From the IMG/VR virus record IMGVR_UViG_3300012920_000116, positions 1-35,562 of that record: DNA of 35,562 nucleotides. One strand, written 5' to 3'. Shown one piece after another: positions 1 through 35,562 of the stretch. This DNA comes from a virus. Below the pieces are notes generated by a model that was not told the origin of the DNA, did not search any database, and saw only the letters and a program-made list of their open reading frames with translations. The position numbers and the translations under genes were made by a program. Every line of letters starts with the position of its first letter. Positions within the stretch are counted from its first letter, which is position 1.

Positions 1-250
1 AGTATTTAGCTGACAATTTATCGGAAGTCTGGCCATGCCTAGCATAATAAGACTTTCGCCTCATTTTATCTTTTTTCGTTTTAGGGTTTTTTCCTGCACC
101 TGTTACACCCTGTTGACCAAACCTAATTGTCTTAATTTTATCTCCAACCTTTGCAACCACAATATGGCTTTTGGTTTTATGATTTGGTGTTCTCTTCGGC
201 TTATTGTATCCAGATACCCCTGCCTTTTCTAATCTATAATCTTTTGCCAT
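1..250 (-). CDS. DUF5754-family small basic protein, left copy (3' end cut by window edge)
   Basis: This is the first 83 codons of a 90-aa lysine-rich protein; the C-terminus lies beyond base 1. It is the left-hand homologue of the complete gene at 34921-35193: the two align without gaps and differ at about 10 of 250 bases. Almost all changes are synonymous; the one residue change I see is Ser here for Gln in the RRKxYYARHG segment. The N-terminal GYNKPKRTP and IRFGQQGV blocks match what I know of DUF5754, whose function is unknown. The start codon abuts the terL stop codon directly, so the gene is probably translationally coupled to terL in this version of the locus. Seen: the homology and the truncation. 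Inferred: that this is the same locus from a second strain. Confidence 0.85.
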   Translation of the reverse strand, partial: MAKDYRLEKAGVSGYNKPKRTPNHKTKSHIVVAKVGDKIKTIRFGQQGVTGAGKNPKTKKDKMRRKSYYARHGQTSDKLSAKY

Positions 251-338
251 TTAAATAATCCATGATGTATCAGGCCTGAAAACCTTCCTACTATTCCACC
301 TGCCATATGATCCAGAGGCCAATGCACCCTGATCGGCA
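1..338. repeat. Imperfect terminal redundancy, left arm (pairs with 34944-35562)
   Basis: Bases 1-250 align with 34944-35193, and bases 251-338 (3' end of terL) align with 35475-35562. The differences are scattered substitutions, mostly synonymous, and a clean 281-bp insert in the right copy between the terL stop and the DUF5754 start. Identical ends would indicate a closed circle. These ends indicate overlap of two strain variants of one circular map. Confidence 0.9.
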
Positions 339-1642
339 AATGTTAAGACAAAACTATCCGCAACGTCTGGAGACCTCTGGCCTCGCCTTTTCATCTCGTC
401 TTTACTTTCAATCTTTAACTTACCTGTCGATAAATATTTATAACGAATACTGGTTAACTCCTGTATCAAGGCATCGTCTTGGGGTATCTTTACATCCCTG
501 CCCTCAAACCATTCCCTAGCATTCCAAAATAATTCATCTCTTAACCTGCCAAATTTATCCTTCAGACTAGCTGATTCAGAAACTGCCACCGATACCGCAG
601 GAAGATCTAATTCTTTGAGCCTGTCAGCCAATCCTGCACCAATACCAATCGCATCAATGTAAATAGCCTCTGGCCTGTCAGAATATCTTACCGCCTCGTA
701 CTCAGATAAAATAATTCCTGCCATCTCCATAATGTCTTTGCCAGAATAAGTCTTAATCGGCTCTAATAACTCCTGACCCCTTCTCTTGGCCAAGGCCGAC
801 CTGTCAGATCCGTATCTGGCTACATCAACACCCCAAACAACTGGTGTTGTCGGTGAAGGCTCTACATCCCTTGTAATAGCTGTTTCAAGTAAATGCATGG
901 GCAATAACACATCATCAGACTGATCAGGAAAATCACCTGCCACCCTGACCCTCCAAATATTGCTATCCTCAGAATATTTGGATCTCATGTCCTCTAAAAA
1001 CTGTTCGGATACATATTCACTTTCCAAACAACTTACCTTCATCGTAAACCAACGATGTCTCATGCTATGGAAGGCCTCATAAAAATATCCGTCAGACCTT
1101 GTGGGGTTACCACACATAACAACCTTCGCACCCTCGGTAGATAAACTACCTTCCGCAACCTGAAATATAATATCAGGAATACCAGAGGCCTCTTCACAAA
1201 TAAAAAGCATATTCTCAGAATGAAAACCCTGTAAACTCTCTGGACTTTCCCTTCTGGATACCCTGCATACCGCATAACTGTCTTTTGCACCATGTAAGGC
1301 AATTTTATCCGACTTTATGTCCAACTGACTTTTAAAGCCATCAGGCAACTGCCTGTACCATTTATCCAATTCAGTCCACAAAACATCCTGCAACTGGTGT
1401 TGTGTATTTCCAGTAATTGCAATCTTGCAAGGATAATGAGTAAGCATCCACCATAAAATCAACCATGACTGAAAGGCTGTCTTTCCAACACCATGACCAG
1501 ACCTGATCGCAACCTTATCATTTTTTTGTATGCCCCTTAATGCCTTCTTCTGCCACTTCTGGGGGGTAGCATTCAATACCTTCTCTACAAATAAAACTGG
1601 ATCGTTTCGTAATTTCAATAATGTTTCAGTCGCTTTATCCAA
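251..1642 (-). CDS. terL: Terminase large subunit
   Basis: This is the packaging ATPase/nuclease that drives DNA into the prohead through the portal. From a TTG start at 1642 (463 aa) the landmarks are Walker A SGHGVGKT at residues 48-55, Walker B FICEEA at 147-152, a GNPTRSDG coupling-type motif near 178, and RNase-H-fold nuclease acidic residues at D273 (GVDVARYGSD) and D330 (YIDA), with a SPDVADS acidic motif near the C-terminus. The open frame extends to another TTG at 1801, but the extra 53 residues look untranslated: they are PPPSRQAGG-like, start in a C9 run and overlap a hairpin. The GGCGGA before TTG 1642 is a plausible ribosome site. TerS precedes it and DUF5754 follows. The start is uncertain; the function is not. 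Confidence 0.93.
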   Translation of the reverse strand: MDKATETLLKLRNDPVLFVEKVLNATPQKWQKKALRGIQKNDKVAIRSGHGVGKTAFQSWLILWWMLTHYPCKIAITGNTQHQLQDVLWTELDKWYRQLPDGFKSQLDIKSDKIALHGAKDSYAVCRVSRRESPESLQGFHSENMLFICEEASGIPDIIFQVAEGSLSTEGAKVVMCGNPTRSDGYFYEAFHSMRHRWFTMKVSCLESEYVSEQFLEDMRSKYSEDSNIWRVRVAGDFPDQSDDVLLPMHLLETAITRDVEPSPTTPVVWGVDVARYGSDRSALAKRRGQELLEPIKTYSGKDIMEMAGIILSEYEAVRYSDRPEAIYIDAIGIGAGLADRLKELDLPAVSVAVSESASLKDKFGRLRDELFWNAREWFEGRDVKIPQDDALIQELTSIRYKYLSTGKLKIESKDEMKRRGQRSPDVADSFVLTFADQGALASGSYGRWNSRKVFRPDTSWII

Positions 1643-1879
1643 AAGTCCGCCCCTATCCCTCCAACATGGCAAGGGGAGACCCCATGTAGATACCAACGTA
1701 ATTATGAGGGGTATATATATTTTACACCTGCCCCCTGCCTGTCTCGAAGGGGGGGGGTAAAACAGAAAATCCCTGTAAAATTCCCTGATCTGGTTATCCA
1801 AATAGTTACCCAGATATATGTTTGTTAATTAATTCAATAACTTAGCTAGTGTATTCGTCAGGTTAAATATGTAACGACA
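1643..1879. other. terS-terL spacer with G-rich segment and hairpin
   Basis: This 237-bp spacer holds no convincing gene. A hairpin-capable segment at 1720-1762 pairs TTTTAC with GTAAAA and CCCCCT with AGGGGG across a short loop, and includes a run of nine G (1749-1757). The stretch 1655-1760 is much richer in G/C than its surroundings. It could be the terL leader, a packaging (pac/cos) recognition site, or a small inserted palindrome; the sequence does not decide. Confidence 0.5.
1793..1812 (-). repeat. 20-bp TGGRTAAC tandem motif, copy 1
   Basis: The minus strand reads TGGGTAACTATTTGGATAAC, two TGGRTAAC units separated by TATT. A near-identical element (TGGATAACTATTTGGGTAAC) lies on the plus strand at 11593-11612 beside the late terminator. 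Role unknown; a protein-binding site is possible. Confidence 0.5.
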
Positions 1880-2335
1880 CTAATTTATTGTCTTTTTTTC
1901 TTCTTTTTCTGCCTCGTGCGTGCGTAATGCGTTACTTGTTGTAGTACCATCTACTATCTCCCCAACCGCTTTTAATGCATCCACATAGCTAGTTTCATGC
2001 TTAACTTCCATCCTATGAATGTCTCCATACTTCTTAGGTGCAAGTTTCATTGCATTCCACTTCAATCCATCAATAGCTACTCTTCCTGCATTAGGATCTA
2101 AGCTACCATCAACTACTCTATCCACTAGATCTAATATCCTATCAGCCATAACCTGCCCTCTATTCTCCATAGCAAGTGAATACTTTAATGCAAATGCATC
2201 GTCTTCATTTAGCTTCTTGGATACTATTCTCCATGAAGGCATATCTTTATCATTACCGCATACATCTCTTGCAGATCTTCCTTCACCAATTCTAGCTAGA
2301 AACTCTTTCCATTTTTCATCATTCATTCGTGGCAT
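1880..2335 (-). CDS. terS: Terminase small subunit
   Basis: This 151-aa protein should recognise phage DNA and load it onto TerL. The N-terminal third looks like a helix-turn-helix region (EFLARIGEGRSARDVCGNDKDMPSW). It is followed by a helical oligomerisation core (ALKYSLAMENRGQVMADRILDLVD) and the VAIDGLKWNAMKLAPKKYGD segment that is highly characteristic of phage small terminases. Length is usual for the family. The C-terminal tail is charged and low in complexity (EAEKEEKKTIN). It lies directly upstream of terL. Its ribosome site follows immediately after an intrinsic terminator, so its expression probably needs terminator read-through. Recognition by family pattern is strong. Confidence 0.9.
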   Translation of the reverse strand: MPRMNDEKWKEFLARIGEGRSARDVCGNDKDMPSWRIVSKKLNEDDAFALKYSLAMENRGQVMADRILDLVDRVVDGSLDPNAGRVAIDGLKWNAMKLAPKKYGDIHRMEVKHETSYVDALKAVGEIVDGTTTSNALRTHEAEKEEKKTIN

Positions 2336-2346
2336 AATTCATCCCA

Positions 2347-2380
2347 ATAAAAAAGGCCAGATACTTCGCTACCTGACCTT
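2347..2380 (-). terminator. Leader terminator just upstream of terS
   Basis: On the minus strand GGTCAG pairs with CTGGCC (one G-U) and is extended by three further pairs around a six-base loop; TTTTTTATT follows. This is a standard intrinsic terminator about a dozen bases before the terS start. Its placement would block late transcription unless it is overcome by antitermination. Confidence 0.75.
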
Positions 2381-2417
2381 CCAACATTTTATGAAGAAAG
2401 ATATGTTCGATCACTTT

Positions 2418-2445
2418 CAATTAAGGCATCTGGAGCAATCGTCAA
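2418..2445 (-). promoter_or_regulatory. Candidate late promoter upstream of terS
   Basis: The minus strand has TTGACG (2445-2440), a 16-base spacer, then TAATTG (2423-2418). Transcription would start near 2411 and run into the leader terminator at 2347-2380 before terS. The -10 box is weak, so this is a candidate only. Its appeal is the promoter-terminator-late-gene order, as in lambda pR'-tR'. Confidence 0.35.
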
Positions 2446-2502
2446 TAATCCATCTTGTAAAAAACAGTAAATTCAAAAGTTCTTTATGTCAAATTAATTT
2501 TC

Positions 2503-2531
2503 TTGTAATTTAATAATAATGCAATTAATAT
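2503..2531 (+). promoter_or_regulatory. Promoter of the 2561-2889 cassette
   Basis: TTGTAA at 2503-2508 and TAATAT at 2526-2531 are separated by 17 bases, a good sigma-70 arrangement. Transcription would begin near 2538, followed by a strong AGAGGAG ribosome site and the ATG at 2561. Confidence 0.5.
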
Positions 2532-2560
2532 TCCTTCAAGACATAATTAGAGGAGATGTT

Positions 2561-2644
2561 ATGAACTTAAACGAACTTATAATATACACACTTGGCATAT
2601 CCATGTGTTGGATTTTCTTTTGGTTTATTCTGGTGATATCATGA
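2561..2644 (+). CDS. 27-aa single-span membrane microprotein
   Basis: A tiny gene of 27 codons with an excellent ribosome site (AGAGGAG ending about 7 bases before ATG). After a short polar start (MNLNELII) nearly the whole peptide is hydrophobic, with two Trp and a Phe-rich core (WIFFWFILVI), so it should be one transmembrane helix. Its stop codon overlaps the start of the next gene (ATGA at 2641-2644), giving translational coupling. It has its own upstream promoter and runs opposite to all flanking genes, as expected for a moron or accessory gene. No family recognised. Candidate roles are superinfection exclusion or a small membrane effector; this is inference only. Confidence 0.65.
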   Translation: MNLNELIIYTLGISMCWIFFWFILVIS

Positions 2645-2889
2645 AGAAGCTACTTGATTATGAAGAATTAATGATTGTTCGCAGGTGGCATTTATTGAAC
2701 CATGAATGTTTTGAATCACATTACAATCTTGAAGCTAACAAGGATGACCCAGATCTAAAAAAACTCAGGCATTTAAAAAAAGAGATGAAAACTCATCTCG
2801 TACACATGGCCAAAGTTGATACTGCAATTAAGTCTAGGTATCATCAGGCTAAAGTTGGAGAGGATGGATTTAGGATTTTAAACTCTTAA
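2641..2889 (+). CDS. 82-aa charged helical protein, unknown function
   Basis: Begins at the ATG overlapping the stop of the 27-aa membrane gene (ATGA), preferred over a GTG at 2605 that would only read that gene in another frame. The product is 82 aa, strongly charged and predicted helical (KKLLDYEELMIVRRWHLLNHE, later KKLRHLKKEMKTHLVH). It has no signal or membrane segment and is not recognised. It ends 20 bp inside the 3' end of the oppositely transcribed gene 2870-3373 and is followed by a good plus-strand terminator at 2929-2960. With the preceding microprotein it makes a self-contained two-gene cassette with promoter and terminator. Confidence 0.75.
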   Translation: MKKLLDYEELMIVRRWHLLNHECFESHYNLEANKDDPDLKKLRHLKKEMKTHLVHMAKVDTAIKSRYHQAKVGEDGFRILNS

Positions 2890-3373
2890 ATGCATCAGCT
2901 AGGTCATCCAGACTTAATCTAAATATCTCAGCCGAGGCTTTCACGTTTCGGCTGTTTTTTATTGCCCACTCTTTAGCTGATAAATTAAAACAAATAACAT
3001 CCTGTACACAATCAAAACTTCTGCTTCCCATCAATCTTTTGATCTTATTATAATCTGCAAATGCTTCTGAACTGAGATTAAAGGTCTCTGCATAGGTCTT
3101 ATCTATTCTTTCCTTACTAAAACTCATGGTAACCTTTTGTACCCTTCCTGCCCTTTTAAACAAGGATAAAAATCTAATGGCAGTCTGGTGTTGATCATAA
3201 TTGATAATATCCTTCTTGTAGTAGGTATCAATCCACAATTGATCTGTAACGTATAATCTTTTCTCACCTGCTCTATTCGTCTGCTTCTCAATAACTTCAT
3301 GCTTCTTGAGAAACTCAGGTGTTGGTAATACTCTTTCAGTCTGAATATTATATTTTTTCTTTTTCTTTTTCAT
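2870..3373 (-). CDS. 167-aa possible late regulator (weakly DUF6456-like)
   Basis: Not confidently recognised. The N-terminus is lysine-rich (six Lys within the first seven residues). The C-terminal half has a MGSRSFDCVQDVICFN block, an EWA motif and RLSLDDLADAF at the end. That arrangement reminds me of DUF6456, a family found in alphaproteobacterial regulators, but this is pattern memory and not a search. It is the last gene of the leftward early operon; its ATG overlaps the preceding stop (ATGA). It lies just upstream of a candidate promoter-terminator pair and terS, the place where lambdoid phages keep their late antiterminator. A Q-like role is therefore a positional inference. Its 3' end contains the terminator of the opposing cassette. 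Confidence 0.75.
   Translation of the reverse strand: MKKKKKKYNIQTERVLPTPEFLKKHEVIEKQTNRAGEKRLYVTDQLWIDTYYKKDIINYDQHQTAIRFLSLFKRAGRVQKVTMSFSKERIDKTYAETFNLSSEAFADYNKIKRLMGSRSFDCVQDVICFNLSAKEWAIKNSRNVKASAEIFRLSLDDLADAFKSLKS
2929..2960 (+). terminator. Terminator of the 2561-2889 cassette
   Basis: CAGCCGA (2929-2935) pairs perfectly with TCGGCTG (2948-2954), followed by TTTTTT. It is a classic plus-strand intrinsic terminator and lies antisense within the coding region of 2870-3373. Confidence 0.85.
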
Positions 3374-3567
3374 CCAAATAAATCAAATTGATTATCCTGC
3401 TTAACCTTAATAATTTCTTTGCCAGAGTTTATTGCTTCAAGTTCTTGCATCATCTGGTCATATTTAATTCTGTTTACCTTCTTCAATTCCTGCATCAGTT
3501 CTTCATAGGCCTTATCGACCTGCTTTTGTTGTTCTGATGTAAGTCCGTTATCATACAGCTTATTCAT
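3370..3567 (-). CDS. 65-aa protein with C-terminal beta-clamp-binding motif
   Basis: The start chosen is ATG 3567 (MNKLYDNGLT). It overlaps the stop of the upstream zinc-ribbon gene in ATGAATAA, so the longer frame to 3651 is rejected. Residues 10-45 are a charged amphipathic helix (coiled coil likely). The last seven residues NQFDLFG contain QFDLF, close to the bacterial sliding-clamp (DnaN) consensus QL[SD]LF and placed at a flexible C-terminus as in many clamp ligands. It sits in the replication operon two genes after the initiator. A role in recruiting or inhibiting the host clamp is inferred from the motif and position. The stop overlaps the next ATG. Confidence 0.75.
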   Translation of the reverse strand: MNKLYDNGLTSEQQKQVDKAYEELMQELKKVNRIKYDQMMQELEAINSGKEIIKVKQDNQFDLFG

Positions 3568-3715
3568 ATTTTGATAGCCTTTTACAATTACATTTAGATT
3601 TAAATCCATAACCCCAAAATGGAAACCAGACATATTCTTTACACTTCTCACATTGAAGTGTTTTGTTGTAAGGTGCTTTTATCTTTACACAATATTTAAT
3701 AACTTTACCTGTCAT
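3560..3715 (-). CDS. 51-aa zinc-ribbon microprotein
   Basis: A 51-codon gene bounded by two coupling overlaps: its ATG (3715) overlaps the stop of the replication initiator (ATGA), and its stop overlaps the ATG of the clamp-motif gene. The sequence carries CEKC at residues 22-25 and CNC at 42-44 around an aromatic loop (EYVWFPFWGYGF), a likely four-cysteine zinc-binding knuckle or ribbon. The precise start-stop overlaps on both sides are strong evidence that it is translated. Function unknown. Context suggests replication or nucleic-acid binding. Confidence 0.75.
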   Translation of the reverse strand: MTGKVIKYCVKIKAPYNKTLQCEKCKEYVWFPFWGYGFKSKCNCKRLSKYE

Positions 3716-4581
3716 TTTATTAAAAAATACTCCTGTAAGCCTCTGGTTGTCAATGGTTTGCCATCTATAGTATAAATTTCAGTTGTTCCATTCCTCATAG
3801 CATCTCTAAATGCTTCCCTGATCTTATCCCAGTCTTCACCAATTAATCTGTTATCAGTCTTGCTTTTCCTATAGATCCTATCAATCCAGTCTTCAATCAT
3901 ATCTTTTCCCTGCTGAGATAATTCTTTTGTTGGCCTACTTTTCTTAGCAATCGACTTCGCACTAGCCATTAAATATTCTGAAACATTATATTTTTCATTC
4001 TCAGTACAATGTTTAAATACCTGACATAGTTCATCACAGGCATGATCCATATCATCTTTTCTATCATTACTAGCTACATTGATCAGCTTGGATAAAAATG
4101 CCCTCGAATTTTTAGTTGTTGTCTTTTGTTTTTCTAGCCAAGGTAAATATAATTTCCATAATTTATCTCTTGGATTTAAATAGGCGATTTCGCCTTTATC
4201 TACTTTATAGTTATTAGATGTATTAGTAGATAAAGTAATATCATCTGATATATTATATATTATATCTTCGTGTGACGTTTCCGTCACATCCATTTTTGGG
4301 AGTGACGTTTGCGACACATACTTCTCAAGCATAGGCAGTCGATATTTATTCACCTTATTTGGCTCTTTGATTATTTCAATTAATCCTTGCGAAGCCAGAC
4401 TTTGAATGTGCCTGTTTACATTTTCCCTTCTGATCTGGCATTGTTTACCAAGCCTATCCTGAGATGGATAAGCGAATTTAGAAACGTCATTATAATGGTT
4501 ACAGATCCTGAGTAATATTTGCCATTCCATAGGACTGGGTAAAGATAACTCAATACACCATGCAACCGCCCTCAAACTCAT
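3712..4581 (-). CDS. Winged-helix replication initiator (lambda O-like)
   Basis: A 289-aa protein whose N-terminal 70 residues form a HTH_36/winged-helix domain typical of phage replication initiators (PSPMEWQILLRICNHYND, then YPSQDRLGKQCQIRRENVNRHI as the helix-turn-helix). A low-complexity Ser/Thr/Asn linker at residues 85-125 precedes an alpha-helical C-terminal region (residues 135-289). The linker-coding DNA holds two iteron-like dyads and an A+T-rich stretch, which is how lambda carries its origin inside gene O. It lies after an HTH gene and a resolvase in a tightly overlapping operon. No DnaC- or P-like helicase loader and no polymerase gene are visible, so it probably recruits the host replisome. 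Function is inferred from domain and architecture. Confidence 0.8.
   Translation of the reverse strand: MSLRAVAWCIELSLPSPMEWQILLRICNHYNDVSKFAYPSQDRLGKQCQIRRENVNRHIQSLASQGLIEIIKEPNKVNKYRLPMLEKYVSQTSLPKMDVTETSHEDIIYNISDDITLSTNTSNNYKVDKGEIAYLNPRDKLWKLYLPWLEKQKTTTKNSRAFLSKLINVASNDRKDDMDHACDELCQVFKHCTENEKYNVSEYLMASAKSIAKKSRPTKELSQQGKDMIEDWIDRIYRKSKTDNRLIGEDWDKIREAFRDAMRNGTTEIYTIDGKPLTTRGLQEYFLIK
4205..4318. other. Putative replication origin: two iterons plus A+T-rich tract
   Basis: Inside the initiator gene, TGTGACGTTTCCGTCACA (4271-4288) is a perfect dyad with 7-bp arms. AGTGACGTTTGCGACACA (4301-4318) is an imperfect second copy exactly 30 bp away, on the same helical face. Immediately to the left, 4205-4268 is almost pure A/T (repeated TATTATATAT), a likely unwinding element. 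The arrangement parallels lambda ori; only two iterons are seen against four in lambda. Confidence 0.6.
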
Positions 4582-4895
4582 TAACTTCGCCCTGCAATAA
4601 GTTCTAAGGCATCATCGTAATCCATAACCATTAAGGCCTTATTGTTGTCTGACTTGATAATTAATGCGTCATGGCCATCAATCCACTTGTATATTTCCTT
4701 AAAGCCACTTGCCCTGCATTTAACTTCAATGTGCCACTTCTCACCGCCTGTTTTATTCAGTATTAAATCGCCCTTCATAACATCTGTAGCACCACTTAAT
4801 GGCACTCGGTAACACTCGATATCATCATGAAGCAAGGCCTGTTTTCTTAGGTTGTTTTCAGTCCTGTAACCTTTATCTCTCGATGCTTTTCCCAT
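4581..4895 (-). CDS. Holliday-junction-resolvase-like PD-(D/E)XK nuclease
   Basis: The start is placed at ATG 4895 because GGAGG lies 9 bases upstream; the longer frame to 4925 lacks this. The 104-aa product begins MGKASRDKGYRTENNL and carries RVPLSGATDVMKGDLIL (Asp of the PD motif) and HIEVKCR (the EXK motif), followed by YKWIDGHDALIIKSD. This is the pattern of small phage/archaeal Hjc-like resolvases, which cut recombination or replication intermediates before packaging. It overlaps the 3' end of the Cro-like gene by 23 bp. Its stop overlaps the initiator start (TAATG). Active-site residues appear intact. Confidence 0.82.
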   Translation of the reverse strand: MGKASRDKGYRTENNLRKQALLHDDIECYRVPLSGATDVMKGDLILNKTGGEKWHIEVKCRASGFKEIYKWIDGHDALIIKSDNNKALMVMDYDDALELIAGRS

Positions 4896-5076
4896 GTATC
4901 CAATCCTCCAATGCAACTTGACCATTTGACCATTTATAAATCTCTATCATATGCTTACCAGAGGGCAAGCCTTTTTGATAGAGCCACTTATTAACCGATG
5001 ATTGATTTACACCCAACAGTCGTGCTAATTCGACCTGCCTGATGCCTTTTTCAACCATATATGCACTTAATTTCAT
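4873..5076 (-). CDS. Cro-like HTH transcriptional regulator
   Basis: A 67-aa protein that is almost entirely one Cro/C1-type helix-turn-helix: VELARLLGVNQSSVNKWL at residues 15-32 is the reading head. It is the first gene of the leftward operon and faces the divergent control region, where it probably binds the AAGGCATA inverted repeats and regulates both early transcripts. It resembles Cro or YdaS-type regulators in size. No larger CI-like repressor with a dimerisation or peptidase domain is visible in the window, so this may be the only early switch protein. The ribosome site is AAGGGG about 10 bases upstream. Confidence 0.85.
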   Translation of the reverse strand: MKLSAYMVEKGIRQVELARLLGVNQSSVNKWLYQKGLPSGKHMIEIYKWSNGQVALEDWIHGKSIER

Positions 5077-5101
5077 GTAAATTTATCCCCTTTATTCGTT
5101 T

Positions 5102-5167
5102 AAGGCATATATTAATATGAAAAATAAAATTTAATCAACTGAAAAAAAATTTGATTAATTATGCCTT
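5102..5167. promoter_or_regulatory. Divergent early operator with nested inverted repeats
   Basis: The outer inverted repeat is AAGGCATA (5102-5109) and TATGCCTT (5160-5167), each flanked inward by ATTAAT-like bases. The inner inverted repeat is TTAATCAA (5131-5138) and TTGATTAA (5151-5158). The inner arms supply TTGATT as a -35 box for promoters in both directions; the leftward -10 is a TTAATA/TATTAA element within 5110-5117. This symmetric layout is expected for the operator of the adjacent HTH protein. Confidence 0.65.
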
Positions 5168-5177
5168 GTAGTATAAT
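5151..5177 (+). promoter_or_regulatory. Rightward early promoter
   Basis: TTGATT (5151-5156) with consensus TATAAT (5172-5177), spacer 15 bases (16 if TTTGAT at 5150 is used). The start point falls near 5184, then GAGGAG (5193-5198) precedes the exonuclease ATG at 5204. One arm of the outer operator repeat lies between the -35 and -10, so bound repressor would occlude it. Confidence 0.7.
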
Positions 5178-5203
5178 CTGGTGAAAATTATTGAGGAGAT
5201 TGT

Positions 5204-6097
5204 ATGAAAGAATACTTTAAACAATTTCAGCTATCTGAGAAAAACCTAGCTGAACGTAAGCTAAAAGTTACAGGTACAGACATTTGTATTTTAGCTGATG
5301 GCGATCCTGAGAAAGTTTTTAAACTCTATAAAGAGAAGACTAATCAGCTACCGCCAGATGATTTGACGAAGGTATGGCCTGTCATAATGGGGCATATTAC
5401 AGAGACTGCCAATTTAGAATGGCAGGAAATGGAAAATAACTTTCTTATCAGGCATAGACAACAAGTCATTGATGGTGAAAAAGTTACAGACGAAAAAGAA
5501 AAAAAATATAATTTTATGAGATGTACAATAGATGGAGCAATTGAGCCTTATAAGGGTGCAGTTGCAGTCATTGATGCCAAGTTTACTTTTGGTAGGCCAA
5601 AAAAAGGCGAAGAGTACAAGGATGTAATTCCTAGGCTTATGAAATATTATTCACCGCAACTTCATTGGAATGCTTTTTTATTGGAGAACTATTTAAAAAG
5701 ACCAGTTAAATATGGCCTATTATCTTTTATAAAGGCAGGTGATAAACCATTACTTGAAGAAATGAAGATAGATAAAGACTACCAAAAAGAATTAATTGAA
5801 GTTGGTAACTATTTTCATAATTGTGTGGTTCATGGTTTTGATCCAGTCGATTTACCTTCAATACAGGACTTTGTGCCAGAAGGTGACCTGATTCCAATAA
5901 GCATGGAACAGGATGAGAAATGGAAGCAATTTGCTAATCAAATTATTCAAACCGATGGAGCAAATAAAATATATAAAGAGGCCTGTGATGGTCTTAAAAA
6001 GCTAGTGCCTGCCAATGCTAAAGAATGTTTTGGGCATGGTGTTAAAATTAAAGTACAAAAGAATGGAAGTAAAAGGGTAGAAATATGGAAAAAATAG
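5204..6097 (+). CDS. YqaJ-type phage recombination exonuclease
   Basis: A 297-aa PD-(D/E)XK nuclease of the YqaJ viral recombinase type, expected to resect double-stranded ends to give 3' tails for the annealing protein encoded next. Visible motifs are an N-terminal VTGTDICILADGDP block, the GHITETANLEW segment carrying the first acidic residue, then CTIDGAIE and IDAKF, where D and D-x-K are the metal-binding residues (many relatives have E in place of the second D), and YYSPQLHWNAFLLE, the conserved Y..Q....M/L-type helix. It is the first gene of the rightward operon, with a perfect -10 and a strong Shine-Dalgarno. It overlaps erf by 13 bp. Confidence 0.85.
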   Translation: MKEYFKQFQLSEKNLAERKLKVTGTDICILADGDPEKVFKLYKEKTNQLPPDDLTKVWPVIMGHITETANLEWQEMENNFLIRHRQQVIDGEKVTDEKEKKYNFMRCTIDGAIEPYKGAVAVIDAKFTFGRPKKGEEYKDVIPRLMKYYSPQLHWNAFLLENYLKRPVKYGLLSFIKAGDKPLLEEMKIDKDYQKELIEVGNYFHNCVVHGFDPVDLPSIQDFVPEGDLIPISMEQDEKWKQFANQIIQTDGANKIYKEACDGLKKLVPANAKECFGHGVKIKVQKNGSKRVEIWKK

Positions 6098-6801
6098 GAA
6101 ACATTACAACAAAAATGATTGAACCAAAGACAACTGCCAAGCCAGTTGAAACTTTATATGAAGCAAAAAAACGATGGATCATGGGAGCAAAAAGATATCT
6201 TGTTAAGACTGAAAAAAATAGTTTTTTACAGGGTGCTACTTATGCCAAGTTACCTCATGTTCAAAGGTGTTTAGATAGTTGTGTAAAATATGATTTACTA
6301 ATTCAAAACACTATTGAGTTTGTAGATGTAGGTACTGAAGGCAAAAGTATTTTTGTTACCAAGTTAATTCATTTGCCAACAGGGCAAACTGAAATATCAA
6401 GAGTGCCAATTATTTTAACTAAAAATGATCCACAGGCCTTTGCTTCTGCAATGACTTATTATAGACGTATTGTTGGTGCTACAATGCTTGATGTAATAAC
6501 AATTGATCCAAAAATGGAAAAAGATTTCGCTGAGTATCTATTCGATGACGATGACGATGCTAACGAAGCCTCAAATAATGAAGACAATAGTAAAGATACT
6601 AAGTCTTCTAAGTCTGGGTCTTCCAATCTCCTCAATAAAGATGGAGACCCAGATCCTTTATCTTTTGATGAACTTAAAGAGAAAATTGCAAATGCTGATG
6701 AGGATGAACTTCAGGAACTTTGGAGACTGCATAAACCAAAGGATGAAAAAATCATTCAATTATTTAGTGAAAGAAAAAAAGCATTAACTGAAAGGAAGTA
6801 A
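6085..6801 (+). CDS. erf: Erf-family single-strand annealing protein
   Basis: A 238-aa Erf-type annealing protein, partner of the upstream exonuclease (the Red alpha/beta analogue). The core at residues 40-160 has YAKLPHVQRCLDSCVKYDLLI, then FVTKLIHLPTGQTEI, and the diagnostic QAFASAMTYYRRIVGATMLD followed by an acidic DDDDDANEA stretch, equivalent to the Q..GSA.TYARRY...DDD signature of Erf. A Ser/Asp-rich disordered linker (about 160-190) leads to a small C-terminal helical segment (FDELKEKIANADEDELQELW). The pair implies recombination-dependent concatemer formation and explains how the phage can exchange modules. Confidence 0.87.
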   Translation: MEKIGNITTKMIEPKTTAKPVETLYEAKKRWIMGAKRYLVKTEKNSFLQGATYAKLPHVQRCLDSCVKYDLLIQNTIEFVDVGTEGKSIFVTKLIHLPTGQTEISRVPIILTKNDPQAFASAMTYYRRIVGATMLDVITIDPKMEKDFAEYLFDDDDDANEASNNEDNSKDTKSSKSGSSNLLNKDGDPDPLSFDELKEKIANADEDELQELWRLHKPKDEKIIQLFSERKKALTERK

Positions 6802-6802
6802 A

Positions 6803-7057
6803 ATGGAAGAAAAAAAATTAATCAAGTATGGTACAGATGATTTTACTGTATCAATAAATAAAAATGAAAAGACTGAGGACTGGCATTGCGACTGGAGTTG
6901 CAAAATAGTTCTTGATAATGGCAAGGTTTTATGGGCAAACCTTTACAACAAAAATGACAATTGGATGGCAGGTAAAATCAAAGTAGATGAGACTAAGCCA
7001 GTTGAAAATAAAAAAGAGGAAGAAAAAGAAGACGATGGCGATGAAATCCCTTTCTAG
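6803..7057 (+). CDS. Small SSB-like protein with acidic DEIPF tail
   Basis: An 84-aa protein with an apparent short beta-barrel core (residues 8-62, rich in alternating hydrophobics, Trp and Lys: WHCDWSCKIVLDNGKVLWANLY). A Lys/Glu-rich linker follows, and the protein ends in DDGDEIPF. The terminal DxIPF with preceding acids matches the C-terminal tip of bacterial SSB (DDDIPF), which docks host recombination and replication proteins. The core is shorter than a canonical OB-fold SSB and I cannot assign it to a family. Its position after the exonuclease and Erf genes supports single-strand binding. RBS AAGGAAG. Confidence 0.7.
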   Translation: MEEKKLIKYGTDDFTVSINKNEKTEDWHCDWSCKIVLDNGKVLWANLYNKNDNWMAGKIKVDETKPVENKKEEEKEDDGDEIPF

Positions 7058-7391
7058 AACTTTCTTTTTAAATAAGGCAGGATCACTTATTACAGGTGAT
7101 CGGCAAAAGGCTTATGGTGATGCCGAAATAAACTTCGGCAGAACCGCTAAGTTCTGGCAAACATATTTAGAGGGTAGAGACTTAGAAAAAGACCCTCTAA
7201 AGCCTCATGACGTAGCTATATTAAATCAGCTACAGAAAATTTCTAGGATTGCAAACGATTATAAAAAAGTTGATAATTGGATAGACTTAGTAGGGTTTTC
7301 TGCCCTTGGCGGAGAACTAGCTTGTAAGGTGAGGAAATATGTTAGAAAAAATGTGTTTAAGATGCAAAGTGAAAATGAACCCAATGGCTGA
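7035..7391 (+). CDS. DUF6378 (MazG-like-region) phage protein
   Basis: The start is placed at ATG 7035 (118 aa, ATG 7041 also possible). The upstream extension to 6987 only shadows the SSB-like gene in another frame. The core reads ITGDRQKAYGDAEINFGRTAKFW, then DVAILNQLQKISRI and NWIDLVGFSALGG. This is the R..YGD...F....W / D....K..R / D...D..GY pattern I associate with DUF6378 phage proteins, all-alpha and often compared with MazG-type nucleotide pyrophosphohydrolases. The activity is not established by sequence alone. It overlaps the 3' end of the SSB-like gene and the 5' end of the zinc-ribbon gene, so it is tightly coupled. Confidence 0.75.
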   Translation: MAMKSLSRTFFLNKAGSLITGDRQKAYGDAEINFGRTAKFWQTYLEGRDLEKDPLKPHDVAILNQLQKISRIANDYKKVDNWIDLVGFSALGGELACKVRKYVRKNVFKMQSENEPNG

Positions 7392-7548
7392 ACAGGATCA
7401 ATTTCGCTGTCCAGTTTGTTATACAGTTTCTGAAATAGACCCAGAGGAATATATATTTAGAGATGATCCGAGGGCGCTGAAGGAAAAAGATTATGGCAGG
7501 TACATTCGTAAAAGTACCGATGTTTTAAAAAAAACGGAGATAGATTAA
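7339..7548 (+). CDS. Zinc-ribbon protein, 69 aa
   Basis: Overlaps the previous gene by 53 bp but has a strong ribosome site (GTGAGG, 6 bases before ATG). MCLRCKVKM (CxxC, residues 6-9) and FRCPVCYTV (CxxC, residues 24-27) form a four-cysteine zinc ribbon of the kind seen in RNA polymerase subunits and small DNA-binding proteins. The rest is charged and probably helical (DPRALKEKDYGRYIRK). No specific function can be assigned. Transcription or recombination accessory roles are possible given the operon. Confidence 0.8.
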   Translation: MLEKMCLRCKVKMNPMAEQDQFRCPVCYTVSEIDPEEYIFRDDPRALKEKDYGRYIRKSTDVLKKTEID

Positions 7549-7550
7549 TT

Positions 7551-7760
7551 ATGTCACACTTAAAAATATCAAATCATGAAATAGAATTATTTATTAGAGG
7601 CATGAGAGTCTACAAAGACAAATTATGGGAAGATCATCCTTATGATTATTCATACAATCATGAGATATCAAAAGAAAAAAGATATGTCGATCAGACCATT
7701 GGTAAAATGGAAAATGAATTAAAGGTTAGGGCAATGAGGCCTCATAGAGTGACCGCCTGA
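7551..7760 (+). CDS. 69-aa hypothetical protein
   Basis: Starts 3 bp after the zinc-ribbon gene; its stop TGA overlaps the next ATG (TGATG). The product is rich in Tyr, His and charged residues (LFIRGMRVYKDKLWEDHPYDYSYNHE), with no cysteine, signal peptide or membrane segment. Not recognised. It is likely real because it fits exactly between coupled genes of the rightward early operon and has the same base composition as its neighbours. Confidence 0.7.
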   Translation: MSHLKISNHEIELFIRGMRVYKDKLWEDHPYDYSYNHEISKEKRYVDQTIGKMENELKVRAMRPHRVTA

Positions 7761-7954
7761 TGTTTAAAGCAATAGGATTAATTTGTTCTGCTTGGATTGT
7801 AAATGGTGAGCCTAAACAGGCTTGTTATACTCATAAATTTAGGTGGGAGTTTGAAACTAAAAGAGAATGCCAGATTAGATTTTTACACTACAGAACTAAA
7901 GAAAAACCAATATGGCAAAATATTGTTTTAGGCGAATGTTTTAAGGATAAATAA
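7760..7954 (+). CDS. 64-aa exported cysteine-containing small protein, paralogue 1
   Basis: Begins MFKAIGLICSAWIV, a short hydrophobic signal- or lipobox-like N-terminus. Cysteines are at residues 9, 22, 37 and 60. The late-operon gene at 12010-12219 starts almost identically (MFKAVVVACSMII) with cysteines at 9, 17, 35 and 60, so the two are probably paralogues: small periplasmic or membrane-attached proteins with two disulfides. Function unknown. One copy is expressed early and one within the lysis region. Start overlaps the previous stop. Confidence 0.7.
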   Translation: MFKAIGLICSAWIVNGEPKQACYTHKFRWEFETKRECQIRFLHYRTKEKPIWQNIVLGECFKDK

Positions 7955-7957
7955 ATA

Positions 7958-8791
7958 ATGAGTTTTAAATTACCAAAAGAAAAGGTTTTAATTAGTTTTA
8001 GTGGTGGTCGAACTAGTGGGTATATGCTGTATAAAATAATTGAAGCTAATAATGGTTTAAACTCAAATGTAAAAGTTACTTTTGCTAATACTGGTCGTGA
8101 GATGCCAGAAACTTTAGATTTTGTTCAACAATGTTCAGAAAAATGGAGTGTTCATATAGATTGGCTTGAATTTGATTATAAATCTGTAAACAAAAATAAA
8201 AACAAATATTCATTTAGAGAAGTTTCACACAATTCTGCTTCAAGAAATGGAAAGCCATTTATTGATATTATTAAAGCAAAAAAAACTTTACCAGATGCTT
8301 TACAAAGATTTTGCACAGTTGAATTAAAAATTAGAACAATTACAAGATTTCTTAAATCACTTGGTTGGCAAAGTTGGATAAACACAATAGGCATTAGAGC
8401 AGATGAAAGTCATAGAGCAAAAGAATCAAGACAAAAAGAGTTTGTGAATTGGTTTCCTTTATTAGATAACAAAACAACAAAACAAGATATTTTAGATTTT
8501 TGGAAAAAACAAAGTTTTGATCTGAAAATAACTCGTGGGTTTGGAAATTGTGATGGTTGTTTTTTAAAAAGTGAAAGAACTATTTCGGTACTTTGGAAAA
8601 TGCACCCAGAAAGGGCAAAATGGTGGAGTGATTTGGAAAAATTAAGACATGGTCTTGATAAAAGAAAAAGACAATTTCATAAAGCAAGAACCTATGAACA
8701 AATTGGTCAATTTGTAGAACAGCAAGGCGATTGGATTTTTGACAATGAAGATGCTTTATGTCAAGCAAATGATGGAGAATGTACAATATAA
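7958..8791 (+). CDS. PAPS-reductase-family PP-loop enzyme
   Basis: A 277-aa member of the phosphoadenosine phosphosulfate reductase superfamily. The N-terminal ATP-pyrophosphatase PP-loop is SGGRTSG at residues 15-21. ANTGREMPETLDFV (43-56) is the family's conserved strand-2 motif, and IGIRADESHR follows near 144-153. C119, C198 and C201 (GNCDGC) give a C-x78-CxxC spacing like Fe-S-containing members, and the protein ends in DGECTI, reminiscent of the CysH ECGIH active-site Cys. Relatives in phages are common but their substrate is not settled; sulfur or nucleic-acid modification is possible. Last gene of the operon. By eye it is more A+T-rich than its neighbours, suggesting later acquisition. 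Confidence 0.82.
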   Translation: MSFKLPKEKVLISFSGGRTSGYMLYKIIEANNGLNSNVKVTFANTGREMPETLDFVQQCSEKWSVHIDWLEFDYKSVNKNKNKYSFREVSHNSASRNGKPFIDIIKAKKTLPDALQRFCTVELKIRTITRFLKSLGWQSWINTIGIRADESHRAKESRQKEFVNWFPLLDNKTTKQDILDFWKKQSFDLKITRGFGNCDGCFLKSERTISVLWKMHPERAKWWSDLEKLRHGLDKRKRQFHKARTYEQIGQFVEQQGDWIFDNEDALCQANDGECTI

Positions 8792-8801
8792 AAAATAACT
8801 T

Positions 8802-9980
8802 TTACCTCAACTTTCTATACAATTCATCGGCCTCAGATGAACTTCTAGCCTGTTCAAGATCAACTAATGTGTAATTAGTCTCGGCAGTATTTGATAGCTT
8901 ACTATGCCCCATTCTGGCCTTCCTGATATGTGGCGGTACTAATGCTATCAAAGAAGTATTAAAATACTTTCTAAAGCCACCGATGCCATGATACTCAACA
9001 CCTGCATTCTTACAAATAATTCTAAGTGTTCTTCTCATTTGATCCTGACAAAATGGCTTCCTGTTGTATCCATCATTTATACTTGCTTCGCTTGGAAAAA
9101 TTGGGTCATTAAGTGTATCTCCAAACCTTTCAGAATTTAACTGCCTAAAGTATGCTCTTAATTTGTGTCTAAACTCAGAAGGCAAACCTAACACTCTTTT
9201 TCTGAAACTAGTCTTAGTCTTTTGCTCATTACCTTTATTATCGACAGTTCTAGCTACAAGTAATTGGTTGTTGTCAAAGTCTAAATCAGACCACTTTAAA
9301 CCCTGTAATTCGTTAGCTGACAGGCCTGTAAAAGTAGCCAGATTAATGAAACACTCCATATATAAACTTGTTTTTACTCGAAGTAATTTAGTAATGTCGG
9401 CCTCAGAATATCCACCCCTTTGATTCTCTTCACCCCTGACCTGTATTCTACTATTAGAATTGTTAGGATTGTTTACAATAAAACCTTTATCAATGGCATA
9501 TTTAAAAACCATATTAAGGGTACTAAGGCAATGAAGGATAAGTTTCTTAGACTTATTCTTATCGGCCAGATGATTTACAAATAAGTTCACATCACCAGTT
9601 GTAATATCCTTGACTGGCTTCTGGCCAAAGAATGGATTTAAATGTAGTTTAATGTGCCTTACATCGTTGTCCTTGGTTCTTTCACTAATGCCATTGACTT
9701 TACGACCTACCGCCATCTTTCTGGCTTCTATGGCCATATCAGCTACACTTTCAAACTTACCCTCGGCATATAGCTGATTGTAACTATCCAGAGAATTAAT
9801 TAAGTCCTGTCTCTTAGCTTCCAGTTCAGACTTATTTTGATTGGTCATTCTAGAATATTTATCAGGGTACTGGCCTGTAATTCTACACTTCATTTTATAG
9901 TTGAAAGCATAGGACTGAAACTCCTTCCCATGCTTCATACCTTTTAAAACAAATATATTTCCTACTTTATAATTAGTCAT
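8802..9980 (-). CDS. int: Tyrosine recombinase (integrase), divergent active site
   Basis: A 392-aa tyrosine-recombinase-type integrase: an N-terminal arm-binding-like region, a SAM-like core-binding domain (residues 75-175) and a catalytic domain (190-392). Conserved features are the beta-hairpin lysine (KTKTSFRKRVLGL, 254-266), R337 in GGFRKYF, H359 in MGHSKL and the nucleophile Y370 in TNYT. Two catalytic positions look altered: box I reads TGLSANEL (S221 where TGLRxxEL is expected), and the His normally two residues before the second Arg is Gly. It may be inactive or unusually adapted. Last gene of its operon, converging on the PAPS-reductase-like gene with a 10-bp gap. No attP is recognisable beside it. 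Confidence 0.85.
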   Translation of the reverse strand: MTNYKVGNIFVLKGMKHGKEFQSYAFNYKMKCRITGQYPDKYSRMTNQNKSELEAKRQDLINSLDSYNQLYAEGKFESVADMAIEARKMAVGRKVNGISERTKDNDVRHIKLHLNPFFGQKPVKDITTGDVNLFVNHLADKNKSKKLILHCLSTLNMVFKYAIDKGFIVNNPNNSNSRIQVRGEENQRGGYSEADITKLLRVKTSLYMECFINLATFTGLSANELQGLKWSDLDFDNNQLLVARTVDNKGNEQKTKTSFRKRVLGLPSEFRHKLRAYFRQLNSERFGDTLNDPIFPSEASINDGYNRKPFCQDQMRRTLRIICKNAGVEYHGIGGFRKYFNTSLIALVPPHIRKARMGHSKLSNTAETNYTLVDLEQARSSSEADELYRKLR

Positions 9981-10287
9981 TTTCTTTCCCCTCTAAGAAT
10001 TGAATTTCACCGCTAGGTAGTTGAACCATTAGTTGCTTACAACCAATGGCCAATTGTGCAAACTCACAGACAGAAAGAAATTTTTTTGTATCTTTCTCTG
10101 CAACTGCAACTTCAATTTTGACACAAGATAAAGTCCTAGGATCTGTAACAGACCTGCCCTTGACTTCGTAATAAGTGCAACCATCAAAATGTAACAATAG
10201 TTGATCACAAACAATTCTTACTGACTGCAAGAATGCATCCTCAAATTTATCCTGTCTTGGTAAAATCATGAAAGCTATTTTTTTCAT
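9973..10287 (-). CDS. 104-aa hypothetical protein upstream of integrase
   Basis: Overlaps the integrase start by 8 bp and shares its own start base with the stop of the 10287-11177 gene, so it is translationally coupled on both sides. It begins MKKIAFMILPRQDKFEDAFLQ, with a CTYYEVKGR segment and an alternating hydrophobic C-terminal half (VKIEVAVAE, KQLMVQLPSG) that suggests an alpha/beta fold. Contains four cysteines without a metal-site pattern. Not recognised. Association with integration or its control is positional only. Confidence 0.7.
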   Translation of the reverse strand: MKKIAFMILPRQDKFEDAFLQSVRIVCDQLLLHFDGCTYYEVKGRSVTDPRTLSCVKIEVAVAEKDTKKFLSVCEFAQLAIGCKQLMVQLPSGEIQFLEGKEND

Positions 10288-11177
10288 TATGCCACCTCTT
10301 TTGATAAAATTTCTTTTACTTTAAGTCTCTGCAATCTAGTCTGCTTGAGTACACACTTGTCAAAAGTTTTAGGTGCATAGCTTGTATGCTCTTTTACAAA
10401 GCCAGTAACGACCACTTTGTCACCCTTCTTAACTAGTTTCCAATCACTATCTTTAAGAACTGTTGAGCCTTTATAAATAAAAACATTACCAGTTTGATCA
10501 ACAAAAGTGTAAATGTTAACTTCACCCCAATATCCATTGAAACTTGCGAAACGAGTATGAGTTAGTTCTAACTCAACTTTCTCACCAATGTTACCAACAT
10601 ATTGAGATGCTTTAGCTTCTTGAATAAATTTACCTCTCCAACACTTAGTTTTGATTGGTAAAGATCTAGCCTTCTTGTAAGATTTCTTTCTTCCCTTTAT
10701 AGCCTTGAAACGAAGTCTGTCAGACAATGCCTCTTCAAATAAAGTTCTGATCTCACTTTTGTCAGACCAATCCCATCTTTCAGACATTCTTTGAAACCAG
10801 TTTACGTCACCACAAATTTTTCTCCATCTTTCTGCCCAAACCTTTTCAGCCTTAAGTTCCTCTGGAGTTTTGTAGTCAAAACCTCTTTGAGCCTCTTTCT
10901 CAGTAGTAAGGTGAAGTATTTTAGAAACTTTCCATTCTTCACAATACTTCTTGGCTTTCTCATTAGCCTCTTTGAAGTCAGTAGATAGATTTACAAGGTG
11001 ATGAGTTCTAAACTCATCCCTTGGAATAGGTCTGCCAATTTGGTCTTTACCCCAAACTGTTTCAACCCAATTGACGTACAAACAAAATACTTTGTACTCT
11101 GAACCTAACCCTACATAGAGTGATGACAATCTATCACAACTAGTAACGAAATCTTTTGCATATCTTAAATTATTCAT
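10287..11177 (-). CDS. 296-aa protein with C-terminal OB-fold-like domain
   Basis: The start is ATG 11177 (MNNLRYAK) because GGAG sits 7 bases upstream; the TTG at 11189 would place the ribosome site inside the gene. Residues 1-120 are charged and helical. A basic segment near 160-185 (RKKSYKKARSLPIKTK) leads to a beta-rich domain (200-290) with VGNIGEKVELEL, a FVDQTGNVFIYKGS strand pair and KKGDKVVVTGFVKEHTSY. This strand order resembles the OB-like domains that recur in phage primase and DNA-binding proteins (G.K....GTVK.H..Y). Nucleic-acid binding is a fair inference; no enzyme motif is seen. Middle gene of the integrase operon. Confidence 0.72.
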   Translation of the reverse strand: MNNLRYAKDFVTSCDRLSSLYVGLGSEYKVFCLYVNWVETVWGKDQIGRPIPRDEFRTHHLVNLSTDFKEANEKAKKYCEEWKVSKILHLTTEKEAQRGFDYKTPEELKAEKVWAERWRKICGDVNWFQRMSERWDWSDKSEIRTLFEEALSDRLRFKAIKGRKKSYKKARSLPIKTKCWRGKFIQEAKASQYVGNIGEKVELELTHTRFASFNGYWGEVNIYTFVDQTGNVFIYKGSTVLKDSDWKLVKKGDKVVVTGFVKEHTSYAPKTFDKCVLKQTRLQRLKVKEILSKEVA

Positions 11178-11179
11178 AA

Positions 11180-11455
11180 TTATCTCCAAACTCTATTGTT
11201 AACATCACTTGCCCAATTGCTTTCATATCTAGGCTTACCATCATTACAAGCCTTGATAATACCAATCATAATGCCATGAACATTGAAACCACGATTGTCG
11301 CAATAAACAGTATCGTAATGAGTGCCATCTGCATGACAAACTTGTATCTTAGCAACACCACCAAATTTTTTGATGATTGCAGAAACACCAGTTTCCTTGT
11401 GTTGAAAAGCATTTTTCATGGTTCTTTTTAAATTTTGGTAACCATTTTTTCTCAT
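11180..11455 (-). CDS. 91-aa hypothetical protein, first gene of integrase operon
   Basis: A very strong ribosome site (GAGGAG, 7 bases before ATG), the same TTGAGGAGATT leader as the exonuclease gene at 5191-5201. The basic N-terminus (MRKNGYQNLKRTMKNAF) is followed by a compact beta-rich region with GTHYDTVYCDNRGFNVHG. Not recognised. It is the promoter-proximal gene of the leftward operon that ends in integrase, so it could be a small regulator, but no HTH is evident. Confidence 0.72.
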   Translation of the reverse strand: MRKNGYQNLKRTMKNAFQHKETGVSAIIKKFGGVAKIQVCHADGTHYDTVYCDNRGFNVHGIMIGIIKACNDGKPRYESNWASDVNNRVWR

Positions 11456-11478
11456 AAAATCTCCTCAATAAATAAAGT

Positions 11479-11515
11479 TACATATAGTATATATGTATTT
11501 ATGCTTTCAATGCAA
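11479..11515 (-). promoter_or_regulatory. Promoter and palindromic operator of the integrase operon
   Basis: On the minus strand TTGCAT (11515-11510) is followed after 18 bases by TATACT (11491-11486). The -10 box is embedded in a palindrome, TACATATA and TATATGTA separated by 3 bases (11479-11497). An operator overlapping the -10 would give direct repression. The leader continues to GAGGAG and the ATG at 11455. Confidence 0.6.
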
Positions 11516-11546
11516 GTTATTTGACGAAAAAAAATGTAAATTAGGC

Positions 11547-11580
11547 AAAAAAAAATCCCCAGAAACCGAAGCCTCTGGGG
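11547..11580 (-). terminator. Late-operon terminator with UUCG tetraloop
   Basis: The minus strand forms a continuous 10-bp stem CCCCAGAGGC/GTTTCTGGGG (two G-U pairs) closed by a C(UUCG)G tetraloop, followed by A and nine T. It is an unusually stable intrinsic terminator 32 bp beyond the holin stop codon and marks the end of the late transcript, separating it from the integrase-operon promoter. Confidence 0.92.
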
Positions 11581-11590
11581 TAATAATTTG

Positions 11591-11614
11591 TTTGGATAAC
11601 TATTTGGGTAACTA
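11591..11614 (+). repeat. Tandem 12-bp repeat, TTTGGRTAACTA x2
   Basis: Two adjacent 12-mers, TTTGGATAACTA and TTTGGGTAACTA, lie between the holin stop codon (overlapped) and the late terminator. The inner 20 bases recur on the opposite strand at 1793-1812 between terS and terL. A binding site for a phage protein is possible; attachment-site arm repeats are an alternative. Confidence 0.55.
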
Positions 11615-12013
11615 TTGTGGCGGTTTTTTGATGTGCTGAGCCACCTTTTCACCTGACCTGCCTAGAACATACCCACCAACTCCAACAGTCAGTAGTGTCC
11701 ATAATTCGTCTGGTAAAGGTATCATCATTTTGCTTCCTGTTGTCACCTCTATTAATGGAAAGATTAAGTAATTTACACTTACAATTGCGGTAATATTTAG
11801 CATCAAGATCGGTCTCCAAGATCTAGCAATCCAACTCTCACTTTTCGCTTCAGCAAGTACAATTTGACTAGCTGATGCCTCAAGTTGTTTTGAATTTTCT
11901 AATAAAGCTAACCTGACTTTGTTTTCCGCATCCCTTTTTTTATCTGGATCTGGTATTGCTTCTTTTACAATGTCACCAACGATTGGTGCTAATGCTGAAA
12001 TTAAAGATATCAT
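11612..12013 (-). CDS. Holin, 3-TM GTA type
   Basis: The start is ATG 12013 (133 aa, GGGAGA upstream), which overlaps the previous stop as ATGA; the longer frame to 12049 is rejected. An N-terminal hydrophobic helix (MISLISALAPIVGDIV) is followed by a charged amphipathic region ending in the typical AEAKSESWIARSWRPILML motif, then two membrane spans (residues about 78-100 and 110-127). This matches the Holin_3TM family of gene-transfer agents and phages, which permeabilises the inner membrane to release the lysozyme. Last gene of the late operon, next to the lysozyme gene, with the strong terminator just beyond. Confidence 0.85.
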   Translation of the reverse strand: MISLISALAPIVGDIVKEAIPDPDKKRDAENKVRLALLENSKQLEASASQIVLAEAKSESWIARSWRPILMLNITAIVSVNYLIFPLIEVTTGSKMMIPLPDELWTLLTVGVGGYVLGRSGEKVAQHIKKPPQ

Positions 12014-12219
12014 AAAAGTCTCCCTTCTTTTACTTCTTGGCATCTCCATCTGGTAGGCTTGAATGACTTCATGTATTTACCAACATCACTAGCCATTTCC
12101 AATGCCCTTACTTTGCATTCGTCATATGAATTGAAAATTACAGGATACTGTACATTTTCTAATGTAATGCAATAATTTGGAATAATCATACTACAGGCTA
12201 CAACGACAGCCTTAAACAT
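12010..12219 (-). CDS. 69-aa exported cysteine protein, paralogue 2 (lysis region)
   Basis: Starts MFKAVVVACSMII, a short hydrophobic export signal or lipoprotein-like sequence, with cysteines at residues 9, 17, 35 and 60 matching the early-operon protein at 7760-7954. It sits between the lysozyme and holin genes with short overlaps to both (8 bp and ATGA). Placement in the lysis cassette suggests a periplasmic or envelope role, such as an o-spanin-like lipoprotein or lysis modulator. It lacks the proline-rich composition of typical o-spanins, so this is a weak inference. Confidence 0.72.
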   Translation of the reverse strand: MFKAVVVACSMIIPNYCITLENVQYPVIFNSYDECKVRALEMASDVGKYMKSFKPTRWRCQEVKEGRLL

Positions 12220-12628
12220 CCTGCCATTGACCAGTTCGCATTTGTTCAGCTAATTCAATGCTACGTTGCCCTACCTGCTTACTCCAACGACTGTTTAACA
12301 TCTCCTTTGATGCTAATTCAAAGTTGCCTTCAGATATATGAGCAATCATGTTCTGAAACTTTTTCAAGGTTGGATACCCTAGATTAAATGACATATTCTC
12401 GATTACAGCCTTCCTGACAGGATCTAAGTCCATATACCATTGATCATTCACAAGTTCCTGTTTTACCCTGCCTATGTCGTTTAAAAGCAGTAATTCGGCC
12501 TCTTCTTCTGTAATTCCTATGTCTTCAAGGTTTCTGCCTACACCAATAGTTGTTTTGCCAGATGTACACTTGTATGGCATTAGTTCTAATCCCTCATGCC
12601 TTTTAAGTTGTGCAATTAAATTACTCAT
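12212..12628 (-). CDS. T4-type lysozyme (glycoside hydrolase 24) with natural Asp-to-Cys change
   Basis: A 138-aa endolysin that should cleave peptidoglycan between MurNAc and GlcNAc. The catalytic region KRHEGLELMPYKCTSGKTTIG places E12, C21 and T27 exactly where T4 lysozyme has E11, D20 and T26. The Asp is replaced by Cys, a substitution known from T4 mutants to remain active. Later conserved blocks are VIENMSFNLGYPTLKKF and RSIELAEQMRTG. There is no signal peptide, so release needs the holin encoded downstream. The start overlaps the upstream stop as ATGA. Confidence 0.92.
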   Translation of the reverse strand: MSNLIAQLKRHEGLELMPYKCTSGKTTIGVGRNLEDIGITEEEAELLLLNDIGRVKQELVNDQWYMDLDPVRKAVIENMSFNLGYPTLKKFQNMIAHISEGNFELASKEMLNSRWSKQVGQRSIELAEQMRTGQWQDV

Positions 12629-13083
12629 AAACTACCTTTCAAGTATAATGCCCAGAAGTAAATTGCAACTCCACCAACAGTAGCTACACTAATTCCAACT
12701 ACACATTTTATTATAAAATCTCTTTTTTTAGCTTGTTCTTCTAATTGTTTTTTACGTTCCGCCCTGACTTGTGCAATGGTGGCCTGAAGTCTCTCCCATT
12801 CGCCTGTTGATCCATATAAAAGAAACATTGAACGTAATTCTTCATGCATTTTTTTTTGTTCTTCTTTTTTAAAATGAAGATCCAATGCATCGGAAGTTAC
12901 ACCACCAAAACCCAAAAAACCCTTTTTTTTTCTTTCTTTTCCAAAATTAAGTTCGGCCTCGGCATTGGCATATTTTTTTATATAGTTGGTAGCACTCGAC
13001 AAATCTTTGCCCATAGAAATAATTTTCTTTATTCCTGCATGAGCAGATGTAAGCATTCCAAATGCACTAATGGGGTCTATCAT
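12625..13083 (-). CDS. 152-aa tail-anchored coiled-coil protein
   Basis: The N-terminal 60 residues are helical (ISAFGMLTSAHAGIKKIISM). A KKKGFLGFGG turn leads to a long charged coiled coil (residues 70-122, ending in KKQLEEQAKKRD), then one C-terminal membrane span (VVGISVATVGGVAIYFWAL) with only a few residues after it. Single-span topology with a long cytoplasmic coiled coil could fit an inner-membrane lysis or virion-assembly factor. Spanins normally have the span at the N-terminus, so that assignment is not supported. Common in position between fibre and lysis genes; function unknown. Confidence 0.75.
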   Translation of the reverse strand: MIDPISAFGMLTSAHAGIKKIISMGKDLSSATNYIKKYANAEAELNFGKERKKKGFLGFGGVTSDALDLHFKKEEQKKMHEELRSMFLLYGSTGEWERLQATIAQVRAERKKQLEEQAKKRDFIIKCVVGISVATVGGVAIYFWALYLKGSL

Positions 13084-13093
13084 TTATGTATCC

Positions 13094-13324
13094 TTATTTA
13101 GAGAGAACTTTATCTAATTTATCCTCAAGTCTATGAATAGCATCCATCACCCCTTGAACGTCAGACTTTACGTCTTCCCTTCTTGCATACTCTTCACGTG
13201 TCTTATTTAGCAGTATCTGTATACGTTTTACCTCTTGGAACATTTTGTTAAATGCCCAACCAAATGGAACAACGATCATTGTCAGGATAATGTTCCAAAA
13301 CAACATGGCATCGATTTCACCCAT
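13094..13324 (-). CDS. 76-aa membrane-anchored coiled-coil protein (i-spanin/XhlA-like topology)
   Basis: A single N-terminal membrane span (LFWNIILTMIVVPFGWAF) followed by a charged coiled coil (residues 30-75, ending RLEDKLDKVL). This topology is shared by inner-membrane spanins and by XhlA-like lysis proteins. With the holin and lysozyme genes close downstream, a lysis role is plausible. The start overlaps the stop of the upstream fibre-type gene. The protein is short for a spanin and I see no separate Rz1 partner, so the call remains structural. Confidence 0.75.
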   Translation of the reverse strand: MGEIDAMLFWNIILTMIVVPFGWAFNKMFQEVKRIQILLNKTREEYARREDVKSDVQGVMDAIHRLEDKLDKVLSK

Positions 13325-13719
13325 TATGCGAGGTCTCCGTTAATTTGTGTCATAGCAGGGTCTTGGTCTTCTAAACTTGCCCCACCATCTGAAACTACCA
13401 CTCTGTATTTGTTTGTAGCGAGAGTTGAGGCATTAATTACCGAATGATCGCCAGCACCTGAAGGACACCCACATGCAACTGAATATTCAGTATTGCTCAT
13501 GTTGTTAGTAAAAAAAGGGTCATAGTCACCTGTACCATCATCAGTAACTGAAGCACAGTTAAAACTGTCACTTATGGCAAAAGTGCCTGTGCCATCTAAA
13601 TTTACCCAATGCTTCGACAACCCTTGTTGCAGACTAGTCGTAGCAGTACCCTCACCTCTAACAGTTATAGCATTAGCAGAAGTGTTGCCAACTAATGCAT
13701 CGACATTTAATGTACTCAT
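13324..13719 (-). CDS. Short fibre/receptor-binding-type protein, paralogue A
   Basis: A 131-aa beta-rich protein beginning MSTLNVDALVG and ending NGDLA. A central SLQQGLSKHWVNLDGTGTFAISDSF segment and a DDGTGDYDPFFTNNM motif match the fibre-tip domain seen in many marine phages (S.TDNGTGDYT..FTN.M....Y.V). It is one of three tandem homologous genes (13324-14565) that share N-terminal, central and C-terminal motifs but little else, indicating old duplication and fast divergence. It probably forms or decorates a tail fibre that contacts the host. Confidence 0.75.
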   Translation of the reverse strand: MSTLNVDALVGNTSANAITVRGEGTATTSLQQGLSKHWVNLDGTGTFAISDSFNCASVTDDGTGDYDPFFTNNMSNTEYSVACGCPSGAGDHSVINASTLATNKYRVVVSDGGASLEDQDPAMTQINGDLA

Positions 13720-13741
13720 TTATTATCTCCTATACTAGCCA

Positions 13742-14143
13742 TTATGCAAGGTCTCCTAAAATTGCAGTACAAACAACATTATCTGCATTACTTAAACTAT
13801 AGTCTGGAGAATTATATGTATATACTGAACTTGTTGTCTCACTATAAAACTGATGTTGGTAGTACGCTTTTATTGCTCCATCACTTGAGCCTACAACTGA
13901 ATATAAAGCATCATTCATATTGTTTGTATAATTTGTAATTGTTACACCTGTGGCATTATCAGTTATACTTCCAACATTAAAACTTCCTTGAATAGTTTGT
14001 GTGCTTCTTTGGTCAACATGAACATAAACTTTAGCCAACCCTTGTTGCAGATTAGTTGTTGTACTACCACCTTCACCAGTCACAAGTATAGAACCTGCTG
14101 TGGTGACACCAGTAAATTTATTTACCTTTATTTCACTTGCCAT
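13742..14143 (-). CDS. Short fibre/receptor-binding-type protein, paralogue B
   Basis: 133 aa, homologous to its two neighbours: begins MASEIKVNKFTG, carries LQQGLAKVYVHVDQ, SFNVGSITDN and YTNNMNDALYSVVG, and ends LGDLA. Its start shares bases with the stop of paralogue C, and a 22-bp gap separates it from paralogue A. The variable middle (KAYYQHQFYSETTSSVYTY) is rich in Tyr, Ser and Thr, as in carbohydrate-contacting surfaces. A structural role in adsorption is inferred from the family pattern. Confidence 0.75.
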   Translation of the reverse strand: MASEIKVNKFTGVTTAGSILVTGEGGSTTTNLQQGLAKVYVHVDQRSTQTIQGSFNVGSITDNATGVTITNYTNNMNDALYSVVGSSDGAIKAYYQHQFYSETTSSVYTYNSPDYSLSNADNVVCTAILGDLA

Positions 14144-14565
14144 TATGCTAAACTCCCAAAATATACATTTGTAGTTCCATCTTGGTCTACTACACCACCA
14201 TTTACATAAACTATACCAACCCTTACTGAACCAGTAGCTAATGTTCTAGTTTGTGGTTGTCTTAATTCGTTACCACTAGTAACTCCACCTTGTCCTGTAG
14301 TTATGTCATTTGCGACACTAAAAGCATTTGTAAAACTTAAAGTATAATCACCAGTTCCATTATCTGTACCACCAGATACATTAAGTGTTGCATTTAATGA
14401 GTTATTAGAAATATGGTATCTAGCAAATGCTTTAGAAACAGATAACACTAAATTTTGTGTAGCTGAGCCATCTACATAAGTAGAGTTAGAGCCTTTGACT
14501 TTTACATTTGTGCCACCACTACCTGCTTTATCTACGATGGTATCTACATTTATTTGTGAACTCAA
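14143..14565 (-). CDS. Short fibre/receptor-binding-type protein, paralogue C
   Basis: 140 aa, the longest of the three paralogues: begins MSSQINVDTIVDKAG, contains LVLSVSKAFARYH and GGTDNGTGDYTLSFTNAFS, and ends FGSLA. The N-terminal MSSxINVDTIVDKAG resembles the attachment segment common at the start of marine-phage fibre proteins. It overlaps paralogue B by the start/stop bases. It probably assembles as a trimeric fibre element; no enzymatic depolymerase motif is seen. Confidence 0.75.
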   Translation of the reverse strand: MSSQINVDTIVDKAGSGGTNVKVKGSNSTYVDGSATQNLVLSVSKAFARYHISNNSLNATLNVSGGTDNGTGDYTLSFTNAFSVANDITTGQGGVTSGNELRQPQTRTLATGSVRVGIVYVNGGVVDQDGTTNVYFGSLA

Positions 14566-14574
14566 TTTGTTCTC

Positions 14575-14946
14575 CTATATATATGGATTATCACCTAATA
14601 AATCTGTATCCCAAGCATTCTTGAGTTCAGTAATTGTTGAGGCATTTGATATTGAACTTAAGGCAGGTGCATCTCTAAGATTTGTTTTTTTAGTTACACT
14701 TGCTGACTTTGCAGTTACATCATCTGCTTCCATTGCTTTCATATAAGCAACATCTTCAGCTTCAAGTAGAGGCTGTCTCACTTCTCTTATTTTATCTTTA
14801 AAAATTTCTTTTGCTTTTGCTAAATCCTCAGAAATGACATTGCCACTTAATGACCATGCTTCTCTGAAATGTCTATCAGATGGCTTGGTTACTGTTGAAG
14901 CATCAACCTGATTACCATCTTTATCTACTATAAATGTTGTCGGCAT
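14575..14946 (-). CDS. Fibre-associated protein, tail-fibre-assembly-like
   Basis: A 123-aa protein. An N-terminal short beta segment (TFIVDKDGNQVD) is followed by RHFREAWSLSGNVISEDLAKAKEIFKDKIREVR, the FRxAW...A..I..D.IR pattern, and a LRDAPALSSI block that resembles the C-terminal part of phage tail-fibre assembly proteins and chaperones. It is located between the fibre genes, as expected for a fibre chaperone. The assignment is by motif resemblance only. Confidence 0.65.
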   Translation of the reverse strand: MPTTFIVDKDGNQVDASTVTKPSDRHFREAWSLSGNVISEDLAKAKEIFKDKIREVRQPLLEAEDVAYMKAMEADDVTAKSASVTKKTNLRDAPALSSISNASTITELKNAWDTDLLGDNPYI

Positions 14947-14956
14947 TTTTTACTCC

Positions 14957-15439
14957 TTATGCTACTTCTTGATTGGCATTTATTTTTTCATCAATTTTCC
15001 AAGCATTTCTCCACTCTCTTGTACTTGGTAGTTGATCCTTTTTACAAATAACTAATCTTGGTTGATTAGCTTTCTGATACTCTCTCCATACTCTTTGAGG
15101 TATGTCTTTCATTATTAAATATTCGATAGCTTGCTCTTCAGTCATCGCCTCTACTGGTTTAGTCTTATGTAATAAATAACCTCTCGTATGCTTCTTGAAG
15201 TCAGGCTTCGCTTCATCTTCTTGTAATGCCCAATAAACTTCTACTGGTGGTAATATGCCACCTTGTAAAGCACAAGCCATCCAGTTTGGATCTGGCACAG
15301 TAACTTTTGCACACTCCTCAAGATTGTCAGGATCTTGCCATACAATCCTATAATCAGATTGTTTAGCTTCTAAATTTTCTTTTGCCCAACACAATCTATC
15401 CCAAAGATGTGTTCCCTGAAACTCTGGTGTTTTTGTCAT
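14957..15439 (-). CDS. 160-aa fibre-region protein, unknown
   Basis: Trp-rich protein with no membrane segment. The C-terminal QLPSTREWRNAWKIDEKI echoes the RHFREAWSL motif of the following gene, so both may share the (D)RxFRxAW element found in marine-phage fibre-region proteins. The N-terminal part contains HLWDRLCWAKENLEAKQSDYR and VPDPNWMACALQGG. Function is not established; an accessory or chaperone role in fibre assembly is the best positional guess. Confidence 0.7.
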   Translation of the reverse strand: MTKTPEFQGTHLWDRLCWAKENLEAKQSDYRIVWQDPDNLEECAKVTVPDPNWMACALQGGILPPVEVYWALQEDEAKPDFKKHTRGYLLHKTKPVEAMTEEQAIEYLIMKDIPQRVWREYQKANQPRLVICKKDQLPSTREWRNAWKIDEKINANQEVA

Positions 15440-15447
15440 TTAATCCC

Positions 15448-15954
15448 CTATACAATAACTAATGTTCCATTAATGGTGAGTGTTGCACCTGAAGCTACTG
15501 TTAAAACCCCTGCACATAAACCATTCGTATTTGTTGCAACTGTAACTGATGTATTTAACTCATTTTCATGCACCCTGATAATGTCACCAAGTCCGCCACC
15601 GCTTTCACCCAAAAATGAACCACCACCTGCATTGCTGAAACTCAATGTGCCTGAACCATTTGTTACAATAGCCTGACCATTTGATCCATCACCATCAGGT
15701 AAAGTAAATGTTGTTGTTGTTGTTACTGAGGATGGTGCTTGAAACTTTAGTTGATGGCTGTTGTCATCATCCTGAAATGATAAAACATCTAAGCCTGATG
15801 TACCTGCTGAGAAGTCTTTGAGATGTGACATGACCTCTCTAATCGCATTGTTAACATCCGATGGTAGCATGGAAGATTCTTGAAGATTTACCCCACCAAC
15901 ATCGGTGTTATTTGTTGCTGTAGCATCATATTCTGTAAGTTTATCTTTTGACAT
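15448..15954 (-). CDS. Short tail-fibre protein sharing the N-terminal domain of 16139-17470
   Basis: 168 aa. Residues 1-48 (LTEYDATATNNTDVGG, then NNAIREVMSHLKDF) are clearly homologous to residues 1-48 of the 443-aa fibre encoded upstream (ITQYDSTPSNNADINS, NNAIRELMAHLKNM). This is likely the domain that anchors both to the virion. The remainder is Gly/Ser/Thr-rich beta structure ending in a hydrophobic strand (TVASGATLTINGTLVIV). It could be a second, short fibre or a competitor for the same attachment site. The start overlaps the stop of the 58-aa gene (TAATG). Confidence 0.8.
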   Translation of the reverse strand: MSKDKLTEYDATATNNTDVGGVNLQESSMLPSDVNNAIREVMSHLKDFSAGTSGLDVLSFQDDDNSHQLKFQAPSSVTTTTTFTLPDGDGSNGQAIVTNGSGTLSFSNAGGGSFLGESGGGLGDIIRVHENELNTSVTVATNTNGLCAGVLTVASGATLTINGTLVIV

Positions 15955-16130
15955 TATTCTGCATCCTTTATTGTTAATGTTCCTGCTTCTACTTGTCTTA
16001 GTATTTCTGCATAGTGTCTGTTATCGGAATCAAGTGGTATAAACATTTCCTCATTATCAATAGTAGCTTTTATACCTACATTATCTGTTCCATTAATTTC
16101 TGTGTAGTATTGTGCTAATTTAATATTCAT
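15954..16130 (-). CDS. 58-aa small protein of the fibre operon
   Basis: A 58-codon gene with AGGAG before ATG 16130 and a stop overlapping the next start (TAATG). The product begins MNIKLAQYYTE, contains an IKATIDNEEMFIPLDSDNRHY segment and ends EILRQVEAGTLTIKDAE. Small proteins with this NR.Y..IL..V..G.LTI..AE ending recur beside fibre genes in marine phages. No function is known. Good codon use and exact coupling support it as real. Confidence 0.8.
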   Translation of the reverse strand: MNIKLAQYYTEINGTDNVGIKATIDNEEMFIPLDSDNRHYAEILRQVEAGTLTIKDAE

Positions 16131-16138
16131 ATTATCTC

Positions 16139-17470
16139 CTATAACTCTGCGTCATATCTAAGTGTTGCACCTTTTAAATCTAAACCTCTACCACCAGCAC
16201 CAGTACCAGTTTGAGTAAATAAAATTCTTGCACCTGAATCAGTAATACTTTGAGATGAATTTAATCCAGTAACATTATAATCTGCTATTCCATCTGACGC
16301 TGTTCCACCAGATATATAAGTAATTGTAGGAGCACCTCTCATCTTTACTGGAAATGTTGTACTTGTAATAGGTATTGTTCCACTTCCACCAAAACAACCT
16401 GAATAATAAAAAGCATCTTGAATTGTGTATCTTCTGCAAAGTAAAAGTTCTTCCCCAAATGACCTATGCTCAAATGGTGTGGCTACAGAGCCTACTTCCA
16501 TCTGTAAGCCAGTTATTGCCCAATCATTAGATGTTGAAGCGAATAAATTGGTTTGACCTACAAATCTATTTGCGTCTACTGAAGATGCCCAAGTCGTTCC
16601 TAAAGTTCCACTTGTGCGATTTGTTCCAGATGCTAAACAAAAATTAAGTAACATAGATGCAGAATTGTCATTATCAAGTGTACCAGAGGTATCACCCTCA
16701 AAAGTTATTGATTTAAACTCCCAAGTATCAGCACTATTTATTGTATAAGATTTATTTAATATTCTTGAATTATCAAAATCAAACATCTCCAAAATATAAG
16801 TACCAGTTGTAGTAGATTTCACATAAAAAGAAACAGTCACACTTTCTGCACTTGATGTGCCTTTTTTTAATTGCTGTAAATCTTGACCCTCAATTATATG
16901 ACCTAAACACATGGTACTAGCAACATTCAGACTTGATTCTGCTGTAGTAACATCAATTTTTACACTTTTCGCAAATCCAGTTGGTGCATTTGAATCTTGT
17001 GACATGGTGTATCTGCCAGTATTCATAGTAAAACCACCTCTCCACCTATCACAAACAAAAACACCTGCCGAACCACCCAATCCAGTTGAACTTGTTCCTC
17101 TTTGTGCCACAATTGCTGAACCATTAATTATGATGTTTCTACGACCCCCAAACTGTCCACCATTTAGACTGGATGAATTGATTGGAACTGGACTTGCTGT
17201 TGTGCCTAATTCCCCATCTTTGAGTGTTACACTATCAATAGCAACTCCATTGGTTGATGTTTTTTCATTAATTGTGTCTGTAGACATGGCTGTAAAACTT
17301 GGACTTGTTAATGCCTGACTTCCAGTATCCATGTTTTTTAAATGTGCCATCAACTCTCTAATTGCATTGTTGATGTTTGAGGCAGGACAATTTTCAGCAA
17401 TATTTATACTGTTTATGTCAGCATTATTTGATGGGGTGCTGTCATATTGTGTGATATTTGTTTTAGCCAT
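16139..17470 (-). CDS. Major tail fibre / receptor-binding protein
   Basis: 443 aa. The N-terminal virion-attachment domain (1-50) is shared with 15448-15954, followed by a Ser/Thr-rich linker. From residue 108 comes RRNIIINGSAIVAQRGTS and CDRWRGGF, the start of a large beta-sandwich, carbohydrate-binding-like region (SVTVSFYVKSTTTGTYILEM, later DWAITGLQMEVGSVATPFEHRSFGEELLLCRRY). This block is a familiar signature of phage fibre proteins. The C-terminal 80 residues form a separate variable beta domain. Expected role: host recognition by a trimeric fibre. No depolymerase active site is evident. Confidence 0.85.
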   Translation of the reverse strand: MAKTNITQYDSTPSNNADINSINIAENCPASNINNAIRELMAHLKNMDTGSQALTSPSFTAMSTDTINEKTSTNGVAIDSVTLKDGELGTTASPVPINSSSLNGGQFGGRRNIIINGSAIVAQRGTSSTGLGGSAGVFVCDRWRGGFTMNTGRYTMSQDSNAPTGFAKSVKIDVTTAESSLNVASTMCLGHIIEGQDLQQLKKGTSSAESVTVSFYVKSTTTGTYILEMFDFDNSRILNKSYTINSADTWEFKSITFEGDTSGTLDNDNSASMLLNFCLASGTNRTSGTLGTTWASSVDANRFVGQTNLFASTSNDWAITGLQMEVGSVATPFEHRSFGEELLLCRRYTIQDAFYYSGCFGGSGTIPITSTTFPVKMRGAPTITYISGGTASDGIADYNVTGLNSSQSITDSGARILFTQTGTGAGGRGLDLKGATLRYDAEL

Positions 17471-17471
17471 T

Positions 17472-19022
17472 TTATCTCCTGTTCATTCCTAAAAAGTTTG
17501 CATCTTGGTAATTACCACCTAACAACCCTCCATAAAAAGGTGATCCTCTTCCTATTACTGGAGCAATGCCTTTTGTTGTTATATTTCTAATTAAATTTGT
17601 GCCAATTGGACTGTATGCAGGTACAGTTAATCCTGCTCCAATTCCAGTTGCTAATGGATCAATCATTAGACCGCCACCAAATAATGCACCGCCAAGCATT
17701 TGTCTAGTACCAGTACCAGAATCAGGTAATCTTTGTTTAATTACTTGCTGTCCTGCTTCTACAATAGGTTGCATTTCGGCTTCACCTTTTGCAAAAGATT
17801 TTTTTCTTAAAGTTTGATCACCACCCCTAATTTGCCTGAGAATTTGATCTGCTGTAAATTCGCCACTTTCTGAAGCAATGACTGCCCTTTCGACTGGTAA
17901 TAGCCTTCTAAAACTTTTGTCTATTGCATCTAATGCCTCTTTTTGTGCAGGATTTGTCTTTTTTAAAACATCTGCCATAGATTGCTCAATAACTTTAAAA
18001 CTAGATGCTATGTCTTTATTAATTGGCTCTGTACTTTTATTAAATTTTCTAACCTCTGCTCTTATCTGCGACATTGCCTGTTTATAGTTTTGACCTGATA
18101 TGTTACCTGCATTATCAAATTTTGAGTAAATAATTCTATCAATTTTTTCTAAAAATGTCTTTTGTGCATTGCCAGATAGTGATTCTGCTTCATTCAAAAT
18201 TGCATCATCAAATCTGGATTGTAATACATTTCTGGATGGCATTTTTAATTTAGGCAAAATTTTGTCGTACTGGTTTGAAATAATATCCGCTGTTTTAGCA
18301 TACAAATTCCTGCCTTCAACACCTTTTAAAACTTCTTTTGCATTCACACCAAGAGGCTTCATTGGTGCTAAAACTTCTTGAAATATTGCTTTATCAAATT
18401 GTTGTTTTGATCTTTGCATTGCACCAGAAATAGCTGATCCAACAAATGGCACAGAAGTTAATGCTTCCTCCGCTTTTTTCAAACCACCACCTACAGTCTG
18501 TCCAACAGTAGGTGAAACTCCTCTTTTAATGAGTTCTTTTGCTCCTTCTGTCGCATATGGTGCAACCTTTTGTAATGTTCCACCAGTAAGGCCACCAATA
18601 GTTCCGCCAATGGCTCTGTCTACTGGATCACCACTATCTGTAGCACCTGCTCCATATAATGCACCCATTGCTCCTGCACCTTTGACAGCACCAACACCTG
18701 CTTTGGCAAGTCCAACACCACCTAATAATGCTGTAGGTAAACTACCAACAATTTCCGATCCATATGCATATAATGGTTCTTGCTCTCTAAAAGATTTTAG
18801 ATCAGATCTTATATCACTTACTGTCTCATTATAGGCTGTGTTGAAATCTTTACCCTCTACAAACTTAGAATATAATCCTTTAGCAAATCCTTGTATTTCA
18901 TCAGCAGTACCAAAAGTCAATCCTTGTAAAGCTGACTGAGTAATACCTTCGGCCAAACCAACTGGATTAGTATTTTGTGGTTGAGGAATTCTATTTTCAC
19001 CTATTAATCTAGCTTTACCCAT
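17472..19022 (-). CDS. DNA-ejection / internal virion protein, Gly/Ala-rich
   Basis: 516 aa. The N-terminal region is followed by long Gly/Ala-rich hydrophobic stretches (SLPTALLGGVGLAKAGVGAV, IGGTIGGLTGG) typical of proteins ejected from podovirus capsids to build a trans-envelope channel (P22 gp16/gp20-type behaviour). The middle (230-420) is helical and charged. The C-terminus again has Gly-rich membrane-active segments (LGGALFGGGLMIDPL). It starts on the stop base of the next ejection-type gene. The exact P22 or T7 counterpart cannot be stated; ejection is inferred from composition and position between tail hub and fibres. Confidence 0.72.
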   Translation of the reverse strand: MGKARLIGENRIPQPQNTNPVGLAEGITQSALQGLTFGTADEIQGFAKGLYSKFVEGKDFNTAYNETVSDIRSDLKSFREQEPLYAYGSEIVGSLPTALLGGVGLAKAGVGAVKGAGAMGALYGAGATDSGDPVDRAIGGTIGGLTGGTLQKVAPYATEGAKELIKRGVSPTVGQTVGGGLKKAEEALTSVPFVGSAISGAMQRSKQQFDKAIFQEVLAPMKPLGVNAKEVLKGVEGRNLYAKTADIISNQYDKILPKLKMPSRNVLQSRFDDAILNEAESLSGNAQKTFLEKIDRIIYSKFDNAGNISGQNYKQAMSQIRAEVRKFNKSTEPINKDIASSFKVIEQSMADVLKKTNPAQKEALDAIDKSFRRLLPVERAVIASESGEFTADQILRQIRGGDQTLRKKSFAKGEAEMQPIVEAGQQVIKQRLPDSGTGTRQMLGGALFGGGLMIDPLATGIGAGLTVPAYSPIGTNLIRNITTKGIAPVIGRGSPFYGGLLGGNYQDANFLGMNRR

Positions 19023-20131
19023 TAATCAATTACTCCAATTTGTCCATTTAAAATAAAAAACTGCCCTGACTTTAACCTATTTTCTGCATCGTCTAAGGAT
19101 GTTACTTGTATTGGTTGTAAATATGATCCTGCAATGGGTAGTTTTGATTGCACCACGTTCTTAGGATCTAGATTATATTGACCTGCTAAATTTGTGTATG
19201 TTGTCTCCAATTGACCTTGAGAAAATACATATTGTTGAACTTGTTGTTCAGCACTCTTTAAAAAGTTCTTTCTTTGTGTTTCTGTTAGTCTTTCACCTTG
19301 TAAAAGTCTGTTGTAAAGACTTCTAATTCTTTCACCTACACCACCTGTGTTTTCTGCGGTAGCAAACTCACCCTCTCTAACGACTGAGTTTGGATCTATT
19401 GTTTTCATAAAACCAAAAATTAAAGCTACATCATTTGCACCTGATGGTTCGGCTGTCGAGGCTCTGGCAACTTTGTTAAATCCTTTTATTGCCTCGATGT
19501 TTAATTTACTTTCTTTTATAAAACTATCTCTAAGATTTTTTTCTTGAGTAAATGCAGTTTTAAGATCTTCTTTCTTAGATTTTTCAATACCTAACTGCAT
19601 TTCTTGTACTTTATTAATGTAGTTAGCCAGATCAAGTTGCGATTTAAGACCTGTCATCTGTTGTTTAGCAAGTCTATCTTCTTGCCCTTGCATACCTTTT
19701 AAAAAGGCCTGTGTTGCAAAACCTAAACCCTGACCTAATGTAGGAGCAGGTTTACCAACCGATGCACCGCCTAGTTTTAATAATTCAGATGAAGCATTTA
19801 ATGCACCTACTGTTCTTGGATCTCTAAAAGAAGCACCTAACAAACCAGTTGCTGTACTGTCTTGATTTATCGCACCTACATTTGGTGTTAAAAGCGAAGG
19901 TGTTCTTCTATCTTGTGGTAAACTTCCAACATTTGTCATTTGTCTTACAGGTATAGCTGACCCATCTCTGGATTGTATATTTTGATTATAAGACATATTA
20001 TTTGCACCTAACAATGAGGGCATTGCATCTATTTTGACAGGACTAGGAAAGTTTTGATCTTTCACTAAAGCATTAATTGGAAGTCCTGTATTTGGATTTA
20101 TATTTCCTAATAAATAATCAATTGGTCTCAT
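19022..20131 (-). CDS. Internal virion / ejection protein, 369 aa
   Basis: The N-terminal 110 residues are low-complexity and Asn/Pro-rich. A helical coiled-coil region follows (150-220, QLDLANYINKVQEMQLGIEKSKKEDLK). Then comes a conserved block, ALIFGFMKTIDPNSVVREGE, with GERIRSLYNRLLQGERLTETQR shortly after. I recognise this block from podovirus ejection and transglycosylase-associated proteins; here no catalytic lytic domain is attached. The C-terminal RLKSGQFFILNGQ is also seen in such proteins. It lies between two other ejection-type genes with one-base overlaps. Confidence 0.75.
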   Translation of the reverse strand: MRPIDYLLGNINPNTGLPINALVKDQNFPSPVKIDAMPSLLGANNMSYNQNIQSRDGSAIPVRQMTNVGSLPQDRRTPSLLTPNVGAINQDSTATGLLGASFRDPRTVGALNASSELLKLGGASVGKPAPTLGQGLGFATQAFLKGMQGQEDRLAKQQMTGLKSQLDLANYINKVQEMQLGIEKSKKEDLKTAFTQEKNLRDSFIKESKLNIEAIKGFNKVARASTAEPSGANDVALIFGFMKTIDPNSVVREGEFATAENTGGVGERIRSLYNRLLQGERLTETQRKNFLKSAEQQVQQYVFSQGQLETTYTNLAGQYNLDPKNVVQSKLPIAGSYLQPIQVTSLDDAENRLKSGQFFILNGQIGVID

Positions 20132-20868
20132 TATGCCATCCCTAATAATCCACCTGCAACAGCACCAATGGCAGGATTAAAACCTGCAAGTTGTGCAAGT
20201 TGCGCCCCACCCAATCCACCACCGAGGGCAGATAATCCTCTGTTTCTAAATACAGGCTGTATTGTTTGTGATCCTACTGTACCGCCACCAACTAATGACA
20301 AGTAATTTGCTAATCTTTGATCATCAACATTTTGCTCAAAGTTAAATCTATCAATATCCGATTGCAATTGAGCCATTGCATCGGCTTCTCTTGCACCGCC
20401 AACTTGTGCTAATTGTTGGGCATCAAGGTTTTGTACACTTGGTGCTAATCGTAATGCATCCATTTGTGCCTTGTAGGCAATTGGTGCTAAACCAGAAGCT
20501 AAAGCGGATTGATTTGCTCCTGATCCATATCTACCTGCTCTTGAAAATTGTGAAGCTACAGTATCAACAACAGGTTGAAATGCCATGCTCATTAATGGGT
20601 TAGTTCCTGCTAAATTCTGACTTACAACATTTTGAGCCTGTGCTGTCAAACTGTTTGGATCTAATGCTCTGTCTCTTACCATACTCAAGGCCATTTCACT
20701 TTCTGGTGAAAAACCAACTGTTGTTGGAAATGGGTAAAAGTTTGGCTCACCAGTATCATATCTTTGTTTTGCTTCACTTAGACCAAATTCCAAAAATGGT
20801 TTGGCATATGATGGTGGCTCAACTTGTGTATTCACATTTTGCTGACCGCTTCTTCCGCCTTTGCTCAT
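20131..20868 (-). CDS. Internal virion / ejection-type protein, 245 aa
   Basis: The N-terminus (GGRSGQQNVNTQVEPPSYAKPF) is followed by FYPFPTTVGFSPESEMALSM and a helical Ala/Gln-rich middle that includes SQFSRAGRYGSGANQSALASGLAPI, a motif widely present in podovirus proteins encoded just before the larger ejection proteins. The C-terminus is Gly/Ala-rich (LSALGGGLGGAQLAQLAG). It probably travels into the host with the DNA. Family recognised by pattern; biochemical role not known. Confidence 0.72.
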   Translation of the reverse strand: MSKGGRSGQQNVNTQVEPPSYAKPFLEFGLSEAKQRYDTGEPNFYPFPTTVGFSPESEMALSMVRDRALDPNSLTAQAQNVVSQNLAGTNPLMSMAFQPVVDTVASQFSRAGRYGSGANQSALASGLAPIAYKAQMDALRLAPSVQNLDAQQLAQVGGAREADAMAQLQSDIDRFNFEQNVDDQRLANYLSLVGGGTVGSQTIQPVFRNRGLSALGGGLGGAQLAQLAGFNPAIGAVAGGLLGMA

Positions 20869-20869
20869 A

Positions 20870-21262
20870 CTATATTTCCTTTACTAAAGTTATTGCTGAT
20901 GGTTTATAGTCTTTTAAAACTCTTTCCCATCCTCGTCTGCCATTGATTTCTACACCCTCACAGGAATAAAACTTTGACCAATGTATAATTTTTTTTTCTA
21001 CCTCAAGCAGGGTTTTTAATTTGCCCCCTGCCAACCAAAACCTTAAAACTCTTCTTTTCGGATAATCAATTATTTCTGTAATAATTGCACTATCTTTAAA
21101 CGACCAAAACTGAGCATCACCCTTTTGACACATCATCAGTACATCCTCTGGAGAATGACTATCATGTGCATATTTTAGGGCATTTTTTATCCAATCCCTA
21201 CACCTTTGAAACTCAGCCAAAAATGACGTAGTCAAAGGATCTTGTGGTTGTAGCACTCGCAT
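20870..21262 (-). CDS. 130-aa protein, possible GNAT-like fold
   Basis: Contains EDVLMMCQKGDAQFWSF, VLRFWLAGGKLKTLLEVEK and the C-terminal CEGVEINGRRGWERVLKDY. The last element (C..vEI.GR.GW..vL) is typical of small phage proteins compared with GNAT acetyltransferases, placed as T7 gp13 is before the internal virion proteins. It overlaps the upstream gene by 50 bp, which is long; a shorter start inside is possible. An acetyl-CoA site is not clear, so enzymatic activity is uncertain. Confidence 0.7.
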   Translation of the reverse strand: MRVLQPQDPLTTSFLAEFQRCRDWIKNALKYAHDSHSPEDVLMMCQKGDAQFWSFKDSAIITEIIDYPKRRVLRFWLAGGKLKTLLEVEKKIIHWSKFYSCEGVEINGRRGWERVLKDYKPSAITLVKEI

Positions 21263-21524
21263 GATTTAAAGTTGCCTGTCCTTTTTGTCTTGCTGTAACA
21301 TGAATGTTTACTGATGAGGCATCTGATGTTGTTGGCATAAACAAAATCACACTATCCTCACCAATCCTGTCATCACTTAAAGTTGTCGTTGCTGAACTAT
21401 TTGTAAGTGTAACAGATCCAGTCGAATTTACTTTTCCATCCAGTATATTGTTTACAACATTAGCTACATTTCTTGGATTATCGCCAAGTGATGACAGTCT
21501 TCTGTAATTACTTATTCTGGTCAT
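21213..21524 (-). CDS. 103-aa structural-type protein (DGKVNSTGSVTL family)
   Basis: Short helical N-terminus (RISNYRRLSSLGDNPRNVANVVNNILDG) followed by a beta-sandwich-like region: KVNSTGSVTLTNSSATTTL, DRIGEDSVILFMPTTSDA, QKGQATLNHASATTTRSFDY. This arrangement is a common conserved protein in marine podoviruses encoded beside the tail hub, often of unknown function. A small decoration or tail-associated protein is likely. The start overlaps the hub stop (ATGA). Confidence 0.75.
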   Translation of the reverse strand: MTRISNYRRLSSLGDNPRNVANVVNNILDGKVNSTGSVTLTNSSATTTLSDDRIGEDSVILFMPTTSDASSVNIHVTARQKGQATLNHASATTTRSFDYVIFG

Positions 21525-22978
21525 CTTCTACCTATTGCCTGACCTTCAATATCAAATCCTTGAGCAAAATCCCAAAAACCAGATATATTCATTCTTATTC
21601 TGTGAAACCTGCCTTGTGATCTATGCTGAACAAAACCTTCATCAGTCAATGAGTTTGCTGTAGAAAATGTCACATCATTGTCTTGCCTATCTCTTGCCCC
21701 AACCTGAACTGTGACAGATCCATTTTTAAAATATGGAACTGATCTTGTAACCAATGAATGTCTACCTTTGTTAATCGCAAATTCCGATGTTTCTATAATT
21801 GCACTCAATGGCTGTCCTGTAAATGAAGAAATTCTTTTGTCTACAGATCCACCAAATAAAAATGATCCACCTTTATATAAATTACTATCTAATGGCGCAG
21901 GTAATGAATCCAAGTTACTTGCCAAGTTATCTAATGCTTCTAAGGTATATCCTGCTGTAAAAAATGGTGCAATAAAATCTACTGACACATCTGCAAGTGA
22001 CCATCTTTGTATGGCATAGTTATAAATTAAAAGTCTATCTGGGGTCGTGCCAGAACTATTTGTATTTGACACATAAGACCAAACTACAATTTGATTTGTT
22101 GGATCAACTGCACAACTTAATTTGTCGCTGAAAGCTGAATTAAAATCATCAAAGAAAAATTTGTTTACTTTCTCTGCTCCAATCGGAACTGACTTGCCAC
22201 CATCAAAGGCATAAAATCCATCGTCAGCTAAATAAAAAACAGTATTACCAATATTGGTTACTGACCCTGAAAAAGCACAACCTCTTGCAGTCTCAACTTT
22301 ATCAATTTGATAGATAAGAGGTGTTCCTACATACGAAGCTCTAACAATTGCCTTTTCCATTAATATGGTGGCATACTCACCACCAACTAAACCAGTTATT
22401 GCCCCTGCATCAGGTATGTCTTGAAAGTCTGCCTGATCAGTTCCAACAGTCCATTGTGTAGAATTATTTATTGCAGACCATCTTGCTCTAAATGGTATTC
22501 GGCCTGACCCTTCATCTATATTGGCAGTCCACACCTGATCTCTAACTACAGCAATAAATTCAGCTTTTGGTGGAGATCCGCCAAGGTCTCCAAATGCTGT
22601 ATCCGTACCTAAAGTAAATTCTTGTAAACTTTCACCTATACCACCTGCAACAATGACACTTGTACCAAATTGCACAAATCTCCAAGTTTCTGCATCTGAT
22701 AAAGAATAACCACCGCCTTTACTTATGTCATCGAGGTTTGAAGTTCCTGAATTAAACTCATACAACTTACCTGAATCACCTGCAAAAAGTTTTACGTTTC
22801 CAGAATTGTCTTTAGCTGAAAATATATTTTTTAAAACATTTGTAGCCTGATTGCTAACATTACCTAAACTATTTAAAGATCTATAGCCTTCTAATGCAGG
22901 TATTACGTTTTGAGCAACTGTTACACCTCTGTTTTCTAAATCTGGCTGATCTGGTAGCCATTCTCCAAACTTAATCAT
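21521..22978 (-). CDS. Tail hub / packaged-DNA stabilisation protein (P22 gp10-like)
   Basis: 485 aa, beta-rich throughout. The start IKFGEWLPDQPDLENRGVTVAQNVIPALEGYRSL has the W.PDQP.L....T.A.NV.P...GY signature of P22 gp10-type hub proteins that close the portal channel. Repeated strands (KLFAGDSGKLYEF; WRFVQFGTSVIVAGG; TVFYLADDGFYAFDGG) suggest a propeller-like fold. The C-terminal third is another beta domain (GRFHRIRMNISGFWDFAQG). It follows the adaptor and decoration genes in the expected head-to-tail order. Assignment is by signature and synteny. Confidence 0.82.
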   Translation of the reverse strand: MIKFGEWLPDQPDLENRGVTVAQNVIPALEGYRSLNSLGNVSNQATNVLKNIFSAKDNSGNVKLFAGDSGKLYEFNSGTSNLDDISKGGGYSLSDAETWRFVQFGTSVIVAGGIGESLQEFTLGTDTAFGDLGGSPPKAEFIAVVRDQVWTANIDEGSGRIPFRARWSAINNSTQWTVGTDQADFQDIPDAGAITGLVGGEYATILMEKAIVRASYVGTPLIYQIDKVETARGCAFSGSVTNIGNTVFYLADDGFYAFDGGKSVPIGAEKVNKFFFDDFNSAFSDKLSCAVDPTNQIVVWSYVSNTNSSGTTPDRLLIYNYAIQRWSLADVSVDFIAPFFTAGYTLEALDNLASNLDSLPAPLDSNLYKGGSFLFGGSVDKRISSFTGQPLSAIIETSEFAINKGRHSLVTRSVPYFKNGSVTVQVGARDRQDNDVTFSTANSLTDEGFVQHRSQGRFHRIRMNISGFWDFAQGFDIEGQAIGRR

Positions 22979-23760
22979 TGTATAAAAAATTCCTCTTCAC
23001 CTTTAGACCTGATAGACCAAACTTCAGATCCTTGAGTGATTATTGACCATGTTTCATTTTCTGAATCAATGTTAGTCCAATCTTCACCTAAAACTTTTGC
23101 TGTCACAACACCTGTTGCCACCACATTTTCTGATGCTGAAACATTTGTTGTAAATGTAGCATTAGCTACAACAGTTGCCTCTGTAGATGCTGAAGCTGTA
23201 GCTAGAACCACTATGTTTGCAGAAGCAGTTACTGTTGAACTTACAGATGCTGATGCAGATACTTGCTGTACTCTTGTTGCATTAGCCGAGGCTGTCGCAG
23301 TAACAGATCCTGAAGCATCAACAACAACTTCAAATGTAGCAGTTGCATTGACTGTACCTACAGTTGCAACATTAAAACCAAATGTTCTAATCCTTGTTGG
23401 TGTAGCTGATACAGTTGAACTGGTTGATTCACTTGCTGTATAAGTTCTTACCCTGACACCACTTGCAGAAACTGTCGCACTAGTCGAAACTGAAGCAGAA
23501 AATTCAATAGCAAATTGTATTTCTGCACTTGCTGTTGCTACTGTTGCTACAGATGCAGTTCCCTGTCTAACTTGCAGACTTGCAAGACTATCAAGGTTTC
23601 CAAAAGTATTTAAGCTGTCTAATACACCCCAACTATCAAGTTGTTCTAATGTTGGATTATTAAATTCAACTTTTAATAAGTCTGCATCAATATCCAGACT
23701 TCCTGATATTTCATCAATATTGGAAGTGATTTGGTCTAAATGCGGTATTCCTAATGGCAT
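22975..23760 (-). CDS. Ala/Val/Ser/Thr repeat protein of the tail region
   Basis: 261 aa. After a Leu/Asp-rich N-terminus (residues 1-60), residues 70-220 are built of about seven degenerate 18-22-residue units of the form S.S.TVSA.A..I/R.., composed almost wholly of A, S, T and V. This suggests a repetitive beta-solenoid or needle-like fibre. The C-terminal 36 residues carry three short Trp/Phe repeats (DWTNIDSENETW, SIITQGSEVW, SIRSKGEEEF). It is encoded between the decoration protein and the hub, overlapping the hub start as ATGA. Not recognised at family level; a tail needle or spacer is possible. Confidence 0.75.
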   Translation of the reverse strand: MPLGIPHLDQITSNIDEISGSLDIDADLLKVEFNNPTLEQLDSWGVLDSLNTFGNLDSLASLQVRQGTASVATVATASAEIQFAIEFSASVSTSATVSASGVRVRTYTASESTSSTVSATPTRIRTFGFNVATVGTVNATATFEVVVDASGSVTATASANATRVQQVSASASVSSTVTASANIVVLATASASTEATVVANATFTTNVSASENVVATGVVTAKVLGEDWTNIDSENETWSIITQGSEVWSIRSKGEEEFFIQ

Positions 23761-23769
23761 TTAAAACCT

Positions 23770-24156
23770 CTAGTTTGCTGAAATAGTTAAAGAACCACTC
23801 GCTACTTTTAAAATGTCACCTGTTGCAATTGTTTTAGCTTGAGTAAAAGATCCATGAAATAATAAATTACCACTTGAGGAAGCATCAAAAATGCCCCAAT
23901 GGCTCACCGATCCCCAACTTCCTGAAGCAGGGTCAAACTCAACTGAAGCATTACTTGCAATTGATCCTGATGAAGCAGAAGCAAATGTAATTGCTTTTCT
24001 ACTGTAATTGTTTCCTGTAAGTTCTGCACCACTTGCATCGTCACCTATACTTCCAGTAGCCAATCCTAAATAAACTGCGGATGGTGCTGATGTTGATGCA
24101 GTTCCTGTAAAATGATCTAGAAATTTTAACTCTAGATAATCACTCATTGCTGACAT
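23770..24156 (-). CDS. Virion structural protein (tail/decoration type)
   Basis: 128 aa with the pattern VYLGLATGSIG, ELTGNNYSRKAITF, EFDPASGSWGSVSHWGIFDASSSGNLLFHG and IATGDILKVASGSLTI. This matches a widespread phage structural family (YLAL.T......E..G.gY.R......, then GtvthvgifDA..GGNLL). It is usually encoded near head-tail adaptors and the product probably lies on the tail or capsid surface. All beta. Family resemblance is clear; the exact virion location is not known. Confidence 0.8.
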   Translation of the reverse strand: MSAMSDYLELKFLDHFTGTASTSAPSAVYLGLATGSIGDDASGAELTGNNYSRKAITFASASSGSIASNASVEFDPASGSWGSVSHWGIFDASSSGNLLFHGSFTQAKTIATGDILKVASGSLTISAN

Positions 24157-24166
24157 AATTTATCTC

Positions 24167-24808
24167 CTAACTTGCTGATGATGATTGTCTTGCATAAACT
24201 GAACTAATATGAAGAGACCCAGTTCCGTAATGACTTCTTTGTTCATCTTTCCTGATTTCTTCAATTGCCCTTGTGAATTTTGCATCATAAGTTGATGCTC
24301 TGGCCTCATCCATTAAGTAGGTGTAAGCCTCAACTAAAGCACCTGACAAATATGCATCTGGATGCCTTGTTAATAATTGATTGACTGTGTTTGTATCTGA
24401 CAGGGCAGACAAACCGCCAATGTAAATAATTTCTGCTGTATATGTGCTGTCTGGTATAGGCCTAAGTTTCATCTCAGCACCAACAATAGAGTATGACAAT
24501 GGTTTACCTGTTGATGCAGATGGAAAGTCTTTGTCTAACTGAATTGGACTTTTATAATCCAAAACTGTATTTGGTGAAGTATTTAACTTAACTTCTCTAA
24601 CTTCCCTTAAATCTGATGGCAAGGCAATATACTCATCACCAATAGTCAAAGTTGCATTGGCTCTTTTTTCCTGATCTCTACTCTCCAGTTCTCTTGAAAG
24701 CCTAGCTTCTGCAAGTTGAATAAAATCTGGAATTTGATCGGTTAAATCAGTTCTAGCTAAAAAATTAGCAACTGCTGTTTTTAACTCGCTGTAAGTTGAT
24801 ATACTCAT
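24167..24808 (-). CDS. Head-tail adaptor (gp4-like)
   Basis: 213 aa. The N-terminal helical IPDFIQLAEARLSRELESRDQE is followed by ATLTIGDEYIALPSDLREVREVKLN, then a beta/helix region with LRPIPDSTYTAEIIYIGGLSALSD and LLTRHPDAYLSGALVEAYTYLMD. This is the complete signature of the phage adaptor protein (P22 gp4 / tail-tube-A-like) that binds below the portal. It shares four bases with the preceding gene's stop (ATGA). Strong family recognition. Confidence 0.88.
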   Translation of the reverse strand: MSISTYSELKTAVANFLARTDLTDQIPDFIQLAEARLSRELESRDQEKRANATLTIGDEYIALPSDLREVREVKLNTSPNTVLDYKSPIQLDKDFPSASTGKPLSYSIVGAEMKLRPIPDSTYTAEIIYIGGLSALSDTNTVNQLLTRHPDAYLSGALVEAYTYLMDEARASTYDAKFTRAIEEIRKDEQRSHYGTGSLHISSVYARQSSSAS

Positions 24809-25137
24809 ACTTTACCGCCATTTGTTCTAAAATATCTGTTATCAATATCATTGAGCCACTTCTTCCACTTTTTTTGGGCATCTGGATCTTTTTTTGGATC
24901 ACCAAATTTTTTCATTAAATCCATGTAAATAAGTGAAGGTATTTCCGCCACCTGTTGCCAATGCCTCTGAGTATTGCCAATCAAACTGTTTTTTCTAAAT
25001 TCATTTTGCCTGATTTTATTGGCCTCAAGAACTGACTTAATATGTTGTTTTTCTTCAATAGTATAACCCCCATCTGGGTTGTCATGCATCCAGATTTCTT
25101 TTTGTGAGTAAGGGTTTTTTTCAATTAATCTTTTCAT
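24805..25137 (-). CDS. 110-aa conserved protein between capsid and adaptor
   Basis: Helical, charged protein: SQKEIWMHDNPDGGYTIEEKQHIKSVLEANKIRQNE, then WQQVAEIPSLIYMDLMKKFG and a C-terminal KKWLNDIDNRYFRTNGGKV. The FRT.GGKV ending and the VA.IP segment are typical of a conserved unknown protein encoded between capsid and adaptor genes in marine podoviruses. Likely a minor head-completion or assembly factor. Its start lies just past the terminator that follows the capsid gene. Confidence 0.72.
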   Translation of the reverse strand: MKRLIEKNPYSQKEIWMHDNPDGGYTIEEKQHIKSVLEANKIRQNEFRKNSLIGNTQRHWQQVAEIPSLIYMDLMKKFGDPKKDPDAQKKWKKWLNDIDNRYFRTNGGKV

Positions 25138-25146
25138 ACTGACCTT

Positions 25147-25170
25147 ATAAAAGGGAGGCCGAAACCTCCC
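25147..25170 (-). terminator. Intrinsic terminator after the capsid gene
   Basis: The minus strand has GGGAGG, a six-base loop, CCTCCC, then TTTTAT. It lies 13 bp past the capsid stop and before the next late gene. With a short T-tract it should be partial, giving more capsid than adaptor and tail mRNA. Confidence 0.75.
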
Positions 25171-25182
25171 CAGTTATCATAA

Positions 25183-26136
25183 TTATGATCCATTTAGACC
25201 GATCACAGAGGCATGAGCCTTCGGTGCTGTCGGCATATATGTCCACTCATATACAATTTGGTGTTTGAAGCTATCACCAGTTTTGGCTAACTCTGTCTCA
25301 ATGAAATTTCTTCCATCAAGATTACCAATCATAATATGATCAGGATCAATAATATGAACCTTATCGTTTGACATAAACCTACTCATTGTAAGGTCTAATG
25401 TACCAAAGTCATTCATCATAACACTTACCGCACCAATGAATGATGGAGCAGTATTTGCTGATGTATTAACTTGGTTTGTTACAAGATTTGTACCTGCCTG
25501 TGACAAGTCTGAGATGTTGGCTTTGTTTGTTGAAGAACAAAGTAACATTCTTGGGTTACCCCCATCATCCCATGCCTGTTGCATAGCATTGTCAATCTTC
25601 GCTAAAGTAAGCGGTTGTTCAGTTCCAGTTAAATCACAACTGTTTGCTCCATCTCCAGTTCCAAAAGAAATGTCTGATGGTGAAGCATCACCATTTGTAA
25701 TAAATGTTACAAATGTAGCTGATTTTCTAGGATCTGATCCAGACTTTGCTACGTTAAGATCAGTAACAATCTTCTCAACGTCTCTTCTTAACTCAAGGCC
25801 TTTTAGGACTTTCTGATAAGCAGTTTCTCTGTCTCTACCTGCCTTATCAACAGCCTCTAATGTTCCAGAAATCTGGAAGTCTTTGACTGAGATTTGAGTA
25901 TTGTTAGTTAATCTAGTAGTCGCTGTTGGTGTTGCAAAACTTGCATCTGCACCCTCATTGACTGAGTTTTGACCTGCTGAAGCCAACTCCTGAACTTGCC
26001 ATTCAGTTAGTGTTGATTTTACAGTAGTCTTCTTTGCTGTAGAGAAAAAAGGTGTCTCTGTAGTGTCAAGCCGATAAATAATATCGGAGAGATCTTCTCT
26101 TTCACCTACCGCATTAGCTGTGGTAAATTGTGCCAT
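25183..26136 (-). CDS. Major capsid protein (DUF5309/SU10 type)
   Basis: 317 aa, the best ribosome site in the late operon (AAGGAG). Begins QFTTANAVGEREDLSDIIYRLDTTETPFFST, followed by EWQVQELASAGQNSVNEGADASF and TQISVKDFQISGTLEAVDKAG. This is the N-terminal order of the DUF5309 HK97-fold capsid family found in SU10-like and marine podoviruses. The C-terminal half contains VMMNDFGTLDLTMSRFMSND and a KTGDSFKHQIVYEWTY segment. Preceded by the scaffold gene and followed by a partial terminator, as usual for capsid genes. High confidence in family. Confidence 0.92.
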   Translation of the reverse strand: MAQFTTANAVGEREDLSDIIYRLDTTETPFFSTAKKTTVKSTLTEWQVQELASAGQNSVNEGADASFATPTATTRLTNNTQISVKDFQISGTLEAVDKAGRDRETAYQKVLKGLELRRDVEKIVTDLNVAKSGSDPRKSATFVTFITNGDASPSDISFGTGDGANSCDLTGTEQPLTLAKIDNAMQQAWDDGGNPRMLLCSSTNKANISDLSQAGTNLVTNQVNTSANTAPSFIGAVSVMMNDFGTLDLTMSRFMSNDKVHIIDPDHIMIGNLDGRNFIETELAKTGDSFKHQIVYEWTYMPTAPKAHASVIGLNGS

Positions 26137-26148
26137 TTTAATTTCTCC

Positions 26149-27144
26149 TTATTGGCTATTTTTATTAAGTAGCAACTCAACAGCATTATCGATACTGCTG
26201 TTTGCTATGAACCTGTCTCTAATCTTTTTATTTTGATTAGCTACAATTTCATTTTTAGTTTTAGGAGTTCCTGCTTTTACCATCCTTGGTGCTTTCTTTA
26301 CTTTCTTCACTAAGTTTGGTTTTTTCTTCATAAGATTATCGTACTTCATAGCTTTCCTCAATGCGACAATTGCCCTGTGATCAACAGCATTAGCTATCTC
26401 ATCATCAGTATAACCCATTGCAGATTTAGCATATGCAACGACTTCTTTTCTTTCATCCGCCATGACCTTTTCATTTTTCCATTCTGGAATTTTGTCCAAC
26501 ATATTATCAAATTCGTTTTTCATATGCTGTTGAAACTTGATCACATTTTCTTCTTGCTCTCGTTTCTTGACTTGGTCTATCTCAGCCTGAACTTTTTTCC
26601 TCTGATCCTGTCTTATTGACCAATCAGTATAGATTGCATTAAATTCTTCCTGAGTTCTGGTTTTTCGCAGTTCATCCCAATCAGGCTCTTGGACTTGTAA
26701 ACTTTTTTCAAGTTCCGCCAACCCTTGCTTATACCTACCCTGCAATTGCTCCGTTTCAGCTTTTACAGCCTCAAACGACTTACGTTCATTACTGAGTTTG
26801 TTAAGTTCTCGATGAAATTTCTTCTCCCTCATATGACCAGATAAAGCCTCATCCAAGGTTACCTGTTCCTCTTCACCATCTACTTTGATAGTGTAGAGTT
26901 CTGGGGTCTCTTCCTCGACTTCCTCTACTTCATCTTCCTGAGAAGTTGTGTCTTCTACTAAATCACTTTCATCGGTTTCTACCTCTTCAGTTTCCTGAAT
27001 GGCTTCCTCTTGCTCTTCGGCTTCTGACACTTGAGCCTCTTCTGGCTCGGCTACACCACTTTCTGGAGTTACCTTGTCGGCTTCCAATGGTAATAGTAAA
27101 TCTACTGCTGACTTTACGTCTAAATTTTCATTCTGTTTTTCCAT
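26149..27144 (-). CDS. Scaffolding protein
   Basis: 331 aa located directly upstream of the capsid gene. The N-terminal 85 residues are extremely acidic (runs such as EEAQVSEAEEQEEAIQETEE). The central part is a long charged coiled coil (110-250), and the C-terminal 60 residues are Lys-rich (KKKPNLVKKVKKAPRMVK), like the basic capsid-binding tail of P22-type scaffolds. Composition, coiled coil and position identify it as the internal scaffold; no protease domain is seen, so it probably exits intact. Confidence 0.85.
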   Translation of the reverse strand: MEKQNENLDVKSAVDLLLPLEADKVTPESGVAEPEEAQVSEAEEQEEAIQETEEVETDESDLVEDTTSQEDEVEEVEEETPELYTIKVDGEEEQVTLDEALSGHMREKKFHRELNKLSNERKSFEAVKAETEQLQGRYKQGLAELEKSLQVQEPDWDELRKTRTQEEFNAIYTDWSIRQDQRKKVQAEIDQVKKREQEENVIKFQQHMKNEFDNMLDKIPEWKNEKVMADERKEVVAYAKSAMGYTDDEIANAVDHRAIVALRKAMKYDNLMKKKPNLVKKVKKAPRMVKAGTPKTKNEIVANQNKKIRDRFIANSSIDNAVELLLNKNSQ

Positions 27145-27152
27145 AATTACCC

Positions 27153-27437
27153 CTAATTATATATATTTTTTCTGCCAACCAGTTCATCTAGCTGACTTTG
27201 AGCCAATCTTCCATTGGCACTTAAATTTGCAAATGCATTTTTTAAGGCCAACAAAGATTGATAAAGATAATAAATTCTCTCCCTTTCTTCATTATCTTGC
27301 ATCTTTGACATTTTCCATGCGGTCAAAAATTCTTCTTCCAAGTTTTCAAATACCTCATTAAACATTGGATTTTTTGTCAGGGCATCAACCTGCTTGCCCT
27401 TTTCTACTTCTTCTCTAAGTTTTCCATCTCTTGCCAC
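27153..27437 (-). CDS. 94-aa helical protein between portal and scaffold
   Basis: All-alpha charged protein: FNEVFENLEEEFLTAWKMSKMQDNEERERIYYLYQSLLALKNAFANL, then a SANGRLAQSQLDELVG ending. The pattern E.W......D.E.RE..Y....L..L...L........A...L is typical of a small conserved phage protein encoded near the scaffold, of unknown but probably head-assembly function. No metal or catalytic motif. Confidence 0.72.
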   Translation of the reverse strand: MARDGKLREEVEKGKQVDALTKNPMFNEVFENLEEEFLTAWKMSKMQDNEERERIYYLYQSLLALKNAFANLSANGRLAQSQLDELVGRKNIYN

Positions 27438-27439
27438 TA

Positions 27440-28327
27440 TTATCCTCCAAATGGTGTAAAGCCTAGTAAGTTAGGCGGTTTTTTAAAAATAGATGGCCTT
27501 GTGCCAAACCTATTCATAAAATTTGTGTTCATAGCATTATAGTCAAACCCCTGCGGAACATTCATAGGTGCTTGATTTAGCAATGAATAATTTCTTACGA
27601 ACATTTGCCCACCGCCTTCTGGTGGATCTTTTGGTGTACCTACTTCATCATCAGTTTTGGTTTTAAGCCTACAGGCCTGTAATTGAGTATCAAATACATA
27701 TCCTTCAGGGCATTGGCTTTTGCCTGTCATCTGGTTGACAACAGGTGGAGTTACATTTTGTGTTGTGTTGTCTCCATCATCAAAAACAGATCTGTTTGGA
27801 TCAAATTCTGATAACCCTGTATAAACTTTAACGTCTGGTAATAAATTACTCATAAATGCAGGTAATGCTCCAAATACTGGGGCATCTCGCATATTACCCA
27901 TTACACCTACAATACGACCATCATTTAAAACAGCATCACCGCCTAAAGATAATTGTTTACGAACACTATCCCTTAAACCAAATATATCTCCTGCTCCTAG
28001 TTGAGGATCTAATTCTGCACTTCTTGTTGTAAATGGTGCATTTATATCTGTAAAATTAGGATTAGCATCAAAAAAATCTTGTTCTCTTGCAAAATCTTGT
28101 CTGTCTAATACGTCTGGTAAATTGGCTTGAATATTATTTAAATTTGCTCCCAATGGATCACCAGACATAAATCTATTTTGTATATCAGCCTGACTTGCCA
28201 GATAATCATCTTTTGCTTGATCACTAGCAAAACCTAAAGATGCAGAAGTATCTGCACCTCTTCCTCGTGCCTCTATAGTTTCATCTGATTCAAATCCTTC
28301 ATTTGAGTTATCTGCACTTTCACCCAT
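27440..28327 (-). CDS. 295-aa putative virion protein with CPEGY motif
   Basis: Asp/Asn/Pro-rich, low-complexity, without membrane segments. Near residue 208 is CPEGYVFDTQLQACR, a short two-cysteine motif seen in structural proteins of marine phages and reminiscent of small disulfide-linked binding modules. The C-terminus is Phe/Met/Asn-rich (NYNAMNTNFMNRFG-like) and ends GFTPFGG. Located between the acyltransferase-like gene and the scaffold gene. I cannot assign a function; a head-associated or ejected protein is plausible. Confidence 0.7.
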   Translation of the reverse strand: MGESADNSNEGFESDETIEARGRGADTSASLGFASDQAKDDYLASQADIQNRFMSGDPLGANLNNIQANLPDVLDRQDFAREQDFFDANPNFTDINAPFTTRSAELDPQLGAGDIFGLRDSVRKQLSLGGDAVLNDGRIVGVMGNMRDAPVFGALPAFMSNLLPDVKVYTGLSEFDPNRSVFDDGDNTTQNVTPPVVNQMTGKSQCPEGYVFDTQLQACRLKTKTDDEVGTPKDPPEGGGQMFVRNYSLLNQAPMNVPQGFDYNAMNTNFMNRFGTRPSIFKKPPNLLGFTPFGG

Positions 28328-28335
28328 TGTATCTC

Positions 28336-28797
28336 CTAACTTTTTGCATAGCCAACTTTTTTCTTTGCTGACCTATACCAAAATCCTTTAATATTTTTGC
28401 CATATGTTTTTTTAATAAAATGCCTCATATTTCTGACCATGTATCCAGTTTGTCCATATGGCGCAACAAACTCGGCCAACCATAAATTTTTACCTGACTT
28501 CCAATCATTTGGCTGTATCTTGTATTGACCTGTCAATAACTGATCTAAAATTTTATCACTTACCCATGCCCAACAACAAAAGCCAAGAGGATGAGAATTA
28601 CTATACCAAATTCTGAACTGCCCATGATATAGTGGAGGACTAAACACCCTCTTGACTTGGTGTAGCTTCCAATGATGATGGAATTGGGAAGCTACTATTA
28701 GACTTAATACGTCACCAAAATGGTTTCTAGTTTCTTGGTAAATTGGTTGAGATATCGCTGTCTGTGACTGCTTTTGCAACTCTGAGTTCTGCTTCAA
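28336..28797 (-). CDS. HlyC-like toxin-activating lysine acyltransferase family protein
   Basis: The start is placed at TTG 28797 with AGGAG 7 bases upstream (153 aa); a TTG at 28824 is also open, and both overlap the portal 3' end. The sequence RIWYSNSHPLGFCCWAWVSD and NDWKSGKNLWLAEFVAPYG parallels HlyC (FYKDNRPIGFCSWAFLSD; DWNSGNRLWFIDWIAPFG), the GNAT-related enzyme that acylates RTX-toxin lysines. The catalytic His region is present as HHHW (residues 40-43). The HlyC Asp92 position reads Glu (WLAEF). No RTX toxin gene is present, so the substrate may be a virion or host lysine protein. Encoded directly after portal. Confidence 0.83.
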   Translation of the reverse strand: MKQNSELQKQSQTAISQPIYQETRNHFGDVLSLIVASQFHHHWKLHQVKRVFSPPLYHGQFRIWYSNSHPLGFCCWAWVSDKILDQLLTGQYKIQPNDWKSGKNLWLAEFVAPYGQTGYMVRNMRHFIKKTYGKNIKGFWYRSAKKKVGYAKS

Positions 28798-30760
28798 GAG
28801 CCATCTCCTGTCTTCTAATATCAAGTCTGGCCATTGCCTCTTCTTTCTTTAACTCGATTTCTGCCTGTAACTTTAATCTATCCAGTTCTATTTTAGATTC
28901 GAGTTTGATTTTTTCGGCTTCGATTTCCGCTTGGATTTTTTCGATTTCTGGATTTGGTTGTTGCTGTCCTTGTTGTCTTTGGGCAATTTCTGCTTGTACG
29001 ACTTGAGGCGGTTTGAAAAACTGGTCGGCATCTTTGAAACCAAGAACATCCACCATTTGTCTAAGTGTATTCGCATATTGAGCCAAGTTACAAATCGGAT
29101 TATCAACTCCCAGAGTTTGCAGAATAACTTCTTGCTTACTTGCAATGCCTTGGAGAATAGAGACTTTTTGTTCATCATTAGCTGTTCCTAACCCTACATT
29201 TACAATTATATCAAAACCGCTTGAGCCTTCTTGCGGATCAACAGGTACAAACTTATTTCTAAGTCTGACAATTCTTGGCTGTTGCTGATAATTTGTAATT
29301 AGATGAAGTATGCCCCTAAACAAGTCTTTCATGCCTGTCTCGGCAATTGTTCTGGCATAACTTTCAACTTTTTGTTGTGATCCCTTTACTGTAGCCTGTA
29401 CAGCAGAAGCTGTAGTAGACTGCAACACAGATGGATCTAAACCCTGTGTTTGTCTTGATACACCAGTCCTGTCGGCTTTTACTTCATCAAGATACTGCAT
29501 CAATGGCTGTATTTCTCTACCTACACCCTGTGCCTGTAGAGGCTGTACAGCACCTGCATTTCTAACCCTGATAATACCACCTGCTGTGCCATCAAGTACA
29601 TCATCCAGATTTGTTTGGCCTTCTTGTACTATCAATCTTGGTAATACTGAGTGATAGGTACTATCCAAATATTGTCTCATTAATGTGGTTTTTATTGTCT
29701 GCAAGTCTTCGGTTGCATCAAATATAGATCGGCCAACCAATCGATGAGGCATAAGTATTGGAGATACAACAGCAAACGGAATGTAGTCACATACGTCATT
29801 CTCAAGTATTACGTCACCACTATCACCGATAGCTAGTATCTGTCTTAGTTCTGCAATTCCATCACCATCATAATCAACTTTCATTGTTATCTGGTTTACA
29901 ATTACATCCTTCTGGCTGTCATCCTCTGGATCTCTATAAGTACCGCCCTCAATGTCTTCAAACCTTCTTTGCTTTTCTTCTCTTTCCTGACCGCCATATA
30001 CATCCCCTGCATACTGTTCGACCAACTCCTGATCGTAACCCATGCTTACTAACTCGGATACAGTCATTTGTGTTCTATGACATATGAAGTAACAGTCTTC
30101 TAAACTTTTAGCATTCTTGTTAAAAATAAATTCTTCAGGTGGTACGTTTTCTAATTTTACCCTTCCAGACTTTTTTCTAATTCTCACCTTCATATTATAA
30201 CTAGATGTAACTTCGGTCTCTTCACCATCATTAGCTATAATTGTCTGTGTGTTTTCTTTTTGTGATACAACTTCAATATCTGGATTTGCCAGTAAGGTAA
30301 CTAATTCTTCATCGGTAATGTCATTATATTCAGCCTCTTCGACCTCATAGCTTTCATCCCAACCAAATTTAATTACACCTAACTTGAATAATAAACTATC
30401 TTTAATAAACGTATGAATGACCCTGTAGCCATCGTTATCCTGATTTATGATGTAATTAACATAATCAGTTAATTGATCGGCTCTCTCGGCATCCTCTGGC
30501 GTTCTAGGGGCATATCTGACGTATTTATCTGATGATGTAAATATTCTCATCAATGAAGGCATTAATGTTTCAACTACATCTGCAAAATCATGACTTACGA
30601 CTGAACTAAATCCATCTCTTTCATTACCCAATGGCTCACCAAGGTAATAATCAATGGCCTTCATTCTTGCATCAGCAAATTCTGTCTCAAAATAGTTTTG
30701 TGCCTGTTGAATTTCAGACCTAATAACTGATCCTAATTCATTTTCATCCATTTTTGGCAT
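28727..30760 (-). CDS. Portal protein
   Basis: 677 aa, the dodecameric DNA gateway of the head and docking site for terminase. Recognised by the N-terminal SSVVSHDFADVVETLMPSLMRIF, the VPPEEFIFNKNAKSLEDCYFI segment, MPHRLVGRSIFDATEDLQTIK and DRTGVSRQTQGLDPSVLQSTTASAV, the core of P22/SU10-type portals. The C-terminal 90 residues are a Gln-rich stretch then a long Glu/Lys coiled coil (IEKIQAEIEAEKIKLESKIE), corresponding to the portal barrel. It starts 1 bp after a 33-aa basic gene; its 3' end overlaps the HlyC-like gene. Confidence 0.92.
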   Translation of the reverse strand: MPKMDENELGSVIRSEIQQAQNYFETEFADARMKAIDYYLGEPLGNERDGFSSVVSHDFADVVETLMPSLMRIFTSSDKYVRYAPRTPEDAERADQLTDYVNYIINQDNDGYRVIHTFIKDSLLFKLGVIKFGWDESYEVEEAEYNDITDEELVTLLANPDIEVVSQKENTQTIIANDGEETEVTSSYNMKVRIRKKSGRVKLENVPPEEFIFNKNAKSLEDCYFICHRTQMTVSELVSMGYDQELVEQYAGDVYGGQEREEKQRRFEDIEGGTYRDPEDDSQKDVIVNQITMKVDYDGDGIAELRQILAIGDSGDVILENDVCDYIPFAVVSPILMPHRLVGRSIFDATEDLQTIKTTLMRQYLDSTYHSVLPRLIVQEGQTNLDDVLDGTAGGIIRVRNAGAVQPLQAQGVGREIQPLMQYLDEVKADRTGVSRQTQGLDPSVLQSTTASAVQATVKGSQQKVESYARTIAETGMKDLFRGILHLITNYQQQPRIVRLRNKFVPVDPQEGSSGFDIIVNVGLGTANDEQKVSILQGIASKQEVILQTLGVDNPICNLAQYANTLRQMVDVLGFKDADQFFKPPQVVQAEIAQRQQGQQQPNPEIEKIQAEIEAEKIKLESKIELDRLKLQAEIELKKEEAMARLDIRRQEMALEAELRVAKAVTDSDISTNLPRN

Positions 30761-30761
30761 T

Positions 30762-30863
30762 TTACTTCTTCTTTTTAGTTTTCAAAATTGCTTGTTGCAG
30801 TTTTTTTGGTAATTTTTTCTGTTTTGCGGTCAAACCATTTGATTTTTTCTTTTTTTTAATCAT
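30762..30863 (-). CDS. 33-aa lysine-rich microprotein
   Basis: MIKKKKKSNGLTAKQKKLPK then a short helix and KTKKKK: 15 of 33 residues are Lys. Its ATG overlaps the stop of the DUF5872 gene (ATGA at 30860-30863), and it ends one base before the portal start, so it is tightly fitted between two real genes. Similar LTxKQKKLPKxLQ microproteins occur upstream of portal genes in marine phages. Strong positive charge suggests nucleic-acid or capsid-interior binding; function unknown. Confidence 0.75.
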   Translation of the reverse strand: MIKKKKKSNGLTAKQKKLPKKLQQAILKTKKKK

Positions 30864-31117
30864 TTTTTGCCCCTTTTCAGTATTGTTTTAACTTTTGCCT
30901 TCGGATTTGCTCTTTTTCTAGCTACCGCAGACTTAATTTGTGATTTTGTCATTGATTTAGCCTTGGCTGTCGGCACACACTTTGGATATCCTCTTTTGCT
31001 ACCCTTTGCCTTTTTCCTGCCACACTTCTCAAACCCACCACCTTTTTTAGGTGCTGATATATCAACCCACTTTTCTTTCTTGAACCACTTAGTCAGTCCG
31101 CCTCTTGGTTTAGCCAT
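30860..31117 (-). CDS. DUF5872-type lysine-rich protein
   Basis: 85 aa, 24 Lys and 6 Arg. GGLTKWFKKEKWVDISAPKK, then CGRKKAKGSKRGYPKCVP and MTKSQIKSAVARKRANPKAK match the DUF5872 pattern, a family known from marine phages and large DNA viruses without an assigned function. Two Cys (CGR, KCVP) could bind metal or pair. The lysine-rich, partly disordered composition resembles viral DNA-condensing or histone-like proteins. It shares four bases with the following 33-aa gene. Confidence 0.82.
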   Translation of the reverse strand: MAKPRGGLTKWFKKEKWVDISAPKKGGGFEKCGRKKAKGSKRGYPKCVPTAKAKSMTKSQIKSAVARKRANPKAKVKTILKRGKK

Positions 31118-31119
31118 GA

Positions 31120-31302
31120 CTAACCCTTCTTTGTCCTGTATCTACCACCTGCTTTTTTATATTCTCTAACCAAATATGCATTTGCATATGCTGACGGATA
31201 GACATCAAATTTGGCTTTAGTCTTAGCTTTTATCCTTGCATACAAACTAGGATTTGTTGGTACTGCTTTTGACTTTGATGTTTTTTTCTTTTTCTGTGCC
31301 AT
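31120..31302 (-). CDS. 60-aa basic protein with PSAYANAYLVREYKK motif
   Basis: The start is ATG 31302; the TTG one codon upstream is less likely. The N-terminus is Lys-rich (AQKKKKTSKSKA), followed by YARIKAKTKAKFDVYPSAYANAYLVREYKKAGG, the conserved K.F..(W/Y)PSAYAN.(W/Y)(L/I)V.EYK..GG core of a small phage family of unknown role that typically travels with DUF5872 and DUF5754 genes. It overlaps the upstream cysteine-rich gene by 56 bp. Together these form a block of very basic small proteins beside portal. Confidence 0.78.
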   Translation of the reverse strand: MAQKKKKTSKSKAVPTNPSLYARIKAKTKAKFDVYPSAYANAYLVREYKKAGGRYRTKKG

Positions 31303-31465
31303 CAATTTTCTCTATTAAGTTTTTTTTGTTTTGATCAATTTCATCATTTACGTCACATTGACCTGTTTTTCTACACAATTTAGGTGTTACACACCCCTTG
31401 CATAAAACCATTTCTAAAACTGGTGCATCTTTTTTTGGTCTTCGATAAGTTCTAATTGCATACAT
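31247..31465 (-). CDS. 72-aa cysteine-motif protein (CxxCx5Cx5C)
   Basis: Residues 22-37 read CKGCVTPKLCRKTGQC, i.e. C-x2-C-x5-C-x5-C, probably a metal-binding knuckle. The N-terminus is MYAIRTYRRPKKDAP and the C-terminus a Lys/Glu-rich tail (KKNLIEKIDGTEKEKN). The gene at 32503-32688 has exactly the same cysteine spacing, so the two may be distant paralogues. Start coincides with the end of the upstream gene. Function unknown. Confidence 0.72.
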   Translation of the reverse strand: MYAIRTYRRPKKDAPVLEMVLCKGCVTPKLCRKTGQCDVNDEIDQNKKNLIEKIDGTEKEKNIKVKSSTNKS

Positions 31466-32124
31466 TATTTTTTCTTCTTTTTTTCCTCTGGTGTTTGCCA
31501 GAAATATTCATCAGTATCACCTAGTCTACCCCAATCATTTCCATTTTCAACCTGATAATATTCAGTTGAAACTTTGAAGTCTGGCATTTTTGGTTCTTGA
31601 GGTGTTAAAGAATTATCGTAAACCCTCATTCTGTTGTTTGGATACAGGCCATACTGACCATTTTCCAGTTCAATTAAATTATGACTTTTATGTTCCGATG
31701 GTTGTTCACTTGTAGACCAGTCAACTTCATCAGAATTGTCATGATAGTTATCTAAGGTTGCAATATAGTAACCCTTCATTACACCATGATTTCTGGTAAA
31801 TACTTCGTAATCCATTGAGCCAATAAATTGCTTATGGATACAGACAACACCATAATCCATACAATTCCAAAACTGTAAGTTTGGTAAATCCATATCAGGA
31901 TCTGGAGTTTTTGGAGAACTCAGAAAAGCTGATATTGGTAGCTTATCAAACAATGCTCCATACTCAGGCAAGTAAGTTTCAAAGTAAAAGGCTCTACCTG
32001 CTAATGACTTAGCTGATACCCAAACCCCTTTGACAAACTCACCATGACCATCTTCATGATCTCTTAAATATTCTTTTCTTACCCAAACCTGAACAGCAGG
32101 TAAATTACAAATTAAGTTAGCCAA
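31465..32124 (-). CDS. 219-aa conserved phage protein, unknown
   Basis: Trp/Tyr-rich soluble protein: NLPAVQVWVRKEYLRDHEDGHGEFVKGVWVS, RAFYFETYLPEYGALFDKLPISAF, NLQFWNCMDYGVV. The VWVR.EYL......GE...GVWVS.KS...RA..FE.YL..YGA..DKLPI pattern is one I associate with a conserved marine-phage protein lacking known function. It ends in a run of lysines (EEKKKKK). It overlaps the SET-domain gene by 13 bp, so the two are co-translated and may act together, for instance as substrate or partner. Confidence 0.72.
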   Translation of the reverse strand: MANLICNLPAVQVWVRKEYLRDHEDGHGEFVKGVWVSAKSLAGRAFYFETYLPEYGALFDKLPISAFLSSPKTPDPDMDLPNLQFWNCMDYGVVCIHKQFIGSMDYEVFTRNHGVMKGYYIATLDNYHDNSDEVDWSTSEQPSEHKSHNLIELENGQYGLYPNNRMRVYDNSLTPQEPKMPDFKVSTEYYQVENGNDWGRLGDTDEYFWQTPEEKKKKK

Positions 32125-32492
32125 GGCTCAGATCCCAACACACATCTACTATCCATTAACACATAATCGCAGGTCAATTCATCACCAGACTTAATATCAT
32201 GTAATGCCCTGCCATACTCATCGACATTAGGTTTACTGTCGTGGTTCATGTAAGGCTCATGCCCAAATGGTAAAACATATTTATAATCAATACCAAATTC
32301 GTATTCATATGTCATGTTTTTTACATATTGTTTTTGTGCCTCTGGCATATTTTCAATATATGTCTTCTCAAAAACCAAGTCATAATCTGGATCAAAGAAG
32401 GTAACACAACCACCTTTTTCAATATCTTGATCAGCTATAACTGTAATACCCTTGATCTCATCCCAACCAAGTTTTGTTTTGACATTAAACAT
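32112..32492 (-). CDS. SET-domain protein (putative protein-lysine methyltransferase)
   Basis: 126 aa. The N-terminal strand KGITVIADQDIEKGGCVTFFD matches the SET opening (G.G..A..DI..G). Residues 80-89 PYMNHDSKPN correspond to the SAM/substrate NHxxxPN motif, and 97-110 LHDIKSGDELTCDY to the closing (rDI..GeEL..dY) motif with the catalytic-site Tyr. Pre-SET zinc clusters are absent and the domain is minimal, like other small viral SET proteins. A lysine methylation role is inferred from the family. It lies among genes for very Lys-rich proteins and overlaps the 219-aa gene. Confidence 0.83.
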   Translation of the reverse strand: MFNVKTKLGWDEIKGITVIADQDIEKGGCVTFFDPDYDLVFEKTYIENMPEAQKQYVKNMTYEYEFGIDYKYVLPFGHEPYMNHDSKPNVDEYGRALHDIKSGDELTCDYVLMDSRCVLGSEPWLT

Positions 32493-32502
32493 TGCATGAA
32501 AA

Positions 32503-32688
32503 TTATTTTATTTTAGCCTTCTTTTTTGTTTTTTTAGCAACCTTAGTTTTTTTAGCTATCTTAGTTGCCTCAAATGGAACTGGCTTTGGTAATTCAATTT
32601 CCATTTCTTCTACATTAATCTTACCCAACACACATTTTACTCTTGGAGTACATTTGCTTGGGTAAGGGCATACATCACATAAAATCAT
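32503..32688 (-). CDS. 61-aa protein: cysteine knuckle plus histone-H1-like tail
   Basis: The N-terminus LCDVCPYPSKCTPRVKC gives C-x2-C-x5-C-x5-C, identical in spacing to 31247-31465. An acidic middle (EEMEIELPKPVP) is followed by a tail of Ala/Lys/Thr repeats (KIAKKTKVAKKTKKKAKIK) that resembles the C-terminal tail of histone H1. Likely binds DNA through the tail and a metal through the knuckle. It directly precedes the SET-domain gene in the operon, making its tail a candidate substrate; that link is speculation. Confidence 0.75.
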   Translation of the reverse strand: MILCDVCPYPSKCTPRVKCVLGKINVEEMEIELPKPVPFEATKIAKKTKVAKKTKKKAKIK

Positions 32689-32704
32689 AATTATCCCCTA
32701 TTAT

Positions 32705-34927
32705 TTAAGTTAAAAGGCCATATGCCCTTAATTGTTCTGGACTTGCCCCTGTAAGCGATTGGATGTTTCTACGAAATCCTTCGGATACAGGTACTCTGTT
32801 ACCAGTTTGTATCTGCCCACTATCGCCTCCTTGGTCACCTTTTCTACCTGATTGTTGTGTTTTTCCAACAGATCCTGTAGTTGATTGTCCAGAGAGATTT
32901 CTTGCAGTTCCGACAGTTCGTTTAGTTTGTCTATTCCTAAAGAATTGAGTACCTTCCTCGAGAAATCTTCGTGTAGCATTTTTTCTGACTGCATCTATTC
33001 CCTGCCATTTCATTATTACCAGATCTGGAAATCCAAACTTTTCATTCCATCCTTGGTTTCTCCATTGTGCCAACAACTTGCGGTATTTTTGCTCACTACC
33101 ACCAAATTCTGGGTCTCTTACATATTTAGGATCAAATTTTACAGATCCAAGTTCTTTGAATCCAAATTCTGAATAGTAACTTGGCAAAAACCCATCTGGA
33201 TATGCTTTTGATCTTACTGCATATGCATCGAGAACAGTAGCACCATTTTCAACACCTTTCAATATTGAACTTGGAACAGCTAGTCCTTTTGAGGCATATC
33301 CAAACTCATTATTCATTACTCCAACAATGGCTGTTTCATTCTTTGTTAACTCAGGATGAGTAAACCCATAATCGGCTTCATAGTCTGTATTTTTCTTTAA
33401 ACCAAAATAAACTCTGCCATTTGTTTTATTATCACCTAGTCCATAAAACACAAGTGAGCCATCTTTTGCTCCATCCTGTATTTCTTTGAGACTGTATTTT
33501 GTTAGACTTTCAGATAAAATATTATCATCAAATCCATCAACAATTTCTATTGGTTTCAATCCGCCTTGATTGACTGGTGTTAATGTAGATCTCCAATTAG
33601 AATTTACTGTATCTGACAGCAATTGAGCATGACGAGCAGAATTTATATTGCCTAGTTTTGGCACACTCATGCCTCTGGCAATCTCAGGTGTAATTTCACC
33701 TGTTACATTTGACATTGAAAATGCCCTAACGTCAGATTTTTCTGGCTTTCCTAACTTCCTTCTTCCTGCAAACCATTCAGGAAAAATATTTTGTGCAGGT
33801 ATAGGAGTTTGAAATTTTGCAACAGGCCTTCCTAAAACCGCATAATCATAACTTATATGTGGAACACCTCCAATATCAGAAACTTTTACAGGATTGGCTT
33901 TATCTAACTCTAGTAAAATTAAACTATCCATTGGATTTACACCTGCTTCAGCAGGATTAATTGTCTCTGCTACAATCCTTGGAATGTTCGGAGCATTTAA
34001 ATCCCTTGCTCTACGACTGTTTAAAGCCTCTGCAAAATTCTTTGCAGTTTCAAAATCTAAACTATCTAAATATTCATTCAGTTTTGGTGAATTAAATCCT
34101 ACAAAATCTTGTAATTTTTCAGCACCTTTTTTTGTTTGGCCTACAGATTTTATTAAGTTATCTAATTTTATTACATTTTCTGGTGTAATATTTCCTGCAT
34201 CAATTTCTGCTTTTGTCTGATTACCAAATATCCTTCTCATCGTTTTATTTGAAACTTGTGAAGGCAATTTGCCAAAAGACTGAGGGTTCATAGCTGTTAC
34301 TACAGCATAATCAGCACCTCGTTTTGTCGCTGATGTAGCTTGGCCTAATCCTAAATTTGCAAATGCAAGATTTTTATCTCTACTACTTTGCATCAAAGGA
34401 TACTTTGACCCACCCTGTAAAGGAATGGGTGTTATTTGTACATCATCTAATCCTGAATAAAACCTACCTGCATCCATCAAATCCGCAGGAAAAGGTGTGA
34501 TTTTTTTGCCAAGTAAATTCTCAACAGGAAATGCATCACTTCCTACAAATGGCAAATCATCCACAACCCTTATATCTTTTGCGGTTATGTTATCAACAGA
34601 TTTTGCAGGTTTTGAACCTAAAGACAAACCTGATACATAGGGTGTAGCACCTAGTAAAGTCTCACCAGAAGTTAATAATCCATATATATCTCTTGTTAAT
34701 CTTGGATTATCAGACAAAGAACCAATACCTGAAGCAATGCCTCTTTTACCTGTTTCATAAGTTCTGCCTAATAAATCAAAAGCATCAATAAAAGGTTGAC
34801 TGACTGCCCTGTTAAAAAGTCCAAAAGTATTATCTTGAAATATACTTGGATATTCCTGAAACAAAGTAGTCGATAAATTAGGGGCATCAAATGGTGCAGT
34901 AATATTATAGTTCTGTTGCATTACCAT
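32705..34927 (-). CDS. Large virion-type protein with C-terminal GNAT-like domain
   Basis: 740 aa, the largest gene. It starts MVMQQNYNI with AAGG upstream, overlapping the DUF5754 stop. Residues 1-420 are not recognised, with a Gly-rich segment (GIASGIGSLSD) and helical stretches. Residues 562-641 (GATVLDAYAV, YYSEFGFKELG, GFPDLVIMKW) resemble the GNAT-like domain found in phage polyvalent and minor-head proteins: the G...LD......L..Y...GF pattern followed by PDLV.M. The Gly/Gln/Ser-rich tail is disordered (TTGSVGKTQQSGRKGDQGGD). It could be packaged in the virion and delivered to the host. The domain assignment is tentative; the gene itself is certain. Confidence 0.8.
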   Translation of the reverse strand: MVMQQNYNITAPFDAPNLSTTLFQEYPSIFQDNTFGLFNRAVSQPFIDAFDLLGRTYETGKRGIASGIGSLSDNPRLTRDIYGLLTSGETLLGATPYVSGLSLGSKPAKSVDNITAKDIRVVDDLPFVGSDAFPVENLLGKKITPFPADLMDAGRFYSGLDDVQITPIPLQGGSKYPLMQSSRDKNLAFANLGLGQATSATKRGADYAVVTAMNPQSFGKLPSQVSNKTMRRIFGNQTKAEIDAGNITPENVIKLDNLIKSVGQTKKGAEKLQDFVGFNSPKLNEYLDSLDFETAKNFAEALNSRRARDLNAPNIPRIVAETINPAEAGVNPMDSLILLELDKANPVKVSDIGGVPHISYDYAVLGRPVAKFQTPIPAQNIFPEWFAGRRKLGKPEKSDVRAFSMSNVTGEITPEIARGMSVPKLGNINSARHAQLLSDTVNSNWRSTLTPVNQGGLKPIEIVDGFDDNILSESLTKYSLKEIQDGAKDGSLVFYGLGDNKTNGRVYFGLKKNTDYEADYGFTHPELTKNETAIVGVMNNEFGYASKGLAVPSSILKGVENGATVLDAYAVRSKAYPDGFLPSYYSEFGFKELGSVKFDPKYVRDPEFGGSEQKYRKLLAQWRNQGWNEKFGFPDLVIMKWQGIDAVRKNATRRFLEEGTQFFRNRQTKRTVGTARNLSGQSTTGSVGKTQQSGRKGDQGGDSGQIQTGNRVPVSEGFRRNIQSLTGASPEQLRAYGLLT

Positions 34928-35193
34928 TTTACCTTATGAGACCAGTATTTAGCTGACAATTTATCGGAAGTCTGACCATGCCTAGCATAATACTGCTTCC
35001 GCCTCATTTTATCTTTTTTCGTTTTAGGGTTTTTTCCTGCACCTGTTACACCCTGCTGACCAAACCTAATTGTTTTAATTTTATCTCCAACCTTCGCAAC
35101 CACAATATGGCTCTTGGTTTTATGATTTGGTGTTCTCTTCGGTTTATTGTATCCAGATACCCCTGCCTTTTCTAATCTATAATCTTTTGCCAT
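34921..35193 (-). CDS. DUF5754-family small basic protein, complete right copy
   Basis: 90 aa: DYRLEKAGVSGYNKPKRTPNHKTKSHIVVAKVG, then IKTIRFGQQGVTGAGKNPK, RRKQYYARHGQTSDKLSAKYW and the C-terminal SHKVKW. This is the full DUF5754 pattern, a lysine-rich family of unknown function from marine phages and large viruses. In this copy the start codon is separated from terL by a 281-bp inserted cassette, and its ribosome site is weak, whereas in the left copy (1-250) it abuts the terL stop. The stop overlaps the 740-aa gene start. Confidence 0.85.
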   Translation of the reverse strand: MAKDYRLEKAGVSGYNKPKRTPNHKTKSHIVVAKVGDKIKTIRFGQQGVTGAGKNPKTKKDKMRRKQYYARHGQTSDKLSAKYWSHKVKW

Positions 35194-35228
35194 CTTAATA
35201 CTTTACATTATTTTTTTTGTATAAACCC

Positions 35229-35258
35229 TTGATTTCCCAGGATATTTTATTATATAAT
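35229..35258 (+). promoter_or_regulatory. Promoter of the inserted 62-aa gene
   Basis: TTGATT (35229-35234), 18-base spacer, consensus TATAAT (35253-35258). A strong AGGAGG (35265-35270) and the ATG at 35276 follow directly, leaving a very short leader; a slightly more upstream -10 cannot be excluded. Confidence 0.55.
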
Positions 35259-35275
35259 AAATATAGGAGGCATCA

Positions 35276-35464
35276 ATGATACTAGAAAATCTAAAAAAAT
35301 TTGAAAAAGATATCACAAAATCTTTTACAAAAAACCCAAATAAATCGCATAGATCAAACTACATTAGGCTTTGGGATACTGCCATGAAGCATGAACTTTA
35401 TGACAGTTTTAGTCCAGATGATCTAAATGATGTAATGAACAAATTAGAGAAAAAGAGGCTTTAG
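35276..35464 (+). CDS. 62-aa moron-type gene, unknown function
   Basis: A plus-strand gene set between minus-strand late genes, with a perfect AGGAGG ribosome site 5 bases before ATG, its own promoter and its own terminator that overlaps the stop codon. The product is helical and basic (LENLKKFEKDITKSFTKNP, then a WDTAMKHELYDSF segment and a DDLNDVMNKLEKKRL end), with no cysteine, signal or membrane segment. It reads like a small charged helical bundle and is not recognised. It is absent from the left-hand copy of the same locus, so it is accessory. Roles in superinfection immunity or host fitness are possible but unsupported. Confidence 0.8.
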   Translation: MILENLKKFEKDITKSFTKNPNKSHRSNYIRLWDTAMKHELYDSFSPDDLNDVMNKLEKKRL

Positions 35465-35477
35465 GCCTCTTTTTTTA
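35450..35477. terminator. Bidirectional terminator of the inserted cassette
   Basis: AAAAAGAGGC (35450-35459) pairs with GCCTCTTTTT (from 35465) around TTTAG; seven T follow on the plus strand. On the minus strand the same stem is followed by TTTTTCTC, so it also terminates transcription coming out of terL. The TAG in the loop is the stop codon of the 62-aa gene. Confidence 0.85.
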
Positions 35478-35562
35478 TATTATCCATGATGTATCAGGCC
35501 TAAAAACCTTCCTACTATTCCACCTGCCATATGATCCAGAGGCCAATGCACCCTGATCGGCA
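35475..35562 (-). CDS. terL: Terminase large subunit, 3' end, right copy (partial)
   Basis: The last 28 codons and stop of a terL homologue, cut by the window edge. It encodes the same C-terminus as the left copy (ending RPDTSWII) with only synonymous changes (for example ATA-ATA for ATT-ATT at the two last codons, and TTT for TTC). This confirms that the window wraps around on the terL locus. Confidence 0.85.
   Translation of the reverse strand, partial: ADQGALASGSYGRWNSRKVFRPDTSWII

Follow-up and report, generated by a model that had tools for sequence, protein, structure and literature searches.

The question raised by this locus is how a single viral record can show the same pair of neighbouring genes in two arrangements, directly adjoining at one end and separated by a small putative transcription unit at the other, and what this unit might do for the phage that carries it. 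The window, i.e. the whole stretch of DNA that was analysed, is a complete IMG/VR virus record (IMGVR_UViG_3300012920_000116; 35,562 nt).

Two arrangements of one interval

The two ends of the window overlap in sequence, positions 1-257 matching 34944-35200 with 95% identity and positions 250-338 matching 35474-35562 with 97% identity. At the left end the stop codon of terL abuts the ATG of a DUF5754-like gene with 0 nt between them, and at the right end exactly 281 nt (35194-35474) separate the same two codons; both arrangements, including the clean placement of the insert, are as the first-pass annotation had described them. The features concerned are:

2..250, minus strand: DUF5754-like gene, partial (cut by the window end), insert-minus allele, directly after terL
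251..1801, minus strand: terL (phrog_2), insert-minus allele, last codons ATT ATT TAA
34921..35193, minus strand: DUF5754-like gene, 90 aa, phrog_7595 (ORF and PHROGs), insert-plus allele
35194..35474, no strand: inserted cassette, from terL stop to DUF5754-like start (presence/absence among relatives)
35475..35562, minus strand: terL 3' end, insert-plus allele, last codons ATA ATA TAA

The flanks had been said to differ at about 10 in 250 bases, mostly synonymously, and the 250 bases of the DUF5754-like gene common to both ends indeed contain 10 differences, three of them in one codon (Ser/Gln) and the others silent. The terL tail differs at 3 of 88 nt, two of these lying in the final two Ile codons, which touch the insert. 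The Pfam DUF5754 match of the window protein (E 0.14) falls below Pfam's cut-off, and 10 of 11 homologues of the 90-aa protein show the match, weakly (best 4e-4).

The insert and its predicted product

Within the insert, we distinguished the following elements:

35229..35258, plus strand: promoter-like TTGATT-18-TATAAT for the 62-aa gene (consensus match)
35246..35261, no strand: TTTATTATATAATAAA, a 16-bp perfect palindrome that contains both -10 hexamers
35249..35276, minus strand: promoter-like TTGATG-16-TATAAT, directed outward to the DUF5754-like gene and using the same symmetric -10 (consensus match)
35265..35270, plus strand: Shine-Dalgarno AGGAGG, 5 nt before the ATG (sequence)
35276..35464, plus strand: 62-aa ORF, an orphan, antisense to the late genes (ORF list, sequence)
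35450..35474, no strand: bidirectional intrinsic-terminator-like hairpin (folding)

The promoter, the 62-aa gene and the bidirectional terminator that had been assigned to the insert can all be recognised in its sequence, and by this predicted anatomy the insert is a moron, a self-contained antisense unit with a putative promoter, AGGAGG, 62 codons and a terminator. It separates two genes that adjoin one another in near relatives (the gap is 281 nt at the right end and 0 in L086, L087, L089 and at the left end). To judge from its sequence, it carries an intrinsic terminator of its own: either strand is predicted to form a stem-loop with a run of T (folding energies of -15.6 and -12.4 kcal/mol, with z scores of -4.1 and -3.0). 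The cassette has a GC content of 29%, lower than that of terL and other late genes (36-43%) but equal to that of another gene of the phage, at 7958-8791 (29%). Both promoters are consensus matches in AT-rich DNA. The plus-strand site, which is sigma-70-like, scores 10/12, and about 10% of shuffles give an equally good plus-strand site; two promoters at 10/12 within 97 nt were obtained in 0.9% of Markov shuffles of the same composition. The window has no other perfect palindrome of 16 bp than TTTATTATATAATAAA, inside which the two -10 hexamers overlap.

The minus-strand site that shares the palindromic -10 probably reads outward into the DUF5754-like gene, and the idea that the cassette simply cuts this gene off is therefore weakened; the cassette may restore the transcription that its terminator cuts. 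During lytic growth, the terminator would stop transcripts arriving from terL, and for the DUF5754-like gene transcription would begin anew at the divergent promoter, about 49 nt upstream of the ATG. If real, outward transcription of this kind would explain why a late operon can tolerate an antisense cassette that terminates transcription in both directions. Enterobacterial promoters with symmetric elements are known to drive transcription in both directions (PMC10268837, PMC12825309). Like the cassette, these bidirectional promoters have an overlapping symmetric -10 with a -35-like hexamer on each side; for the cassette, such activity is predicted from sequence.

The 62-aa gene is known from two sequences, the window and contig 3300030108_002757. 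It had been proposed to search the protein in phage databases; this search gave no match in phage records and a single IMG/VR contig, and at the sensitivity used no relative was found in Pfam, PHROGs, PADLOC, phage and plasmid records or GTDB genomes. Matches to Pfam DUF5601 (E 0.037) and to TRIM5 in the PDB (E 0.09), both helical proteins, are at chance level. A 40% match in one alphaproteobacterium has E 5.6e-4 for that one of 385 genomes, or about 0.2 overall; its motif seems to resemble the helical part of Lon protease, and the relation was treated as chance, the PDB search having returned no Lon chain up to E 5. The AlphaFold model (pLDDT 65) is mostly helical, with three main helices, and its confidence is too low to justify a fold search. 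On chromosomes, terL has its best relatives in an alphaproteobacterial MAG (53% identity).

It could be argued that the active product is a short RNA, antisense or regulatory, or that the unit is a promoter-terminator module with a palindromic operator, the 62-aa frame being incidental. The unique palindrome at the promoter, the lack of a homologue of the protein and the fact that, of the two differences between the copies, one is non-synonymous are compatible with this reading, as is prophage BTP1, in which an antisense RNA is known to confer superinfection exclusion (PMC7067206). We regard it as improbable, however, since AGGAGG is well spaced before the ATG, the ORF fills the unit with its stop at the terminator stem, and no known RNA family (Rfam) or tRNA was found in the cassette.

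For the protein reading, which we prefer, two further features of the window provide the context:

4873..5076, minus strand: Cro/CI-type HTH repressor-like protein
8802..9980, minus strand: tyrosine integrase (probably temperate)

Given the integrase and the Cro/CI-like protein, the phage is probably temperate, and an antisense position together with an own promoter is characteristic of prophage moron loci (PMC7067206). In the prophage, with the late genes switched off, the cassette's own promoter would drive its transcription, and the 62-aa protein would act on the lysogen through superinfection exclusion or another host-modifying effect, the usual roles of morons. By analogy, action in the lysogen is thus the most likely role of the protein, and our best guess, exclusion of other phages or a different effect in the lysogen, is taken from the moron class and not from this protein. 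The existence of insert-minus phages means that the lineage can do without the 62-aa gene.

Probable gain, boundaries and proposed spread of the insert

A protein scan of IMG/VR with the 62-aa ORF recovered one other contig, 3300030108_002757 (98% identity, same site), which we refer to as L085, L002 or L173 and whose cassette differs from that of the window at 2 of 281 positions (99.3% identity). The insert is absent from the close relatives L086 and L087 (contigs 3300017771_000447 and 3300020422_000002; terL 97-98% identical, gap 0), from the more distant L089, L090 and L091 (gap 0-3) and from the left end of the window, whose terL tail shows 0/88 differences from L087. The two alleles had been attributed to two natural lineages, to be checked in related genomes, and each is borne out on independent contigs, insert-plus on 3300030108_002757 and insert-minus on several relatives.

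In the terL tree, the window, the insert-plus L085, L086 and L087 form one clade of four rows (support 100/100). Three of the four rows adjoining this clade have a gap of 0, and the fourth, L088, contains a different 60-aa sense-strand gene in a gap of 193 nt. Because the insert-plus row stands among gap-0 rows, gain is the simpler polarity, and we consider it likelier that the 281-nt insert was gained in this clade than that it was lost. The converse, an ancestral cassette deleted from most relatives, would agree with the observation that distant relatives often hold some gene in the interval; but those genes are unrelated to the 62-aa gene, and the gap-0 relatives surround the insert-plus row and abut cleanly in all cases (identically in L086, L087 and the left end), which makes deletion a poor prospect.

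The insert is placed exactly between TAA and ATG. Its ends, AAAAAGAGGCC... and ...AAGTATTAAG, share no terminal inverted repeat, and no target-site duplication was found at the insert; a transposon or MITE was rejected on these grounds. Just before its stop codon, terL has the Ile pair ATA ATA in the two phages with the insert but ATT ATT in those that lack it, and the terL tail of L002 (88 nt) is otherwise identical to that of L086 and different from that of the window. ATA ATA thus goes with the insert on two terL backgrounds, and the transferred piece therefore probably reaches into the last bases of terL. Between the two phages, divergence of the cassette is below that of its neighbours (p 0.006 versus terL/terS; p 0.015 versus the DUF5754-like gene), which at most suggests a recent transfer of the cassette between them. 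Since some other 150-nt stretches are equally similar, a claim of unique conservation for the cassette was dropped. Movement between phages would occur by homologous recombination within terL and the DUF5754-like gene on either side, which would account for the co-transfer of the terL end.

L173, the 11.7-kb contig with the insert, can be aligned continuously to window positions 2116 to 250 followed by 35562 to 25357, and it contains, in one piece, terS, terL, the insert, the DUF5754-like gene and a 740-aa gene through to the major head protein; it follows that there is one locus and no tandem duplication. That one molecule contains both ends as separate loci, or that assembly joined contigs with no relation to each other, the case that had been named as refuting the presence/absence pair, is very improbable and ruled out as far as relatives show, for although the ends differ by 5% and an insert, and relatives rather than reads are the basis, L173 matches both ends in order and the insert-minus contigs keep the same gene order. 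We hold with good confidence that the window represents a temperate phage genome with an SU10-type portal, closed into a circle and put together from a mixed population, and that its ends carry alternative alleles with and without the 281-nt moron; we infer that, in assembly, a different allele was retained at either end of a self-closed genome. The 740-aa protein after the DUF5754-like gene (32705-34927) has no Pfam or PHROGs match and shows mostly about 69-93% identity to its counterpart in L173, while its start and other neighbours are near 97%.

The interval in related phages and comparison with known morons

Among 75 relatives with both genes, the gap between terL and the DUF5754-like gene ranges from -4 to 2293 nt. 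In many distant relatives the interval is occupied by an acidic gene of about 90 aa on the sense strand, and antisense genes led by a Shine-Dalgarno sequence occur there in at least five relatives: L116, L117/L118, L135, L145/L147/L133 and phage C72C1 (OQ984150). No mutual similarity was detected among ten compared cargo proteins and the 62-aa protein. A nearly identical antisense promoter, TTTTTTTGTTTGACA-N18-TATAGTTATATTAT, stands before different genes in L116, L117/L118 and C72C1, the common form being TTGACA-N18-TATAGT; TTGACA-N18-TATAGTTATATTAT precedes unrelated small genes in the regions 1416-2730 of L116, 3172-3908 of L117 and 17144-17878 of L165 (OQ984150). In the same interval, L145 (2672-3510) and L133 (4141-5212) encode an antisense phrog_3754 protein of 150-170 aa, and L107 (3260-4075) carries a sense-strand gene for a DNA-methyltransferase-like protein of 175 aa (phrog_799). 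In L171, a contig of a Pelagibacter-assigned MAG, a 67% identical DUF5754-like gene lies about 2.4 kb after a terL of 37% identity; the DUF5754-like gene apparently has a wider spread than the terminase gene.

The terS-terL interval, taken as a control, is variable too (from about 76 nt to more than 2 kb in L087, L090, L091, L154 and L160); therefore the flanks of terL in general, and not only the DUF5754 side, take up genes, and a unique variability of the terL-DUF5754 interval was dropped. A broader proposal is that in this widespread phage group the interval serves as an antisense site reserved for lysogeny genes, its cassettes pairing a bidirectional terminator with a bidirectional promoter so that late transcription, interrupted at the cargo, resumes beyond it with nothing lost; we put it forward as a speculative and rather unlikely one. 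The site indicates where further lysogeny genes may be sought in a large phage group with few named members.

The moron concept of temperate phages reportedly goes back to Juhala and Hendrix. With such morons the cassette shares a putative sigma-70-like promoter, a predicted intrinsic terminator and a site between genes that adjoin in relatives, and it is likewise antisense to late genes in a (probably) temperate phage (PMC7067206). Unlike usual morons, its gene is a very small orphan, its -10 is palindromic and probably serves outward reading as well, and its empty and filled alleles were met in one assembly. The cassettes of C72C1 (OQ984150), L116, L117, L135 and L145 occupy the same interval and are antisense, with small genes led by a Shine-Dalgarno sequence and a promoter on the DUF5754 side, but their cargo is unrelated to the 62-aa gene, and the TTGACA-N18-TATAGT promoter of C72C1, L116 and L117 is absent from the 281-nt cassette. 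A pair of insert-plus and insert-minus alleles at single-base resolution from a natural phage population makes the effect of a moron testable by its presence alone. Optional morons are already known; what is new here is the 62-aa cassette, its probable bidirectional promoter and the recurrence of antisense cassettes in the same slot of related phages.
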